From: Achromobacter sp. MFA1 R4 | GTDB lineage: Bacteria > Pseudomonadota > Gammaproteobacteria > Burkholderiales > Burkholderiaceae_B | Assembly (NCBI RefSeq): GCF_900156745.1 | Contig: NZ_LT707065.1 | Location: 3,782,001 to 3,846,000, forward strand | Reading direction: 5' to 3' | Length of the DNA stretch: 64,000 nt | Notes under the pieces: generated by a model | Told to the model about the DNA's origin: nothing | Seen by the model: only the letters and a program-made list of their open reading frames with translations | The model's database searches: none | Translations under genes and position numbers: made by a program | Shown: piece after piece, positions 1 through 64,000 of the stretch | How positions within the stretch are numbered: the stretch's first letter is position 1 | Layout: the number at the start of each line of letters is the position of its first letter

Positions 1-980
1 TGAACCCGCAGGGCAAGGAGGCGCGGCAACTGCTGGACGAGGCCGAATCCAAGGTCTTCCAGATCGCGCAGGAAGGCGCGCGCGGCGCCGCGGGCTTCCA
101 GGAGATCCAGCCGCTCCTGACCCAGGTGGTCGAGCGTATCGACGAGCTCTATCACCGCGAGGGCACCTCCGATGTGACGGGCGTGCCCACGGGCTTCACG
201 GACCTGGACAAGATGACGTCCGGCATGCAGGGCGGCGACCTGATCATCGTGGCCGGCCGCCCGTCCATGGGCAAGACCTCGTTCTCCATGAACATCGGCG
301 AGCACGTCGCCATCGAAGAAGGCTTGCCCGTGGCGGTGTTCTCCATGGAAATGGGCGCCGTGCAGCTTGCCATGCGTATGCTGGGTTCCGTGGGCCTGCT
401 GGACCAGCACCGGATGCGTACCGGCAAGCTCATCGCCGAAGACTGGCCGCGCGTCACGCACGCCGTGCAGCTCATGCAGGACGCCCAGGTCTACATCGAC
501 GAATCGCCGGCGCTCAGTCCCATGGAAGTGCGCGCCCGCGCGCGCCGTCTGGCGCGCCAGTGCGGCCAGCTCGGGCTCATCATCATCGACTACCTGCAGC
601 TCATGTCAGGCAACGGTTCCGGCGAAAACCGGGCCACCGAAGTGTCTGAAATCAGCCGTTCGCTCAAGGGTCTGGCCAAGGAGCTGAACTGCCCGCTGAT
701 CGCGCTGTCCCAGCTCAACCGAAGCCTGGAACAACGTCCCAACAAGCGTCCCGTGATGAGCGACCTGCGCGAATCCGGCGCCATCGAACAGGACGCGGAC
801 GTGATCCTGTTCATCTACCGCGACGAGGTCTACAACCCCGATTCGCCGGACAAGGGCACGGCCGAGATCATCATCGGCAAGCAGCGTAACGGCCCCATCG
901 GAACCGTGCGCCTGACGTTCCAGGGGTCCAGCACGCGCTTCTTGAACTTCTCCGGCGCGCAGCCGCGGGACATGTACTGA
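1..980 (+). CDS. dnaB: Replicative DNA helicase DnaB, 3' part (5' truncated by window edge)
   Basis: Hexameric helicase that unwinds DNA at the replication fork. The reading frame is open from base 3, so the gene starts outside the window and only the end of the N-terminal/linker region plus the RecA-like C-terminal ATPase is seen. Walker A is the GRPSMGKTS stretch near bases 256-282, Walker B the LIIIDYLQL stretch near 570-600, and SQLNRSLEQR and the arginine-rich DLRESGAIEQDADVI segment are typical DnaB motifs 3-4. It ends with TGA at 978-980, followed closely by a bidirectional terminator. No intein or insertion is visible in the part present. Identification is secure; nothing can be said about the missing N-terminal domain. 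Confidence 0.97.
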   Translation, partial: NPQGKEARQLLDEAESKVFQIAQEGARGAAGFQEIQPLLTQVVERIDELYHREGTSDVTGVPTGFTDLDKMTSGMQGGDLIIVAGRPSMGKTSFSMNIGEHVAIEEGLPVAVFSMEMGAVQLAMRMLGSVGLLDQHRMRTGKLIAEDWPRVTHAVQLMQDAQVYIDESPALSPMEVRARARRLARQCGQLGLIIIDYLQLMSGNGSGENRATEVSEISRSLKGLAKELNCPLIALSQLNRSLEQRPNKRPVMSDLRESGAIEQDADVILFIYRDEVYNPDSPDKGTAEIIIGKQRNGPIGTVRLTFQGSSTRFLNFSGAQPRDMY

Positions 981-1003
981 TCCTGCCTCGGCGGCGCCCA
1001 AAT

Positions 1004-1040
1004 AAAAAACCGCGCTTCATGTGTGAAGCGCGGTTTTTTT
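1004..1040. terminator. Bidirectional Rho-independent terminator (dnaB / SBF-like transporter)
   Basis: Perfect 10-bp stem (1010-1019 with 1024-1033), 4-nt loop, flanked by A6 on the left and T7 on the right. It lies between the convergent ends of dnaB and the minus-strand transporter gene, so it can serve both strands. Confidence 0.93.
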
Positions 1041-1053
1041 ATTGCTGACCCGG

Positions 1054-2031
1054 TCAGTGGGTGGTTTCCGGCCGCTTGCCATAGCGCGCGGCGAGGACGC
1101 CGCAGACCATGAGCTGGATCTGGTGGAACAGCATCAGCGGCAGCACCACCGCGCCCACGGCGTGGCCGGCGAACAGCACCTGGGCCATGGGAATGCCGCT
1201 GGCCAGGCTCTTTTTCGAGCCGCAGAACAGCAGCGTGATGCGGTCCTCGATCTTGAACCCGAAGACCCTGCCCGCCAGGGCCGACAGGCCCAGCGCCAGC
1301 GCCAGGATGACGCAGCAGCTCACGACCAGGCCGACCAGCGCGGGGATGGGCGTGCTGCTCCACAGCCCCTCGTTGATGGCTTCGGAGAAGGCCGTGTAGA
1401 CCACCAGCAGGATGGAACCCTGGTCCACGAATTTCAGCATCGCCTTGCGCTTGTGCACCCAGGCGCCAATCCAGCGGCGCGCGAACTGGCCCAGCACGAA
1501 GGGCAGGAGCAACTGCAGCATGATCTTGCCGACCGCGTCGAACGAGATCGGCGCACTGCCGGCATTGGCCACGACGGTGCCGACCAGAAGCGGCGTGATG
1601 AAGATGCCCAGCAGGCTGGAGGCCGAGGCGCTGCATACCGCGGCGGGGACATTGCCGCGCGCCATCGAGGTGAACGCGATGGCCGACTGCACGGTGGCCG
1701 GCAGGCAGCACAGGAACAGGATGCCCAGATAGAGCTCGGGCGTGACCAGCGGTTCCAGCACCGGCTTGAGCGCCAGGCCCAGCAGCGGGAACATCAGGAA
1801 CGTGGCCGAGAAAATGGTCAGGTGCAGCTTCCAGTGCGTCAGACCCGCAATGATGGCCTCGCGGGACAGGCGCGCGCCGTGCAGGAAGAACAGGAGGCCG
1901 ACGGCGACGTTGGTGATCCAGCCGAAGACGACCACGCCTTGCCCGTGCGCGGGCACGATGCTGGCGATGATGACGGTGCAGATCAGATAGAGGGTGAAGC
2001 GGTCGGGCAGGAGTCGAACGAGGCGGGACAT
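1054..2031 (-). CDS. Bile acid:sodium symporter-like membrane protein (SBF-like, YfeH type)
   Basis: Predicted secondary transporter of the inner membrane with about nine or ten hydrophobic segments across 325 residues. The stretch with FFLHGARLSREAI near the N-terminus and the GSKKSLASGIPMAQVLF segment near residue 275 are characteristic of the SBF-like group (E. coli YfeH relatives) rather than animal-type bile acid carriers. The substrate is unknown for most of this family; sodium-coupled uptake of an organic anion is inference only. The gene is convergent with dnaB, shares its terminator, and lies 136 bp downstream of the pdxA-type gene on the same strand without an obvious functional link. 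Confidence 0.85.
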   Translation of the reverse strand: MSRLVRLLPDRFTLYLICTVIIASIVPAHGQGVVVFGWITNVAVGLLFFLHGARLSREAIIAGLTHWKLHLTIFSATFLMFPLLGLALKPVLEPLVTPELYLGILFLCCLPATVQSAIAFTSMARGNVPAAVCSASASSLLGIFITPLLVGTVVANAGSAPISFDAVGKIMLQLLLPFVLGQFARRWIGAWVHKRKAMLKFVDQGSILLVVYTAFSEAINEGLWSSTPIPALVGLVVSCCVILALALGLSALAGRVFGFKIEDRITLLFCGSKKSLASGIPMAQVLFAGHAVGAVVLPLMLFHQIQLMVCGVLAARYGKRPETTH

Positions 2032-2167
2032 GAGGATGGAAGGGAAGACAGAAAGCGGCGGCGCGGGGCGCCGGAAACGGGGCGTATTGTAGACCCGGTA
2101 CGGCGCGGCCCGCGCTGCGGCGGCCCTCGAGCGTCCAGGCGCCGAGGCAGGCAGCAGATGTGTCGGG

Positions 2168-3148
2168 TCAGGGCGTCATCGCCAGCGCCAGGTCGAACGC
2201 CGCGACCAGCGAGGCGTGGTCCGCCAGTCCCTTGCCGGCGATGTCGAACGCGGTGCCGTGGTCCACGCTGGTGCGCACGAAGGGCAGCCCGACGGTCACG
2301 TTCACGCCGTGGTCCAGGCCCAGGTACTTCACGGGGATGAGGCCCTGGTCATGGTACTGGGCGACGACGATGTCGAATTCGCCGCGGCGGGCGCGCATGA
2401 AGACGGTGTCTCCCGGCCAGGGGCCGCTGGCGTCGATGCCTTCGGCGCGCGCGGCGGCGATGGCCGGTTCGATGATGTCGACGTCTTCGCGGCCGAACTT
2501 GCCGCCTTCGCCCGCGTGCGGATTCAGGCCCGCGACGGCGACGCGCGGGCGCGCGATGCCCATCTGCCGGCAGGCCCGGTCGGCAAGGCGCATCGCGGTC
2601 AGTTCGGCCTGGGGCGTGATGCGCGCGATGACGTCGGCCAGCGCGACGTGGATGGTCACCAGCAGCACGCGCAGTTCATCGTTGGCCAGCATCATGGCGA
2701 AGTCCTGCGTGGCCGAGCGGTCCGCCAGGATTTCGGTGTGGCCCGGAAAGTCGATGCCGGCCTCGTGCATGGATTTCTTGTTCAGCGGCGCGGTCACGAT
2801 GGCGCGGATGCGTCCGGCCTGCGCGTCGTCGATGGCGGCGCAGACGTAGTCGTAGGCGGCGCGCCCCGCCAGGGCGCTGACCTTGCCCAGGGCCAGGTCG
2901 GCGGGCAGGGCAGGGCTGCAGGCCACCACCTGGATGCAGCCCGGATCGGGCCGCGCCTGGTCGATGCTGGCGATCTCGGCGATGTTCAGCCGGGCGCCGA
3001 GCTGGGCCGCCGCCCGTCGCAACGCGCCGGCATCGCCGTACACCACACAGGGCGCATTCAAGCCATGCGCGTAGGCCTTGACGACAATTTCGGGACCGAT
3101 GCCGGCGGCATCGCCCATGGTGACGCCCACGGGTTGGGGAGTGTTCAC
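2168..3148 (-). CDS. pdxA: PdxA-family 4-phosphate dehydrogenase
   Basis: Member of the PdxA family (326 aa): NAD-dependent oxidation and decarboxylation of 4-phosphohydroxy-L-threonine in pyridoxal phosphate synthesis, or, in PdxA2 relatives, of D-threonate/D-erythronate 4-phosphate. The N-terminal signature reads TMGDAAGIGPE, with Ala where classical PdxA usually has Pro. The three metal-binding His motifs are present: PGHTEIL, QYHDQGLIPVK and DHGTAFDIAGKG. No other pyridoxine gene (pdxJ, ksgA, surA) is adjacent, whereas a classical pdxA is often near ksgA/surA. The symbol is therefore provisional; a PdxA2-type catabolic paralogue is equally possible from sequence alone. Confidence 0.85.
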   Translation of the reverse strand: MNTPQPVGVTMGDAAGIGPEIVVKAYAHGLNAPCVVYGDAGALRRAAAQLGARLNIAEIASIDQARPDPGCIQVVACSPALPADLALGKVSALAGRAAYDYVCAAIDDAQAGRIRAIVTAPLNKKSMHEAGIDFPGHTEILADRSATQDFAMMLANDELRVLLVTIHVALADVIARITPQAELTAMRLADRACRQMGIARPRVAVAGLNPHAGEGGKFGREDVDIIEPAIAAARAEGIDASGPWPGDTVFMRARRGEFDIVVAQYHDQGLIPVKYLGLDHGVNVTVGLPFVRTSVDHGTAFDIAGKGLADHASLVAAFDLALAMTP

Positions 3149-3216
3149 GGTGCAGGCAAGAGGGCTAAAGGGATGCGGACAATGCTACACCCGATCCCGG
3201 GCAGGGCCGCGCGCGC

Positions 3217-3525
3217 TTACTGGGCCGCGTTCTTGGGCGGATCGATGGCGGCGCATTCGAACGTGACCGTGGCGCGCTTGGAGCCCAGGCCCGTCGCGTG
3301 ATTGGACGTCACCTTGGGCTTGACCAGCTTGCGGCCCAGCGACTGGCAGTATTGGTCGGCGCGTTGCAAAGCCTGGTTCTTGATTTCGACCCAGCTCAGC
3401 AATTGCGTGCCCGAGCTGTAGGTGACGCTGTAGAGGTCCTTGTCGACGGACGTGACTTCGCTCATGCTGGAACAAGCGGTCAGCAGGGCGAGGAGGGCGG
3501 CGGCGGGGGCAAGGCGTGCAAGCAT
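3217..3525 (-). CDS. Small predicted lipoprotein
   Basis: A 102-aa product beginning MLARLAPAAALLALLTAC: a short positive start, a hydrophobic core and the lipobox LTAC, so it should be cleaved at Cys18 and lipidated. The open frame reaches 3555, but the Met at 3525 puts the signal peptide at the right place. The mature part contains two more Cys (in QYCQSLGRK and TFECAAID) that could form a disulfide. No catalytic motif is seen. Similar small lipoproteins are common in Alcaligenaceae; the function is unknown. It stands alone between pdxA and the AsnC-type regulator, all on the minus strand. Confidence 0.75.
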   Translation of the reverse strand: MLARLAPAAALLALLTACSSMSEVTSVDKDLYSVTYSSGTQLLSWVEIKNQALQRADQYCQSLGRKLVKPKVTSNHATGLGSKRATVTFECAAIDPPKNAAQ

Positions 3526-3609
3526 GAAAAGTCCAGGATTCGCGACAGGCCCCATTACACCACCATGTCGCGCCAGCGGGAAAGGCGGGCCGGGCCGTAG
3601 ACCGCCGTT

Positions 3610-4068
3610 TCAGGGCGCGCCGACCGCGCTGCGGCGGTCGACCTTGCGGCTGAGCACGATGGATGTCTGCGTTTGCTTGACGCCGTCGATCAGGCCGATG
3701 CGGTCCAGCAGCGCATCCAGTTGTTCGTGCGTTTCGCAGCGCAGGAAGATCAGGTAATCGTAGGGGCCGCTGACCGACGACACTTCCTCGACCTCGGGCA
3801 TCTTTTCCAGCTCCCGGATCACCGCCGCCGGCGTCTTGGGCAGCACGCTGATGAAGCAATAAGCGCGCACCGCGGCCTCTTCCAGCCGCCGTCCCAGGCG
3901 CACGCCATAGCCCGCCACGATGCTCTCGCGCTCCAGCCGCGCGATGCGCGCGACCACCGTCGTGCGCGCCAGGCCCAGCTTGCGCGCCAGGATGGCGGCG
4001 GGTTCGCGCGCATTGGCCTGCAGCAGGCTGAGCAATTGCCGGTCGATGTCGTCGAGTCGTTCGTTCAT
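3610..4068 (-). CDS. Lrp/AsnC-family transcriptional regulator
   Basis: A 152-aa protein with the standard Lrp/AsnC plan: N-terminal winged HTH starting LDDIDRQLLSLLQANAREPAAILARKLG (residues about 4-60), then a C-terminal RAM/ligand-binding domain with the VSGPYDYLIFLRCETHEQLDALLDRIG signature (about 100-130). Such proteins form oligomers that respond to amino acids. Its target is not evident: both neighbours are on the same strand and no transporter or amino-acid enzyme is divergent from it. Identification of the family is firm; the effector is unknown. Confidence 0.92.
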   Translation of the reverse strand: MNERLDDIDRQLLSLLQANAREPAAILARKLGLARTTVVARIARLERESIVAGYGVRLGRRLEEAAVRAYCFISVLPKTPAAVIRELEKMPEVEEVSSVSGPYDYLIFLRCETHEQLDALLDRIGLIDGVKQTQTSIVLSRKVDRRSAVGAP

Positions 4069-4146
4069 GCGCGCAGGCGGTGGCGTTGGGCCGAAGGGCG
4101 AAGTGGCGACGGTACAGGCGTCGGCGTGCCGGCGTCAATGCGTCGG

Positions 4147-4752
4147 CTAGCCGTCCGACTCGGGCGGGATGCCGCCGTGATAGATGCGGCCGTCGAACTC
4201 GAAGCGCGTGATGGTCTTGTGCGCGGCATCGAAGATGCGGTCGCGGCTGGCGTCGTCCAGGCCGTCGTGGTCCGCGAAGCTGAAGCGGCACAGGTCGATG
4301 TCGCTGTCGTAGAACGCGCTGTGCACGAAGCGGCTCACGTCCGCCTCGTGCGCGAAATGCGCGAACTCGCGCAATTGCTCCATCTCGTGGAACGAGCCGT
4401 TGCGGCTGACCAGCAGCATGCCGAACTTGCGCTCTTCGTCCGCCATCGGCTCCGGCGGCGGCGGGGCGTCGTTCGCCTGCGCGTCCTTGCAGTCGAAGTG
4501 CGCGCCGGCTTCGCGCATCGCGTCCAACACCCGCTGCCATTCCTGATCCTCCAGCGTCAGGCGGGCCATCATGTAGAAGAGACGCTGCCGCCCCAGCGTG
4601 CGCGGCTCCGGGCCGCCCACGAAGCTGGGCCAAGGGGTCGATGCGTCCAGCCCGGCCAGCTCGGCCATCCTGGCGTCACTGAAGCCCAGTCTGTCCTGGA
4701 GACGCCGCAGCGACTGGGCGTTGGGCGGGACGTAGTTCTGGATCGTTTTCAT
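4147..4752 (-). CDS. Protein of unknown function with Cro/C1-like N-terminus
   Basis: A 201-aa product, starting at the Met of MKTIQNYVPPNAQ (4752); an upstream in-frame Met at 4800 is less likely because the intervening residues look non-coding. Residues about 10-40 (NAQSLRRLQDRLGFSDARMAELAG) resemble a Cro/C1-type helix-turn-helix. A Pro-rich linker (PPPPEP) separates it from a C-terminal region rich in acidic and aromatic residues. No catalytic motif or membrane segment is visible. It may be a regulator, but I do not recognise the family. The facing plus-strand gene starts at 4957, giving a shared promoter region of about 200 bp. Confidence 0.6.
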   Translation of the reverse strand: MKTIQNYVPPNAQSLRRLQDRLGFSDARMAELAGLDASTPWPSFVGGPEPRTLGRQRLFYMMARLTLEDQEWQRVLDAMREAGAHFDCKDAQANDAPPPPEPMADEERKFGMLLVSRNGSFHEMEQLREFAHFAHEADVSRFVHSAFYDSDIDLCRFSFADHDGLDDASRDRIFDAAHKTITRFEFDGRIYHGGIPPESDG

Positions 4753-4956
4753 GACTGCGCTCCGGTTGTGCCGGGCGCCCCGAAGCAGCGCCGGCGGCAT
4801 GCGCCGCGGTGCCCGTGCGGCTACGCTTCATGCTAGCGCCGCCCCCGGCGCTTGCCTAGCCGCCCGGGGCCGATCGCTGCCGGGCGGGCAGGCCCGGCAG
4901 CGCGGGAGCGCCATGCTAGGATTTGCGCCGTCATTCAATGCCAGGAGGCTTACATC

Positions 4957-5202
4957 ATGGATATCCAGGAACAAATCGCCGTCGTCGTGCACACCATCTC
5001 GCACCAGGGCGGCCGCATCGATGCGCTCAATTCCACGCTGGTATCGATGCTGCATCTGGTGAAGGGCTCGCCGGGCCTGCGCGAAGCCATCGAAGCGCAG
5101 TTGGAGCAAAACTATTCCAGCCTGCTGGCGCGTTCCGAGAATCCGCAATACGTCGCGGGTTTCGAAAGCGTGCGCGACATGATCGTGGCCGCCCTGAAGT
5201 GA
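4957..5202 (+). CDS. Small conserved-type hypothetical protein (81 aa)
   Basis: An 81-aa soluble protein starting MDIQEQIAVVVHTISHQGG. A strong Shine-Dalgarno AGGAGG at 4943-4948, nine bases before the ATG, supports this start over the longer open frame that begins at 4852. Predicted mostly alpha-helical with no Cys, signal peptide or membrane segment. No family recognised. It is followed directly by the first copy of the 94-bp repeat, as the 114-aa unknown gene at 8564-8908 is followed by the second copy; the shared arrangement may be coincidence. Confidence 0.65.
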   Translation: MDIQEQIAVVVHTISHQGGRIDALNSTLVSMLHLVKGSPGLREAIEAQLEQNYSSLLARSENPQYVAGFESVRDMIVAALK

Positions 5203-5233
5203 TGGGGGCGGCCCAACGTGACGTGGGCGCTCC

Positions 5234-5327
5234 CAGTTACCCACAGCTTCTGTGGACAAGCCTTGGGATAGTCCGGGCATAGATGCACAAATCCCTTTGA
5301 TTACAAGGGCTTGGGCGGAGCGGTCAA
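5234..5327 (+). repeat. Copy A of a 94-bp intergenic repeat with inverted DnaA-box-like motifs
   Basis: Aligns without gaps to 8930-9023 (constant offset 3696); about two thirds of positions match, in blocks: CAGTTACCCACAG, TGTGGA, AAGCCTTGGGATAGT, a TACAA..CTTGG block and GCGGTCAA. The start forms a CCACA/TGTGG hairpin with a 5-nt loop; the flanks read TTACCCACA and TGTGGACAA, each one mismatch from a DnaA box. The 3' end sits in a hairpin (5317-5323 with 5331-5337, GGAGCGG/CCGCTCC) with GCGGTCAA partly in its loop. Confidence 0.8.
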
Positions 5328-5405
5328 AGGCCGCTCCCTGAGCTCCCCGGCGAACGCATGCCGCGCGGCGCCACGGGACGCCAAGCCCGGGTAATATGCG
5401 CCCCC

Positions 5406-5678
5406 ATGCGGAATCAGTATTCATTGGAAGGCCGGAACCTCGTCTTGAAGGCGCGTGTTTCGGAAGCGGCAAAGCTGGCGGCGTTCGACCCCGGCAGGCT
5501 CTCGCCCAAGGCGCGCGAGAGCTGGGAGCGCATGGGGCATGGCTTCAAGGCGTGGCACGACTTCGACCAGCGGCACCCGATCCTGCGTCGCTTCGCGCGG
5601 CTGCCGTTCATTGGCGCCCTGTATCGCAAGGCGCGCCGGCGGCACGTACTGCGGGCGAGCGGCAAGCTGGTCTTCTGA
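5406..5678 (+). CDS. Small basic hypothetical protein (90 aa)
   Basis: A 90-aa strongly basic product beginning MRNQYSLEGRNLVLKARV, rich in Arg/Lys (RRFARLPFIGALYRKARRRHVLRA near the C-terminus). The ATG at 5406 is preferred to the upstream in-frame ATG at 5358 because the 16 extra residues have no SD sequence and look like translated intergenic DNA. There is no signal peptide; a short amphipathic or hydrophobic patch (residues about 60-75) could bind membrane or nucleic acid, which is inference only. It converges with the DedA gene, with 14 bp between stop codons. Confidence 0.5.
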   Translation: MRNQYSLEGRNLVLKARVSEAAKLAAFDPGRLSPKARESWERMGHGFKAWHDFDQRHPILRRFARLPFIGALYRKARRRHVLRASGKLVF

Positions 5679-5692
5679 AAGCGCGGTCTGCG

Positions 5693-6256
5693 CTAGCGGC
5701 GCCGGCGCGCGTGGAACCAGTAGGCCAGCCAGACCAGGATGCCCAGCGCGGCCGCGATGGCCAGTTTGATTTCCACGCCTTGGATGCGTCCGAGCAACGC
5801 CTCGATCGTCCGCCCGAACACATAGCCCAGCAGGCTGAAGCACGCCGCCCAGATCGCCGCGGCCACGGCATTCAGTACCAGATAGCGCAGTGGCGACACC
5901 CTGGATACGCCCAGGGCCGCGGGCCCGACCGTGCGCAAGCCGTACAAAAAGCGCAGAGTCAGGATGAAGCCGTTCGGATAGCGGTCGATGGCGGCCAGCG
6001 CCTTGTCGAAGGCGGGCTTTTCGCGGATGCGCCGCACGTAGCGATGATCGCGGTAGCGACGGCCCACATAAAACAGCAACTGGTCCGCCAGGAACGACCC
6101 GGCGAACGCGCAGAGCATGACGTGGGGCAGGAGAAACAGCCCCTGGTGCGCCAGGAAGCCGGCGAATACCACCACGCTCTCGCCTTCCAGGAAGGTGCCG
6201 CCCAGTACGGCCCACAAGCCGTAGTCGGCGATGAACTGATGCAGGGCCGGATTCAT
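5693..6256 (-). CDS. DedA/SNARE-associated family inner-membrane protein
   Basis: A 187-aa polytopic protein. The segment FLEGESVVVFAGFLAHQG (about residues 22-39) with its acidic Glu and the later FLYGLRTVGPAALGVSRVSP motif (about 98-117) are hallmarks of the DedA family, implicated in flipping undecaprenyl-phosphate or phospholipids and in membrane homeostasis. A basic HARRRR tail follows the last membrane helix. The start ATG overlaps the stop of the upstream MocR gene (ATGA, 6253-6256), so the two are translationally coupled. Coupling of a DedA protein to a PLP-dependent regulator is unusual, and the regulator may control it. Confidence 0.88.
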   Translation of the reverse strand: MNPALHQFIADYGLWAVLGGTFLEGESVVVFAGFLAHQGLFLLPHVMLCAFAGSFLADQLLFYVGRRYRDHRYVRRIREKPAFDKALAAIDRYPNGFILTLRFLYGLRTVGPAALGVSRVSPLRYLVLNAVAAAIWAACFSLLGYVFGRTIEALLGRIQGVEIKLAIAAALGILVWLAYWFHARRRR

Positions 6257-7692
6257 GCTGTCCGTTCTTCCACGATACGCGCCAGCGTCACCAGCGCGCG
6301 CGAGACCTCGGGCGTGATGCGTTGCCCGCAACTGATGCGCAGGAAATGGTCGTACCGCGTGCCATTCGAAAACATGGCCCCGGGCGCCACGCGTATCCCT
6401 TGCCGCAGCCCGGCCTCGAAGACCTCCATTCCCGACACACCTTCGGGCATCTCCACCCAGAGCAGCATGCCGCCTTGCGGCACGCTCAGGCGCGTGCCCC
6501 GTGGAAAATGCGCGGCGATCGCCTCCGCGGTCAGGTCGCGCTGCGTCTTCAGTTCCCGCCGCAGCCGCGTCAGGTGACGGTCATAGGCGCGCGAGCCCAT
6601 GAATTCGGCCACGGCGATCTGCGCCAGCGGTTCATTGGGGCGGCTCTGCGCGAACTTGAGCATGGCAATGCGGGCCTTCCAGCGGCCGCCCAGCAGCCAG
6701 CCCAGCCGCATCCCGGGCGCCAGCGTCTTGTGCATGGATGAGCAGTAGATGACGTTGCCGGTGGCGTCCCAGGACTTGGCGGCCGCCAGGGGCGCGTCGT
6801 CGTCGGTCAGGGCGCCGTAGGTGTCGTCCTCGATGAGCGGCACCTGCTGGCGTTCGCACAGCGCCACGAGCCGCGCCTTGTGGCCATCGGGCATGACGCA
6901 CCCCAGCGGATTGTGGAAGTTCGGCACCACGACCACGGCGCGGATGTTGCCGTGGGTCTGGAAAGCCAGGTCCAGGGCTTCGATCGACAGTCCATGCTGA
7001 GGGCTGGTGGGAATCTCGAGCGCGCGCATGCCCAGGCTTTCCAGGATCTGCAGCAGGCCGAAATACGCGGGCGATTCCACGGCGATGGTGTCGCCGGGCC
7101 GCGCGACCGCGCGCAGCGCCAGATTCAGGGCCTCGATGCAGCCATGCGTGACGATCACGTCGTCGGGCGTGGCGTTGATGCCGTTGGCGAGCGCGCGGCG
7201 GGCCAGCACGCCGCGCAGGTCGGGATGTCCTTGAGGCGGCACCGGGCTCACCAGCACCTCGGGGGCCTGCCGCAAGGCGCGCGTCATCGCCTGCTTGAGC
7301 GCGTCCATCGGATAGGCCTGCGGCACGGCCGCCGCCAGGGCGAAGTTGGCGCTGACCGGGTGCGCCCCGCACTTCGCGATGAAGTCCGAGACGCGGTCGT
7401 GGATGCCCACGTACTGCGCGGCTCCGAGCGTCTGGCGGATGTCGGGCTCGCCGACGGGCGGAATGCTGTTGCGCCGGGGCTTGAGGACGAAGTATCCCGA
7501 GCGGGGCCGGGCCTCGATCAGGCCGTCGTCCTCCAGTTGGCGGCAGGCCTGCAACGCGGTGGACAGGCTGACGTGATGCGTGCGCACCAGCGTGCGGACC
7601 GAAGGCATGCGCTGGGCCGGGGCAAGGACGCCGGTCTGGATCGCCCGCCGATAGTGATTGGCCAGGCGTAGGTACAGGGGTTGTGCTTCCAT
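6253..7692 (-). CDS. MocR-type regulator: GntR HTH fused to class I aminotransferase fold
   Basis: A 479-aa transcription factor. Residues about 5-70 form a GntR winged HTH (LRLANHYRRAIQTGVLAPAQRMPSVRTL), followed by a linker and a fold-type I aminotransferase domain from about 100. The PLP lysine is Lys322 in SSMHKTLAPGMRLGW; the NPLG and DDTYG motifs that hold PLP are present. MocR proteins sense amino compounds or PLP and usually act on neighbouring or divergent genes. The start at 7692 matches the GntR domain; the open frame extends much further upstream but is not homologous. Direct repeats just upstream (7726-7744) are a plausible autoregulatory site. Effector unknown. Confidence 0.93.
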   Translation of the reverse strand: MEAQPLYLRLANHYRRAIQTGVLAPAQRMPSVRTLVRTHHVSLSTALQACRQLEDDGLIEARPRSGYFVLKPRRNSIPPVGEPDIRQTLGAAQYVGIHDRVSDFIAKCGAHPVSANFALAAAVPQAYPMDALKQAMTRALRQAPEVLVSPVPPQGHPDLRGVLARRALANGINATPDDVIVTHGCIEALNLALRAVARPGDTIAVESPAYFGLLQILESLGMRALEIPTSPQHGLSIEALDLAFQTHGNIRAVVVVPNFHNPLGCVMPDGHKARLVALCERQQVPLIEDDTYGALTDDDAPLAAAKSWDATGNVIYCSSMHKTLAPGMRLGWLLGGRWKARIAMLKFAQSRPNEPLAQIAVAEFMGSRAYDRHLTRLRRELKTQRDLTAEAIAAHFPRGTRLSVPQGGMLLWVEMPEGVSGMEVFEAGLRQGIRVAPGAMFSNGTRYDHFLRISCGQRITPEVSRALVTLARIVEERTA

Positions 7693-7725
7693 GCGCCGAT
7701 CTTGCTCCCCGGGGTTGGGCTGTGG

Positions 7726-7744
7726 GTAGGCACAGATGTAGGCA
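7726..7744. promoter_or_regulatory. Candidate MocR operator (tandem GTAGGCA repeats)
   Basis: Two exact GTAGGCA heptamers start 12 bp apart (7726 and 7738) in the divergent region, 34-52 bp upstream of the MocR start. A CTGTG-N6-CACAG inverted repeat (7720-7735) overlaps the first. MocR factors such as GabR and PdxR typically bind direct repeats, so autoregulation is plausible but unproven. Confidence 0.35.
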
Positions 7745-7861
7745 AAGTACACCATAACAGCGGCAAAATCGAGTCTCTGCATCGGTACAGAAAGCCGGCT
7801 TGTGTGGCTGTTGCGCAAAGCAGGGCGCGCGTAGCCTGTGAGGGTCCGTTTGGAGATGACC

Positions 7862-8242
7862 ATGACCCCCCACACCGCCCCCGACACCCCTGGACTGCGC
7901 CTGGATCTTCCGTCCGGCGCCAGCCGCCTGTTCGCCCTGCGTGCCGGCGCCACCTTGATCTGCACCTCAGGCAGCATGCGCGTCGAAGAAGCTGCCAATG
8001 GCTGCGAGGCCGCAGGAGGACTGCATCGCGTGGTGTCGGTCCGTCTCAATGCGGGGGAAGCCCACGGGGTGTCGTACGGCGGCGCGGTGCGTCTCACGGC
8101 GATCGGCGGCGCGCAGGTGATATGCCTGGACGCGGCCGGCCCGGTGACCTCATTCCTGCGCCGCGGCGGCGCCTTTTTTCATCGAATTTTGTCGAAAACC
8201 GGAAACATCCGCGTGGGTGCGCTGCACAAGATTTCAAAATGA
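7862..8242 (+). CDS. DUF2917-like small protein
   Basis: A 126-aa product; the ATG at 7862 is chosen because GGAG at 7852-7855 is then about six bases upstream, whereas the ATG at 7856 would abut it. The sequence (LDLPSGASRLFALRAGATLICTSG then SMRVEE, later LNAGEAHGV and ICLDAAGP) has the beta-rich pattern of cupin-like DUF2917 proteins, small domains common in betaproteobacteria beside PLP-dependent GntR regulators. It is divergent from such a regulator here, so it may be its target. No metal-binding His triad is obvious. Family assignment is moderate; function unknown. Confidence 0.6.
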   Translation: MTPHTAPDTPGLRLDLPSGASRLFALRAGATLICTSGSMRVEEAANGCEAAGGLHRVVSVRLNAGEAHGVSYGGAVRLTAIGGAQVICLDAAGPVTSFLRRGGAFFHRILSKTGNIRVGALHKISK

Positions 8243-8244
8243 TG

Positions 8245-8250
8245 TATGAT
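8245..8250 (+). promoter_or_regulatory. Candidate -10 element for tRNA-fMet
   Basis: TATGAT lies 13 bp before the mature tRNA 5' end and three bases after the stop codon of the upstream gene, so the tRNA promoter overlaps that gene's 3' end. No good -35 hexamer is visible. Confidence 0.4.
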
Positions 8251-8262
8251 TCACACATCAGA

Positions 8263-8339
<77 letters not shown>

Positions 8340-8401
8340 GTTTCAAGCAGTACCGGATCTGCCGGCGCATGTGTTTCAAGCGCAGCCGGGCAGGTCCCGC
8401 C

Positions 8402-8433
8402 AAAAAAGCCGCGACACTGTCGCGGCTTTTTTT
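8402..8433. terminator. Terminator downstream of tRNA-fMet
   Basis: Perfect 8-bp stem GCCGCGAC/GTCGCGGC (8408-8415 with 8419-8426), 3-nt loop, preceded by A6 and followed by T7. Confidence 0.9.
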
Positions 8434-8563
8434 CGTCCGTCGGTTGCGCTGGGTCATCCCGCCCCGTCGTCCGGAGTTTCCCGGGGTGCGGCGGACGCAC
8501 ACGTGCGCAACGCTGCGCTACCATGGGTCACGCGCGCTACGTTGCCGCACCGAAGGAGTGTCC

Positions 8564-8908
8564 ATGGGAACCGCAAAATACGATCATCCCGGCTATGTTG
8601 CCGACACGGGCGCCGACGGCCAGTACCACGTGGGCATCTGGTGTCCGCACGGCTATCCTGCCCATATCCATATCGGCCGACCGGCTGACCGCGGTGATCC
8701 CCATGCCCTGTTGCGGCTGCGTATCCCGGACGGCGTGTTCCAGTCCCTGCCGGACGATCCCGAAACCCTGTGCCGCCGTGCGCTGGGGCAGGCGCTCAAT
8801 GCCGGGCTGCTGCGCACCGTCGCGGTCGATGGCGAGTACCAGGAGCTGCGCTTCCAGCTCGACGCCGAACCCTGGTCCGGGCCGATGCAGGCCGCCGAGC
8901 GCGCCTGA
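8564..8908 (+). CDS. Hypothetical protein (114 aa)
   Basis: A 114-aa soluble product beginning MGTAKYDHPGYVADTGADG. AAGGAG at 8553-8558 supports the ATG at 8564 rather than earlier in-frame codons, which would run through the tRNA terminator. It contains a His/Pro/Cys-rich stretch WCPHGYPAHIHIGRP (about residues 26-40) that could bind metal, which is inference. The C-terminal half is mixed and acidic. No family recognised. It is isolated downstream of the tRNA gene and followed by the second copy of the 94-bp repeat. Confidence 0.65.
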   Translation: MGTAKYDHPGYVADTGADGQYHVGIWCPHGYPAHIHIGRPADRGDPHALLRLRIPDGVFQSLPDDPETLCRRALGQALNAGLLRTVAVDGEYQELRFQLDAEPWSGPMQAAERA

Positions 8909-8929
8909 GGCGCTCGGCAAGGGGAAGGG

Positions 8930-9023
8930 CAGTTACCCACAGGGATTGTGGAAAAGCCTTGGGATAGTTGCTGCGTATATTCGATTTCCCCTGTAAATAC
9001 AAAGACTTGGCGCCTGCGGTCAA
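8930..9023 (+). repeat. Copy B of the 94-bp intergenic repeat with inverted DnaA-box-like motifs
   Basis: Aligns without gaps to 5234-5327. The 5' hairpin is again CCACA/TGTGG, but the loop sequence differs (GGGAT here, GCTTC in copy A), so the stem is conserved and the loop is not. The right motif TGTGGAAAA is the reverse complement of TTTTCCACA, a full match to the relaxed DnaA box TTWTNCACA. Its 3' end runs into a hairpin with a T-run. Confidence 0.8.
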
Positions 9024-9048
9024 CAATTGGCCGGCGCCGGTCTTTTTT
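9008..9048 (+). terminator. Putative terminator at 3' end of repeat copy B
   Basis: GGCGCC (from 9009) can pair with GGCGCC (from 9033) across an 18-nt loop holding GCGGTCAA; GGTC and T6 follow. The 3' arm is also part of the palindrome CCGGCGCCGG. Moderate terminator shape. Confidence 0.5.
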
Positions 9049-9264
9049 GGGTCCGCATCCTGGCGTCCGCACCAGAGTATCCACGTCCCTGTTACCCCCA
9101 CCTCGTGACCACGCCCCGCGTATCCCTGCCGCCGCCCGGCCGGGGCCGCCGTGAGACAATCAGCGTCTTGTGGCCCGAGCGCCTGTTCGTCCCTTCTTGT
9201 CCCGATTCCTCCCCATGCATTTCGCTTCACCCGTTCCTTGTCCCGCCATCAAGGCGAAGGCGCC

Positions 9265-10500
9265 ATGAGCCTGGCGGCCCGACGTGTTGCCGTCATCGGC
9301 GGCGGCCCCGCCGGCCTGATGGCGGCGGAAAAGTTGAGCGAGGCGGGGGCGCAGGTGGACGTGTTCGACGCCATGCCTTCGGTCGGCAGGAAATTCCTGA
9401 TGGCCGGGCGAGGTGGCCTGAACCTGACGCATAGCGAGCCAGCGGGGCCGTTCCTCGCCCGCTACGGCGACCGGGCCGCGGCCGTGGCGCCGTGGCTGCG
9501 CATGATGGACGCCACCCGCCTGCGGGACTGGGCGCATGAATTGGGCATCCAGACATTCGTCGGCTCGTCGGGCCGGGTGTTTCCACAGGAAATGAAGGCG
9601 GCGCCGCTGTTGCGGGCCTGGCTGGCCCGGCTGCGCGGGCAGGGCGTGCGCTTTCACATGCGGCACCGGTGGCTGGGCTGGCGCGATGACGCGCCGGGCG
9701 CGCAGGCGCTGCGATTCGACACGCCCGCCGGTCCGGTCTGCCACGCCGCCGACGCCGTCGTCCTTGCCTTGGGAGGCGGCAGTTGGGCCAAGCTGGGGTC
9801 GGATGGCGCCTGGGCGCCGGGATTGCAGGCGCTCGGCGTGCCCGTCGCGCCGCTGCGGCCGGCCAATTGCGGTTTCGACGTGGACTGGTCGGATCACTTT
9901 CGCAGCCGCTTTGCCGGGCAGCCGGTCAAGTCCGTGTCCATGGCCTGCGGCGGACCGGCGCGGCAGGGCGAGTTCGTCGTTTCCGAGACCGGCATCGAAG
10001 GCAGCCTCGTCTATGCGCTGTCCGCGGTCGTGCGGGACCGCATCGACGCCGACGGCAGCGCAGTGGCGATGCTCGATCTTGCGCCGGATTGGTCCGACGA
10101 GAAGGTGATGGCCGCGGTGACGCATCCGCGCGGCGCGCGGTCCATGTCCAGCCATCTGCAGAGCAGGCTGGGACTTACGGGTGTCAAGGCGGGCCTGCTG
10201 CGCGAATGCGCCAGCGCCGACGACTTCAAAGACCCGGCGCGCCTGGGCCGGCGGATCAAGGCGCTGCCGCTGACGCTGCGGCGGCCCCGGCCGATCGATG
10301 AGGCGATCAGCACTGCCGGCGGGGTGTCGTTCGACGGGCTGACCGCCGGCTTGATGCTCACGGCCGTGCCGGGCGTTTTCTGTGTCGGGGAGATGCTGGA
10401 TTGGGAGGCGCCGACGGGCGGCTACCTGTTGACGGCCTGCATGGCCAGCGGCGCCTTTGGCGCGGCCGGCGTCATCGATTTCCTGAACGGGCGCCCGTAA
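9265..10500 (+). CDS. FAD-dependent oxidoreductase, HI0933/TIGR03862-like flavoprotein
   Basis: A 411-aa flavoprotein. It opens with the Rossmann FAD motif VAVIGGGPAGLMAAEKLSEAG (residues about 7-27) and then the GRKFLMAGRGGLNLTHSEP block characteristic of the YhiN/HI0933 family, specifically the shorter TIGR03862 branch. The C-terminal motif GVFCVGEMLDWEAPTGGYLL (about 375-394) is the second FAD-contact region. The substrate is unknown in this family. The open frame begins at 9151, but the Met at 9265 places the dinucleotide motif at the expected distance and follows a purine-rich AAGGCGAAGG. It stands alone, with no partner gene. Confidence 0.87.
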   Translation: MSLAARRVAVIGGGPAGLMAAEKLSEAGAQVDVFDAMPSVGRKFLMAGRGGLNLTHSEPAGPFLARYGDRAAAVAPWLRMMDATRLRDWAHELGIQTFVGSSGRVFPQEMKAAPLLRAWLARLRGQGVRFHMRHRWLGWRDDAPGAQALRFDTPAGPVCHAADAVVLALGGGSWAKLGSDGAWAPGLQALGVPVAPLRPANCGFDVDWSDHFRSRFAGQPVKSVSMACGGPARQGEFVVSETGIEGSLVYALSAVVRDRIDADGSAVAMLDLAPDWSDEKVMAAVTHPRGARSMSSHLQSRLGLTGVKAGLLRECASADDFKDPARLGRRIKALPLTLRRPRPIDEAISTAGGVSFDGLTAGLMLTAVPGVFCVGEMLDWEAPTGGYLLTACMASGAFGAAGVIDFLNGRP

Positions 10501-10549
10501 TCGGAGACCCTGCGCGGGCCGCCCTACGCGGGCCGCCGCACTGGGGGCG

Positions 10550-10957
10550 TCACGAACCTGACGGATGCGGCGCCATGGTGACCATCGGCGCCCGCGGCGC
10601 GAGGTCGCCGACGACGTGGCCTACGACCGGGGGCGTGCCCTCCGGCTGGGAGATGATGCCGATGACGCGGGTGATGGCGCTGGCCGGAACGGCTGTGCCG
10701 TGCGCGGGATCCTGCACCAATTGCCAGATCGTGGCGTTGGCCATGCCGGTATCGCCCTCGGTGAGATCGAGGTTGTCCAGGCAGTTGCGCGCAAAGGACG
10801 ACCAATCCGAGGCGCTACACGGCAGTCCATGGGACGTGGCCAGGCGCGCGAGAGCCAGCGGCGCGTCAGCCTGACTGGCGGCGTGCTGCGCGGCGGTGCC
10901 CAGCGTAACGTCCAGGGACAGCAGGCGGAGAAACTCTACGACGTTATCCGTGCTCAT
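10550..10957 (-). CDS. Nif11-like leader-domain protein (possible RiPP precursor-like)
   Basis: A 135-aa product. Its first 55 residues (VVEFLRLLSLDVTLG, then LARLATSHGLPCSASDW) follow the Nif11 leader pattern: a Phe-Leu start, Asp-x-x-Leu, then Leu-Ala...Gly with small/polar residues. Nif11-like domains serve as leaders of ribosomally made, modified peptides, but also occur in proteins with no modification system. Here a GM step in EGDTGMANA could mark a leader boundary; the remaining 60 residues are poor in Cys/Ser/Thr and no maturase or peptidase-ABC transporter is nearby. SD AAGGAG (minus strand, 10966-10971) gives a strong start. It is the second gene of an operon with 11022-11381. Family call is tentative. 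Confidence 0.5.
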   Translation of the reverse strand: MSTDNVVEFLRLLSLDVTLGTAAQHAASQADAPLALARLATSHGLPCSASDWSSFARNCLDNLDLTEGDTGMANATIWQLVQDPAHGTAVPASAITRVIGIISQPEGTPPVVGHVVGDLAPRAPMVTMAPHPSGS

Positions 10958-11021
10958 CTTGTGGTCTCCTTCGGGGGCTGTTCTGATCGATCGCCGGTGG
11001 GGGGGGCTGATTGCCTGGTGT

Positions 11022-11381
11022 TCAACCGGGACCTTGTCCCAGCATCGACACCAGCGATTGCTTCAGGCGCGGCGAAAATATCGGCACCGTATGCGCGACG
11101 CCGCTGCGGTCGACGCCTTCTTTGAGTTGGACTGACTGCCCAAGGAAAATATCCGGCGCGGCGGCGGTTTCGTTATACCGCGCCAACAATTCATTGACCT
11201 GTTCCTGCGCGTCCTCGAGGGTGCTGCTGTCAGCCAGCTTGCCCGCGGCATGCGCCTGCAGAATGCGATGCAGGTCGTCGATGAACAGCGCCAATGCGGC
11301 CTGTCCGCGACATTGCGGCTGCTCCCAGCCCCAGCGTTGCGGGCCGGCGCCGGCGGTTTGCGATGCGTGTGTCTTCGTCAT
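11022..11381 (-). CDS. Hypothetical protein, first gene of a two-gene operon
   Basis: A 119-aa soluble protein with a Trp/Gln/Cys-containing N-terminus (QRWGWEQPQCRGQ), a helical middle (ALFIDDLHRILQAH ... EDAQEQVNELLARYNE, about residues 29-72) and a C-terminus ending FSPRLKQSLVSMLGQGPG. No signal peptide, membrane span or known motif. It lies 64 bp upstream of the Nif11-like gene on the same strand with no terminator between, so the two are probably co-transcribed and may act together. I do not recognise the family. Confidence 0.6.
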   Translation of the reverse strand: MTKTHASQTAGAGPQRWGWEQPQCRGQAALALFIDDLHRILQAHAAGKLADSSTLEDAQEQVNELLARYNETAAAPDIFLGQSVQLKEGVDRSGVAHTVPIFSPRLKQSLVSMLGQGPG

Positions 11382-11571
11382 GTGCGCATCCTAATCCATT
11401 GGCGGCAAATGCGCGACAGGCGGAAATGCCAGTTTTGTGTGACCGGCGCGTAAGGGTGGTGACGGTTTTCCTTCGGCGTTGTTACAGGTTTCGCCCCGAC
11501 CCGGCATCTGCGCAAATCGCGGCCCTTGAGGTATGCTGGGCTTCGGTTCCATGCCCAGACAGGAGAAGTCC

Positions 11572-11706
11572 ATGAAGAACAGAGTCTTTCTCGTCATGTT
11601 GCTTTCGATTGCTGCGCTTTCGGCGGGATGCAACACCGTCGCCGGCGCCGGAAAAGATATCCAGCGTGGCGGCGAAAAGATCGAACAGGCTGCTGAAAAG
11701 AAGTAG
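11572..11706 (+). CDS. Entericidin A/B-family small lipoprotein
   Basis: A 44-aa product. A short hydrophobic signal (MKNRVFLVMLLSIAALSAGC) ends in the lipobox SAGC, followed by the family signature CNTVAGAGKDIQRGGEKIEQ. Entericidins are small membrane-associated lipoproteins; in E. coli ecnA/ecnB act as an antidote/toxin pair linked to stationary-phase lysis. AGGAG at 11561-11565 precedes the ATG. No second entericidin is adjacent; a paralogue sits alone at 38118-38249. A strong terminator follows. Toxicity is not demonstrated and is inferred only from the family. Confidence 0.88.
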   Translation: MKNRVFLVMLLSIAALSAGCNTVAGAGKDIQRGGEKIEQAAEKK

Positions 11707-11740
11707 GGCGGCGCACGCCGCTGCCGCCATGACGGCCCCC

Positions 11741-11785
11741 AGGCCACGCGAGAAATGTAAACGGCATTTCGGGCGTGGCCTTTTT
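11741..11785 (+). terminator. Terminator downstream of entericidin gene
   Basis: Two stacked stems: outer AGGCCACGC/GCGTGGCCT (11741-11749 with 11773-11781) and inner GAAATG/CATTTC (11752-11757 with 11765-11770), followed by T5. Ends expression of the short gene before the next lipoprotein gene. Confidence 0.88.
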
Positions 11786-11836
11786 GCAGCCGCTGGCATA
11801 ATCGCGAAAGTCCGAATAGCAATGGCGGGAAGAATC

Positions 11837-12268
11837 ATGCGCAAGTCTGTGTGGGTGGGTGTAACGTTGGCGGCCATGCTGGCCGGCTGCGCCAGCACCG
11901 GGGTCTACGAGTCCGAAACCGCAAAGAAGGAAACCTTCAGCGTCGACACCAATTACCAGGCGGCCTTCCGCCGCGCCGGTGAATACGTGCGCGCGTGCCA
12001 CACGCAGGTCCAGCACCCCTATGGCGTGTCCTATGCATGGCGCCACACCCTGGGCGAGAAAGGCGCGCCGGACGAAATCCAGCTCTACAAGGTCGGCCAG
12101 CCCGCCACGGTGCTGGAGCTGATTTCGGCGGAGGCCGATGGGCCCGCCAATGCCAAGGTCACGGTGACGGTGCTGGGCGAAGGGCGCTGGGATGAGGCCG
12201 AGATCGAAGCGGCGCGCAAGTCGATCCAGAGCGCCACGCCGGTTTGCCGTAGCGCCCGCGGCGGCTGA
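11837..12268 (+). CDS. Predicted lipoprotein (143 aa)
   Basis: Start chosen at the Met of MRKSVWVGVTLAAMLAGC, giving a standard lipoprotein signal with lipobox LAGC; another in-frame ATG 15 bases upstream is possible. The mature part has two Cys (RACHTQVQHP and ATPVCRSA) that could form a disulfide, and the alternating pattern of residues 40-130 suggests a beta-sandwich, which is inference. Family not recognised. The next gene starts three bases after its stop, so the lipoprotein and the following membrane protein are very probably co-expressed and may form a pair in the envelope. Confidence 0.75.
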   Translation: MRKSVWVGVTLAAMLAGCASTGVYESETAKKETFSVDTNYQAAFRRAGEYVRACHTQVQHPYGVSYAWRHTLGEKGAPDEIQLYKVGQPATVLELISAEADGPANAKVTVTVLGEGRWDEAEIEAARKSIQSATPVCRSARGG

Positions 12269-12271
12269 CCC

Positions 12272-12682
12272 ATGGATCCTCGCACCCAGCAGATCCGCGC
12301 CAGCGGCATGGCTTTTGCGCTGTTTTCGGGTGCGTTCCGGTTTCTCGGGTGGCTGAACGGGGGCGCAGCCCTGATCCTGGTCGGATTTTCATTGGGGATC
12401 GTGGGCGCCGACATCGCCGCGCCCGACCTGCAGATTCCCCTGGTGCTCTTTCTGGCCGGCCTGCTGCTGGCCTGCCTGGGCGTGGTGTTCGCCTATCTGG
12501 CGCAGGTCAGCCTGTTGCGTCAGGGCTACACCGGACACCTGACGCGCGGCCATTGGCCTGCGCAGCTGTTGGCCGTGCTGTGTTACCTGGCCAGCGCGCT
12601 GGCGTTCTGTGGCGCGTGCTGGCTTGCGGCCGGGCAGGCGGTCACGGATGCGCCGCAGGCTGCGGTGTACGCGCAACGCTGA
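12272..12682 (+). CDS. Small integral membrane protein (136 aa)
   Basis: A 136-aa protein with three or four predicted transmembrane helices: roughly residues 14-28 (weak), 31-49, 57-79 and 97-121. The N-terminus MDPRTQQIRASGMAF is polar; the C-terminus is short. It begins three bases after the lipoprotein stop (TGACCCATGG), indicating a shared transcript. No transporter or enzyme signature is visible. Function unknown. Confidence 0.7.
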   Translation: MDPRTQQIRASGMAFALFSGAFRFLGWLNGGAALILVGFSLGIVGADIAAPDLQIPLVLFLAGLLLACLGVVFAYLAQVSLLRQGYTGHLTRGHWPAQLLAVLCYLASALAFCGACWLAAGQAVTDAPQAAVYAQR

Positions 12683-12686
12683 AAAT

Positions 12687-12704
12687 ACTCGGGTTAACCC
12701 GAGT
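12687..12704. promoter_or_regulatory. Perfect 18-bp palindrome
   Basis: ACTCGGGTTAACCCGAGT is perfectly self-complementary and begins four bases after the membrane-protein stop codon. It lacks a T-run, so it may be a factor-assisted terminator or a dimeric-protein operator in front of the ATCase gene. Confidence 0.5.
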
Positions 12705-12741
12705 GCGCAAAATTGTTGGACTTGTGTAGTTGCACGGAATA

Positions 12742-12760
12742 ATATGCGCACTGCGTATAT
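12742..12760. promoter_or_regulatory. Inverted repeat upstream of the HTH-ATCase gene (candidate operator 1)
   Basis: ATATGCGCACTGCGTATAT has 9-bp arms around 12751 with one mismatched pair, 24 bp before the start codon. Its core TGCGC-ACT-GCGTA matches a second site inside the gene at 12993-13005. Confidence 0.45.
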
Positions 12761-12783
12761 AACTCCTCTTCTTGGGGCCCGTC

Positions 12784-14076
12784 ATGAGCATCTCCCAGCA
12801 AGCCTTTCTGCGCGACGCCATGCGCCGCCTCAACCTCACCCGCGACGTGTTCGCGACCCGCATCGGCGTCAAGCGCCGCGCCCTCGATACCTGGCTGTTG
12901 CCAGAAGGCTCGCAGGAATTCCGCGCCATGCCGGAAGTGGTGCAGCGATTCGTCAGTGAGATCGTGCAGAACGGCGTTTTGCTGGAAAAATATACGCAAA
13001 GCGTACAAGACGGTCCCCTGCGTGACCGCATTGCCGTCGAAGGCAAGCACCAATTGCTGTCGGTGGACCAGTTCACGCGCGATTCCGTGGAAGACCTGTT
13101 CCGCGTGGCCGACATGATGCAGCCCATCGCGCGCCGCCAGAAGGTGTCGCGCGTCCTGGAAGGCGCCGTGCTGGGCAACCTGTTCTTCGAGGCCAGCACC
13201 CGCACGCGCGTGAGCTTCGGATCCGCGTTCTGCCGCCTGGGCGGTTCGGTCTGCGACACGACCGGCTTCACGTTTTCCTCGATGGCCAAGGGCGAGTCCA
13301 TTTACGACACCAGCCGCGTCATGAGCGGCTACGTCGACGCCATGGTGATCCGCCACCCCGACCAGGGTTCGGTCGCCGAATTCGCTCGGGCCACGAACAT
13401 TCCCGTGGTCAACGGCGGCGACGGCCCCGGCGAGCACCCCAGCCAGGCCCTGCTGGATCTCTACACCATCCTGACCGAGTTTTCGCGCCTGGGTAAGTTG
13501 CTGGACGGCGCGCACATTGCCATGGTCGGCGACCTGAAGTACGGCCGCACCGTGCACTCGCTCATCAAGCTGATGGCGCTGTACAAGAACGTGAAATTCT
13601 CGCTGGTGTCGCCCAAGGGCCTGGAGATGCCGACCTACGTCGTCGAGCAGGCGAGCCGCAACGGCAACATCATCGAACAGAAGTCCTCGCTGGCCGAAGG
13701 CCTGGCGGGCGCCGACGTGATCTACGCGACGCGCGTGCAGAAAGAGCGCTTCGCCAACGAAGAGAACGAAGGCTACACGCCGGACTTCCAGATCAACCGC
13801 GCCATCATCGACGCCTATTGCAGCCCCGAGACGATCGTGATGCACCCGCTGCCGCGCGACAGCCGGCCGGGCGCCAACGACCTGAGCGTGGACCTGAACC
13901 ATGACCCCCGCCTGGCGATCTTCCGCCAGACCGACAACGGCATTCCCATCCGCATGGCGATCTTCGCGGTGCTGCTGGGCGTGGAGGGCCTGGTGCAGCA
14001 TTCGCTGCGCGACGTGACCTGGCAACATCCGTCGCACATCGGCCCGGACGATTCCGTCTTCCACGGCCTGGATTGA
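12784..14076 (+). CDS. pyrB: Aspartate carbamoyltransferase with N-terminal helix-turn-helix domain
   Basis: A 430-aa enzyme: carbamoyl phosphate + aspartate to carbamoyl-aspartate, the first committed pyrimidine step. Catalytic motifs are present: EASTRTR (136-142), SSMAKGES with the mobile-loop Lys, HPSQALLDLYTI, GDLKYGRTVHSL and MHPLPR. Residues 1 to about 60 (QQAFLRDAMRRLNLTRDVFA..IGVKRRALDTWLLP) form an extra HTH-like domain not found in E. coli PyrB; the catalytic domain resembles the E. coli type. No pyrI or other pyrimidine gene is adjacent. Two similar inverted repeats, one before and one inside the gene, suggest the HTH may bind its own promoter (inference). Related long ATCases are, as far as I recall, found in other Burkholderiales. 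Confidence 0.9.
   Translation: MSISQQAFLRDAMRRLNLTRDVFATRIGVKRRALDTWLLPEGSQEFRAMPEVVQRFVSEIVQNGVLLEKYTQSVQDGPLRDRIAVEGKHQLLSVDQFTRDSVEDLFRVADMMQPIARRQKVSRVLEGAVLGNLFFEASTRTRVSFGSAFCRLGGSVCDTTGFTFSSMAKGESIYDTSRVMSGYVDAMVIRHPDQGSVAEFARATNIPVVNGGDGPGEHPSQALLDLYTILTEFSRLGKLLDGAHIAMVGDLKYGRTVHSLIKLMALYKNVKFSLVSPKGLEMPTYVVEQASRNGNIIEQKSSLAEGLAGADVIYATRVQKERFANEENEGYTPDFQINRAIIDAYCSPETIVMHPLPRDSRPGANDLSVDLNHDPRLAIFRQTDNGIPIRMAIFAVLLGVEGLVQHSLRDVTWQHPSHIGPDDSVFHGLD
12993..13005. promoter_or_regulatory. Inverted repeat within the HTH-ATCase gene (candidate operator 2)
   Basis: TACGCAAAGCGTA: perfect 5-bp arms with a 3-bp spacer, the same geometry as the upstream site; centre-to-centre distance is 248 bp. 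An intragenic partner site would allow looping repression. Confidence 0.35.
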
Positions 14077-14200
14077 CGGGGTCCGCCCGTGGCGAGGCCG
14101 CGCCAGCGGCCTTGCCACGGAGAATTCAAGCATAATCCGCCCTGGTTTTCAGGCGCGTGCCCCAACCGCGCGCGCAGGCAGTTCTTGGGCGGATGAGCTT

Positions 14201-15634
14201 ATGTCTTCGAGCAGTACCGATGTTCCTCCTTCTCCGGCCGGCGTCGCTGCGCCCAGCGGCCAGGATTGCTACCTGAGCGCATCCAACGCGCAAGCCTGGG
14301 AAGCCGTCTATCAGTCGGTCGATCCTTATACGCGCGGGCAGGTCGCGGCGGTGGTGGCCGACAGCGCGACGCAACTGGTGGACGCCTTTTATTCCACCTT
14401 GCTCGCCGATGCCGAGGCGGGGCCGCGGCTCTCCCATGAAATCGTCTCGACCCGCCTGCACAGCGGCATGAAGCACTGGCTGCACGGCCTGCTCTGTGTG
14501 CGCGACCAGGGCGATATCGACGTCCTGATGGCCACGCAGAAGAAGGTCGGCGAGGTCCATGCGCGCGTCCACATTCCGATCCATCTGGTGATGGCCGGCG
14601 CCCGCGTCCTGAAGAACGAGATCGCTCAGCGCCTGCGCGCCAGCGACCTGGACGGCAAGGCCGCATCCGTGGCGACGCAATATGTCTGCAATCTCTTCGA
14701 CCTCGCGATCGAGCAGATGAGCCGCGCCTTCATGCGCGACATCAACCGCGGGGCCCGCAACGACGAGGCCTATCGTCTCTTCGCGTTGGGGCAGAACATA
14801 TCCACCGAGCGGGAACGGCAACGGGCCGCGCTGCTCGAATGGAGCCAGGCGGTGCTTATCGGCCTGCACTACCGGACGCCCGAGCAGGCGCTGCCGCGCC
14901 TGGCCGCATCCGAATTCGGCCTGTGGCTGCAGCACAAGGGCGCGGTGCTCTTCGAGAGCGCCCCGGCCCTGCGCCAGATCATGGACGCCGTGGCGCGCCT
15001 GGACGACACGGTGCTGCCCCGGATGATGCACGGCGATGCGCCGGGGCAAGGCTCGCTGCCGGACCAGGTGCGGGAACTGCAGGAGCTGGTGGCGCGCATC
15101 AAGCATCTGCTCAACGGTCTGTTCGACATGGTGGCCGAGATCGAAAGCGGCAGCGATCCGCTCACCAACGTGCTCAACCGGCGTTTCCTGCCGTCGGTCA
15201 TCGGGCGCGAGATCTCGATTGCGCGGCGCCAGCGCTCGGACTTTTCGGTGCTGTTGCTGGACATCGATCACTTCAAGGCCATCAATGACGAGTACGGCCA
15301 TTCGGGCGGCGACCAGATTCTGCGCCAGTTCGCCGAGCTGGTGCACCAGACCTGTCGCTCGAGCGACTTCGTGTTCCGATATGGCGGCGAAGAGTTTCTC
15401 GTGGTGCTGGTGGACACCGGAGGAGAGGCGGCGCTCGCCGCCGCCAAAAAGCTCAACGCCGAGATCCGTCGGCACCGCTTCACGATTGCCGAGTCCGGCG
15501 CGCTGCCCGTGACGGCCAGCATCGGCGTGGCGACTTTCGATGGGCATCCCGACTACGCCTATCTGATCGATCGCGCCGACCAGGCGCTGTACCGCGCCAA
15601 GCAGGCTGGTCGCGACCGCAGCGTCGCCGCATGA
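14201..15634 (+). CDS. dosC: Globin-coupled diguanylate cyclase (BpeGReg/DosC type)
   Basis: A 477-aa heme-based oxygen sensor that makes c-di-GMP. Residues about 30-185 are a sensor globin: proximal His is His120 in GEVHARVHIP and a distal Tyr is likely Tyr64 in DAFYSTLL. A helical middle domain follows (about 200-310), then a GGDEF domain with active GGEEF at 395-399. The RxxD product-inhibition site (RSSD, 386-389) sits exactly five residues upstream, so feedback inhibition is expected. It matches the plan of Bordetella BpeGReg and E. coli DosC. No partner phosphodiesterase is adjacent. Transcribed alone about 125 bp after pyrB. Confidence 0.95.
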   Translation: MSSSSTDVPPSPAGVAAPSGQDCYLSASNAQAWEAVYQSVDPYTRGQVAAVVADSATQLVDAFYSTLLADAEAGPRLSHEIVSTRLHSGMKHWLHGLLCVRDQGDIDVLMATQKKVGEVHARVHIPIHLVMAGARVLKNEIAQRLRASDLDGKAASVATQYVCNLFDLAIEQMSRAFMRDINRGARNDEAYRLFALGQNISTERERQRAALLEWSQAVLIGLHYRTPEQALPRLAASEFGLWLQHKGAVLFESAPALRQIMDAVARLDDTVLPRMMHGDAPGQGSLPDQVRELQELVARIKHLLNGLFDMVAEIESGSDPLTNVLNRRFLPSVIGREISIARRQRSDFSVLLLDIDHFKAINDEYGHSGGDQILRQFAELVHQTCRSSDFVFRYGGEEFLVVLVDTGGEAALAAAKKLNAEIRRHRFTIAESGALPVTASIGVATFDGHPDYAYLIDRADQALYRAKQAGRDRSVAA

Positions 15635-15660
15635 AAAAGGCCGCCCCGAAAGGGGCGGCC
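15634..15660. terminator. Terminator between dosC and rdgC (convergent)
   Basis: Perfect 9-bp stem GGCCGCCCC/GGGGCGGCC (15639-15647 with 15652-15660). The A5 run at 15634-15638 becomes a U-tract for the minus strand, so it mainly serves rdgC. Confidence 0.85.
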
Positions 15661-15687
15661 CTGTGCATGTCCACGCGGGGGGAAGGA

Positions 15688-16587
15688 TCAGACCTTCTTT
15701 TCGCCGCCCAGCGCTTCGACCAGCTCGGCCATCATCTTGGCCAGCTCGCCGGTCATGAGCATCATGTCGGAATCGAACTTCTCGTCGTCGTTCGCGGCGA
15801 TGCCTTCGTTGCCTTCCTTCAGCACGTCCAGCGGCGCAACGCGCTTGACGTCCAGCCCCTCGGTCAGCACGAACGACACGCGGTCGGCCCAGGTCATGGC
15901 CAGGCGGGTGCACTGCTTGCCCGACTGGATGTGACGGCGCACGTCATCGGCATCGATGGAGTGCTTGACGTAGCGGATCGCCGCGCCGCTTTCTCCGGAC
16001 GAGCGCAGTTCGGTGTCCTGGTCGATGGTGAAGTTGGTCGGGGCCTCGTCTTCGGCCAACCAGCCGGTCATGGCCGAGGCGGGCGATTGGGCCACGTACA
16101 GGTTTTCCAGCGGGAAGGGATCGACGCACTTGGCCAGCAGGCCGATGACTTCGTCGGCCTTGGCCGAGGCGGCCGCGTCGATGACCAGCCAGTTGTTCTT
16201 CGGGTCGATCCACACGCGCGTGTCGCGATACACGCTGAAGGCGCGCGGCAGGAGCTCGTCCGTGACGCGTTCCTTGATTTCCTTCATCTGCTTGCGGCCC
16301 GGCTTGTAGCCTTGCTGCTCTTCGATCTCCTGGGCGCGCGCTTTGGCGACCTGGTTGATCACGGTGCCGGGCAGCAGCTTCTTTTCCGCGCGCAGGCTAA
16401 GCAGTATCTGGCCGTTGACCTCGTGGGCAAGCCCGCCGTTTTCGCGCGGAGGAACCCATCCGAGGCTTTGCATTTCCAGGTTGTTGCCGGCTTGGTAGGC
16501 ATGCCGCGCCAGCGTTTCTTCAAGCTGTTCGCCCGTCAGAGTCCAGGGCGAGGAGAGGCGATAAATCTTGAGATTCTTGAACCACAT
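15688..16587 (-). CDS. rdgC: Recombination-associated protein RdgC
   Basis: A 299-aa member of the RdgC family, ring-forming dimers that bind DNA without sequence preference and restrain RecA-mediated recombination; in Neisseria the homologue affects pilin antigenic variation. The N-terminal [15 protein letters not shown] and the [26 protein letters not shown] segment are diagnostic, and length fits. The gene is monocistronic, converges with the cyclase gene and is about 5 kb from recA on the other strand. A divergent promoter region separates it from the small membrane-protein gene at 16738. Confidence 0.96.
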
Positions 16588-16737
16588 GAGCGTCGGCCAA
16601 AAGGGTTGATTCTATACGACGCGGCCGCTTTGCCGAAGCGGCTTGACGCACCGGCAACAGGCGACACGTTCTGTCACTGACACGGGTCGGCCTATCCGGT
16701 AATGTCCGGCGCACCAGCGTGCACTTGGAGAGAAAAC

Positions 16738-16947
16738 ATGAAAATCATTGGCGCGATCCTGATCGTCCTGGGCGTGGCCGCCCTGGCGTACAAGGGCTTC
16801 AGCTACAAGTCCGAGGAAACGGTCCTGCAGATCGGTTCCGTGAAGGCAACCGCGGAAACCGAGAAGTCGGTGCCGATCCCGACCTGGGCAGGCATTGCCG
16901 CCATCGTGGCGGGCGTGGTGGCGATCGGCGTGGGCATGCGTCGATGA
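16738..16947 (+). CDS. Small two-span membrane protein (69 aa)
   Basis: A 69-aa product, SD GGAGAG at 16727-16732. Two hydrophobic helices (about residues 2-22 and 48-66) flank a short polar segment (YKSEETVLQIGSVKATAETEKSVPIP). Similar small proteins with a beta-like polar insert between two helices are widespread in proteobacteria, but I know no function. It stands alone; hairpins follow in the next 300 bp. Confidence 0.7.
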   Translation: MKIIGAILIVLGVAALAYKGFSYKSEETVLQIGSVKATAETEKSVPIPTWAGIAAIVAGVVAIGVGMRR

Positions 16948-17322
16948 TCGACGCCGGCCCCCAGGCCGGCTGCGAGGATCGAGGCGAGATGGTGGCGGCT
17001 GCGTTTGCGGCCGCCATTCTTTTGCGCGGGCCCAAAAAAGCGGCCCGGCTCAGTGAAGAGTCGGGCCGGTACGGGAGCACGCAATACCGCGTCATAAAAG
17101 GCTCGCGGGGAACGCGGTATCGGTGTCAGAACACCAGCCCTGCAATCGTCTGACAGGGGGATCAATCGTCAGGCAATCTTGCGCAAGGCCGTAATCTGAG
17201 CGCTCAGTCTACCGGCGCCGGTCTGACATGGTCCTGAAAGTGGGGCGCAAAAAAAAAGCTCCATAAGGAGCTTTTGAAAGGCCGGGCAGGCGCAGCAGTC
17301 CCGCCCGGCGGGGGATGGTCTA
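16948..17322. other. Gene-free region with clustered hairpins and terminators
   Basis: No plausible gene. Plus-strand hairpin TGGCGGC/GCCGCCA (16993-17016) then TTCTTTT, likely terminating the 69-aa gene. Minus-strand hairpin at about 17041-17069 (GGCCCG stem) followed on that strand by a T-run. Perfect 9-bp inverted repeat ATACCGCGT/ACGCGGTAT (17084-17120), GGTGT/ACACC (17122-17135), then palindromes CTGAGCGCTCAG (17196-17207) and ACCGGCGCCGGT (17211-17222). The density of structure would suit a small RNA, but no promoter is clear. Confidence 0.5.
17250..17275 (-). terminator. Terminator of the MHS transporter gene
   Basis: Stem AGCTCC/GGAGCT (17257-17262 with 17267-17272), ATAA loop, extended by A/T pairs; on the minus strand it is followed by a run of about nine T. 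Confidence 0.88.
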
Positions 17323-18999
17323 TCAGGCGTTGATGTCGTTGTCCTTGGATTCGCGCACGAAGAGCGTGCCGATGACCAGGGTCATGACCGCGATGATGAT
17401 CGGGTACCACAGGCCATCGTAGATGTTGCCGGTGGCCGCCACCACCGCGAATGCGACGGGAGGCAGGAAGCCGCCGAACCAGCCGTTGCCGATGTGGTAC
17501 GGCAGGCTCATCGACGTGTAGCGGATGCGCGTCGGGAACATTTCGACCAGCATGGCGGCGATGGGGCCGTACACCATGGTCACGAACAGGACCAGGATGG
17601 TCAGCAGCACCACGACCATGACGCTGTTGGTCTGGGCGGGGTCGGCCTTGGCCGGGTAACCGTGGCTGCGGATGGCTGCCGTCAGCGCCTTGTCGAGTTC
17701 AGCGGCCTTGGCCTTGAATTCGGCCGGGGCCATCGACTTGCCGTCGAACGACGCGAACTCATCGTTGCCGATCTTCACGCGGGCCACCGAGCCGGCGGGG
17801 GCCGCTTCGTTGCGGTAGTTCACCGAGTTGCGGGCCATGAACGACTTGACCACGTCGCACGAGCTGGTGAACGACGCCGTGCCCACCGGGTTGAACTGGA
17901 ACGAGCAGGTGCTGGGATCGGCGATCACCGTGACCGGCGCGGTGGCTTGCGCCTTTGCCAGCGCCGGATTGGCGAAGTGCGTGAGGCCCTGGAAGATCGG
18001 GAAGTAGGTCGCTGCGGCGATCAGGCAGCCCGCCATGATGATGGGCTTGCGGCCGATCCTGTCGGACAGCGCGCCGAACACCACGAAGAACGGCGTGCCG
18101 ATCAGGAGCGCAATGGCGATCATGATGTTGGCGGTGTTGGCGTCGACCTTCAGCGTCTGCGTCAGGAAGAACAGGGCATAGAACTGGCCCGTGTACCAGA
18201 CCACGGCCTGGCCGGCGGTCAGGCCAAGCAGCGCCAGCAGCACGACCTTCAGGTTCTTCCATTGGCCGAACGATTCGGCGATCGGCGCCTTGGAGCCCTT
18301 GCCTTCTTCTTTCATGCGCTTGAAGGTGGGGGATTCGTTCAGTTGCAGCCGGATCCACACCGAGATGCCCAGGAGCACCACCGAGATCAGGAACGGAATG
18401 CGCCAGCCCCAGGCCTTGAACTCGTCTTCGCCCATGAACGTGCGGATGCCCAGGATGACCAGCAGCGACAGGAACAGGCCCAGCGTTGCGGTGGTCTGGA
18501 TCCACGACGTGTAGAAACCGCGGCGTCCGTGCGGGGCGTGCTCGGCGACGTAGGTGGCCGCGCCGCCGTATTCGCCGCCCAGCGCCAGGCCTTGCAGCAG
18601 GCGCAGGACGATCAGGATGGCGGGGGCCGCCAGGCCGATGCTGGCGTAGCTGGGCAGGATGCCCACGAGGAACGTGGACAGGCCCATGATCACGATCGTG
18701 ACCAGGAAGGTGTACTTACGTCCGACCAGGTCGCCTAGCCGGCCGAACACCAGCGCGCCGAAAGGACGCACCGCGAAACCGGCTGCGAAGGCCAGCAGCG
18801 CGAAGATGAACCCCGCGGTGGGATTTACGCCAGAGAAAAAGTGTTGGGCAATGATGGCCGCGAGCGAGCCATACAGATAAAAGTCATACCACTCGAACAC
18901 CGTGCCGAGCGATGACGCGAAGATGACCTTGCGCTCCTCCTTGGTCATCGGACGCGGTTCCGCGGATGGACCGCGGCCTGCCATGGTAGTTGTGCTCAT
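17323..18999 (-). CDS. MFS transporter, metabolite:H+ symporter (MHS) type, with large soluble insert
   Basis: A 558-aa inner-membrane symporter. MHS motifs are clear: LGTVFEWYDFYLYG (residues about 31-44), FGRLGDLVGRKYT between TM2 and TM3, and LRLLQGLALGGEYGG near TM4. Between later helices there is an extra polar segment of about 110 residues (17640-17975) with two Cys (PSTCSF and SSCDV), absent from ProP-like proteins. Substrates of MHS carriers are often organic acids or osmolytes; here unknown. The Met at 18999 follows GAGGAGAC (minus strand). It lies downstream of a TctDE-like two-component system on the same strand, 179 bp away, so control by it is possible. Confidence 0.88.
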   Translation of the reverse strand: MSTTTMAGRGPSAEPRPMTKEERKVIFASSLGTVFEWYDFYLYGSLAAIIAQHFFSGVNPTAGFIFALLAFAAGFAVRPFGALVFGRLGDLVGRKYTFLVTIVIMGLSTFLVGILPSYASIGLAAPAILIVLRLLQGLALGGEYGGAATYVAEHAPHGRRGFYTSWIQTTATLGLFLSLLVILGIRTFMGEDEFKAWGWRIPFLISVVLLGISVWIRLQLNESPTFKRMKEEGKGSKAPIAESFGQWKNLKVVLLALLGLTAGQAVVWYTGQFYALFFLTQTLKVDANTANIMIAIALLIGTPFFVVFGALSDRIGRKPIIMAGCLIAAATYFPIFQGLTHFANPALAKAQATAPVTVIADPSTCSFQFNPVGTASFTSSCDVVKSFMARNSVNYRNEAAPAGSVARVKIGNDEFASFDGKSMAPAEFKAKAAELDKALTAAIRSHGYPAKADPAQTNSVMVVVLLTILVLFVTMVYGPIAAMLVEMFPTRIRYTSMSLPYHIGNGWFGGFLPPVAFAVVAATGNIYDGLWYPIIIAVMTLVIGTLFVRESKDNDINA

Positions 19000-19178
19000 G
19001 ATGTCTCCTCGTTTTTGGCCGGCGGTTTTCCGCCGTGCATCACCCTCCGCCGGCGGGGCCGACATCGAGCTATGCGTCACATTGCGGGGCGACGCTGACG
19101 AGGTTCTGACGTGACCCTTACTTGAATCTTAAAATTGAAACAAATAGTAATCGCTCCTGGGGAGGCTAGGGATAGTCC

Positions 19179-20705
19179 TTAGCTTTCCAGCGGCTCGGAA
19201 GCCGGGGAATACAGGGGGAAAGCGACGCGGATCCGGGTCCCGGGCAGGTCGGAATATTCGGTGGGGTGGTCGCCGATCACAACCGTCGCCCGGTGCTTCT
19301 GGGAGATCTCGCGCACGATGGCCAGGCCCAGGCCGCTGCCATCGGACGACGTGCCCAATACGCGATAGAAGCGGTCGAACACGCGCTCGCGCTCGTCGGG
19401 CGGGATGCCCGGGCCCGAGTCCTCGACTTCGAGCACGCCCTGGCCGTCCGCCTGCAGTACGCGCACGGTGATGTGGCCGCCGCTGGGCGTGTAGCGCAAG
19501 GCGTTGTCCACCAGGTTGTTGAGCAGTTCGGCGAGCAGCAGGGGGTTGCCATTGATTTCGACCGGGGTATCCGAGCCCTCGAAGCCCAGGTCGGTGCTGA
19601 GCGACAGCGCCAGCGGGACCCAGTGCATGGTCTGTTCGTAGGCGATGGCGTTGATGTCGGTGCGCGTCAGGCCGATGGCGCTGGGATTCTCGGCGCGCGC
19701 CAGCAGCAGCAACTGGTTGACGAGCCGCGTCGCGCGTTCCGAGCCGGTCACCAGTTGGCGCAGGCTGGATTGCATTTCCTCGGGGCTGGCATCGCGCAGC
19801 GCCAGTTCGGCCTGCGTGCGCAATCCGGCCAGCGGCGTTTTCAGTTGGTGCGCGGCGTCGGCCACGAAGCGGCGCTGCGCCTGCACGTTGGCGGACAGGC
19901 GGTCCAGCAGGTCGTTCATGGCCGCGACCAGCGGCGCGATCTCGGACGGCGCGGCGCGCTCGTCGATGGGCGAGAGGTCGTCGGGCCGCCGCGCCCGCAG
20001 CCGCTGCTGCAGCGCATTCAGCGGCGCGACTCCGCGCGACAGGCCGAACCAGACCAGCAGCACGGCGATGGGCAGCACCACGAACTGCGGAATGATCACG
20101 CCCTTGATGATGTCGTTGGCCAGCTGCGTGCGCTTTTCGACGGTCTCGGCCACGATCAGCAGCGCGGGTTGCGTGCCGGGCAGGTGCAGGTCCACCCACG
20201 TGAACGCGAGCCGGATGCCGAAGCCGCGCAGCGTGTCGTCTTCGTACTGCACCTCGCCGGGCCGGGGCTGTCCCACGGTGGTCGGCAGGGGCAGCGCGCG
20301 GTCGCCGCCCAGGTATTCGCCCCGGCTGCCCAGCGCCAGCCAGAACACGCTGTCGGTCTCGTCGGCGCGCAACACGTCGCGCGCGGCATCGGTCATCTTC
20401 AGCACCGCGCGCCCGTCCTGGGCGTGGACCTGCCGGGTCAGGACGTGCAGGTTGTTGGCCAGCGCGCGGTCATACGGGACATTGGCGATGTTCTGCGCGA
20501 CCACGTACGTGATGGCGACGCTCATCGGCCAAAGGAGAAACAGGGGCGCCAGCATCCAGTCCAGGATCTCGCCCAGCAGCGAACGCTGCGGGGGCGCGAA
20601 GCTCGGGCCCTTGGACCCGGCTTGCATGATATCCAGGGCTTCCTGGTTGAGCGGCTCCGGCGAGGGCTCAGCTTGCGAGGTACGCCGCACCCTGGTCCCG
20701 CTCAA
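19179..20705 (-). CDS. Sensor histidine kinase, TctE-like
   Basis: A 508-aa membrane kinase. TM1 about residues 53-72, a periplasmic domain of about 130 residues, TM2 about 203-223, HAMP, then HisKA with phospho-acceptor His286 in [13 protein letters not shown], and an HATPase domain with [16 protein letters not shown] and [11 protein letters not shown]. The periplasmic domain and arrangement match TctE, the tricarboxylate sensor of proteobacteria. The first Met (20705) overlaps the response regulator gene by 38 bp; a second Met at 20627 would avoid overlap. No tctCBA transporter is adjacent; the nearest carrier is the MHS gene downstream. Confidence 0.9.
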
Positions 20706-21357
20706 GACAGTAGCCCAGGCCGCGCACGGTGACGATCTTCACGCCGCTGGGTTCGAGCTTCTTGCGCAGGCGATGCACGTAGACCTCGATGGCATTGGTG
20801 CTGACTTCCTCTCCCCACTCGCAGAGGTGGTCCACGAGCTGGGTCTTGCTGACCATGCGACCGCTGCGGGTCAGGAGGATTTCGAGCAGGCTGACCTCGC
20901 GCGCCGACAGGTCCAGCGTCTGGTCGTCCACGATGGCGACGCGGCCGGTCTGGTCGAACAGCAGCCGGCCGTGCTTGATCATGGTGGCGCCGCCGCCCGC
21001 GCCGCGCCGGGTCAACGCCCGGACTCGGGCTTCGAGCTCGGACAGCGCAAAGGGTTTGGCCATGTAGTCGTCCGCGCCCAGGTCCAGGCCCTTGACGCGC
21101 TGCTCGATGCTGTCGGCGGCGGTCAGGATGAGAACGGGCAGGGCGGAATTGCGGGCGCGCAGGCGGCGCAGCACTTCCAGACCCGCCAGTTGCGGCAGCC
21201 CGAGGTCCAGGATGAGCAGGTCGAAGGCCTGGGCGGCCAGCGCGGAGTCCGCGGCCAGCCCGTCGCGCACGGCGTCGACGGCATAGCCGTTGTGGCGCAA
21301 CGAGCGGGACAGGCCGTCGGCCAGGATGCTGTCGTCTTCGGCGATCAGGATACGCAT
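20668..21357 (-). CDS. OmpR-family response regulator, TctD-like
   Basis: A 229-aa two-domain regulator: receiver (residues 1-115) with acidic pocket EDD at 7-9, phospho-acceptor Asp51 in LILDLGLP and Lys in YMAKPFAL, then a winged-helix DNA-binding domain ending [10 protein letters not shown]. The Met of [10 protein letters not shown] at 21357 is the natural start; the open frame extends upstream without homology. It is co-transcribed with, and overlaps, the kinase gene, forming one two-component system. Promoter region is shared divergently with recA. Confidence 0.93.
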
Positions 21358-21523
21358 GGGCTGCTGCAAGAATGAAACCCGCCGCGCCTTCCGCCGCTGG
21401 GCGGCGCGCTTTCCGCCTGGGGCGGCCCGGCGGCGGAAAAAGGGGAAAATACCGGGATCGCTCTGGATTCTGTCATATGGCGCGGGGCTTGCCACTCAGG
21501 GTATACGTGCAAAAGACTGGCAC

Positions 21524-21541
21524 ACTGGGTTTTTGTCCAGT
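21524..21541. promoter_or_regulatory. Candidate LexA (SOS) box and recA promoter
   Basis: ACTGGGTTTTTGTCCAGT: 5-bp inverted arms spaced by 8, close to the LexA form CTGT-N8-ACAG but with GG/CC in place of GT/AC at the inner pair. It abuts a -10-like TACAAT (21541-21546), so a bound repressor would block transcription. The rest of 21358-21680 holds a second short AT stretch and no gene. Confidence 0.5.
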
Positions 21542-21680
21542 ACAATCCGATGCCATAATCTGACCCGTAGCTCAAGGCGCCGACGGAACCGTCCGCTCCG
21601 GCCGCCAGATTCGACCGTCTGACTTCGCTGTCAGAACCGCATTTTCCCGACTTCCAGATACGTTACAGACAGGACTCCTC

Positions 21681-22742
<1,062 letters not shown>

Positions 22743-22756
22743 TCGGGGCACTTCAC

Positions 22757-22780
22757 CGGCCGCAAGCCCGCTTGCGGCCG
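22757..22780. terminator. Strong hairpin just after recA (no T-run)
   Basis: Perfect 10-bp stem CGGCCGCAAG/CTTGCGGCCG with a CCCG loop, 14 bp after the recA stop. Lacks a U-tract; may stabilise the recA mRNA 3' end or slow read-through. Confidence 0.55.
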
Positions 22781-22818
22781 CGACCCCTTGCCGTTCCTCA
22801 TGCGGGATCGGCGAACTG

Positions 22819-22848
22819 CGGCAGGCGCCTGGACGGGCCTGCCGTTTT
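22819..22848 (+). terminator. Terminator between recA and recX
   Basis: Stem CGGCAGGC/GCCTGCCG (22819-22826 with 22837-22844) followed by TTTT. In E. coli a terminator at this position sets recX expression at a fraction of recA; the same is plausible here. Confidence 0.75.
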
Positions 22849-22876
22849 GCATGGTGTACAGCAAGCAGGAACGCGC

Positions 22877-23596
22877 ATGAGCTGGAAATCGACTCCCGCG
22901 TCAGCCGAGCGCCTACGCGCCAAGCTGGATGACGAATTCGAAACGGTCGCCAAACCGCAAGGCTTGCGGCGCACCTCCGATGCGCGTCTGCCGCGCGAGC
23001 CCGCCGTTGTGGCGGACGACGCTACCGATGATTGCGCACCTGTCTGGCAACGCAGCTCCGAACAACGCAGTTCCGAACAACGCAGCGCAGGTCGTCAGCG
23101 ACGCGCCGAGTCGGACGGCGACGACGCGACACCCGCTGACGGCAGGCCGGCCCGCAAAGGGCCATCGCTGAAGATGCGCGCGGTGGGCTATCTGTCGCGG
23201 CGCGAACATGCGCGCGAAGAACTGGCTCGCAAGCTTGCGCCCCACGCCGAAGATCCCGATGAAGTCGCCACCGTGCTCGATGCGCTCGAAAAAGAGGGCT
23301 GGCTGTCCACTGAACGCTTCGCGCAAAGCCTGGTCCATCGGCGCGCCTCGCGCCAAGGGGCGGCGCGCATCGTGCAGGAACTGCGCCAGCACGGCGTCGA
23401 CGACAACCAGGTCGCCGAACTGCGCGACCAGCTTCGCGCCACCGAATACGACCGGGCGCTGGAAGTCTGGAAAAAGCGCTTCGGCGCCAAGCCCGACGAC
23501 CGCGCGGCCTACGCCAAGCAGGCGCGCTTTCTGGCCAGCCGCGGTTTCGCGCACGACGTGATCCGGCGCATCCTGGGCGAGGGCGACGAAGACTGA
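22877..23596 (+). CDS. recX: RecX regulatory protein with extended N-terminus
   Basis: A 239-aa protein; RecX proteins (usually about 150-170 aa) cap RecA filaments and inhibit RecA. The conserved three-helix repeats start near residue 97 (KMRAVGYLSRREHAREELARKL, then EGWLSTERFAQSLVHRRA). The first 90 residues are an extra polar, low-complexity extension containing a short duplication (QRSSEQRSSEQRSA) encoded by a 15-bp tandem repeat at 23051-23080. The Met at 22877 follows GCAGGA; a start nearer the core is possible, but no other ATG with a good SD is seen before residue 90. Confidence 0.92.
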   Translation: MSWKSTPASAERLRAKLDDEFETVAKPQGLRRTSDARLPREPAVVADDATDDCAPVWQRSSEQRSSEQRSAGRQRRAESDGDDATPADGRPARKGPSLKMRAVGYLSRREHAREELARKLAPHAEDPDEVATVLDALEKEGWLSTERFAQSLVHRRASRQGAARIVQELRQHGVDDNQVAELRDQLRATEYDRALEVWKKRFGAKPDDRAAYAKQARFLASRGFAHDVIRRILGEGDED

Positions 23597-23597
23597 C

Positions 23598-23620
23598 GCC
23601 GGCTCCCGCATGGGCCGGCG
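23598..23620. terminator. Hairpin between convergent recX and metR
   Basis: CGCCGGC/GCCGGCG (23598-23604 with 23614-23620), 9-nt loop, no T-run; weak candidate terminator serving both genes. Confidence 0.4.
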
Positions 23621-23643
23621 CCCGCAGGCCGAAGCAAGTCCCG

Positions 23644-24561
23644 CTATTTCGCCGACTTGATCCCCGACAGGGTCTTGAAGCACACGTCGCGGGTGATGGT
23701 CAGGAACTCGTCGATGTACGAGGCCTCCGTGTCCTCGCTGCGCACGGTGGCATACAACGTGCGCCACACGCCCTGCGGGCCCAGGCGGCAAAGCCGCAGC
23801 CATCCCTGGTTCATGTATTCGGTGAGCGCCCAGTTGGGCAGGGCCGCCACGCCACGGTTGCTGGCGACGAGCTGCGCGATGATGGGCGTCAGCTCCGCCT
23901 TTCGGATCGCGGCGGGCTCCACGTCCGCCGGGTCCAGGAAGGCCGTGAAGACGTCCAGGCGCTGCTTGTCCACCGGGTAGGTGATCAGCGTCTGGTCCGC
24001 CAGTTGCTCCGGCATGACGAACTTGCTGGCGGCCAGCGGATTGGATTCGGACACCGCCAGCACCAGCTCGTACTTGAAGAGCGGCAGGTATTCCACCGCG
24101 TCCAGCGGTTGCGGGTCCGACGTGATGACCAGGTCCAGGTCGCCGCGCACCAGCGCGGGCAGGGGGGCGAAAGAGAACGCCGCGGACAGGTCCAGGGCCA
24201 CATCGGGCCATTGGACGCGAAAGGCGTCCAGCGCCGGCATCAGCCACTGGAAGCAGGAATGGCAATCGATCGCCAGGTGCAGCCGTCCGGTGCGCCCGGC
24301 CGCCAGGCGCTGCAGGTCCCGCTCGGTGGCGCGGATGCGGGGGAGAACCTCGTCGGCCAGAGCCAACACGCGCAGGCCGGCGGTGGTCAGCCGCGCTGGG
24401 CGGGTCCGGCGATTCAGCAAGGGCGTGCCCAGCCGGGCTTCGAGGTCGCGCAACTGGTGGGATAGGGCCGATTGCGTCAGGTGCAGGCGCTCGGCGGCCT
24501 CCTGGAGACTGCCGCCTTCGCGGATGGCGGTCAGCGTTTCGAGATGGCGGATTTCTAGCAT
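23644..24561 (-). CDS. metR: LysR-family regulator MetR
   Basis: A 305-aa LysR-type activator of methionine genes that uses homocysteine as co-effector in enterics. Residues 1-60 hold the HTH (LEIRHLETLTAIREGGSLQEAAERLHLTQSALSHQLRDLE); the rest is the substrate-binding domain with the MetR-typical IDCHSCFQWLMPALD near residue 98. It is divergent from metE across a 201-bp region containing two near-consensus MetR sites, the classic metR/metE arrangement. Confidence 0.95.
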   Translation of the reverse strand: MLEIRHLETLTAIREGGSLQEAAERLHLTQSALSHQLRDLEARLGTPLLNRRTRPARLTTAGLRVLALADEVLPRIRATERDLQRLAAGRTGRLHLAIDCHSCFQWLMPALDAFRVQWPDVALDLSAAFSFAPLPALVRGDLDLVITSDPQPLDAVEYLPLFKYELVLAVSESNPLAASKFVMPEQLADQTLITYPVDKQRLDVFTAFLDPADVEPAAIRKAELTPIIAQLVASNRGVAALPNWALTEYMNQGWLRLCRLGPQGVWRTLYATVRSEDTEASYIDEFLTITRDVCFKTLSGIKSAK

Positions 24562-24657
24562 GAGGGTGCGATCATTTCAGGCGTTCGAACCGGATCCCGG
24601 CAGGGAAGGGAGGCTGCGGGCTCTGGGCCAGGACAGGTTGGCGTTCTCGCTAGTTTA

Positions 24658-24701
24658 TGAGATTTTTTCATCTTATGAATGTAGACATTGATTTTGATTC
24701 A
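24658..24701. promoter_or_regulatory. Two candidate MetR binding sites
   Basis: TGAGATTTTTTCA (24658-24670) and TGATTTTGATTCA (24689-24701) each match TGAA-N5-TTCA at 7 of 8 fixed positions. Centres are 31 bp apart, about three helical turns, in the metR/metE divergent region. Confidence 0.65.
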
Positions 24702-24762
24702 TTTTGATTTGGCCTCAGAATGATCGTCACTTGAACAAAATTTGTCGAATGGCGGTGTTCAC

Positions 24763-27060
24763 ATGACTACGATTCATAATTTGGGGTTCCCCCGCATCGG
24801 CGCCCAGCGCGAACTCAAGCGCGCGGTCGAGGCCTACTGGGCCGGCAGGCAGGGCGCCGACGCGCTGGAAGAAACGGGCCGCGAGCTGCGCGCCCGGCAT
24901 TGGAGGCTGCAGGCCGCCACCGGCATGAAGTTCGTGCCGGTGGGCGATTTCGCCTGGTACGACCAGATCCTGGAGTGGACGACGCTGCTGGGCGCGGTGC
25001 CCGCGCGCTTTGGCCAGAAAGACAATGAGCCGGTCTCGCTGGATACGCTGTTTCGCATGGGCCGCGGCCGCGCCCCGTCCGGCAACCCGGCCGCCGCGTG
25101 CGAAATGACGAAGTGGTTCGACACCAACTATCACTACATCGTCCCCGAGCTGGTGCCCGGGCAGAACTTCCGCATCGCGCGCGAATCCCTGTTTGAACAG
25201 GTCAATGAAGCCCTGGCGCTGGGGCTGGAGGTCAAGCCGGTGATCCCCGGACCCCTGACCTGGCTGTATCTGGGCAAGGGCGACGCCTTTGCCGATGGCG
25301 CCGCCGACGCCGGCAAGCTGCAACTCCTGGCGGCGCTGCTGCCGGTGTATGAGGAAGTGCTGGCGCGCCTGGGCAAATTGGGCGTGCAGTGGGTGCAGAT
25401 CGACGAGCCCATCCTGGCGCTGGACCTGCCGCAGGCCTGGCGCGAGGCGTTCCTGCAGTCCTATGCCACGCTGTCCGCCAGCCCCGTGAAGCTGCTGGTC
25501 GCCACCTACTTCGACGGCCTGAAGGACAACCTGTCGACGGCGCAGGCCCTGCCGGTGGCTGGTCTGCATGTGGACCTGGTGCGCGCGCCCGAGCAATTTG
25601 CTGAGGTGGTTGCCGGTCTGAATGACGGGCAGGTCCTGTCCGCGGGCATCATCAATGGACGCAACATCTGGCGCACCGACCTGGACGCCGCTATCGCCAC
25701 GCTGGCGCCGATCGCGCGCCAGTTGGGCGACCGCCTGTGGCTGGCGCCTTCTTGCTCGCTGCTGCATGTGCCCGTCGACCTGGACAACGAAACCGAGCTG
25801 GACGCCGAACTCAAGAGCTGGCTGTCCTTTGCCACCCAGAAGCTGGATGAATTGAGCCTGCTGGGCCGTGCGCTGGCCAACGCCACCGATCCGTCAGTGC
25901 AGGAGGGCCTGGTCCGGCAGCGTGCTGCCCTGGCCGCCCGCCGCGCCTCCACCCGCATCCATAATCCGGCCGTGGCGCAGCGCATGGCCGCGGCCGCGGG
26001 CGTGTCGCGCGACCGCGCGCCGTTCGCCGCCCGCATCGCTCGCCAGCAAGCGCAACTGGGCCTGCCCGCCTATCCGACCACCACGATCGGCTCCTTCCCG
26101 CAGACCGCCGAGATCCGCGCGCTGCGCCGCGACTGGAAGGCCGGCGCGCTGACCGATTCCGCCTACGAGCGCGCCATCCGCAAGGAGATCGAGGAAGTCA
26201 TCCGCTTCCAGGAGAAGGTGGGCCTGGACGTGCTGGTCCACGGCGAACCCGAGCGCAACGACATGGTGGAGTATTTCGGCGAGCTGCTGGCCGGTTTCGC
26301 CTTCACCAAAAACGGCTGGGTGCAGAGCTATGGCTCGCGCTGCGTGAAGCCGCCGATCATCTTCGGCGACGTCGCCCGGCCCGCGCCCATGACGGTGGGG
26401 TGGTCGTCCTATGCGCAATCGCTGACCGACAAGCCGGTCAAGGGCATGCTGACCGGCCCGGTCACCATCCTGCAGTGGTCCTTCGTGCGCGACGACCAGC
26501 CGCGCGAGCAGACCTGCCGGCAACTGGCGCTGGCCCTGCGCGATGAGGTGATTGACCTGGAAGCCGCCGGCATCAGCGTGATCCAGATCGACGAGCCCGC
26601 CATCCGCGAAGGCCTGCCGCTGCGCCGCGCCGATTGGCAGGCCTACCTGGACTGGGCCGTGGACTGCTTCCGCCTGTCGACCGCCGGCGTGCGCGAGGAA
26701 ACGCAGATCCACACCCACATGTGCTACTCGGAGTTCAACGACATCATCGAATCCATTGCGGCGATGGACGCGGACGTGATCACGATCGAAACGTCCCGCT
26801 CCAACATGGAGCTGCTCAAGGCGTTCGAGGACTTCCGCTACCCGAACGACATCGGTCCGGGGGTGTATGACATCCATTCGCCGAACGTACCCGAGGTGAG
26901 CTGGATGGTGGACCTGATGAACAAGGCCGCCGCCCGGCTGCCCAAGGAGCGTCTGTGGGTCAACCCCGACTGCGGCCTGAAGACGCGCGCCTGGCCCGAA
27001 ACGCAGGCTGCGCTGATCGGCATGGTGCAGGCGGCCCGCGCACTGCGCGAAGCGGCCTGA
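24763..27060 (+). CDS. metE: Cobalamin-independent methionine synthase MetE
   Basis: A 765-aa zinc enzyme transferring a methyl group from 5-methyltetrahydropteroyltri-glutamate to homocysteine. Zinc ligands by alignment with E. coli are His652 and Cys654 (HTHMCY), Glu676 (TIETSRS) and Cys737 (NPDCGL), all present. The N-terminal domain begins [18 protein letters not shown] and the C-terminal domain near residue 440 ([14 protein letters not shown]). The Met at 24763 is preferred; an in-frame ATG seven codons earlier lacks family support. Divergent MetR and its sites indicate MetR activation. No B12 or SAM riboswitch is seen. Confidence 0.98.
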
Positions 27061-27146
27061 CACCCGTCCGGCCCCGGCGCGGCGCCTGGCCCGGCGCCCA
27101 AGCCGGGTATTCCGACCCCGGCGGCCGCCCCCGACGGCCCACCCAG

Positions 27147-27180
27147 AAACCCGGCTCGCGCCCAGGCGCCAGCCGGGTTT
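27147..27180 (+). terminator. Terminator downstream of metE
   Basis: Perfect 10-bp stem AAACCCGGCT/AGCCGGGTTT with a 14-nt loop, at 27147-27156 and 27171-27180. The following T-run is only TTT (within the stem), so strength is moderate. The rest of 27061-27325 shows no gene. Confidence 0.7.
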
Positions 27181-27325
27181 CGCGCCATGGAACCGGATCC
27201 GGGCCGCCAGGAAACACCGGCCGGCCAATTAATACGATTGTTGCGTGGCGGCCTGCGCTATACTTTGAAGGTTTTGTTGCCGCGCACCATTTGCGCAGGC
27301 CATCTTTGCCCCGCAGGCCCCACGC

Positions 27326-27928
27326 ATGCCCTTGCCACCGCCGGATTGTCCTCGCCAACCGCTGCATACGCGTTCCATACGTGTGCAGTCGTACGCGCGC
27401 GATGACGGCAACTGGGATCTGGAAGCCGAGCTTATCGACGTCAAGGCGTACGATTTTCCCAAGCGCGACGGCGAGATGTTCAAGGCCGGGCAACCCATCC
27501 ACCACATGCTCCTGCGCATCACCATCGACGAGGAATTCTCGATCGTGGCGGCCCAGGCCGTCTATGACGCGGCGCCTTATGGCGAGCATTGCAAGGCCAT
27601 CGAGCCGGCGTACACTGACCTGATCGGCATGAACCTCCTAAAGGGGTTCCGTCGCCAGGTCAAGGAGCGGTTCGGGCATGTGGAAGGCTGTACGCACATG
27701 ACCGAACTGTCGCAGGTGCTTCCCACCGCGGCGGTCCAGACCATGGCCAACCGCCGGCGGCAGGAAATCAACCCGAACCGGCGTCCATTCCAACTGGACG
27801 GCTGCCATGCGCTCAGCACTGGCGGCCCTGTGGTGGCTGAGCATTATCCCGAGTGGTACACCGGGGGTAGCGCTGAGGCATCGGCCGAGTCGTCCTCCGA
27901 TTCACCTTCTTTTTCTCATACGTCCTGA
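27326..27928 (+). CDS. DUF2889-family protein
   Basis: A 200-aa protein matching the DUF2889 pattern: an N-terminal RSIRVQSYARDDGNWDLEAELIDVKAYDF, a middle PIHHMLLRITIDEEFSIVAA, and a conserved FGHVEGCTHMTELSQVLPTAA with Cys and His. This family is common in betaproteobacteria, with unknown function; the invariant Asp, His and Cys suggest a metal or catalytic site, which is inference. The Ser-rich C-terminal tail (about residues 178-200) looks disordered. Its stop is 10 bp before sucC, so co-transcription is likely. Confidence 0.82.
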   Translation: MPLPPPDCPRQPLHTRSIRVQSYARDDGNWDLEAELIDVKAYDFPKRDGEMFKAGQPIHHMLLRITIDEEFSIVAAQAVYDAAPYGEHCKAIEPAYTDLIGMNLLKGFRRQVKERFGHVEGCTHMTELSQVLPTAAVQTMANRRRQEINPNRRPFQLDGCHALSTGGPVVAEHYPEWYTGGSAEASAESSSDSPSFSHTS

Positions 27929-27938
27929 CAGGTAACAC

Positions 27939-29099
<1,161 letters not shown>

Positions 29100-29120
29100 A
29101 GAGAAAATCAAGGATTCACA

Positions 29121-30002
<882 letters not shown>

Positions 30003-30020
30003 GTTTCAGCATTGCGCTGC

Positions 30021-30048
30021 AAAAAGCCCGCTTCGGCGGGCTTTTTTT
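30021..30048 (+). terminator. Terminator downstream of sucD
   Basis: AGCCCGC/GCGGGCT stem (30025-30031 with 30036-30042), TTCG loop, T6-T7 run, A5 upstream. Confidence 0.95.
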
Positions 30049-30062
30049 CGTCTGGATTTTTT

Positions 30063-30121
30063 AGCTTTTCCTAGGGTAATCCCGCGTCCAGGACGCGGTC
30101 GAGCCAATCATACGGAAAGCT
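30063..30121 (+). ncRNA. Candidate structured RNA element upstream of the first TerC gene
   Basis: Outer stem AGCTTT(T)CC/GGAAAGCT (30063-30071 with 30114-30121) encloses a perfect hairpin CCGCGTC/GACGCGG (30082-30088 with 30092-30098). It sits between the sucD terminator and a perfect -10 TATAAT at 30131. Not matched to a known riboswitch by eye; could instead be part of DNA-level regulation. Low confidence as an RNA. Confidence 0.3.
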
Positions 30122-30130
30122 GAACGAAAC

Positions 30131-30136
30131 TATAAT
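30131..30136 (+). promoter_or_regulatory. -10 element (TATAAT) for the TerC gene
   Basis: A perfect TATAAT, with no good -35 at the right distance (ATCATA/TCATAC region). A start near 30143 would give a 5' UTR of about 120 nt containing nested stems ACGTAC/GTACGT (30151-30156 with 30195-30200) and CCGTC/GACGG (30169-30173 with 30187-30191), and TCCTAGG/CCTAGGA (30235-30241 with 30251-30257) just before the SD. Confidence 0.5.
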
Positions 30137-30266
30137 GAAAGAAATTTCGCACGTACCCAGCAAGAATGCCGTCGGGCTCGCACCAAGACGGTCAGTACGT
30201 TGTTTTCTTCATTTCATCCATTAATTTGGTTTTGTCCTAGGGGGATCACACCTAGGAAAGAGAGGC

Positions 30267-30965
30267 ATGGAACTCAGTTCAGCGGCATTCTGGATCGCGT
30301 TGCTCCAGATCATTTGGGTCAACATTCTGCTATCAGGCGACAACGCCGTGGTTATTGCGCTGGCGGCGCGTTCACTGCCTCCGGCGCAACAGAAGAAAGC
30401 GATCGTGGTCGGTTCCGCCGCTGCGATCATCATGCGTATCGTGCTCACGCTCGTCGCGGCCAAGCTGTTGCTGTTGCCGTGGCTCAAGCTGATCGGCGCG
30501 CTGCTCCTGGTCTATATTGGCGTGACCTTGCTGCTGCCCGAAGGTGAAGAAGACGGCGCCGGCAAGTCGCATGGCAACCTGCTCACCGCCATCCGCACCA
30601 TCATGATCGCCGACCTGGTCATGAGCCTGGACAACGTGGTGGCAGTGGCCGCCGCGGCAATGGGTGACACAACCTTGCTCGTGCTTGGTTTGGCAATCAG
30701 CATTCCCCTGGTTATCTTTGGCAGCACGTTGCTCTTGAAAGTCATTGAACGCTTCCCGCTCATCGTCTGGGTCGGCGCGGCGCTGCTGGGCTTCATTGCA
30801 GGCGAACTGCTGGTGGGCGATCCCGCCTTGCAGGAACCCGTGGCGCGCATCGATGCCGCGTTGGGTGTGACACAGCACAGTTTCGCGCTGATGTCGGGGG
30901 CATTGGGTGCGGTGATGGTCCTGTTGATTGGTAAAGTTTTGCTGATGCGTCAGAAAGCTGACTGA
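30267..30965 (+). CDS. TerC-family membrane protein (YjbE-like), copy 1
   Basis: A 232-aa polytopic protein with about seven helices. The TerC signature is duplicated: VNILLSGDNAVVIALAARS (about residues 18-36) and MIADLVMSLDNVVAVAAAA (about 113-131), with Asp and Asn in membrane helices that form a metal-binding site in the family. TerC/Alx/YkoY proteins export manganese or load metals onto secreted enzymes; tellurite resistance is only one context. SD AGAGAGG precedes the ATG. The 214-bp leader is structured. A paralogue follows at 31079. Function in metal export is family-level inference. Confidence 0.9.
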   Translation: MELSSAAFWIALLQIIWVNILLSGDNAVVIALAARSLPPAQQKKAIVVGSAAAIIMRIVLTLVAAKLLLLPWLKLIGALLLVYIGVTLLLPEGEEDGAGKSHGNLLTAIRTIMIADLVMSLDNVVAVAAAAMGDTTLLVLGLAISIPLVIFGSTLLLKVIERFPLIVWVGAALLGFIAGELLVGDPALQEPVARIDAALGVTQHSFALMSGALGAVMVLLIGKVLLMRQKAD

Positions 30966-31000
30966 AAGCTGAACTACAATAATATGTTTTTCTGAAATTT

Positions 31001-31055
31001 CCTGCCGTGCGCAAGCACGGCAGGAGCGGCCGGGCCGGGACCGGCCACTCTTTTT
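31001..31055 (+). terminator. Hairpin and terminator between the two TerC genes
   Basis: Perfect 10-bp hairpin CCTGCCGTGC/GCACGGCAGG with a GCAA tetraloop (31001-31024), then GGCCGG/CCGGCC (31028-31033 with 31041-31046) and ACTC-TTTTT. The second can end the first TerC transcript, or act as a regulated leader of the second. Confidence 0.7.
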
Positions 31056-31078
31056 ATAAATGCCTTCGGGGGTTCAAA

Positions 31079-31798
31079 GTGCTTGAGTTTTTCCAGACGC
31101 TGAGTTGGGCAGCGGTATTCCAGATCATCCTCATCGACATCCTGCTCGGCGGCGACAATGCCGTCGTGATCGCGCTGGCTTGTCGCAACCTGGCGCCCAA
31201 GCAGCGGATGCAAGGCATCCTGTGGGGCACCGCGGGTGCGATCCTTCTGCGTGTCGTCCTGATCGCCTTTGCCCTGACGCTCCTGTCCATCCCGTTCCTG
31301 AAGGTCGTGGGCGGCCTGTTGCTCGTCTGGATCGGCGTCAAGCTCCTCGTTCCCGAAGACGATGCCCATGGCAACGTGAAGGGCGGAACATCCATCGCCG
31401 CCGCCATCAAGACCATCATCATCGCTGACTTCGTGATGAGCCTGGACAACGTCATCGCCATTGCCGGCGCGGCCCAGAACGCCCACGCCGACCACCAGAT
31501 CGGCCTGGTTGCCTTCGGCCTGATCGTCAGTGTGCCGATCATCATCTGGGGCAGCACGCTGGTGCTCAAGCTCATCGACCGCTATCCGCTGGTCGTCACG
31601 TTCGGCGCTGCGCTCCTGGGCTGGATCGCCGGCGGCATGCTGATCACCGACGTCATTGTCGAACGTCAATTCGGTGTTCAGCCGACTACGGTTAAAATCG
31701 CGGCTGAAATCATTGGCGCCTTGCTGGTTGTTGTCCTTGGACGGTGGCTTGCAAGCCGCAAGAACGCTTCCAAGGAATCAGCACATGAGTCTGCGTAG
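31079..31798 (+). CDS. TerC-family membrane protein (YjbE-like), copy 2
   Basis: A 239-aa paralogue of the preceding gene. GTG at 31079 (protein start MLEFFQTLSWAAVFQII) is preferred to the ATG at 31007, which lies within the intergenic hairpin. It keeps both motifs: IDILLGGDNAVVIALACRN (about residues 20-38) and IIADFVMSLDNVIAIAGAA (about 113-131), and ends in a basic RKNASKESAHESA tail. Two adjacent TerC copies separated by a terminator suggest separate regulation, perhaps to handle different metals or conditions (inference). Confidence 0.88.
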   Translation: MLEFFQTLSWAAVFQIILIDILLGGDNAVVIALACRNLAPKQRMQGILWGTAGAILLRVVLIAFALTLLSIPFLKVVGGLLLVWIGVKLLVPEDDAHGNVKGGTSIAAAIKTIIIADFVMSLDNVIAIAGAAQNAHADHQIGLVAFGLIVSVPIIIWGSTLVLKLIDRYPLVVTFGAALLGWIAGGMLITDVIVERQFGVQPTTVKIAAEIIGALLVVVLGRWLASRKNASKESAHESA

Positions 31799-31907
31799 AT
31801 CCACCGATCCCCAGCAATCCGAATCGGGCCTTAGCCTTCTTCAAGGCCTGTTCGTGCTGGCCATCCTCGGGGTAGTCGCGACGGTCATCGTCTCCAACTT
31901 CGTTTGA
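31785..31907 (+). CDS. 40-aa single-span microprotein resembling a type IV pilin N-terminal helix
   Basis: A 40-aa ORF with SD AAGGA at 31772-31776. After a polar N-terminus (MSLRRSTDPQQSESG) the sequence LSLLQGLFVLAILGVVATVI follows a Gly exactly as prepilins do (G then F-T-L-I-E), with Gln instead of the usual Glu at +5. There is no globular pilin domain. It overlaps the end of the TerC gene by 14 bp in another frame and precedes hemC by 9 bp, so it may be a relic, a membrane microprotein, or a spurious ORF. Codon use is ordinary. Confidence 0.5.
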   Translation: MSLRRSTDPQQSESGLSLLQGLFVLAILGVVATVIVSNFV

Positions 31908-31916
31908 TGGCGTCAC

Positions 31917-32861
31917 GTGTCTCTACCGCAACGCCTGGTCATCGCGACCCGCGCCAGCCGGCTTGCCCTGTGGCAAGCCGAGCATGTGCGCGATCGGCTG
32001 CGCACGCTGTACCCAGCGTGCGCGGTTGAACTTCTTACCCTGACGACCCGAGGCGACCAGATCCTCGACCGCACGCTGTCCAAGGTGGGCGGCAAGGGCC
32101 TGTTCGTCAAGGAACTCGAAACCGCGCTGCTCGACGGGCGCGCAGATCTCGCCGTCCACTCCCTCAAGGACGTGCCGGTTGAGCTGCATGCCCCGTTCGA
32201 GCTTTGCGCCGTCCTCGATCGCGCGGATCCGCGCGATGCCTTCGTATCCAACCGCTATGCCTCGCTGGCCGACTTGCCCGCGGGCGCCGTCGTCGGCACG
32301 TCCAGCCTGCGCCGCGAATCCCAGATCCGCGCCCGGTTCCCCGCCCTGGTGGTCAAGCCCCTGCGCGGCAACCTGGATACGCGCCTGGGCAAGCTCGACA
32401 AGGGCGACTACGACGCCATCGTGCTGGCGGCGGCGGGCCTGGACCGATTGGGCCTGGGCGAGCGCATCCGCAGCCTGCTGGACCCCGCCGACAGCCTGCC
32501 GGCCGCCGGGCAGGGCGCCTTGGGCATCGAAATCCGCGACGACCGCGACGACATGCGCGCCTGGTTGGCGCCGCTCGTCAGCGCGGACACGACCTCCTGC
32601 GTGCTGGCCGAGCGTGCCGTGTCGCGCAAGCTGGGCGGTTCGTGCCAGGTGCCCCTGGCGGCGTTCGCCCAGATTTCCGGCGACACGTTGTCGCTGCGCG
32701 CCCTGGTGGCTTCACCCGATGGCGCCCGTATCGTCCGGGCAGTCCGCACGGGTCCTGTCAGCGAGGCCGAGGCCATCGGCGAAGCTGCCGCGAACGAATT
32801 GCTGGACGGGGGCGCGCAGGCCATTCTTCGCGACTTGCTCCATCCCGACGGACCCGGCTGA
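31917..32861 (+). CDS. hemC: Hydroxymethylbilane synthase (porphobilinogen deaminase)
   Basis: A 314-aa heme enzyme joining four porphobilinogens into hydroxymethylbilane. The GTG at 31917 starts [24 protein letters not shown]; the ATG at 31907 is out of frame. The dipyrromethane cofactor is held by Cys243 in GGSCQVPLA. Conserved [21 protein letters not shown] and [11 protein letters not shown] are present. Its TGA overlaps the hemD ATG by one base, so translation is coupled; hemX and hemY follow. Confidence 0.96.
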
Positions 32862-33679
32862 TGGGCCCGGCGTTTGCAGCCGCCCCTGGGCCGCGCATCG
32901 CCGTACTGACGCGGCCCGCCGGGCGCAACGAAACGCTTGCCGACCGCTTGCGCGGCGCCGGTTGGCAGGCCTCTATCCTGCCGGCCCTCGAAATCCATCC
33001 CCTGTCCATTGCGTCCGAGGACTTGCCGCGGCCTGCCGACTACGACCTGGTCGTGTTCGTCAGCGGCAATGCGGCCCGCCAGTATCTGGACCAGATCGCC
33101 TTCGCGGACGGCGCCGTCGCCTGGCCCGCGCACGTGGCCGCAGCCACCGTGGGCCCCGCCAGCGCGCTGGCGCTGCGCCAGACCGGTCATTTTGGCGCGA
33201 ATACAACAGTACTGCACCCCGACGAATCCGCGCCCAGCCACGATTCCGAGGCCCTGTGGCGCGTGCTGCAGGCGCAGCCGAGCCTGCCCGCCCGCGTGCT
33301 GCTGGTGCGCGGCACCCAGGGCCGCGACTGGCTGGGCGACACGCTCCAGGCGCATGGGGTCAGCGTCACGCGCCATGCTGCGTACCAGCGGCGGCCGGCC
33401 GCATGGACGCCCGCCCAGCTTGACGCCCTGCGCCACTGGGCGGATGCGGGCGTCGCCGCCACCTGGCTGGTCACCAGCGGGGAGGGCGCCGATGCCATCC
33501 GCGGCCAGCTCGAATCCGCGGGTCTCGCCGACTGGTGGGGGCGCTGTCGTTTCGTGCTGACGCATCCCTCGCTGGCGCGGCGCGTGCCGCAGGCGGGCGA
33601 TGGCGCGGGCGGTCCGGCGATGGTAAAAATCTGCTTGCCCAACGACGAGTCGATATTCCAGGCTTTTGTTGCTGCTTGA
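32861..33679 (+). CDS. hemD: Uroporphyrinogen-III synthase
   Basis: A 272-aa protein that closes and inverts ring D to give uroporphyrinogen III. HemD family members are poorly conserved; this one shows LTRPAGRNETLADRLRGAGWQASILPALEI at the N-terminus, VVFVSGNAARQYL in the first domain and LLVRGTQGRDWLGDTL before the second-domain AAYQRR. It overlaps hemC by one base and is followed after 37 bp by hemX, giving the usual hemCDXY order. Confidence 0.9.
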   Translation: MGPAFAAAPGPRIAVLTRPAGRNETLADRLRGAGWQASILPALEIHPLSIASEDLPRPADYDLVVFVSGNAARQYLDQIAFADGAVAWPAHVAAATVGPASALALRQTGHFGANTTVLHPDESAPSHDSEALWRVLQAQPSLPARVLLVRGTQGRDWLGDTLQAHGVSVTRHAAYQRRPAAWTPAQLDALRHWADAGVAATWLVTSGEGADAIRGQLESAGLADWWGRCRFVLTHPSLARRVPQAGDGAGGPAMVKICLPNDESIFQAFVAA

Positions 33680-33716
33680 TTCGTTGGTTCGGACTGACAC
33701 CGAATACAATCGCGTC

Positions 33717-34907
33717 ATGACAGACAAGACTCCCGCTACCGATCCGGCCGTTCATCCGGCCGCCCCGGACGCAAGCGCGTCCGCATCGGCCCCGGCCGAC
33801 TCCGTCAAGGCCCGTCCGGCCAAGCGCCGCAGTGGCCCGATGGTCACCGCCCTGATAATCGTCATCCTGCTGGCCGTGGGCCTTGGGTATGCGCTGTGGA
33901 AGCAGCGCACCCAGTTCGTGTCCGCCGGCCGCGAAGTGGCCACCCGCATCGACACGTTGAGCGCTGACGTGGCGCAAGCCCGCAAGGACACCCGCGAAGC
34001 CCTCGCCCTTGCGCAGGCGCAGGCGGGGCGCGTGGCGGAACTCGAAGACACCCTGCGCGAAACGCAAAGCCAGTACAACGCCCTGCAGCAGGCCTGGCAG
34101 AACTTCAACGACAGCGCCAGCGACGAGCTGCTGGCCAACGACGTCGAGCGCCTGCTGACCATCGCCAACCAGCAACTGCGCCTGGCGGGCAATGTTTCCA
34201 ACGCCATCGTTGCCCTGGAAACCGCCCAGTCTCGACTGGCGCGCGCGGACCGTCCGCGTTTCTCCAGCCTGCAGCAATCCATCAACGGCGACCTGGACCG
34301 CCTGCGCGCCGTGTCCACCGTCGACATCCCGGCGCAATCCGCGCGCATCGAACGTCTGGTTGCCCTGGTCGGCAAGGCGCCGCTGCTGGTGCCCGATGCC
34401 GTGTCCCCGGGCGTGGCGCCGGTTGGCCAGGCCCAACCGCCTGCGCCGGCCCCCGCCGTCGATCCCCAGGCCGACCTGCCTGCCGATGCGCCCTGGTGGC
34501 AGCGCTGGCGCGCCGAGGTGGCCTCCTGGCCCGGCCGCGCGGGGTCCGCGCTGGCCCATGAACTTGGCGGGCTTATCACCATTCAGCGCGTGGACGAGCC
34601 GGCCGCGCTGCTGCTGTCGCCCGAACAGGCCGACCAGGTGCGCGGCACGCTGCGCCAGCGCCTGCTGACGGCGCAACTGGCCATGCTGATGCGCCAGCCC
34701 TCGGTCTGGAAGAGCGAACTCGACAACGTCGGCTCCACGCTCTCCAAGTATTTCGATGGCCGCTCGCCCGACACCGTGGCCGCCCAGAACCTGGCGCGCG
34801 AACTGGCCCAGACCGACATCGCCGTGCGCATGCCGGACGTGGCGGACAGCCTGAACGCCGTGGCCGCCTTGCGGGCCGCCGGCTTCAAGACCAGCGATCA
34901 GGACTGA
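33717..34907 (+). CDS. hemX: HemX-like membrane protein
   Basis: A 396-aa protein of the HemX family (Pfam PF04375), sometimes mis-named uroporphyrinogen-III methyltransferase. It has an Ala/Pro-rich cytoplasmic N-terminus (about 40 residues), one TM helix (PMVTALIIVILLAVGLGYALW, residues about 41-61), a coiled coil (about 72-140) and a conserved C-terminal domain (WWQRW, LTAQLAMLMRQPSVWKSELDN). No methyltransferase domain is present. A Pro/Ala-rich linker (about 235-260) separates the halves. Its role in heme synthesis is not established, but location in hemCDXY is consistent across many proteobacteria. Confidence 0.88.
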   Translation: MTDKTPATDPAVHPAAPDASASASAPADSVKARPAKRRSGPMVTALIIVILLAVGLGYALWKQRTQFVSAGREVATRIDTLSADVAQARKDTREALALAQAQAGRVAELEDTLRETQSQYNALQQAWQNFNDSASDELLANDVERLLTIANQQLRLAGNVSNAIVALETAQSRLARADRPRFSSLQQSINGDLDRLRAVSTVDIPAQSARIERLVALVGKAPLLVPDAVSPGVAPVGQAQPPAPAPAVDPQADLPADAPWWQRWRAEVASWPGRAGSALAHELGGLITIQRVDEPAALLLSPEQADQVRGTLRQRLLTAQLAMLMRQPSVWKSELDNVGSTLSKYFDGRSPDTVAAQNLARELAQTDIAVRMPDVADSLNAVAALRAAGFKTSDQD

Positions 34908-34912
34908 GGCTT

Positions 34913-36535
34913 ATGCGTACCTGGTTCTGGACCCTTCTGCTCGCCGTCGTCGCCGTCGCCCTGGCGGTGGTGCTGCGTTCGCATTCGGGCAACGTGCTGT
35001 TGCTGGTGTGGCCGTGGCGCATCGACATGTCGCTGACGCTCGCCGTCCTGCTCATCGTCGCGACCTTCGTCATCCTGTACGTGGGCTTGCGCCTGCTGGC
35101 CTGGCTGCTCGCCATCCCGGACCGTGTCCGGGCCTGGCGCGGCAAGCGTGCGCAGGCGCGCGACCACGAATTGCTCGAACGCGGCTGGATCGGCCTGCTC
35201 GAAGGCCGCTACACCCACGCCGAAAAAGACCTGACCAAGCTGCTGGACCAGACCAAGGTGCGCACGCGCCGCGTTCTGGCGGCATTGTCGGCGGGCCGCG
35301 CTGCCCACGGCCTGGGCGAATTCGACCGGCGCGACCGCCTGCTGGCCACCGCCCAGGAGCAGGCCGGCACGGATCCCGGCCTGGTCGAAGCCACGGCCAC
35401 GGTGTCGGCCGACATGCTGCTCGACCAGGGCCGCGCCGAACGGGCGCTGACCGTGCTGGCGCCCCTGGCCGACGGCGGCGCACGCCACCTGCACACGATG
35501 CGCCTGCTGCTGCGGGCGCATACCGCGCTGAATCACCCCGAACAGGTCTTCACCTTGGCGCGCGGACTCCTGCGCCGCAACGCGATGGGCCGCCACGAAG
35601 CCGATCTCCTGATCGACGCCGCCGGGTCCGCGCGCCTGCGCGCCGCCGCGGGCAGCGATGCCTGGCGCGCCATCTGGAAAGACCTGAAAGCCGAGGAACG
35701 CCTCTTGCCCGAGATCGCCCTGGCGGGCGCGGCGGCGTTCGAAGCCGCGGGCGAAGCCAACGAAGCGGCCCGCGTCCTGGAATCGGCCGTCGCGGTCAAA
35801 TTCAATCCCGCCCTGGTGGCTGCCTACGCACGCTGCGAAGCCGAGCAGGTGTCGCGGCGCCTTGCCAAGGCCGAGACCTGGCTGCAGCAGCGTCCGACCG
35901 ATCCCGATCTGCTGACCGCCCTGGGCATGCTGTGCCTGAACGGACAGCTATGGGGTCAGGCCGAACGCTACCTGCTGCGCAGCCTCGCGCGGCGCAGCGA
36001 TGCGCAGACGCACGCGTTGCTCGGCAGTCTTTATGATCGGCTCGACCGTCCGGTCGATGCGGTCCGCCACTGGCGCCTGGCAACGGCCGCCAGCATGGCC
36101 TTGCCGGTGCTGGCCTCGGACGCGGCGCTGCCTGCCGCCGACACGGGCTCGGATCCCTATCGCGTCGATGCCGAAGGCGGCTATGCCGTGGGCCTGTCCG
36201 ATACGGACACCGATGCGGACGTCGGCGGCGACTACCCGTCCCTGCCGCCGGCCGTCGCGGCGTCCGCCTCCGACTACGTGCTGGACCCGGACGCGCGCGT
36301 CAGCAACGCGCAGCGCGACCGCGCCCTGGCCCCCGAGGACGCCCCGCTGGCCCGCGGCACGTCCGACATCGAAGAGTATTTCGACAGCGCCCCGATTCCC
36401 GCGGCTGCTTTCGATGAGCCGGTGCCCACGTACTCCCCCGCGCCGGCCCCTGCGGCGCCCGCTCCCAAGCCCACGCCGCCCGCGGCGCCCGTGCCGACCA
36501 CCAAGCCGCCGTTCAAGGACGACGGCTCGATTTGA
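34913..36535 (+). CDS. hemY: HemY-like TPR membrane protein
   Basis: A 540-aa protein of the HemY family. Two N-terminal helices (about residues 3-20 and 40-62) are followed by a TPR-like helical region (about 80-400) with GRYTHAEKDLTKLL and LGMLCLNGQLWGQAERYL. The C-terminal 140 residues are acidic then Pro/Ala-rich (APAPAAPAPKPTPPAAPVP) and probably disordered, longer than in the E. coli protein. HemY is thought to organise late heme enzymes at the membrane. ATG at 34913 is five bases after the hemX stop. Confidence 0.87.
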   Translation: MRTWFWTLLLAVVAVALAVVLRSHSGNVLLLVWPWRIDMSLTLAVLLIVATFVILYVGLRLLAWLLAIPDRVRAWRGKRAQARDHELLERGWIGLLEGRYTHAEKDLTKLLDQTKVRTRRVLAALSAGRAAHGLGEFDRRDRLLATAQEQAGTDPGLVEATATVSADMLLDQGRAERALTVLAPLADGGARHLHTMRLLLRAHTALNHPEQVFTLARGLLRRNAMGRHEADLLIDAAGSARLRAAAGSDAWRAIWKDLKAEERLLPEIALAGAAAFEAAGEANEAARVLESAVAVKFNPALVAAYARCEAEQVSRRLAKAETWLQQRPTDPDLLTALGMLCLNGQLWGQAERYLLRSLARRSDAQTHALLGSLYDRLDRPVDAVRHWRLATAASMALPVLASDAALPAADTGSDPYRVDAEGGYAVGLSDTDTDADVGGDYPSLPPAVAASASDYVLDPDARVSNAQRDRALAPEDAPLARGTSDIEEYFDSAPIPAAAFDEPVPTYSPAPAPAAPAPKPTPPAAPVPTTKPPFKDDGSI

Positions 36536-36564
36536 ATATCCTTTCAGACAAACAAGGTTGAACC

Positions 36565-37095
36565 ATGAGTCTTGATCGCGTCTCCCCTGGCAAGAAGCTG
36601 CCGGAAGACTTCAACGTCATCATCGAAATCCCCATGAACGCCGACCCGGTGAAATACGAGGTCGACAAGGATTCCGGTGCGATCTTCGTTGACCGCTTCA
36701 TGCTGACGGCCATGCACTACCCGTGCAACTACGGCTACATTCCCCAGACCCTGTCCGAAGACGGCGACCCCGCCGACGTGCTGGTCCTGACCCCGTTCCC
36801 CATCCAGATCGGCGCCGTCGTGCGCTGCCGCGCCATCGGCGTGCTGGAAATGGACGATGAGTCGGGTGGCGACGCCAAGCTGCTGGCCGTGCCGATCGAA
36901 AAGCTGTACCCCCCGTACCGCAACATCAAGTCCTATGAAGATCTGCCGGCGGAAGACATCTCCCGCATCCAGCACTTCTTCGAGCACTATAAGGACCTGG
37001 AAAAGGGCAAGTGGGTCAAGGTCAAGGGCTGGAAGGGCGTCGATGCCGCGCACGAGGAAATCGTGCGCAGCGCCGAGCGCTACGCGAAGGGCTGA
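36565..37095 (+). CDS. ppa: Inorganic pyrophosphatase (family I)
   Basis: A 176-aa hexameric Mg-dependent enzyme that hydrolyses pyrophosphate to drive biosynthesis. Conserved Asp/Lys clusters are seen: [50 protein letters not shown] and [14 protein letters not shown]; the EDGDPADVL block is the signature. Length is standard. It follows hemY with 29 bp between, perhaps in the same transcript. No obvious terminator; the next 287 bp (37096-37382) hold no clear gene. Confidence 0.97.
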
Positions 37096-37382
37096 TCGGG
37101 ATCGGGCCGTGCCGGCATTGCGCCGGCCGGCCATGCGAAGCGGCGCGGCCGCGACGGCTGCGCGCCGGTCGCCGCCGCGCCGTTGCGTTATGGACGCCGA
37201 CCACATCCGGTCCGCGCACGCGGCGCAGAAAGGGATACACTCGCGAGTGCTTTTCAAACGCCCGGCCGCCCAAGAACAACAACGCCCCAATCGCGGGGTG
37301 ACAGGGCATGCCAAGCGCGCGGCGTCGGGGTAACATGTTTCGCCGGTTTTCCGGTCACGTATTTGTCATAGGTTGATAGCTC

Positions 37383-38078
37383 ATGGACTACGTTTTACCT
37401 CCCCAGCCCCCCGTCGCGGTTCCCGTTGCCGGCAGCGCTGCGCTGTTCCCCGTGCGTCGCGTCTACTGCGTGGGCCGCAACTACGCCGAGCATGCCAAGG
37501 AAATGGGATTCACCGGCCGCGAAGACCCGTTCTTCTTCTGCAAGCCCGCCGACGCCGTGCTGTTCGTGGCCGACGGCGAGACCGGCAAGATGCCGTATCC
37601 GTCCAAGACCTCCAACCTGCACTACGAGATGGAACTGGTCGTGGTGCTGGGCAAGGGTGGCCGCGACATCCCCGTCGAGCAGGCCAATGAATGCGTGTGG
37701 GGCTACGCGCTGGGCCTGGACATGACCCGCCGCGACCTGCAAGGTGAAATGAAGAAGCAGGGCCGTCCCTGGGAAATCGGCAAGGCGTTCGACCAATCCG
37801 CGCCGTTGGGCCCCATCCATCCGCGTAGCGTCGTCGGCACACTCGACAAGGGCGCCATCTGGCTGGACGTCAACGGCGAGCGCAAGCAGTCCAGCGATAT
37901 TTCGCAGATGCTGTGGAACGTGCCGGAAAGCATTTCGTACCTGTCGGGCCTGTTCGAGCTGCAGCCCGGCGACATCATCTTCACCGGCACGCCCGAAGGC
38001 GTGGGCGCCGTGCGCCAGGGTGACGTGATCACGGGCGGCGTCGAGGGGCTGGGCGAACTGCGCGTGCAGATCGTCTAG
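37383..38078 (+). CDS. Fumarylacetoacetate hydrolase-family protein
   Basis: A 231-aa member of the FAH C-terminal-domain family, hydrolysing C-C bonds of acylpyruvates such as fumarylpyruvate, or decarboxylating oxaloacetate. Metal-binding acidic residues lie in [15 protein letters not shown] (E-x-E) and the LGLDMTRRD motif; [15 protein letters not shown] and [10 protein letters not shown] are standard. It lacks the N-terminal domain of eukaryotic FAH. No other aromatic-degradation gene is adjacent, so the exact substrate is open. Upstream region 37096-37382 has no gene. Confidence 0.9.
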
Positions 38079-38117
38079 GGCCGGGCGTCTTCATTTTTTT
38101 CATTCAGGAGCTACAGC

Positions 38118-38249
38118 ATGCGCGGCAAGATCGTGCTGACTGCCTTTGTCGTGTTCGGCTTCGTGCTGGCCGGTTGCAATACCGTGGCCGGCATGGGCAA
38201 GGACATGTCCCGGGCGGGCAATGCCATCACCAACGCGGCCGACAAATAA
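38118..38249 (+). CDS. Entericidin A/B-family small lipoprotein (second copy)
   Basis: A 43-aa product with lipobox LAGC and the mature N-terminus CNTVAGMGKDMSRAG, nearly the same as the entericidin at 11572-11706. CAGGAG precedes the ATG. It ends 20 bp before a strong bidirectional terminator and 83 bp before the minus-strand PIN-PhoH gene. As with the first copy there is no adjacent antidote partner; the two distant copies might act as the pair (inference). Confidence 0.88.
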   Translation: MRGKIVLTAFVVFGFVLAGCNTVAGMGKDMSRAGNAITNAADK

Positions 38250-38267
38250 TCGGCTCGCCGCGGTAAG

Positions 38268-38299
38268 AAAAAGCCCCTTGAGCGATCAAGGGGCTTTTT
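38268..38299. terminator. Bidirectional terminator (entericidin / PIN-PhoH)
   Basis: A 14-bp perfect stem (38268-38281 with 38286-38299), GCGA loop, A5/T5 ends, between convergent genes. Confidence 0.95.
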
Positions 38300-38331
38300 C
38301 GTTGCCGAAGCGATGACGTGCGGACCTGGAC

Positions 38332-40038
38332 CTACAGCACGTCGCCCGCGTAGTCGGCCAGGCGAGACCGTTCGCCGCGTTGCAGCGTGACGTGGCCCGA
38401 GTGCGGCCAGCCCTTGAAGCGGTCGACGACGAACGTCAGGCCCGAGCTGCCTTCCGTCAGGTAGGGCGTATCGATCTGGGCGATGTTGCCCAGGCAGATC
38501 ACCTTGGTGCCGGGGCCCGCGCGGGTCACCAGCGTCTTCATCTGCTTGGGCGTCAGGTTCTGCGCCTCGTCGATGATGAGGTACTTGTTCAGGAAGGTGC
38601 GGCCGCGCATGAAGTTCAGGGATTTCACCTTGATGCGCGAGCGGATCAGGTCCATGGTGGCGGCGCGGCCCCAGTCCCCGTTGCCTTCGCCGTCGCCCAT
38701 GTTCAGCACGTCCAGGTTGTCTTCCAGCGCGCCCATCCAGGGCAGCATCTTTTCTTCTTCGGTGCCGGGCAGGAAACCGATGTCTTCGCCGACCGGAACC
38801 GTGACGCGCGTCATGATGATCTCGGTGTAGCGCTTGGTCTCCAGCACCTGCGTGATGCCCGCCGCCAGCGCCAGCAGCGTCTTGCCCGTGCCGGCCTGGC
38901 CCAGCAGCGACACGAAATCGCATTCCGGGTTCATCAGCAGGTTCATGGCGAAGTTCTGCTCTCGGTTGCGCGCCGTGATGCCCCAGACATTGTTCTTGCC
39001 GTGGGTGTAATCGCGCAGCGTGGCCAGCACCGCCATCTTGCCGCTCACTTCACGCACCTGCGCGTACAGCGGCATCTGGCCTTCGAAATAGACGAACTGG
39101 TTGACCACGAACTGTGAACACAGCGGGCCATGGATGCGGTAGAAGGTCGTGCCGCCCTGTTGCCAGGATTCGACGTCCTTGCCGTGCTTGTTCCAGAAGT
39201 CCTCGGGCAGTTGCATCACGCCCGAATACATCAGGTCCGAGTCTTCCAGCACATGGTCGTTGAAGTAGTCTTCGGCGGCCATGCCCAGCGCGCGGGCCTT
39301 CAGGCGCATGTTGATGTCCTTGGACACCAGCACCACTTCGCGCTGCGGGTATTTTTCCTGCAGCGCGCGCACCACGCCAAGGATCTGGTTGTCGGCCTTG
39401 CCCATCGGCAGGTCCGAGGGCAGGGTGCTGTGAATGGCCGTGGTCTGGAACATCAGGCGCCCGGTGGCGTCCTTGTTGCCCAGCTTGGCCAGCTCCAGGC
39501 CTTCGTCCAGGTGCGTGGCGTCCTGCACCAGCGAGTCCAGGGACCGGCTGACCTGGCGCGCATTGCGCGCCACTTCGGACATGCCCTTTTTCTGGTGGTC
39601 CAGCTCTTCCAGCGTCATCATCGGCAGGAAGATGTCGTGTTCCTCGAAGCGGAACAGCGAGCTGGGGTCGTGCAGCAGCACGTTCGTGTCCAGCACGAAC
39701 AGCTTGCGCGGGGCGTTCTCGGCGCGGGCCTTGCCGCGCTTGGCGGGTGCCGGCGCGGTCTTGGCCTGTTGGCGGGCGGGCGCGCGCGCGGCCGGCGTGG
39801 CGGGCGCGGGCGGCGGCACCTCGCGAGCGGGGGATGGCGTGTGGGCCTTGCGCGCCGGCGCGGCCATGCCATCAAGTTCTGGCTGGACCAGCAGTTCGTC
39901 CTCGTCTTCGGCGAGGGCGGCCTGGGTGTTGGACCGCGCAGCGGCAGTCTTGGTGGTGCGGGCCTGCGCCCGGGCGGAGTCGCCCGAGGGGAAGGTCAGG
40001 ATGGCTGCGGGGCGGGTAGGCAACTTCGGAAGCGGCAT
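38332..40038 (-). CDS. PhoH-family ATPase with N-terminal PIN domain (PhoH2)
   Basis: A 568-aa protein. The first 110 residues are basic and Pro/Ala-rich, likely disordered. The PIN RNase domain follows (RKLFVLDTNVLLHDPSSLFRFEEHD, from about residue 111; acidic residues for metal in TLEELD and VLVSKDINMRLKA). The PhoH/RecA-like ATPase domain has Walker A LLGQAGTGKTLLALAAG and Walker B YLIIDEAQNLTPKQMKTLVTR. PhoH2 proteins couple RNA unwinding with cleavage. No adjacent antitoxin is present. The start at 40038 is the first Met giving the N-terminal tail. Confidence 0.93.
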   Translation of the reverse strand: MPLPKLPTRPAAILTFPSGDSARAQARTTKTAAARSNTQAALAEDEDELLVQPELDGMAAPARKAHTPSPAREVPPPAPATPAARAPARQQAKTAPAPAKRGKARAENAPRKLFVLDTNVLLHDPSSLFRFEEHDIFLPMMTLEELDHQKKGMSEVARNARQVSRSLDSLVQDATHLDEGLELAKLGNKDATGRLMFQTTAIHSTLPSDLPMGKADNQILGVVRALQEKYPQREVVLVSKDINMRLKARALGMAAEDYFNDHVLEDSDLMYSGVMQLPEDFWNKHGKDVESWQQGGTTFYRIHGPLCSQFVVNQFVYFEGQMPLYAQVREVSGKMAVLATLRDYTHGKNNVWGITARNREQNFAMNLLMNPECDFVSLLGQAGTGKTLLALAAGITQVLETKRYTEIIMTRVTVPVGEDIGFLPGTEEEKMLPWMGALEDNLDVLNMGDGEGNGDWGRAATMDLIRSRIKVKSLNFMRGRTFLNKYLIIDEAQNLTPKQMKTLVTRAGPGTKVICLGNIAQIDTPYLTEGSSGLTFVVDRFKGWPHSGHVTLQRGERSRLADYAGDVL

Positions 40039-40094
40039 ATGCGTCACTCTCCTGTTTGGGCCGGCTATAGCGCCTGACGGGTATTCCTGTGCGG

Positions 40095-40559
40095 CTAACC
40101 GATGCTTTTGGCGGCTTGCAGGACTTCCTTGGCGTGGCCCGGGACCTTCACCCCGCGCCACTCCTGCACCAGCACGCCATAGGCATCGATCAAGAAGGTG
40201 CTGCGTTCGATGCCGCGCACCTGCTTTCCATACATGTTCTTTTGCTTGATGACGCCGAACAGATTGCAGACGGTTTCGTCGGCGTCGGAGATGAGAGGGA
40301 AGGGAAGCTCGTACTTGGCCTTGAAATTCTCGTGCGACTTCAGCGAGTCGCGCGAGATGCCGATCACGATCGCGCTGGCCGCCAGGAACTCGGCGTGCAG
40401 GTCGCGGAAATCCTGGCTCTCGGTGGTGCAGCCGGGCGTGTTGTCCTTGGGATAGAAATACAGGATCACCGCCCGCCCCTGGCACTGCTCAAGGCTGATG
40501 GGGCCTATCGTGCTTTCGGCGGTGAACAGCGGGGCGGGTTTGCCTATGCTCGGCGTCAT
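40095..40559 (-). CDS. bcp: Peroxiredoxin (BCP/PrxQ type)
   Basis: A 154-aa thiol peroxidase reducing H2O2 and organic hydroperoxides. The peroxidatic Cys is Cys44 in NTPGCTTES; the typical resolving Cys five residues on (CTxxxC) is Ser-Gln here, so this one is a 1-Cys-like variant unless another Cys (26 or that in ETVCNLFG) resolves it. The length and YFYPKDNTPGCT motif fit PrxQ. Its ATG overlaps the stop of the upstream Mth938 gene (ATGA, 40556-40559), so the two are coupled. Confidence 0.94.
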   Translation of the reverse strand: MTPSIGKPAPLFTAESTIGPISLEQCQGRAVILYFYPKDNTPGCTTESQDFRDLHAEFLAASAIVIGISRDSLKSHENFKAKYELPFPLISDADETVCNLFGVIKQKNMYGKQVRGIERSTFLIDAYGVLVQEWRGVKVPGHAKEVLQAAKSIG

Positions 40560-41017
40560 TGACTGGTTGCTCCATTGGGAGGGATGAGGGCGACGACCAC
40601 GCGCCGGCCCTCGGCCATCAGGATGTTGTAGGTGCGCGAGGCGGCGTGGGTATCCATCGTTTCCACGCCGATGCCCACGGCCAATAGGGGACGTAATACT
40701 TCGGGGCGCAGGAACCGTTGCTTGCCGCCGGTGCCCACCAGCAGGACCTCGGGCGCATTGGCCGGGCGGCTGGGCGAGGATTCCGGGGCGTCCAGGAAAT
40801 CCATGGGGTCGCGGGCGGGCTCGGACAATCCGGCTGCCTGGAGCAAGAGGGAGGAGGTGATGTCGGCCGGCGACTCAACGGGCCAGACGGTAACTTCGCC
40901 TTCGGGGCCAAACGCGACCGACGAAGAAAAACGTACCTGGTTGACCTCGATGTAGCCATCGCCATAAGCGGTGACAGTGTTAAGAGCGGCCGTCGCAGGA
41001 TCGGTATGCAGCTTCAA
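40556..41017 (-). CDS. Mth938/DUF498-domain protein
   Basis: A 153-aa protein beginning MKLHTDPATAALNTVTAYGDGYIEVN. I take the TTG at 41017 as start because GGAG precedes it and the family begins at this point; an ATG at 41068 would add 17 residues with no SD. The domain includes NAPEVLLVGTGGKQRFLRPEVL and later ETMDTHAASRTYNIL, the Mth938 signature. Function is unknown; relatives in eukaryotes are mitochondrial assembly factors. It is coupled to bcp by a 4-bp overlap. Confidence 0.82.
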   Translation of the reverse strand: MKLHTDPATAALNTVTAYGDGYIEVNQVRFSSSVAFGPEGEVTVWPVESPADITSSLLLQAAGLSEPARDPMDFLDAPESSPSRPANAPEVLLVGTGGKQRFLRPEVLRPLLAVGIGVETMDTHAASRTYNILMAEGRRVVVALIPPNGATSQ

Positions 41018-41250
41018 TAAGAACTCCGGCTTTACGTGCTTGATAATAGCGCATAGGACACGCCGCATGTTGCAACGTATCCACGAGGGGAAAGTGGCTT
41101 TTTTTGCCTCATTTGCCGCCCGGGCGTCGTTGCGCTAGATTACAGGGTTTTGCTGCGCTGCAAACGTGTGCCGGCGCGGCTTTGAGCCCCTTTCCCTTCG
41201 CGCGACCGCGCCCTGGTCTTTTTGCCTTTTCGCCCCTAAGGATTCCCATC

Positions 41251-42438
41251 ATGAGGAAGTTCTCTCGCATCGAGCGTTTGCCCCCGTACGTTTTCAACAT
41301 CACCGGCGAGCTCAAGATGGCGGCGCGTCGGCGCGGCGAAGATATCATCGACATGTCGATGGGCAATCCGGACGGCGCAACGCCCAAGCACATCGTGGAC
41401 AAGATGGTGGAGGCGACCTGCCGCCCCACCACGCATGGCTATTCCGTATCCAAGGGCATTCCGCGCCTGCGCAAGGCGATCTGTGACTGGTACCAGCGCC
41501 GCTACGCAGTCGAATTCGATCCGGATTCCGAAGCCATCGTCACCATCGGTTCGAAAGAGGGCCTGGCCCACCTGATGCTGGCCACGCTGGATCGCGGCGA
41601 CACCGTGCTGGTGCCCAACCCCAGCTACCCGATTCACATCTACGGCGCGGTCATCGCGGGCGCCAACATCCGCTCCGTGCGCATGACGCCGGGCGTGGAT
41701 TTCTTCGAGGAACTGGAACGCGCCGTGCGCGAATCCATCCCGAAGCCCAAGATGATGGTGCTGGGCTTTCCCAGCAACCCCACCGCGCAATGCGTGGACC
41801 TGTCGTTCTTCGAACGCGTGGTGGCGCTGGCCAAGGAACACGACATCCTCGTCGTGCATGACCTGGCCTATGCCGACATCACCTTCGACGGCTACGTGGC
41901 GCCCTCCATCATGCAGGTTCCCGGCGCGCGCGATGTCGCGGTCGAGTTCTTCACGATGAGCAAGAGCTACAACATGGCGGGCTGGCGCATCGGCTATATG
42001 GTCGGCAACCGCGAGCTCGTCAACGCGCTCGCGCGCATCAAGAGTTATCACGACTACGGCACGTTCACGCCGATCCAGGTGGCTTCCATCGCCGCGCTGG
42101 ACGGTCCGCAGGACTGCGTGAACGAAATCGTGGCGCAGTACCAGAGCCGCCGCGACGTGCTCGCGCGCGGCCTGCACGAAGCAGGTTGGAATGTGGAGAT
42201 TCCCAAGGCGTCCATGTACATCTGGGCGCAGATCCCCGAACCCTACCGGGCGATGGGCTCTTTGGAATTTGCCAAGCGTGTCCTGTCGGATGCGAAAGTG
42301 GCCGTTTCCCCCGGGATCGGCTTCGGCGAGTATGGCGACGAATACGTGCGCTTCGCGCTCATCGAAAACGAGCAGCGCACCCGCCAGGCGGTGCGCGGCA
42401 TCAAAGATATGTTCCGCAAGGACGGATTGCTGAAATAG
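41251..42438 (+). CDS. alaC: Alanine transaminase AlaC-type aminotransferase
   Basis: A 395-aa class I/II aminotransferase. PLP Lys is Lys238 in [16 protein letters not shown]; the [15 protein letters not shown] and [12 protein letters not shown] blocks are AlaC-like. In E. coli AlaC makes alanine from pyruvate and glutamate; here it heads the hom-thrC operon, so it may be more tightly linked to amino-acid biosynthesis. Start at 41251 gives the family's N-terminus [16 protein letters not shown] divergent region of 233 bp separates it from the Mth938 gene; a GC-rich repeat follows. Confidence 0.92.
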
Positions 42439-42440
42439 GG

Positions 42441-42530
42441 CCCCCCCCCGCAGCGCTGCGCGCTTCCCCCCAAGGGGCGCCGCAGCGGACCGGCGAAGCC
42501 GGCTCCGCGCGGCCGCGCTGGGTGCTGCCA
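42441..42530 (+). repeat. GC-rich intergenic repeat with stacked hairpins
   Basis: C9 run (42441-42449), then GCGCTGCGCGCTT, CCCCCCAAGGGG, and the bulged hairpin GCGGA-CCGGC-GAA-GCCGG-TCCGC (42485-42508), then GCGGCCGCGC. A weaker relative lies at 43930-44016. Such elements recur between genes in Alcaligenaceae, to my recollection. Confidence 0.6.
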
Positions 42531-42568
42531 AGTAGGGTGTCCCTTGCACAGCATTATGGAGAACTGAA

Positions 42569-43912
42569 ATGAATTCCCCTCAACGCCCGCCCGCAGAGGG
42601 CGGCGCGATGAACCCCATGAAAGTGGGCCTGCTGGGTCTTGGCGTGGTGGGCGGCGGCACGTGGACCGTGCTGTCGCGCAACGCCGAGGAAATCGCCCGC
42701 CGCGCCGGCCGCCGCATTGAAGTCACCCGCGCCGCCGTGCGCGACGTGGAGAAGGCGCGTGCCCGCGTGGGCGACTCCATCCTGGTCGACACCGACGTGC
42801 ATGCGCTGGTGCGCGATCCCGAGATCGACATCGTCGTGGAACTCATCGGCGGCGATACGCTGGCGCGCGATCTGGTGCTCGAAGCCATCGCCAACGGCAA
42901 GCATGTGGTCACCGCCAACAAGGCGCTCCTGGCCAAGCACGGCAATGAGATATTCGCCGCCGCCTCCGAACGCGGCGTGATGGTGAACTTCGAAGCCGCC
43001 GTCGCCGGCGGCATCCCCATCATCAAGGCGATTCGCGAAGGCCTGACGGCCAATCGCATCCAGTGGGTTGCCGGCATCATCAACGGCACCACGAACTTCA
43101 TCCTGTCTGAGATGCGCTCGCGCGGGCTGCCGTTCGCCGACGTGCTGGCCGAAGCCCAGCGCCTGGGCTACGCCGAAGCCGATCCGACCTTCGACGTCGA
43201 AGGCGTGGATGCCGCGCACAAGCTGACGCTGCTGGCCTCGCTGGCCTTTGGCGTGCCGGTGCAATTCGATCGCGCCTACATCGAGGGCATCTCGCAACTG
43301 GCCGCCGAAGACATCGAGCATGCCGAACGCCTGGGCTATCGCATCAAGCTCCTGGGCATCACCAAGCGCCGCCCGGACGGCATCGAATTGCGCGTGCATC
43401 CGGCGCTGGTGCCCGCCGAGCGCCTGCTGGCCAATGTCGAAGGCGCGATGAACGCCGTGCTGGTCAAGGGCGACGCGGTCGGCCCGACGCTGTACTACGG
43501 ACAAGGCGCGGGCGAAGAACCCACCGCCTCGGCGGTCGTGGCCGACCTGGTCGACGTGACGCGCCTGCATACCGCCGATCCCGGCAACCGCGTGCCGCAC
43601 CTGGCGTTCCAGCCCGATGCCATGTCGGACACGCCGATCCTGCCGATCGAACAGGTCAGCACGTCGTACTACCTGCGCCTGCGCGTGGACGACCAGCCTG
43701 GCGTGCTGGCCGACATTGCGCGCCTCCTGGCCGACCGTTCCATCTCCATCGGTTCGATGATCCAGCAGCCCTCGCACATCGGCGGCGCCGACATCATCTT
43801 CCTCACGCATGAGGCGGTGGAAGGCAACGTCAACCAGGCCATCGAGCGCATCGAATCGCTGCCCTTCGTGCGGTCCAAGGTCACGCGCCTGCGCGTGGAG
43901 AACCTGACGTGA
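42569..43912 (+). CDS. hom: Homoserine dehydrogenase
   Basis: A 447-aa NAD(P)-dependent enzyme converting aspartate semialdehyde to homoserine. N-terminal Rossmann motif VGLLGLGVVGGGTW (residues about 18-31), catalytic/substrate domain with AAVAGGIPIIKAIREGL and GIINGTTNFIL, and a C-terminal ACT domain (YYLRLRVDDQPGVLADIARLL, from about 366) implying allosteric control. GGAGAA at 42558-42563 supports the ATG at 42569; Met14 would be an alternative. Forms a threonine unit with thrC, 111 bp downstream. Confidence 0.97.
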   Translation: MNSPQRPPAEGGAMNPMKVGLLGLGVVGGGTWTVLSRNAEEIARRAGRRIEVTRAAVRDVEKARARVGDSILVDTDVHALVRDPEIDIVVELIGGDTLARDLVLEAIANGKHVVTANKALLAKHGNEIFAAASERGVMVNFEAAVAGGIPIIKAIREGLTANRIQWVAGIINGTTNFILSEMRSRGLPFADVLAEAQRLGYAEADPTFDVEGVDAAHKLTLLASLAFGVPVQFDRAYIEGISQLAAEDIEHAERLGYRIKLLGITKRRPDGIELRVHPALVPAERLLANVEGAMNAVLVKGDAVGPTLYYGQGAGEEPTASAVVADLVDVTRLHTADPGNRVPHLAFQPDAMSDTPILPIEQVSTSYYLRLRVDDQPGVLADIARLLADRSISIGSMIQQPSHIGGADIIFLTHEAVEGNVNQAIERIESLPFVRSKVTRLRVENLT

Positions 43913-43929
43913 GCAAGACCGACTCCGGA

Positions 43930-44016
43930 GCGCCTCTGGCGCTTTCCCCTGGGCGGTCCCCCTTCAAGGGGGCCTGCGCGCGGACCGGATCCGGCAAGGC
44001 TGGCGCATCGTGGAGC
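43930..44016 (+). repeat. Second GC-rich intergenic repeat (degenerate relative)
   Basis: Between hom and thrC: GCGCTTTCCCC, CCCCCTTCAAGGGGG stem, then GCGCGCGGACCGGATCCGG. Shares block order and composition with 42441-42530, but identity is low; alignment by eye only. Confidence 0.45.
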
Positions 44017-44023
44017 AATTGAC

Positions 44024-45433
44024 ATGAAATACATCTCGACGCGCGGCGGCATGGCCGCGCAGGAATTTTCCGACATCCTGCTCGAAGGCCTGGCGCCCGA
44101 CGGCGGCCTGGCGGTGCCGCAGACGCTGCCGCAGGTACCGGCTGAAACGCTGGAATCGTGGCGCGGCCTGTCGTACGCCGACCTGGCTTTCGAGGTGCTG
44201 TCGCTGTTCGCGACGGACATCCCCGCGCAAGACCTGCGCCGCCTGACCCGCGCCGCCTACACGCCGCAGATCTTCAACAGCGAAGACATCGTTCCCCTGC
44301 GTCCGCTGGATGGCGGACTGTCGTTGCTGGGCCTGTCGGAAGGTCCGACGCTGGCCTTCAAGGACATGGCCATGCAGTTCCTCGGCCAGGTGTTCGAGTA
44401 CGTGCTCGCCAAGCGCGGCACCACGCTCAACATCGTGGGCGCCACGTCCGGCGATACCGGCTCGGCGGCGGAATACGCCTTGCGCGGCAAGAAGGGCGTG
44501 GCGGTGTTCATGCTGTCGCCCCATGGCCGCATGAGCGCCTTCCAGCGCGCGCAGATGTACTCCCTGCAGGACGAGAACATCCACAACATCGCCGTGCGCG
44601 GCGTGTTCGACGAAGCGCAGGACATCGTCAAGGCGCTGGCCAGCGACCTGGCCTTCAAGACCCAGTACCGCCTGGGCGCCGTGAACTCGATCAACTGGGC
44701 GCGCATCGCCGCCCAGGTCGTGTACTACTTCCACGGCTGGCTGCGCGCCACCGAACGCGCCGGACAGCAGGTGTCGTTTGCCGTGCCGTCGGGCAATTTC
44801 GGCAACATCCTGTCGGGCCACATCGCGCGCAGCATGGGCCTGCCCATCCGCCGCCTCGTGCTGGCCACGAACGAGAACAACGTGCTGGAAGAATTCTTCC
44901 GCACCGGCGTGTATCGCCCCCGCCCGGCGGAACAGACCTACGCCACGTCCAGCCCGTCGATGGATATTTCCCGCGCCTCCAACTTCGAGCGCTTCGTCTT
45001 CGACCTGGTGGGCCGCGACACGGGACGCGTGAAGGAATTGTGGACGGCGTTGGCGCGCGACGGGTCGTTCGACCTGTCCGAGCTCAAGGACCAGTTTGAA
45101 TCGCGGTATGGCTTCGTGTCGGGCGCCAGCTCGCACACGGATCGTCTCGCCACGATCCGCGCCGTGTACGACGCGACCGGCGTGCTGGTCGATCCGCACA
45201 CCGCCGACGGCGTGAAGGTCGCTCGCGAGTTCGTCGAACCCGGCGTGCCGATGCTCGTGCTGGAAACCGCCTTGCCGGCCAAGTTCTCCGAGACCATCGA
45301 AGAGGCGCTGGGCCGTCCCGCCACCCCGCCGGGCAATCTCGCCGACCTGGAATCGTTGCCGCAGCGCGTCGAAATCATGGACTGCAATATCGAGTCGGTG
45401 CGTCGTTTCATCGAGGCCAACGCCAAGGTGTAA
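44024..45433 (+). CDS. thrC: Threonine synthase
   Basis: A 469-aa PLP enzyme converting phosphohomoserine to threonine. It begins MKYISTRGG, the class of long threonine synthases; the PLP lysine is Lys113 in LAFKDMAMQFLG. Conserved GATSGDTGSAAEYAL and SGNFGNILSGH are present. It is the last gene of the alaC-hom-thrC unit; thrB is not here. A terminator follows the stop by about 28 bp. Confidence 0.97.
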   Translation: MKYISTRGGMAAQEFSDILLEGLAPDGGLAVPQTLPQVPAETLESWRGLSYADLAFEVLSLFATDIPAQDLRRLTRAAYTPQIFNSEDIVPLRPLDGGLSLLGLSEGPTLAFKDMAMQFLGQVFEYVLAKRGTTLNIVGATSGDTGSAAEYALRGKKGVAVFMLSPHGRMSAFQRAQMYSLQDENIHNIAVRGVFDEAQDIVKALASDLAFKTQYRLGAVNSINWARIAAQVVYYFHGWLRATERAGQQVSFAVPSGNFGNILSGHIARSMGLPIRRLVLATNENNVLEEFFRTGVYRPRPAEQTYATSSPSMDISRASNFERFVFDLVGRDTGRVKELWTALARDGSFDLSELKDQFESRYGFVSGASSHTDRLATIRAVYDATGVLVDPHTADGVKVAREFVEPGVPMLVLETALPAKFSETIEEALGRPATPPGNLADLESLPQRVEIMDCNIESVRRFIEANAKV

Positions 45434-45461
45434 ATCGCGCTTGCCGCATGTATTCGGTTGC

Positions 45462-45496
45462 AACCCCTCCCAGGCCCGCCCTGCGAGGGGTTTTTC
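45462..45496 (+). terminator. Terminator of the alaC-hom-thrC unit
   Basis: AACCCCTC/GAGGGGTT (45462-45469 with 45485-45492), 15-nt loop, T5 run. Confidence 0.85.
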
Positions 45497-45612
45497 GTTA
45501 TTGGGGTCGGGGCCGATTACGTTCTTAAGCATTTTGCCGACAACCCGACACGATTTCGGGGCCGGATTCCGATAGAGTGAAATCACCTATTCAACACTCG
45601 GAGAACACGACC

Positions 45613-45834
45613 ATGAACCTGAAGACCATGACGTTGGCCCTGGTGATGACCGGAGTTGGAGTGCTGGCCGGATGCTCGTCGCCCTCGGTTATCAACCAAC
45701 GCGACGGCTCTTCGACCGTAGCGCCCGATGAGCCCGAATACGACAAGAAGTCGGGAATGTACGAATACGAGCAGAATGGCAAGAAGGTTCAGATCAACAA
45801 GGACGACGTGAAGTCCATCGAAGAGGTCAAGTAA
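45613..45834 (+). CDS. YgdI/YgdR-family (DUF903) lipoprotein
   Basis: A 73-aa lipoprotein: MNLKTMTLALVMTGVGVLAGC signal with lipobox LAGC, then a small SH3-like beta domain with the family motif VINQRDGSSTVAPDEPEYDKK and YEYEQNGKKVQINKDDVKSIEE. E. coli YgdI/YgdR are envelope lipoproteins of unknown role. SD GGAGAA precedes the ATG. A 9-bp tandem repeat and a terminator follow. Confidence 0.87.
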   Translation: MNLKTMTLALVMTGVGVLAGCSSPSVINQRDGSSTVAPDEPEYDKKSGMYEYEQNGKKVQINKDDVKSIEEVK

Positions 45835-45843
45835 GGCCCGCGG

Positions 45844-45888
45844 CAGCCTGAGCAATCTGCACAGCCTGAACAGCCTGAACAGCCTGAA
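45844..45888. repeat. Five-unit 9-bp tandem repeat (VNTR candidate)
   Basis: CAGCCTGAG-CAATCTGCA-CAGCCTGAA-CAGCCTGAA-CAGCCTGAA, contiguous in the lipoprotein/fbp gap. The last three units are identical; slippage would alter the length of the 3' UTR, not a protein. Confidence 0.85.
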
Positions 45889-45892
45889 AGTA

Positions 45893-45929
45893 AAAAGCCC
45901 CGGCCAGTTTCAAACTGGCCGGGGCTTTT
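45893..45929. terminator. Bidirectional terminator (lipoprotein / fbp)
   Basis: An 18-bp near-perfect stem (45893-45910 with 45912-45929) with A/T ends, between convergent genes. Confidence 0.95.
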
Positions 45930-45952
45930 CGCTTTTGCGTCGGGGCTGGTAA

Positions 45953-46984
45953 TCAGCCCGCGGCCTTGCTGCCTGCGTCTTCGGCGTGATAGCGGCCCAC
46001 GCGTTCGACCTCGTTCTTCGAGCCCAGGATGACGCTCACCCGCTGATGCAGCTTCTCGGGCTGGATGTCCATGATGCGCTGCACGCCATTGATGGCCGCG
46101 CCGCCTGCCTGTTCGATCAGGAAGCTCATGGGGTTGGCTTCGTACATCAGGCGCAGCTTGCCGGCCTTGCCCGGTTCGCGGGCGTCCCACGGGTACATGA
46201 AGATGCCGCCGCGGGTCAGGATGCGATGCACGTCCGCCACCATCGAGGCGATCCAGCGCATGTTGTAGTCCTTGCCCAGCGGGCCGGTCGAGCCGGCCAG
46301 GCAGTCGTCGATGTAGCGCTTGACCGGGGCAGCCCAGTGGCGCTGGTTCGACATGTTGATGGCGAATTCCTTGGTGTCTTCCGGAACGCGGATGTTCTCG
46401 TGCGTGAGCACCCACGAGCCCATTTCCCGGTCCAGCGTGAAGCCCACCACGCCATTGCCGATGGTCAGCACCAGCATCGTCTGCGGACCGTAGACGGCGT
46501 AGCCGGCCACGACCTGCTTGTTGCCCGGCTGCAGGAAGTCCGCTTCGCAGACCGGCGCGCCCGACACATTGTGCGGCGCCTGCAGCACCGAGAAGATGGT
46601 GCCGATGGACACGTTCACGTCGATGTTCGACGAGCCATCCAGGGGATCGAACAACAGCAGGTATTCGCCCTTGGGATAGCGGTTCGGAATCAGGTGGATG
46701 GTCTCCATCTCTTCCGAGGCCATCGCGGCCAGGTGGCCGCCCCATTCGTTGGCTTCCAGCAGGATTTCGTTGGACAGCACGTCCAGCTTCTTCTGGACTT
46801 CGCCCTGCACGTTTTCGCTGTCGAGGCTGCCCAGGACGCCGCCGAGCGCGCCCTTGCTGACGGCATGGCTGATCGCCTTGCAGGCGCGCGCCACGACTTC
46901 GATGAGCAACCGGACTTCCGGCGCGAGGGCTTGGGCGGAGCGCTGTTGCTCCACCAGGTATTGAGTCAGTGTTTTACGTTTCAA
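45953..46984 (-). CDS. fbp: Fructose-1,6-bisphosphatase class I
   Basis: A 343-aa gluconeogenic phosphatase. The [14 protein letters not shown]-terminus is conserved; metal-binding [23 protein letters not shown] and GGIFMYPWD are intact. I prefer a TTG at 46984 because AGGGAGA lies just upstream; an ATG at 47005 would overlap pepN by 11 bp and lacks an SD. pepN ends 10 bp upstream, so the two are co-transcribed. Confidence 0.95.
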
Positions 46985-46994
46985 AAGGGTCTCC

Positions 46995-49700
46995 CTATGC
47001 AGCAAATTCTAAAGCCTTGGATACGATTTCCTGTACGTTGCGCGACAGGCCGTCGTGCTGGCGCACTTTCTCGAGCGCGGCCTGCATCGGCGCGCGCAGC
47101 GCAGGCACGAAGCGCGACCAGTTGTCCAGCGCGCGCGCCAGGCGCGCGGCGATCTCCGGATTCAACGCATCCAGCGCCAGCACCTGTTCGGCCCAGAAGG
47201 CATAGCCCGAGCCGTCCGGATGGTGCATGCCGCGAGCGTTGTTCAGGCAGAACTGGAAAATCAGCGCGCGGGCGCGATTGGGATTGCGCAACGTGAACGC
47301 CGGATGCTTCATCAGCTCGCGCGCGGTCTGCACCGTGGTCGAGCGGGCCGCGGCCTGCAGCGCGAACCACTTGTCCACCACCAGGGGATCGGCGCTCCAC
47401 TTCGCGTAGAAGGCGGCCAGCGCGTCCTGTGGGAAGTCGCCCTGCCCAAAGTTGATCAGCGCCGACAGCGCGGCCATGCTGTCCGTCATGTTGCCGGCGT
47501 TGGCATACTGCTGTTGCGCCAGCTGCTGGGCCTGCGGTTCGCCCGCCGCCATCAGGTGGCTGAGCGCCAGATTCTTCAGCGCGCGCTTGCCCGCGGGCAC
47601 GGGAGCGGGGCTGTATTCGCCCGGCGTCTGGTTGTCGTCGAACGCGCGGCGCAATTCGGCCTGGAGCTGCCGGCCAAGTTCGGCGCGCAGGAAGTCGCGC
47701 GCCACGGCCAGCGCGGGCGGATCGACCTGCTGCATGCGCTCGGCCAGGGTCTTTTCAGACGGCAGCGCCAGCGCGCGTGCGCGGTAGGCGGCGTCGAGCG
47801 CGGGATCGGTGAGCAGCGCGCGCCACGCCTGGATGAAGGCGGCGTCGGCGTGCAGCGTGCGTCCGGCCTGGCGGGCTTGCGCCAGCGCCAGGATCTGGCG
47901 CGTGGCCAGTTCCTGGCCGGCTTCCCAGCGGGCGAAGGGGTTGCCGTCGTGCGCGGACAGCAGCGCCAATTCCTCGTCCGACCAGTCGTAGTCCACGATG
48001 ACGGGCGCGGAAAAATCGCGCAACAGCGACGGCACGGGGCGCTCGGCGATATCGTCGAACACCCATTGCTGGCTTTGCGTCGTCAGTTCCAGCAGGGCGG
48101 TGTCGACGACGGCGCCTTCGTGGCGCAGCGGCAGGGCATTGCCTTCGTGGTCGAGCAGGCCGATCGCAAAGGGAATGTGGAAGGGCGCTTTTACGTAATC
48201 GGCGCCGGCCTTCTTTTCCACGCCGACCGGCGGGCAGGACTGGGTGAGCGTCACCGTGCAGCGGCGGGCGGCGGCGTCGTGTTCCAGCTTGACCGAGACG
48301 CGCGGCGTGCCAGCCTGGCGATACCAGCGGCGGAACACCGACAGGTCGCGGCCGGGATGCTGGCGCTGGTAGACCGATTCCATGGCGCCGACAAAATCGT
48401 CGCACGTCACGGCCTGGCCATCATGGCGGCGGAAATACTCGTCCATGCCGGCGCGAAAGCCTTCCTCGCCCAGCAGCGTGTGCTGCATGCGGATGACTTC
48501 GGCGCCTTTCTCGTACACGGTGGCCGTGTAGAAATTGCCGATCTCCTGGTAGCTTTCCGGGCGGATCGGATGCGCCATGGGGCCGGCGTCTTCGGGGAAC
48601 TGGGCCGCCCGCAACGCCACCACGTCGTCGATGCGCTTGACGGCCCGGGCGCTGGCCGCGGCGTCCGCGTCCATGCCGTGCGCCATCATGTCGGCGCTGA
48701 ACTCCTGGTCGCGAAAGACCGTCAGGCCTTCCTTGAGACTGAGCTGGAACCAGTCACGGCAGGTGACCCGGTTGCCCGTCCAGTTGTGGAAGTATTCATG
48801 GCCGATGACGGATTCGATGCCTTCGTAGTTCGCGTCGGTGGCCGTGTCGGCGTTGGCCAGCACGTAGGCGGCATTGAAGATGTTCAGCCCTTTGTTCTCC
48901 ATGGCTCCCATATTGAAGTCATGGACGGCGACGATCATGAAGCGGTCCAGGTCCAGCTCGAGCCCGAAGCGACTTTCGTCCCAGCGCAGCGCGCGCACCA
49001 GGGAATCCAGCGCCCATTCGGTCCTGGTCTCGGACCCCGGATCGCTGTAGACCTGCAGCAGCACCTCGCGGCCGCTGGCGGTGCGGACCTTGGTTTCACG
49101 GTGCGTCAGGTTGCCGGCCACCAGCGCGAACAGGTAGCAAGGCTTGGGGAAGGGATCTTCCCATTCGACCTCGTTGCGGCCGTCGGGCAACTGGCGCGAG
49201 GCGATCAGATTGCCGTTGGACAGGAGCACGGGGTATTCGGGGCGGGCGCGCAAGGTCACGCGATAGCGCGACATGACGTCGGGACGGTCGGCAAACCAGG
49301 TGATGCGCCGAAAACCCTCGGCCTCGCATTGCGTGAAGAAATTGCCGCCCGATACGTACAGCCCCATCAGCGTGGAGTTGGCCGATGGCTTGCAGCGGCT
49401 GACGATTTCGACCGTGGCATCGGCCGGCAGGCCCTGCAACGTGAGGGTGTGGTCCGACAACTGGTAGCGGGCGGCGGGCAGCGGCTCGCCATTCACGCCT
49501 ACCGACACGAGTTCCAGCTCTTCTCCATCCAGGATCAGGGCGGCGTCGGGTCTGGCTTCGGGCCTGCGCCGCACGTGCATCGTGCAACGCACTTCGGTCG
49601 CGTCGGGCGCGAGGTCGAAGGCCAGGGCGACTTCGGGGATTTCGTAGGGGTAGGGCTGGTAATCCTTGCGGTATACGGTAACGGGTGTTTCGGTGCGCAT
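46995..49700 (-). CDS. pepN: Aminopeptidase N (PepN, M1 family)
   Basis: A 901-aa zinc metallopeptidase removing N-terminal residues. The GAMENKG exopeptidase loop is at 265-271, the zinc motif [17 protein letters not shown] starts at His301 with Glu302, His305 and third ligand Glu324. Length and C-terminal helical region match enteric PepN. No signal peptide, so cytoplasmic. fbp is downstream with 10 bp gap. A divergent region of 147 bp leads to the DUF4136 lipoprotein gene. Confidence 0.97.
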
Positions 49701-49847
49701 GGGATTTGCAGTCCTGTATGAACAATGCGCCTATTGTAGTGGTTGGCCGCGGGCCACACCCCCGGGCTTACGGGCTAGCCTTAAACTTTTGGCAAGCGCG
49801 TATGTCAAAGCTCGGTATCATGCGCCGTCGCGCAAAAGGAGCCGCAA

Positions 49848-50483
49848 ATGTCCAGCACGTCGTTGTTCAGCAGTCTCGGCCGGTGGGCCGGTATATTGGC
49901 CGTGCTGGGCGCATTGACCTTGACGGGCTGCGCCGCGCCGACCGTATCAGCCAGGGTGACGTCGTTCCAGCAATGGCCAGCGGGCGTCGAGGGCCAGACC
50001 TATCAGTTCGTGCCGGCCGATTCCTCGCAAATCAATAATCTGGAATACCAGTCCTTCCAGGACATGGTGCGTGCCGGCATCGGCGCCACGGGCCTGGTCG
50101 AAGCCCGGTCCGGCGCAAAAGGCCGTTTCGACGTGTCGTTCCGCTATGGCAGTTCGCAGACCCAGGTGATGGTGCGCCGTCCCTATGATCCGTACTTCTA
50201 CGGCGGTTATGGCGGTTTCTATGGGCCCGGGCCCTGGGGCATGGGCGCGGGATTCTGGGGGCCGGACTGGGTAGACGTGCCCATGGTGGTCCAGCGCAAT
50301 TCCTTGTCGCTTTTCATTCGCGACACTCAGCAGGGCGGCGCCGAGGTATACCGTTCGACCGCCTTCATATTGAGCGAGCGTGACGATTTGATCCGCACGA
50401 TGCCGTATCTGGTGCGTGCCATATTCGACAATTTCCCGGGCAATAATGGCGCGGAGCGCGAGATTCAATTCCCGCGGCGCTGA
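49848..50483 (+). CDS. DUF4136-type lipoprotein
   Basis: A 211-aa envelope protein: signal peptide to the lipobox LTGC (Cys28), then a domain with SFQQWPAGVEGQTYQFVP and a Gly/Tyr-rich stretch YDPYFYGGYGGFYGPGPWG (about residues 117-135) and final beta strands ending VRAIFDNFPGNNG. This composition is typical of DUF4136 lipoproteins. Function unknown. The Tyr/Gly-rich stretch may be flexible. A terminator follows and the H-NS-like gene converges. Confidence 0.8.
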   Translation: MSSTSLFSSLGRWAGILAVLGALTLTGCAAPTVSARVTSFQQWPAGVEGQTYQFVPADSSQINNLEYQSFQDMVRAGIGATGLVEARSGAKGRFDVSFRYGSSQTQVMVRRPYDPYFYGGYGGFYGPGPWGMGAGFWGPDWVDVPMVVQRNSLSLFIRDTQQGGAEVYRSTAFILSERDDLIRTMPYLVRAIFDNFPGNNGAEREIQFPRR

Positions 50484-50516
50484 GTCCTTGGCGCGCGCGG
50501 CGCGCATTCTTAATAT

Positions 50517-50550
50517 AAAAGCGGCGCACCATCATGGTGCGCCGCTTTTA
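50517..50550. terminator. Bidirectional terminator (DUF4136 / H-NS-like)
   Basis: A 15-bp perfect stem (AAAAGCGGCGCACCA with TGGTGCGCCGCTTTT), TCA loop, between convergent genes. Confidence 0.97.
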
Positions 50551-50571
50551 TTTCTTACTGCGGGATAGGTT

Positions 50572-50955
50572 TTATTCTTTGATAAGAAAACTCTCGCGGG
50601 TGGCGCCGCCAGCCTCTTCGGCGGCGAGCCAGCGCGGCGCCTTGCCGCGGCCGCTCCAGGTTTCGCCGGTTTGCGGATGGCGGTACTTGGGCGCAACGGC
50701 GCGCTTGGCGGTGGCGCCTGCGCGGGCGGGGGCGCTGGCCTTGCGGCGGCCGCCCGTGGCGGCGCGGGCGGGCTTGCCGGCGCCGTAGGCTGCGATGATT
50801 TCTTCGGGGGTGATGTCGTACTCGCGCATCGACGTGATGATCGACGTGATCACGGGTTTGCGGCGCTTCGTCTGGAGGACTTCAGCCTTCTTTTGGAGCT
50901 TGTTGATTTCCTTTTCGATCTTTGCTTGCAGAGCTGCGTAGGTTTCTCGGGCCAT
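50572..50955 (-). CDS. H-NS-family nucleoid-associated protein (BpH3 type)
   Basis: A 127-aa DNA-binding protein. N-terminal coiled coil for oligomerisation (ETYAALQAKIEKEINKLQKKAEVLQ, residues about 4-28), an Ala/Arg/Lys-rich linker (about 60-90), and the H-NS C-terminal motif KYRHPQTGETWSGRGKAPRWL at about 90-110 which reads the minor groove of AT-rich DNA. Matches Bordetella BpH3 in plan. It probably silences AT-rich genes; the AT-richer region upstream may be an autoregulatory target (inference). Confidence 0.93.
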   Translation of the reverse strand: MARETYAALQAKIEKEINKLQKKAEVLQTKRRKPVITSIITSMREYDITPEEIIAAYGAGKPARAATGGRRKASAPARAGATAKRAVAPKYRHPQTGETWSGRGKAPRWLAAEEAGGATRESFLIKE

Positions 50956-51788
50956 GGTTTATTCCTGATTATGGAACTGCTTTAATCGCCGGCGAAGTTA
51001 TCTTTATTTGTTGTGCCTCGCATAATACAGAATTTACACGCGGGCTTTGTCACTTTCAGACTAATTACTTTGTATCAAAAGGGTTGTTAGCCTTTTGGGC
51101 GGTGGGTGGCCGCACTCTTCAAAACATGGGAAGGTAAATCTTAAATTTGGGACAAACTGAAACAAGCGCTTGCTTGGGCTGACAGGTCGACAGGATGGGG
51201 GTCGATTGTCTGACAACCGGGGGGCCGACGCCCAATGTTGGCGGGGCTTGCGCGCAGGTCGAACGACCGCAGGGAAACCATTTGGGCGCAAATGCCGTCT
51301 ATATGCCAGTCATTACCACCACGCCGCCGAATTGCGGCCTATACGGTGCGCAGATGCCTGTATTCACGACGCAAAAACGTGCGTCATGCATTTTGGCATT
51401 CTCATTCTCCGGGAATGATATGGTCGACTTGCCGGCGCTCCGTCCCCGACATTTCATTTTTTTGTCAGGTCGTGTGACGACCTGGAAAAGACCTGGAAAA
51501 AGACCCGGAAACGACTGGAAAGCGACCGGGAAACGACGTGGGTGCGGTTTGCCTCCATCCCCACAAATACTTAACTTGATACCCAATGTACCGTCCCCAT
51601 GTGTATGGGAAAGATAATGCGCGGCCAATGCCCGTCCGATGCGAGACCATTTTGTCCTGCCATGGCGGATGCGGGCGCCCGTAACTTTTGCCGCCTGTCG
51701 GGACGCCGGAGCCTGGTCGGCGTTACGATACGGTCTTGAGCGCCATCGCGCGCATGCGCGGCCCCGCTGCCGTTCCTGAACTGAGCCT
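50956..51788. other. 833-bp gene-free region between the H-NS-like gene and tldD
   Basis: No gene supported. The first 190 bp are AT-rich for this genome (many ATTT/TAAT runs) and would hold the H-NS-like promoter. Small hairpins occur (GACGC/GCGTC about 51368-51385; CATTC/GAATG about 51403-51417; CCCAT/ATGGG 51596-51609). A tract of 11-bp repeats lies at 51479-51534. A GATAAT at 51613-51618 is a possible -10 for tldD. Open frames of 61-202 codons here lack SD sites and homology. Confidence 0.5.
51479..51534. repeat. Five helically phased 11-12-bp direct repeats
   Basis: Units starting 51479, 51490, 51502, 51513 and 51524: GACCTGGAAAA, GACCTGGAAAAA, GACCCGGAAAC, GACTGGAAAGC, GACCGGGAAAC. Spacing is 11, 12, 11, 11 bp; each carries an A-tract on one face of the helix. 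May be a bent or cooperative binding array. Confidence 0.75.
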
Positions 51789-53249
51789 ATGAAAATCATC
51801 GATCCCGCCATTGCATCCCTGGCCACCGCCAAATCCCTTCTGCTCGACCCCTGGGGCCTGACCGAAGCGGACATGGCGCGGGCACTGGGTGAAATCTTCA
51901 CCCACAAGGTCGATTACGCCGACCTGTACTTCCAATACACGCGCAGCGAAGGCTGGAGCCTGGAAGAAGGGATCGTCAAGACGGGCAGCTTTTCCATCAG
52001 CCAGGGCGTGGGCGTGCGGGCCGTCAGCGGAGAAAAAACCGCGTTCGCCTATTCGGATTCCCTGTCGCCCGAGGCGCTGCTGTCCTCGGCGCACGCCGTG
52101 CGCGGCATCGCCCGTCGCGGCGCCGGCAAGGTCAAGGTGGCCGCCCACGTCGAGGCCGAGATCGGCCGCAGCCTTTATGCGGACATTGATCCCGTGGCCA
52201 GCCTGAGCGCGCCCGAGAAAGTCGCGCTGCTGGAGCGCGTCGAGCGCATGGCGCGAGCCCGCGATCCGCATGTGATCCAGGTGATGGCCGGGTTGGGCGC
52301 GGAGTATGACGTGGTGCTCGTCGCGGGCAGCGATGGCCGCCTGGCCGCCGACGTGCGCCCCTTAGTGCGCCTGTCGCTCACCGTGATCGCCGAGCGCAAT
52401 GGCCGTCGCGAAATGGGCCACGCGGGCGGCGGCGGGCGGCTCGGCCTGGCGTACTTCACCGACGACATGCTGCAGGGTTATGTCGAGCGGGCAGTGCACG
52501 AAGCGCTGGTCAATCTTGAGGCGCGTCCGGCGCCTGCCGGCGAAATGACCGTAGTCCTGGGTTCGGGCTGGCCCGGCATCCTGTTGCACGAAGCCGTCGG
52601 CCATGGCCTTGAAGGCGACTTCAACCGCAAGGGTTCCAGCGTGTTCTCCGGCCGCATCGGCGAACGCGTGGCGTCCAAGGGCGTGACGGTGGTCGACGAT
52701 GGCACCATCCCTGATCGCCGCGGTTCGCTCAATATCGACGACGAGGGAAATGCCACCCAGCGCAACGTGCTCATCGAAGACGGCATCCTGCGCGGCTACA
52801 TGCAGGACACGCTCAACGCCCGCCTGATGAAGACCGCCGCCACCGGCAACGGCCGCCGCGAATCCTTTGCGCATCTGCCCATGCCGCGCATGACCAATAC
52901 CTACATGCTGGCGGGCGACAAGCCCGCCGATGAGATCGTGGCCTCGGTCAAGCGTGGCCTTTATGCGGTCAACTTCGGCGGCGGCCAGGTCGACATCACC
53001 AACGGCAAGTTCGTGTTCTCGGCGTCCGAGGCTTACATGATCGAAGATGGCAAAGTGACCTATCCGGTCAAGGGCGCCACGCTCATCGGCAACGGCCCCG
53101 ATGCCATGAACCGCGTCACCATGATCGGCAATGACCTGCAGCTCGACTCCGGCGTGGGCACTTGCGGCAAGGACGGCCAGAGCGTGCCCGTCGGCGTCGG
53201 CATGCCCACCGTCCGCATGGAAGGACTGACGGTCGGCGGCACGGCCTGA
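51789..53249 (+). CDS. tldD: Metalloprotease TldD
   Basis: A 486-aa subunit of the TldD/TldE protease, which trims unfolded peptides and RiPP precursors (microcin B17, CcdA). The zinc motif [11 protein letters not shown] has His267, Glu268, His272; the third ligand is expected further on in the Cys-containing [10 protein letters not shown] region. The partner gene tldE (pmbA) is not adjacent. Full length. Upstream is the large gene-free region; aroG's leader starts 96 bp after its stop. Confidence 0.96.
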
Positions 53250-53308
53250 CGCGGTCCAAAGTGTCCTGAAGCGGTAAATAGGGGGCGGCATGCGGCAAAA
53301 TTGCCAGC

Positions 53309-53337
53309 GTGACGCCCTCAAAAAATTGTGCTAGAGT
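53309..53337 (+). promoter_or_regulatory. Candidate promoter of the aroG leader
   Basis: Extended -10 TGCTAGAGT (53329-53337) with -35-like GTGACG (53309-53314, 17-bp spacer). A start near 53344-53346 would place transcription at or just before the leader ATG. Confidence 0.5.
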
Positions 53338-53345
53338 CTTCTCCC

Positions 53346-53429
53346 ATGAAATTCGCGTCCCCCGCCTTTTATTTTTATTTTTTTGGTTTTCTGAAGCCGC
53401 TGGCGGAGGAAGGGACGCGCTCAATCTGA
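53346..53429 (+). CDS. Phe/Tyr-rich leader peptide of the aroG attenuator
   Basis: A 27-codon ORF encoding MKFASPAFYFYFFGF..., with six Phe and two Tyr in the first fifteen codons. It lies between the promoter and a terminator in front of the DAHP synthase gene. Segment 53362-53366 (CCGCC, in codons just before the Phe/Tyr run) can pair with GGCGG at 53402-53406; alternatively CGCTGGCGG (53398-53406) pairs with the terminator's 5' arm (53457-53465). So stalling on Phe/Tyr codons would free the antiterminator. There is no strong SD; the ATG may be at the mRNA 5' end. Confidence 0.8.
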   Translation: MKFASPAFYFYFFGFLKPLAEEGTRSI

Positions 53430-53455
53430 AGTTTGGAAAGAATCCCCCCAAAAAA

Positions 53456-53482
53456 GCCGCCAGCGAACTGGCGGCTTTTTTT
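53456..53482 (+). terminator. aroG attenuator terminator
   Basis: GCCGCCAG/CTGGCGGC (53456-53463 with 53468-53475), CGAA loop and T7 (53476-53482), 35 bp before the aroG GTG. Its 5' arm is also complementary to the leader segment 53398-53406 (9 bp), the antiterminator. Confidence 0.92.
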
Positions 53483-53516
53483 GTGCCGCCGTGGCGGGCA
53501 AACCAGGAGCAGTACC

Positions 53517-54590
53517 GTGTCACACAACACCGACGATCTTCGCATTCGAGAAATCAAGGAACTGAACCCGCCCTCGCACGTCATGCGCGAGTTCGCCTGC
53601 ACCAAAGAGGCGTCCGAGACCGTGTTCGCCGCCCGGCAGGGCATGCACCGCATCCTGCACGGCATGGACGACCGCATGATCGTCGTGATCGGTCCTTGCT
53701 CCATTCACGACACGCGCGCCGCCATCGAATACGCCAAGCGGCTCAAGCCGGTGCGCGACCGCCTGAGCGCCGACCTGGAAATCGTGATGCGCGTCTACTT
53801 CGAGAAGCCGCGCACCACCGTCGGCTGGAAGGGCCTCATCAATGATCCCGATCTGGACGGCAGCTTCGACATCAATAAGGGGGTGCGCGTGGCCCGCGAG
53901 CTGCTGCTGGACATCAACAGCATGGGCTTGCCGGCGGGATGCGAGTTCCTGGACATGATTACGCCGCAATACATCGCGGATCTGGTCTCCTGGGGGGCGA
54001 TCGGGGCACGCACGACGGAAAGCCAGGTGCACCGCGAGCTGGCTTCGGGCCTGTCGTGTCCGGTGGGGTTCAAGAACGGCACGGACGGCAATGTGAAGAT
54101 CGCGGTCGACGCGATCAAGGCGGCTTCGCAGCCGCATCATTTCCTGTCGGTGACCAAGGGCGGGCATTCCGCCATCGTGTCCACCGCCGGCAATGAGGAC
54201 TGCCACGTGATCCTGCGTGGCGGCAAGACGCCGAACTATGACGCAGCCAGCGTCGATGCGGCTTGCCAGGACGTGTCCAAGGCCGGTCTGGCGCAGCGCA
54301 TCATGGTCGATGCCAGCCACGCCAACAGCAGCAAGAAGCCCGAGAACCAGCCGCTGGTCATCGAAGACGTCGCGCGGCAGATGGAAGCGGGCGACGCCCG
54401 CCTGATCGGCGTCATGGTCGAAAGCCACCTGCTGGGCGGCCGCCAGGACATGGTGCCGGGACAGCCGTTGGTGTACGGCCAGAGCATCACCGATGGCTGC
54501 ATCGACTGGGACGCATCGGTGGCCGTGCTCGAACGCCTGGCGCAGGCCGTGCGTGAGCGCCGCCGGGTGGCGCTGACCTCCGGCAAATGA
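53517..54590 (+). CDS. aroG: 3-deoxy-7-phosphoheptulonate synthase (DAHP synthase, class I)
   Basis: A 357-aa enzyme joining phosphoenolpyruvate and erythrose-4-phosphate, the first step of the shikimate pathway. GTG at 53517 (SD AGGAG, 53504-53508) gives the start MSHNTDDLRIREIKEL. Motifs: VIGPCSIHD, PRTTVGWKGLINDP, GARTTESQVHRE and the metal-binding VDASHANSSKKPENQP. Isoform (Phe- or Tyr-sensitive) is not decided here, but leader codons suggest control by Phe/Tyr supply. The leader with attenuator precedes it; a hairpin (54600-54636) follows. Confidence 0.97.
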   Translation: MSHNTDDLRIREIKELNPPSHVMREFACTKEASETVFAARQGMHRILHGMDDRMIVVIGPCSIHDTRAAIEYAKRLKPVRDRLSADLEIVMRVYFEKPRTTVGWKGLINDPDLDGSFDINKGVRVARELLLDINSMGLPAGCEFLDMITPQYIADLVSWGAIGARTTESQVHRELASGLSCPVGFKNGTDGNVKIAVDAIKAASQPHHFLSVTKGGHSAIVSTAGNEDCHVILRGGKTPNYDAASVDAACQDVSKAGLAQRIMVDASHANSSKKPENQPLVIEDVARQMEAGDARLIGVMVESHLLGGRQDMVPGQPLVYGQSITDGCIDWDASVAVLERLAQAVRERRRVALTSGK

Positions 54591-54599
54591 GGGGGATGC

Positions 54600-54636
54600 G
54601 CGCCGCCGACCGCCTGCCTGGGGCGGTGTGCGGCGC
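54600..54636 (+). terminator. Hairpin downstream of aroG
   Basis: Outer GCGCCGC/GCGGCGC (54600-54606 with 54630-54636) and inner ACCGCC/GGCGGT (54609-54614 with 54622-54627); no T-run. Candidate terminator of reduced strength. Confidence 0.5.
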
Positions 54637-54692
54637 AGCATGCGGGGCGGCGTAGAATATTCGGATTATCGAACCCCGGGAACTCCTAGATC

Positions 54693-56102
54693 ATGAACGC
54701 TCCCTTGCACGCCGAAACGTTGCGCCGCGCGGTGCCCGCTGCCTGTCTGGATGCCTTGCGCGCGCGCTTTGGCGATCGCCTGTCGGAAACCGCCGCCGTG
54801 CGCGAACACCACGGCCGCGATGAATCGCCTTATCCGGCCATGCTGCCCGATGCCGTGGTCTTTGCGCAGTCGACGGAGGATGTCGCGTACGTCGCCAAGG
54901 TGTGCAATGAACATCGCGTTCCCTTGATTCCCTACGGTGCCGGCTCGTCGCTGGAAGGCCACATCCTGGCGATCCAGGGGGGCATCAGCCTGGACCTGTC
55001 GCAGATGAACAAGGTTCTGGCCATCAACGCAGAAGACCTCACCGCCACGGTGCAGGCGGGCGTGCTGCGCAAGCAGCTCAACGAAGAAATCCGCAACACG
55101 GGCCTCTTCTTCCCGATCGATCCCGGCGCGGACGCCAGCCTCGGCGGCATGGCCGCCACCCGCGCCTCGGGCACCAACGCCGTGCGCTACGGCACGATGC
55201 GCGAGAACGTCATGTCGCTGACCGTCGTCACCGCGGACGGCCGCATCATCCGCACCGCGGGCCGCGCGCGCAAGTCGTCGGCGGGCTATGACCTCACGCG
55301 CATTTTCGTGGGCAGCGAGGGCACGCTCGGCATCATCACCGAAGTCACCGTGCGCTTGTATCCGCAGCCTGAAGCCGTGTCCGCCGCGGTCTGCAATTTC
55401 CCCACGCTGGACGCCGCGGTCCAGAGCGTGATCGAGATCATCCAGATGGGCGTGCCCGTCGCGCGCGTCGAGTTCATGGATGCGGCCAGCGTGCGCGCGG
55501 TGAACCTGCACAGCAAGCTGAGCCTGCGCGAAACCCCGCTGCTGGTGTTTGAATTCCACGGCAGCCCCGCAGGCGTGCAAGAGCAAGCGGAAACCGTGCA
55601 GGCCATCACGGCCGAGCATGGCGGCATGGACTTCGAATGGGCCGAGCGTCCCGAAGACCGCAGCCGCCTCTGGACCGCACGCCACAACGCGTATTTTGCG
55701 GGCCTGCAATTGCGCCCGGGCTGCCGCGCCAGCACCACCGACGTCTGCGTGCCCATCTCGCGCCTGGCCGATTGCGTGCGCGACACGGTCGAGGAACTGG
55801 ATCGCGCCAGCTTTCCCTACACGATCGTGGGCCACGTCGGCGATGGCAATTTCCATGTGCTGATGCTGCTGGATGCCGATAACGCGCAAGAGTGGCAGGA
55901 ATCCGAAACCATCAACCACAACCTCGTGCGCCGCGCCATCGCGGCCGACGGCACCTGCACGGGCGAGCACGGCGTGGGCCTGCACAAGATGCAGTTCATG
56001 GCGGAAGAACACGGCGAAGATGCGCTCGACCTGATGCGCAGTCTCAAGCACGCGTTTGACCCAAACAACATCCTGAATCCCGGCAAGATCGTGTCCTGGT
56101 AG
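54693..56102 (+). CDS. FAD-linked oxidase, D-lactate dehydrogenase (cytochrome)-like
   Basis: A 469-aa flavoprotein of the FAD_binding_4/FAD-oxidase_C family. FAD-binding segments: VPLIPYGAGSSLEGH (about 76-90) and the DPGADASLGGMAATRASG block (about 144-161). The C-terminal GHVGDGNFHVLM (about 385-396) and TGEHGVG motif (about 429) are the metal/active-site region of D-2-hydroxyacid dehydrogenases. It precedes a separate glcD gene with a 180-bp gap, so it may feed on D-lactate while the next operon handles glycolate (inference). Confidence 0.9.
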   Translation: MNAPLHAETLRRAVPAACLDALRARFGDRLSETAAVREHHGRDESPYPAMLPDAVVFAQSTEDVAYVAKVCNEHRVPLIPYGAGSSLEGHILAIQGGISLDLSQMNKVLAINAEDLTATVQAGVLRKQLNEEIRNTGLFFPIDPGADASLGGMAATRASGTNAVRYGTMRENVMSLTVVTADGRIIRTAGRARKSSAGYDLTRIFVGSEGTLGIITEVTVRLYPQPEAVSAAVCNFPTLDAAVQSVIEIIQMGVPVARVEFMDAASVRAVNLHSKLSLRETPLLVFEFHGSPAGVQEQAETVQAITAEHGGMDFEWAERPEDRSRLWTARHNAYFAGLQLRPGCRASTTDVCVPISRLADCVRDTVEELDRASFPYTIVGHVGDGNFHVLMLLDADNAQEWQESETINHNLVRRAIAADGTCTGEHGVGLHKMQFMAEEHGEDALDLMRSLKHAFDPNNILNPGKIVSW

Positions 56103-56282
56103 GACGCCGGCGGGACGGCTCGTCCCGCTTGCATTGCCGCTGGCTTGCGGCTTTTCTGCGACAGGCCGCTACGGGGTTTACGGCTGGTTACGTATGCGTC
56201 GGCCGCGATGCCCTTTAGCGCCCGGAAGGTGCGGGTAAATCCCGGCCTGTTTATCGTGGGCACACGCGCTATTGTTGCGCTC

Positions 56283-57782
56283 ATGAATTCACTGGTCGAA
56301 ACTGGCCTGGCACAAGTGCAGGCGCCTTATTCGCTGCAGCAGCTCGTCGAGGCGTTGTCGGCCGCGTTGCCCGCGCACTGTGTGCTCTATCGCGAAGAAG
56401 ACACGCGTCCTTACGAGTGCGATGGCCTATCCCTTTACCGCGCGGTTCCGGCCGTCGTGGCCTTGCCTGAAACCGAAGAGCAGGTGCAGGCCGTCATGCG
56501 CATCTGCAAGCGGCTGAACGCACCCATCGTTGCGCGGGGCGCCGGAACGGGTCTGTCGGGCGGCGCCATGCCGCACACCCGGGGCGTGCTGCTCGGGCTG
56601 TCCAAGTTCAATCGCATCAAACACATCGATCTGGCCAGCGCGACCGCCATCGTGCAGCCCGGCGTGCGCAATCTCGCTATCTCGGAAGCCGTGTCGCCCT
56701 ACGGCCTGTACTACGCGCCGGACCCGTCCAGCCAGATCGCATGTTCCATCGGCGGCAACGTCGCCGAGAACTCCGGCGGCGTGCATTGCCTCAAGTACGG
56801 CCTTACCGTGCACAACGTGCTGCGCGTGCGCGTGGTCACGATCGACGGCGACGTGGTCGAGCTGGGATCGGAGGCGCCCGATGCGCCGGGCCTGGATTTG
56901 CTGTCGGTCTTTGTCGGATCCGAGGGCATGCTGGGCGTGGTGACCGAAGTCACCGTCAAGCTGATTCCCAAGCCCGCCTGCGCGCAGGTCGTCATGGCCA
57001 GCTTTTCCAGCGTCGAGGCGGCCGGCAACGCGGTCACGCAGGTGATCGCGGCAGGCATGATCCCGGCCGGGCTGGAAATGATGGACCGCCGCGCCACGCA
57101 CATGGTCGAACCTTTCGTGCGCGCGGGCTACGACATGGACGCGCAGGCCATCCTGCTGTGCGAATCGGATGGCACGCCTGAAGAGGTGGCGCATGAAATC
57201 GCGCGCATGGAAGCGGTATTCCGCGACGCCGGCGCCACGCGTTGCCAGGTGTCCACCTCCGAGGCCGAACGCCTGAAATTCTGGGCGGGGCGCAAGAATG
57301 CGTTTCCCGCCGCCGGGCGCGTGTCGCCCGATTACTACTGCATGGACGGCACCATACCGCGCCGCCATCTGGCGCGCGTGCTGGGCGCCATCGAGCAAAT
57401 GGAAGACGAATTCGGTCTGCGATGCGCCAACGTCTTTCATGCCGGCGACGGCAATCTGCATCCGCTGATCCTGTTCGATTCGAATAAGCCGGACGAGGTG
57501 GAGCGCGCCGAGAAATTCGGCGCCGCCATTCTCGAGCTGTGCGTGCAGGTGGGAGGAACCGTGACTGGAGAGCACGGTGTGGGAATGGAGAAGATAAATC
57601 AAATGTGCGTGCAATTCTCTCGCGAAGAACTCGACGCGTTTCTGGCGGTAAAGCGGGCCTTCGATCCGCCGTGCCTGCTCAATCCTGAAAAAGTCATCCC
57701 AACGCTGGCCCGCTGCGCCGAATACGGCAAGATGCACGTCCATGCGGGAGAACTGCGCTTCCCCGATCTCGCCCGTTTCTAG
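56283..57782 (+). CDS. glcD: Glycolate oxidase subunit GlcD
   Basis: A 499-aa FAD catalytic subunit of glycolate dehydrogenase. It has VARGAGTGLSGGAMPH (about 87-102), the SSQIACSIGGNVAENSGGVHC block (about 150-170) and the C-terminal NVFHAGDGNLHPLILFD and TVTGEHGVGMEKIN. The Met at 56283 is chosen; the open frame begins earlier without homology. glcE starts 12 bp later and glcF 6 bp after that, an operon encoding the GlcDEF complex. The regulator glcC is absent. Confidence 0.96.
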   Translation: MNSLVETGLAQVQAPYSLQQLVEALSAALPAHCVLYREEDTRPYECDGLSLYRAVPAVVALPETEEQVQAVMRICKRLNAPIVARGAGTGLSGGAMPHTRGVLLGLSKFNRIKHIDLASATAIVQPGVRNLAISEAVSPYGLYYAPDPSSQIACSIGGNVAENSGGVHCLKYGLTVHNVLRVRVVTIDGDVVELGSEAPDAPGLDLLSVFVGSEGMLGVVTEVTVKLIPKPACAQVVMASFSSVEAAGNAVTQVIAAGMIPAGLEMMDRRATHMVEPFVRAGYDMDAQAILLCESDGTPEEVAHEIARMEAVFRDAGATRCQVSTSEAERLKFWAGRKNAFPAAGRVSPDYYCMDGTIPRRHLARVLGAIEQMEDEFGLRCANVFHAGDGNLHPLILFDSNKPDEVERAEKFGAAILELCVQVGGTVTGEHGVGMEKINQMCVQFSREELDAFLAVKRAFDPPCLLNPEKVIPTLARCAEYGKMHVHAGELRFPDLARF

Positions 57783-57794
57783 GACGCTTTCCTT

Positions 57795-58901
57795 ATGGAT
57801 TTTGTCCTGTCGGAATTGTGCGACCAGGTCATGACGGCGCGTGCCGGTCACAAGCCCCTGTTCGTGATGGGCGGCGGCAGCAAGCGCTTCTACGGCAACT
57901 ACCGGCCGGTGCGGCCGCAGGATGGCCACTGTCTCCTGGACATGACGCCTTACCGCGGCATCGTCAGCTATCACCCATCCGAACTCGTGGTGACCGTGCG
58001 CGCCGGCACGCCGCTGGCCGAACTGGAGGCCGCGCTTGCCGAGCACGGCCAGATGCTGGCGTTCGAACCGCCGCATTTCGCGCCGTCGGCGACGGTGGGC
58101 GGATGTGTGGCGGCCGGACTTTCGGGGCCGCGCCGCATGAGCGCCGGCGCCTTGAAAGACTTTGTGCTGGGCGCGCAGCTGCTGGATTCGGAAGGCCGCA
58201 TTCTGTCGTTCGGCGGCGAGGTCATGAAGAACGTGGCCGGCTACGACGTGTCCCGCCTGCTGGCCGGGTCGCATGGCATTTTCGGCGCCATCCTCGAGGT
58301 GTCGCTCAAGGTCGTGCCCAGGCCGATGGAAGAGATCACGCTGGCGCTGCCCGCCACGCAGCCGCAGGCGCTTGCCAACTTTGCCTTCTGGCGGGGCAAG
58401 CCCCTGCCCATCTCGGCCACGAGCTGGACCGGGGAGGGCGATGGCGGTGAAGGGATGACGAGGGTGCGCCTGTCGGGCGCGCCACCGGCGCTGGCGAGCG
58501 CGCAGGCGCTGATCGGCGGCGACGTCCTGGCGCCCGACGCCGCCGCGGCATGGTGGCAGTCGCTGCGCGAGCAGACCGATGCTTTCTTCGCACCGGACCG
58601 CCCCTTGTGGCGCCTCGCCCTGCCGCCCACCACCCCCGACCTGGAGTTGGGGCCGACGCTGCTGGAGTGGGGCGGTGGCCAGCGGTGGCTGTCCGGCCCG
58701 CACGATGCGGCAGCGCTGCGCGCGACCGCGGCCCGGCACGGCGGCCACGCGACGCTGTTCCGGCCGGCCGGCGCCACGCCGCCCGCCGATGGCGTGTTTC
58801 AGCCGCTCGCGCCAGGCGTGGGCGCGATCACCCGCCGGCTCAAGCAGGAGCTCGATCCCGCGGGTCTTTTCAATCCTGGCCGCCTGGTCCTGGAGCTATA
58901 G
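57795..58901 (+). CDS. glcE: Glycolate oxidase subunit GlcE
   Basis: A 368-aa shorter FAD-binding subunit. FVMGGGSKRFYGNYRPV near residue 24 and the VGGCVAAGLSGPRRMSAGALKDFVLGAQLL block (about 99-128) show the FAD_binding_4 fold; the C-terminal part (GAITRRLKQELDPAGLFNPGRLV) is the family tail. Together with GlcD and GlcF it forms the membrane-associated glycolate dehydrogenase. Confidence 0.95.
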   Translation: MDFVLSELCDQVMTARAGHKPLFVMGGGSKRFYGNYRPVRPQDGHCLLDMTPYRGIVSYHPSELVVTVRAGTPLAELEAALAEHGQMLAFEPPHFAPSATVGGCVAAGLSGPRRMSAGALKDFVLGAQLLDSEGRILSFGGEVMKNVAGYDVSRLLAGSHGIFGAILEVSLKVVPRPMEEITLALPATQPQALANFAFWRGKPLPISATSWTGEGDGGEGMTRVRLSGAPPALASAQALIGGDVLAPDAAAAWWQSLREQTDAFFAPDRPLWRLALPPTTPDLELGPTLLEWGGGQRWLSGPHDAAALRATAARHGGHATLFRPAGATPPADGVFQPLAPGVGAITRRLKQELDPAGLFNPGRLVLEL

Positions 58902-58907
58902 GGCATC

Positions 58908-60143
58908 ATGCAAACCAATCTGGCATCCTGGGCGAGCGGCACCGAACTGGGCGAAGAGGCGGACGCCATCCTGCGCCGCTGCGTGCACTGCGGCTTCTGC
59001 ACCGCCACCTGTCCAACCTACCAGGTCCTGGGCGACGAGCTGGACAGCCCGCGCGGACGCATCTATCTCATCAAGCAGGTGCTGGAGGGCAAGGAGCCCA
59101 CGCAGTCCACGCAGCAGCACCTGGACCGCTGCCTCACCTGCCGCAATTGCGAGACCACCTGCCCGTCGGGCGTGGAATACGGGCACCTCGTCGATATCGG
59201 GCGCAAGATCGTGGACGAGCGGGTGGAGCGCTCATGGGCGGACAAGACCAAACGCACGCTGCTGCGCCGGACGATGCTCTCGCCCCTGTTTGCGCCGGCC
59301 ATGCGCCTGGGCCAGAGCCTGCGCGGCATGCTGCCGCAGGCGCTCAAGCGCAAGGTGCCGGAACGCCGCGACGCGGGCCCGCTGCCGCAGGTGGCGCGGC
59401 ATGAGCGCCAGGTGCTGATGCTGACCGGATGCGTGCAGCCAGCCATGATGCCCACCATCGACGCCGCCACCATCCGCGTGCTGGATGCCGTCGGTATCGG
59501 AGCGCGCCTGGCGCCGGGCGCGGGCTGCTGCGGCGCCGTGAGTTTCCACCTGGATGTGCAGGACGAGGCCGTGGCGCAGATGCGCGCCAACGTCGACGCG
59601 TGGTGGCCGCTGGTGCAGGACGCCAAGGTTGAGGCCATCGTCATGAATGCGTCGGGCTGCGGCGCGATGGTCAAGGAATATGCGCACCACCTGCGCAATG
59701 ATCCGGCCTATGCGCAAAAAGCCGCCGACATCGTGGCGCTGGTCAAGGATGTGGCCGAGATCGTCGCGCCGCATGCCGGGTTGCTGCGCGCGCGACTGCC
59801 GGCCGGCACCCGGGCAGCATTCCATCCGCCTTGCACCCTGCAGCACTGGCAGGGGTTGAGGCCGCTGTCGGAGCAACTGCTGGCCGACCTGGGATTCGAC
59901 CTGCAGCCGTTCGCGGACAAGCATTTGTGCTGCGGATCGGCGGGCGCGTATTCGGTGTTGAACCCGGACATCGCGATGGAGTTGCGTGACCGCAAGCTGG
60001 GCGCCATCGCGGCAGCAAGCCCGGACGTGATCCTGTCGGCCAACATCGGATGCATCGGCCATCTGCAAAGCGGCACCGAAACGCCGGTGCGCCATTGGGT
60101 CGAGGTGGTGGATGAACAGTTGCGCCAGGCTGCGCAGCCCTAG
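58908..60143 (+). CDS. glcF: Glycolate oxidase iron-sulfur subunit GlcF
   Basis: A 411-aa protein with two 4Fe-4S ferredoxin motifs (CVHCGFCTATCPTY at about residues 25-38 and CLTCRNCETTCPSGVEY at about 75-91) and two CCG-type cysteine-rich domains (GAGCCGAVSFH and HLCCGSAGAYS). It passes electrons from GlcD to the quinone pool. Six bases after glcE; converges with pntB, with 25 bp between stops. Confidence 0.96.
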   Translation: MQTNLASWASGTELGEEADAILRRCVHCGFCTATCPTYQVLGDELDSPRGRIYLIKQVLEGKEPTQSTQQHLDRCLTCRNCETTCPSGVEYGHLVDIGRKIVDERVERSWADKTKRTLLRRTMLSPLFAPAMRLGQSLRGMLPQALKRKVPERRDAGPLPQVARHERQVLMLTGCVQPAMMPTIDAATIRVLDAVGIGARLAPGAGCCGAVSFHLDVQDEAVAQMRANVDAWWPLVQDAKVEAIVMNASGCGAMVKEYAHHLRNDPAYAQKAADIVALVKDVAEIVAPHAGLLRARLPAGTRAAFHPPCTLQHWQGLRPLSEQLLADLGFDLQPFADKHLCCGSAGAYSVLNPDIAMELRDRKLGAIAAASPDVILSANIGCIGHLQSGTETPVRHWVEVVDEQLRQAAQP

Positions 60144-60168
60144 GGCCGCGCAGCGCCTGGCTTGCCGG

Positions 60169-61608
60169 CTATTCGACGGCCTTCACCATGTCTTCCAGCA
60201 CCTTCTTGGCGTCGCCGAAGACCATCATCGTGCGGTCCATGTAGAACAGCTCGTTGTCCAGCCCGGCATAGCCCGAGGCCATGGAACGCTTGTTCACGAT
60301 GACCGTGCGCGCCTTGTAGGCTTCAAGGATGGGCATGCCGGCGATGGGCGACTTGGGATCGTTCTTGGCGGCGGGATTGACCACGTCGTTTGCGCCCAGC
60401 ACCAGCACGACGTCGGTCTGTCCGAACTCGCTGTTGATGTCTTCCATTTCGAAGACCTGGTCGTAGGGCACTTCGGCCTCGGCCAGCAGCACGTTCATGT
60501 GGCCGGGCATGCGGCCGGCGACCGGATGGATCGCGTATTTGACGGTCACGCCGCGGGCGGTGAGCTTTTCGGCCAGTTCCTTCAGGGCGTGCTGCGCGCG
60601 GGCCACGGCCAGGCCGTAGCCCGGCACGATGGTCACGCTTTCGGCGTTGGTCATGAGGAACGCCGCATCGTCGGGGCTGCCTGACTTGACGCTGCGCTGC
60701 TGGGCGTCTCCCGCCGCGGCGCCGCCGCCCGACTGCCCGCCGAAACCGCCCAGGATCACGTTGAAGAACGACCGGTTCATGGCCTTGCACATGATGTAGG
60801 ACAGGATGGCGCCCGAAGAGCCCACCAGCGAGCCGGCGATGATCAGCATGGGGTTGTTCAGCGAAAAGCCGATGCCCGCCGCCGCCCAGCCGGAGTAGCT
60901 GTTCAGCATCGACACCACCACCGGCATGTCCGCGCCGCCGATCGGAATGATGATCAGCACGCCCAGCACGAACGCGATGAGGGTCATGATGATGAAGGGG
61001 GTCCATTCCTGCGTGAGCATGAACCAGAAGCCGCACCCCAGCATCAGCAGCGCCAGCGCCAGGTTCAGCAGGTGCTGGCCGGTGAACACCACGGGCGCGC
61101 CCTGGAAGAGCCGGAACTTGTACTTGCCCGACAGCTTGCCGAAGGCGATGACCGAGCCCGAGAACGTGATGGCGCCCACGAAGGTGCCGATGAAGAGCTC
61201 GAACCGGTTGCCGGTCGGGATGGCCATGCCGGCGGGCGCGATGCCGAAGGCGTGGGGCTCGGCCACGACGGCCACCGCGATCGCGACCGCCGCCAGGCCG
61301 ATCATGCTGTGCATGAAGGCGACGAGTTCCGGCATCTTGGTCATTTCGACGCGCTTGGCCATCAGCGTGCCGACCGAGCCGCCCACCAGCAGTCCCAGCA
61401 CCACCCAGCCCAGCCCGATCGTGGCCGTGCCGCTGCGCGCCAGGCCGATGATGAGCGCGGCGGTGGTGAGCACGGCGATCGCCATGCCAGCCATGCCGAA
61501 GGCATTGCCCAGGCGCGAGGTGGTGGGGTGGGACAGGCCCTTGAGCGCCTGGATGAAGCAGACCGAAGCGACGAGATAAAGCAGGGTGACGAGGTTCAGC
61601 GAGATCAT
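60169..61608 (-). CDS. pntB: NAD(P) transhydrogenase beta subunit PntB
   Basis: A 479-aa membrane subunit carrying domain III (NADP-binding) after about nine transmembrane helices. The C-terminal NADP site includes [36 protein letters not shown] and [14 protein letters not shown]. With the alpha subunits it couples hydride transfer from NADH to NADP+ to proton flow. Its start overlaps the pntAB gene stop by four bases (ATGA). Confidence 0.97.
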
Positions 61609-61922
61609 TTCGCTTCCTCCTTGCCCGGCTTGCGGTCCTTTTTCTTGAACATCTCGAGCATGCGCCGCGTGACGAGGAAGCCGCCGAACACGTTGACGGC
61701 GGCCAGGGCCACGGCAAAGACGCCCATGCCGCGCGCGAGTCCGCCTTCGGTCAGCGCGGCGGCCAGCATCGCGCCCACGATGATGATCGCGGAAATGGCG
61801 TTGGTCACCGCCATGAGCGGCGTGTGCAGCGCGGGCGTGACGTTCCAGACGACGTGGTAGCCGACATAGATGGCCAGAACGAAGATGATGAGGTTCATCA
61901 GGGTGGGGTTGATCGCTTCCAT
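61605..61922 (-). CDS. pntAB: NAD(P) transhydrogenase alpha subunit, membrane part (PntAB / PntA-2)
   Basis: A 105-aa piece carrying the few transmembrane helices that in E. coli are fused to the C-terminus of PntA. About three helices (residues about 8-30, 37-58, 66-85) and a basic tail. Split alpha subunits are normal in some proteobacteria (e.g. Rhodospirillum). It lies two bases after pntAA and overlaps pntB by 4 bp. Confidence 0.93.
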
Positions 61923-61924
61923 GG

Positions 61925-63043
61925 TCACGTCCTCCGCATCACATTGCCGCCTTCGCACATCAGGCAGGCGGCCACGATTTCATCGTCGCGCTGGATCGTC
62001 AGCGCGCCGTCCGCATTGATGATGAGCTTCAGGAAATCCAGGATGTTGCGCGCATAGAGCGCCGAGGCGTCGGTGGCGACCAGGCCGGGCAGGTTGGTCA
62101 GCCCGATGATGGTCACGCCGTGCTTGTCGACGATTCGGCCTTTTTCGGACAGCGGGCAGTTGCCGCCGCGTTCGACGGCCAGGTCCACCAGCACCGAGCC
62201 CGGCTTCATGGCCGCGACGGTTTCCTCGGAGACCAGCGTGGGGGCGGGGCGGCCGGGGATCAGCGCGGTCGAGATGACGATGTCGGCCTGCTTGCAGCGC
62301 TCGGACACCAGCGCGGCCTGGCGGGCCATCCATCCGGGCGGCATGGCCCGGGCGTACCCGCCCGTGCCTTGCGCGATCTCGCGTTCTTCGTCGGTTTCGA
62401 ACGGCACGTCGATGAATTTGGCGCCCAGGGATTCGACCTGTTCGCGCGCGGCGGGGCGCACGTCGGAGGCCTCGACCACCGCGCCCAGCCGCTTGGCCGT
62501 GGCGATGGCCTGCAGGCCGGCCACGCCCGTGCCCAGCACGACTACGCGGGCGGCCTTCAGGGTGCCGGCGGCGGTCATCATCATGGGGATCAGGCGGCCG
62601 TAGTGATGGGCAGCCAGCAGCACGGCCTTGTAGCCGGCCAGGTTGGCCTGCGATGACAGCACGTCCAGGCTTTGGGCGCGGGTGATGCGGGGGGCGGCCT
62701 CCAGCGCGAAGCCGGTCAGGCCGGCGGCGGCCAACTGCGCCAGGCCTTCCTCGTCGAAGGGATCGAGCATGCCCACCACCACGGCGCCCGGCTTCATGTG
62801 GGGCAGTTCATCGGGGGAGGGCGCGCGAACCTTCATGACGAGTTCGGCGCCCAGGGCTTCCTGGGCGGAACCGAGCGTGGCGCCCGCGGCGACGTAGGCG
62901 TCGTCGAGATAGCGGGCGGCGCTGCCTGCCCCGCGCTCCACGACCACTGTGTGCTTGCCGCCCACATACTTCTTGACGGTCTCCGGTGTTGCTGCGACAC
63001 GGGTTTCCCCGTCTCGGGTTTCCTTGGGTATCCCGATGTGCAT
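61925..63043 (-). CDS. pntAA: NAD(P) transhydrogenase alpha subunit, NAD-binding part (PntAA / PntA-1)
   Basis: A 372-aa soluble domain I that binds NAD(H). Begins [23 protein letters not shown]; the nucleotide-binding motif [22 protein letters not shown] (about residues 167-188) and [14 protein letters not shown] (mobile loop) are seen. First gene of the pntAA-pntAB-pntB operon, which is separated from the upstream gene by a terminator, so it has its own promoter. Confidence 0.96.
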
Positions 63044-63130
63044 CGACGCCTCTCCTCAGAAGGTTCGCCGTAGTTATACACGGAATGTGCGTTCTCACGC
63101 TCCCCTCGTTTGGTCCGCTTGTGCGCGGGC

Positions 63131-63159
63131 AAAAAAAACCCCATGGCGAACCATGGGGT
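63131..63159 (-). terminator. Terminator between the amidohydrolase gene and pntAA
   Basis: ACCCCATGG/CCATGGGGT (63138-63146 with 63151-63159), CGAA loop; A8 at 63131-63138 is the U-tract on the minus strand. Confidence 0.93.
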
Positions 63160-63234
63160 GCGGGTCTTGCAACCCGAATGCTCCGGCCAGTCAGACCACG
63201 TCGCCGGCCGGCACCAGCGCGCAGACGTCCGGCG

Positions 63235-64000
63235 TCAAACCGTCTGTGCGCGAGTCCAGAGGATCAGCGCGGCGGTGAGGTCGCGCAGATCGGCCTTCAG
63301 GCGGCCGTAGTTCTCGCTGGGGCGAAGCGACACTTCGTCCATGTACAGCTTGCGGTTGATCTCGATCTGCAGGCTGTGGCGGCCTTCTTGCGGGCGGCCG
63401 AAGGCGCGGACCAGTTCCACGCCCTTGTAGGGGTCGTTCACCGTGACGTCATAGCCGCGTTCGCGCAGCCAGGCCGCGATGAATTCGCGGAAGGCCGGGT
63501 CGCTGGTGCTGCCGTCGCGGTCGCCCAGCACGAAGTCGGGGTGGACCAGGCCGGGGCGGTCGGTGGCGAATTCGCCGGCCACGCTGGGCATGGAGTGGCA
63601 GTTGATGTGCCAGACCTTGCCGAACTTGCGGTGCGCGTTGTCCAGCACCTGGCCGAGCGCGGCGTGGTAGGGCTTCCAGCAGGCGTCGATGCGGTGGCGC
63701 ACTTCCTGGACCGTCAGCTTGCGGTCGTACAGGGGCGTGCCGTCATCGAGCATGCGCCAGATCAGGCCCTTACCCAGCTTGACCTTGGGCGAGGCGTTCA
63801 GCGCGTCGGGCCACGCCTCGTCCAGCAGCAGTTCGTCGATTTCGTCGGGCGCGCGGTTGGCGTCGATGTAGGCGCGCGGAAAGGCCGCGGCAATCATCGG
63901 CACGCCCATCTCGATGGCGTCGCCCCACAAGTCGTCAACCCAGGTGTCCTCGGCGGTGCGCAATGCGCCAAAGTCCACCGCGGCAGCGAAATCGGGGGGG
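63235..64000 (-). CDS. N-formylglutamate amidohydrolase-family protein (5' end outside window)
   Basis: The C-terminal 255 or so residues are seen, in frame to the window edge; the GTG at 63978 is not the start. The family hydrolyses N-formylglutamate in histidine degradation (HutG type 2) or related amides. WGDAIEMGVPMIAAAFPRAYIDANR at the N-terminal end, KVWHINCHSMPS (His and Cys of the metal site) and HPDFVLGDRDGST match the family. No hut genes are in the window. A terminator after its stop ends transcription before pntAA. Confidence 0.88.
   Translation of the reverse strand, partial: PPDFAAAVDFGALRTAEDTWVDDLWGDAIEMGVPMIAAAFPRAYIDANRAPDEIDELLLDEAWPDALNASPKVKLGKGLIWRMLDDGTPLYDRKLTVQEVRHRIDACWKPYHAALGQVLDNAHRKFGKVWHINCHSMPSVAGEFATDRPGLVHPDFVLGDRDGSTSDPAFREFIAAWLRERGYDVTVNDPYKGVELVRAFGRPQEGRHSLQIEINRKLYMDEVSLRPSENYGRLKADLRDLTAALILWTRAQTV

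What the first reader, a model, noticed from the sequence alone, without database searches (positions are those of the whole stretch)
53309..53516. Phe/Tyr-codon attenuator in front of the DAHP synthase gene aroG
Seen: a 27-codon leader ORF (53346-53429) with AFYFYFFGF, a terminator (53456-53482, T7) 35 bp before aroG, and CGCTGGCGG (53398-53406) perfectly complementary over 9 bp to the terminator 5' arm (53457-53465). A third segment, CCGCC (53362-53366), can sequester GGCGG (53402-53406). The geometry fits ribosome stalling: a ribosome on the Phe/Tyr run masks segment 1 and frees segment 2 to pair with 3. Known: E. coli pheA uses such control, but its DAHP synthase genes are regulated at the promoter by TyrR/TrpR. 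Attenuation of aroG by a mixed Phe+Tyr leader would be a distinct regulatory solution; I cannot tell whether it has been described for this lineage.
Basis: partly seen in the sequence, partly recalled or inferred. Interest (0 to 1): 0.9.

Follow-up and report, generated by a model that had tools for sequence, protein, structure and literature searches.

The report
Aromatic-codon attenuator before aroG
A short RNA switch in front of the first gene of aromatic amino-acid synthesis appears to let ribosomes that stall on phenylalanine and tyrosine codons turn the gene on, and related switches are found before the same gene in many alpha-, beta- and gamma-proteobacteria.

Summary
The element lies before this DAHP synthase in 149 of 176 upstream regions, 148 at score 12 or more, against 0 of 880 shuffles, and before 0 of 17 second DAHPS copies. 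The three alternative helices show covariation. After hits beside DAHPS, the two best phylum hits of a model of the element are the pheST and pheA leaders. Two additions: in alpha-, Xanthomonadaceae- and Comamonadaceae-like genomes the run holds Phe, Tyr and Trp codons in 35 of 36, and the promoter position predicts that the window's leader RNA begins at or a few bases before its AUG. Attenuation of a DAHPS gene is known in Corynebacterium (aroR-aroF). Ten paper searches, with cut listings, showed no report of this proteobacterial element; at the site Rfam 15 gives only sub-threshold matches. New variant of a known kind.

The parts
53329..53337 (+). extended -10-like promoter element TGCTAGAGT, 8 nt before the leader AUG
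   Evidence: sequence; TANNNT 5-9 nt before ATG in 40 of 44 non-redundant family elements, 38 with TGN in front; control windows further up 0-3
53343..53346 (+). predicted transcription start, at or just before the leader AUG (leaderless or nearly so)
   Evidence: inference from -10 spacing; not mapped
53346..53429 (+). leader peptide ORF, MKFASPAFYFYFFGFLKPLAEEGTRSI*
53367..53390 (+). regulatory codons Phe-Tyr-Phe-Tyr-Phe-Phe-Gly-Phe; the aromatic ones all TTT and TAT
   Evidence: sequence; conservation and frame counts
53354..53366 (+). segment 1 (A): pairs 53412-53419 and 53402-53406
53398..53419 (+). segment 2 (B): 53398-53406 is the antiterminator 5' arm; 53402-53406 and 53412-53419 pair segment 1
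53456..53465 (+). segment 3 (C): terminator 5' arm (53456-53463) and antiterminator 3' arm (53457-53465)
53450..53482 (+). intrinsic terminator (segments 3:4), A6-stem-CGAA-stem-T7
   Evidence: not listed by the consensus scanner
53505..53509 (+). Shine-Dalgarno-like AGGAG of aroG
   Evidence: sequence
53517..54590 (+). aroG, 3-deoxy-7-phosphoheptulonate (DAHP) synthase
   Evidence: NCBIfam NF006723 AroG 585.5 bits, cut-off 568; solved relatives 5cks, 1gg1 named Phe-sensitive or Phe-regulated
51789..53249 (+). upstream neighbour tldD (metalloprotease TldD), not part of the switch
   Evidence: NCBIfam NF008006 668 bits, cut-off 513

Best explanation
It is a ribosome-mediated transcription attenuator of aroG. 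Transcription starts at or a few bases before the leader AUG (inferred). If charged Phe- and Tyr-tRNA are plentiful the ribosome runs through the Phe/Tyr codons, segments 1 and 2 pair, segment 3 is free to pair with 4, and RNA polymerase stops near 53476-53482. If either is scarce the ribosome stalls on 53367-53390 over segment 1, segment 2 (53398-53406) pairs with segment 3 (53457-53465), the terminator cannot form in time and aroG is transcribed. Shown: the ORF, the three alternative helices (2:3 excludes 1:2 and 3:4), their conservation and covariation, the near-constant spacing from the aromatic run to segment 2, and the link to one DAHPS type. Inferred: stalling, termination in vivo, response to Phe and Tyr.
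For: Element before DAHPS in 149 of 176 upstream regions (window included), 148 at score 12 or more; 880 shuffles: 13 any, 0 at 12 or more. Second DAHPS copies: 0 of 17 (L002; L181-L196). Covariation score against the best slid control: 1:2 0.244 vs 0.144, 2:3 0.173 vs 0.055, 3:4 0.101 vs 0.052 (44 sequences). Cognate 2:3 pairing exceeds all 10,000 permuted pairings in both sets; 1:2 in the family set. Aromatic codons in frame 0/+1/+2: 308/163/151 in the family set, 100/15/17 in the alpha-like set. Segment 2 starts 5-16 nt after the last aromatic codon in four lineage groups and 5-20 in the rest. Model R1: window 109 bits; next is 28.1 bits for the same terminator on the other strand, best elsewhere in the genome 26.9; 123 of 142 listed DAHPS genomes of the family have a hit 16-155 nt upstream, 81 of the 100 that gave no row to the model, many of these close relatives of rows. 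After the 35 hits with E below 1e-7 in 299 phylum genomes, the next two are pheST and pheA leaders. With 53346-53390 masked and segment 4 not yet made, P(2:3)=1.00.
Against: No expression data. In helix 1:2 only 67.3% of cells pair, and its number of pairs with two-sided change (10) is matched by one slid control; for 3:4 the cells with two-sided change (9) are matched by one slid control. RNAalifold found the terminator but not 1:2. At equilibrium the complete RNA prefers the terminator in every masking case, so the switch must be kinetic. Without a ribosome, 2:3 outcompetes 1:2 for a short interval (P 0.85-0.89 at RNA ends 53466-53470). In my footprint model a ribosome at the stop codon leaves 53398-53406 uncovered, so basal read-through depends on 1:2 re-forming. 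A ribosome at the last Phe codon (F15) partly covers segment 2 (P(2:3) 0.34-0.39). Outside the family set the 1:2 swap test is not significant (835 of 10,000 permutations as good). 19 of 142 family genomes have no adjacent hit (one of them, G072, is a contig break).
Confidence: 0.9

Rival explanations
1. The hairpin is only the terminator of the upstream tldD transcript, and the short ORF and the complementarities are incidental.
For: tldD ends at 53249 on the same strand and the scanner listed no terminator in 53200-53560. I did not check which gene lies upstream in the relatives.
Against: The aromatic run, segment 2 and terminator are kept together before DAHPS in 149 of 176 regions; a -10-like element sits at near-fixed distance before the leader ORF; pair 82-169 of A1, where segment 2 reaches a base in the terminator loop of the window, keeps pairing in 41 of 44 with two-sided changes in 4.
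Confidence: 0.03
2. The main product is the terminated 130-140-nt RNA or the peptide acting in trans, as described for rnTrpL/peTrpL of Sinorhizobium meliloti, with aroG control secondary.
For: The predicted leaderless start and early termination resemble the trpL RNA of S. meliloti (PMC7298713, PMC10117765, passages read). The peptide end PLAEEG or a near form recurs in many family and Xanthomonadaceae leaders.
Against: That peptide stretch is encoded by segment 2, so RNA pairing can explain its conservation; 1:2, 2:3 and 3:4 all covary, and the element stays next to DAHPS. The roles are not exclusive.
Confidence: 0.05
3. Translation of the leader controls aroG by another route (Rho-dependent termination or translational coupling), not by the intrinsic terminator switch.
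For: uORF control with Rho is described in S. meliloti and, cited there, in Bordetella (PMC12218461, passages read).
Against: A strong intrinsic terminator with T7 and a conserved competing antiterminator is present; aroG has its own AGGAG and begins 87 nt after the leader stop.
Confidence: 0.02

Closest known systems
Corynebacterium glutamicum aroR-aroF attenuator (Neshat et al. 2014, as told in PMC11802643, passages read; the primary paper not read)
   Same: Leader peptide with Phe and Tyr codons before a DAHP synthase gene; ribosome stalling raises transcription.
   Different: Actinobacterium; Phe-Tyr-Phe; reported to respond to Phe but not to Tyr. Its sequence was not compared here. The present elements have 4-9 aromatic codons in a 9-codon stretch (by the detector's own minimum of 4), occur in three proteobacterial classes, often hold Trp codons and are predicted leaderless in the window's family.
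pheL-pheA and pheM-pheST leaders of enterobacteria (Rfam RF01859 Phe_leader)
   Same: Phe-rich leader, alternative hairpins, terminator; model R1 finds them weakly.
   Different: Target genes differ; Phe-dominated; the window scores 25.1 bits against a gathering score of 55, L259 120.8 and L258 73.9.
Leaderless trpL attenuator of Sinorhizobium meliloti (PMC7298713, PMC10117765, passages read)
   Same: Leader mRNA beginning at the AUG of the leader ORF; attenuation.
   Different: Trp codons, trpE(G) target; its start is reported there, the one here only predicted.
aroF/aroH 5'UTR RNA predictions in Shewanella (PMC2659441, passages read, citing Camakaris 1980 on E. coli aroF-tyrA)
   Same: An attenuator sensing Tyr-tRNA is noted for a proteobacterial DAHPS gene (aroF).
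   Different: No aromatic leader ORF described for it in the passages seen. I found no leader before L080 (Enterovibrio), L082 (Photobacterium), L180 and L197-L200 (unnamed, taken as enteric- or Vibrio-like): 0 of 7. Shewanella itself was not examined.

Membership tests
ribosome-mediated (leader-peptide) transcription attenuators | short translated ORF with a run of codons for the pathway's end product | tested here: met
   ORF and run conserved in frame; translation itself not shown
ribosome-mediated (leader-peptide) transcription attenuators | intrinsic terminator before the structural gene | tested here: met
   consensus scanner did not list it
ribosome-mediated (leader-peptide) transcription attenuators | mutually exclusive antiterminator, supported by covariation | tested here: met
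ribosome-mediated (leader-peptide) transcription attenuators | 1:2 anti-antiterminator helix | tested here: met
   for the window's family; 67.3% of cells paired; swap test not significant in the other set (835 of 10,000)
ribosome-mediated (leader-peptide) transcription attenuators | read-through rises when the cognate amino acid is scarce | not testable with these tools
   needs reporters or RNA-seq
Rfam RF01859 Phe_leader | score at or above the gathering threshold of 55 bits | tested here: not met
   25.1 bits; no match at E 0.001 in the own genome
C. glutamicum aroR-aroF attenuator | Phe/Tyr leader before a DAHPS gene | tested here: met
   gene identity, leader; shows the same kind of arrangement, not descent
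C. glutamicum aroR-aroF attenuator | common descent of the RNA elements | not tested
   the aroR sequence was not fetched
leaderless trpL-type leader | -10 element placed so that transcription would start at the AUG, no Shine-Dalgarno | tested here: met
   window and family: 40 of 44; spacing only. 13 of 44 hold an SD-like 4-mer, several of these inside the -10 itself
leaderless trpL-type leader | mapped transcription start at the AUG | not testable with these tools
   needs 5' end mapping

The most novel reading that the evidence does not exclude
One ancient, often leaderless RNA switch gates entry into the shikimate pathway in several families of alpha-, beta- and gamma-proteobacteria by reading the charging of aromatic tRNAs (Phe, Tyr and, in many lineages, Trp) in a single run of codons, so that shortage of any one product opens the common first step. 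It would be the counterpart of the TyrR/TrpR-controlled isozymes of E. coli.
Probability: 0.5. Interest if true: 0.75.

Novelty: new variant of a known kind. Interest (0 to 1): 0.62.

Why it matters
DAHP synthase sets the flux into all aromatic amino acids. Its textbook control in proteobacteria is the E. coli one (promoter repressors plus three isozymes). A conserved attenuator in other proteobacteria would mean that translation, not a repressor, is the sensor there; that one leader reads two or three amino acids at once; and that 5' regions before many DAHPS genes are explained. It gives a ready test of how one leader integrates several tRNA signals, and of how attenuation works from a leaderless start.

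Tried and rejected
Rfam: at the site a sub-threshold Phe_leader match on the + strand and a chance match to STnc310 on the other strand; rejected as membership. TyrR and TrpR: Pfam PF18024 and PF01371 (accessions recalled) each gave one borderline hit in the own genome; the reading frames there look like a LysR-type and a LuxR-type regulator (my reading), so no TyrR or TrpR was found, but two short models are weak evidence of absence. I looked for a link between Trp codons and the lack of a second DAHPS: none visible (6 of 7 Comamonadaceae-like genomes have a second DAHPS match, and all 7 leaders hold Trp). The promoter/terminator scanner gave nothing. RNAalifold on A1 returned the terminator and a small hairpin in segment 2, not helix 1:2. 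Of 19 further R1 hits in the own genome I opened three (L268-L270): L268 and L269 without an aromatic leader, L270 with a weak chance ORF. Of the 29 phylum hits weaker than 1e-7 I opened ten: four Phe leaders, one trpL-like leader, five chance (L261, L263, L265-L267); 19 were not opened. Rows dropped: before the 176, L002 (paralog), L094 (same place as L003), L044 and L067 (short flanks); 159 elements (151 plus 8) were thinned to 114 as near-duplicates; five of 114 (length over 140 or odd fit) were left out of alignment A2. The detector gives a bonus for ATG, so the ATG count is biased.

Full report
WHAT IS THERE. The window is bases 3,782,001-3,846,000 of a one-contig 6.2-Mb genome of an unnamed species. 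A named record in its family, of another genus, is Bordetella genomosp. 2: contig length and range equal those of G081 (L003 and L094 are the same place). I therefore take the family to be Alcaligenaceae, with Achromobacter as a guess for the genus; no tool named it. Between tldD (51789-53249) and aroG (53517-54590; NCBIfam AroG model 585.5 bits, cut-off 568) lies a 27-codon ORF with the run FYFYFFGF, then a terminator with T7. The coordinates in the finding are right.

CHANCE. I wrote a detector for an ORF with at least 4 Phe/Tyr/Trp in 9 codons, followed by an intrinsic terminator, with a segment complementary to the terminator 5' arm. The window scores 17.0; in 1000 dinucleotide shuffles of its 400-base upstream region two gave any candidate, the best 11.05. 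Of 180 loci (window included) the element was found in 151. After dropping the paralog L002, the duplicate L094 and two with short flanks, 149 of 176 have it, 148 with score 12 or more; of 880 shuffles of these regions 13 gave any candidate and none reached 12. The 176 are relatives of unequal closeness, not independent draws. As a natural control, 17 second DAHPS copies (L002; L181-L196) have none. Four enteric- or Vibrio-like genes (L197-L200, my label) have none, 7 of 7 best hits of the family f2 that I take for Comamonadaceae have it (L201-L207), and of 13 further loci (L208-L220) one has it.

STRUCTURE. Helix 2:3 excludes both 1:2 and 3:4. In an alignment of 44 non-redundant family elements (A1) each of the three helices has a higher covariation score than its slid controls: 1:2 0.244 against at most 0.144, 2:3 0.173 against at most 0.055, 3:4 0.101 against at most 0.052. 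On other measures the margin is smaller: 1:2 pairs in 67.3% of cells, one slid control has as many pairs with two-sided change (10), and for 3:4 one slid control has as many cells with two-sided change (9). Pair 82-169 of the 2:3 helix reaches a base that lies in the window's terminator loop, where the terminator sets no pairing constraint, and keeps pairing in 41 of 44. Helix 1:2 changes its sequence but can keep pairing: CGCGTCCC/GGGACGCG in the window, ACGCTTCC/GGAAGCGT in L108, GCGTATCC/GGATACGC in L135, TGTACAGC/GCTGTACA in L140, CTGTGTCT/GGACACAG in L142. In a partner-swap test cognate 2:3 pairing was better than all 10,000 permutations in the family set (44) and in the other set (70). 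Cognate 1:2 pairing was better than all permutations in the family set but not in the other set (835 of 10,000 as good). The three helices have similar energies (-23.7, -21.1, -22.1 kcal/mol). With 53346-53390 masked as by a stalled ribosome and RNA made up to 53466-53470, 2:3 forms with probability 1.00 (0.34-0.39 if the ribosome is at the last Phe codon F15). In the finished RNA the terminator wins in every case, so the decision must be kinetic. RNAalifold on A1 predicted the terminator and a small hairpin in segment 2, and the single-sequence fold of 53344-53516 shows the terminator but not helix 1:2.

CODONS. In the family set the run averages 4.9 Phe, 1.9 Tyr and 0.2 Trp; 43 of 44 hold both Phe and Tyr, 6 hold Trp. 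All three residues occur in 19 of 20 alpha-like, 9 of 9 Xanthomonadaceae-like, 7 of 7 Comamonadaceae-like and 12 of 34 remaining elements (groups assigned by me from record titles and leader likeness). Aromatic codons are commonest in frame 0 (frames 0/+1/+2: 308/163/151; alpha-like 100/15/17), so it is not only a U-rich tract. The window's run uses TTT and TAT alone, while its aroG has TTT 0, TTC 7, TAT 1, TAC 4. Segment 2 starts 5-16 nt after the last aromatic codon in the four named lineage groups and 5-20 nt in the rest.

START. TANNNT stands 5-9 nt before the ATG in 40 of 44 family elements, 38 with TGN in front; five-base control windows further up give 0-3. Comamonadaceae-like: 7 of 7. 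In the alpha-like set TANNNT itself is there in 2 of 20, but TGACA begins at -35 or -34 in 14 of 20 and [CGT]TA at -14 or -13 in 17 of 20; in the Xanthomonadaceae-like set (9) TANNNT is there in 1 and [CGT]TA at -16 to -14 is counted 8 times. For the window and its family this places the transcription start at, or within a few bases of, the leader AUG; for the alpha-like set it is likely, for the Xanthomonadaceae-like set weaker. In the remaining elements TANNNT stands there in 5 of 33, and -10-like hexamers lie further up, so those leaders probably have a short 5' UTR. A Shine-Dalgarno-like 4-mer is found in 13 of 44, 0 of 20, 0 of 9, 0 of 7 and 1 of 34; several of the 13 are inside the -10 element TAGGAT. 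A leaderless attenuator has a precedent, trpL of S. meliloti (PMC7298713, PMC10117765, passages).

DISTRIBUTION. A covariance model R1 from 109 elements gives 109 bits at the window; the next hit, 28.1 bits, is the same terminator on the other strand, and the best elsewhere in the genome 26.9. In 299 genomes of the phylum, 172 of which have a DAHPS match at 1e-60, 54 have an R1 match at 1e-3; 35 hits have E below 1e-7, and by eye all 35 lie just upstream of the DAHPS hit on the same strand. 22 of the 35 are rows of the model, 13 are not. By family code, of genomes with a DAHPS match: f2 7 of 7, f14 4 of 4, f42 6 of 6, f45 10 of 10, f5 3 of 6; no hit below 1e-7 in f33 or f15. So the element is widespread but far from universal. 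In 151 family genomes 126 have a hit at 1e-5. Of 146 with a DAHPS match I had coordinates for 142: 123 have the hit 16-155 nt upstream, including 81 of the 100 that are not rows of the model (many are close relatives of rows). Of the 19 without, one (G072) is a contig break with the element at another contig's end. Both large scans used stricter filters that lose some weak matches. Of the 29 phylum hits weaker than 1e-7 I opened ten: the two best are a pheST leader [14 protein letters not shown] (L258) and a pheA leader MKLFPFFFAFFFTFP (L259); two more are pheST leaders (L260, L262), one is trpL-like (L264), five are chance (L261, L263, L265-L267). The names pheM and pheL are recalled; the gene assignments pheST, pheA and trpL are my reading of the frames; Rfam calls L258 and L259 Phe_leader.

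REGULATORS. Pfam models for TyrR's HTH and for TrpR (accessions recalled) gave one borderline hit each in the own genome, in frames that look like LysR-type and LuxR-type regulators. This agrees with control by attenuation instead of TyrR/TrpR but is not proof of absence.

WHAT IS KNOWN. Ten searches of the held PubMed Central library (one search was on trpL), five of them with listings cut to 12-25 rows of 22-259. Closest: C. glutamicum aroR-aroF, Phe-Tyr-Phe leader, responding to Phe and not to Tyr (PMC11802643, passages; the primary paper Neshat 2014 not read). A Shewanella screen lists aroF with 'Attenuator sensing tyr-tRNA', citing Camakaris 1980 (PMC2659441, passages). The main text of Naville and Gautheret 2010 does not hold the words aroG, aroF or phenylalanine (PMC2965389). 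Vitreschak 2004, a comparative survey in proteobacteria, I saw only as a reference; from recall its abstract does not name DAHPS. A Bordetella pertussis sRNA paper (PMC3110155) was seen in a listing only. So I found no report of this element, within that library and those listings.

VERDICT. The mechanism is of a known kind; the element is a widespread variant that I did not find described, with two or three amino acids read by one leader and a predicted leaderless start. Function in vivo remains to be shown.

Noticed in passing
L271 (G004:C1:1193240-1196000), ORF 283-375, terminator about 394-420: A second full copy of the aroG leader in G004 (R1 E 2.0e-17), followed by aroG-like first codons (VSHN) and then a frame that looks like the later part of mnmA (tRNA thiouridylase, my reading). 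The other four non-adjacent family hits lie at contig ends or where no DAHPS row was listed.
   Followed up: partly
window 53484-53500: A second short inverted repeat (GCCGCC GTGGCGG) right before the aroG Shine-Dalgarno; in the full-length fold this stretch pairs with upstream sequence.
   Followed up: no
genera g26 (5 of 6 genomes), g7 (6 of 6), g22 (5 of 6), g14 (1 of 1) of the family: Genomes with a listed DAHPS but no R1 hit at 1e-5 next to it; g7 has 0.7-0.8-Mb genomes. Loss of the switch in reduced genomes is possible; the g26 genomes mostly have a second DAHPS match.
   Followed up: no
L264 (G415:C68): A trpL-like leader MNIGNWWWARFARP with a GCCGCC-type terminator, found weakly by the aroG leader model.
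   Followed up: no
L063: A MAG named Anaerolineae holds a DAHPS 69% identical to the window's, with an aromatic ORF (MSRYFSFFSWYGYF...) upstream but no terminator by my detector; possible binning error.
   Followed up: no
window 54693-56102 and 56145-57782: Two neighbouring GlcD-like FAD-linked oxidases downstream of aroG, both below the NCBIfam GlcD cut-offs.
   Followed up: no
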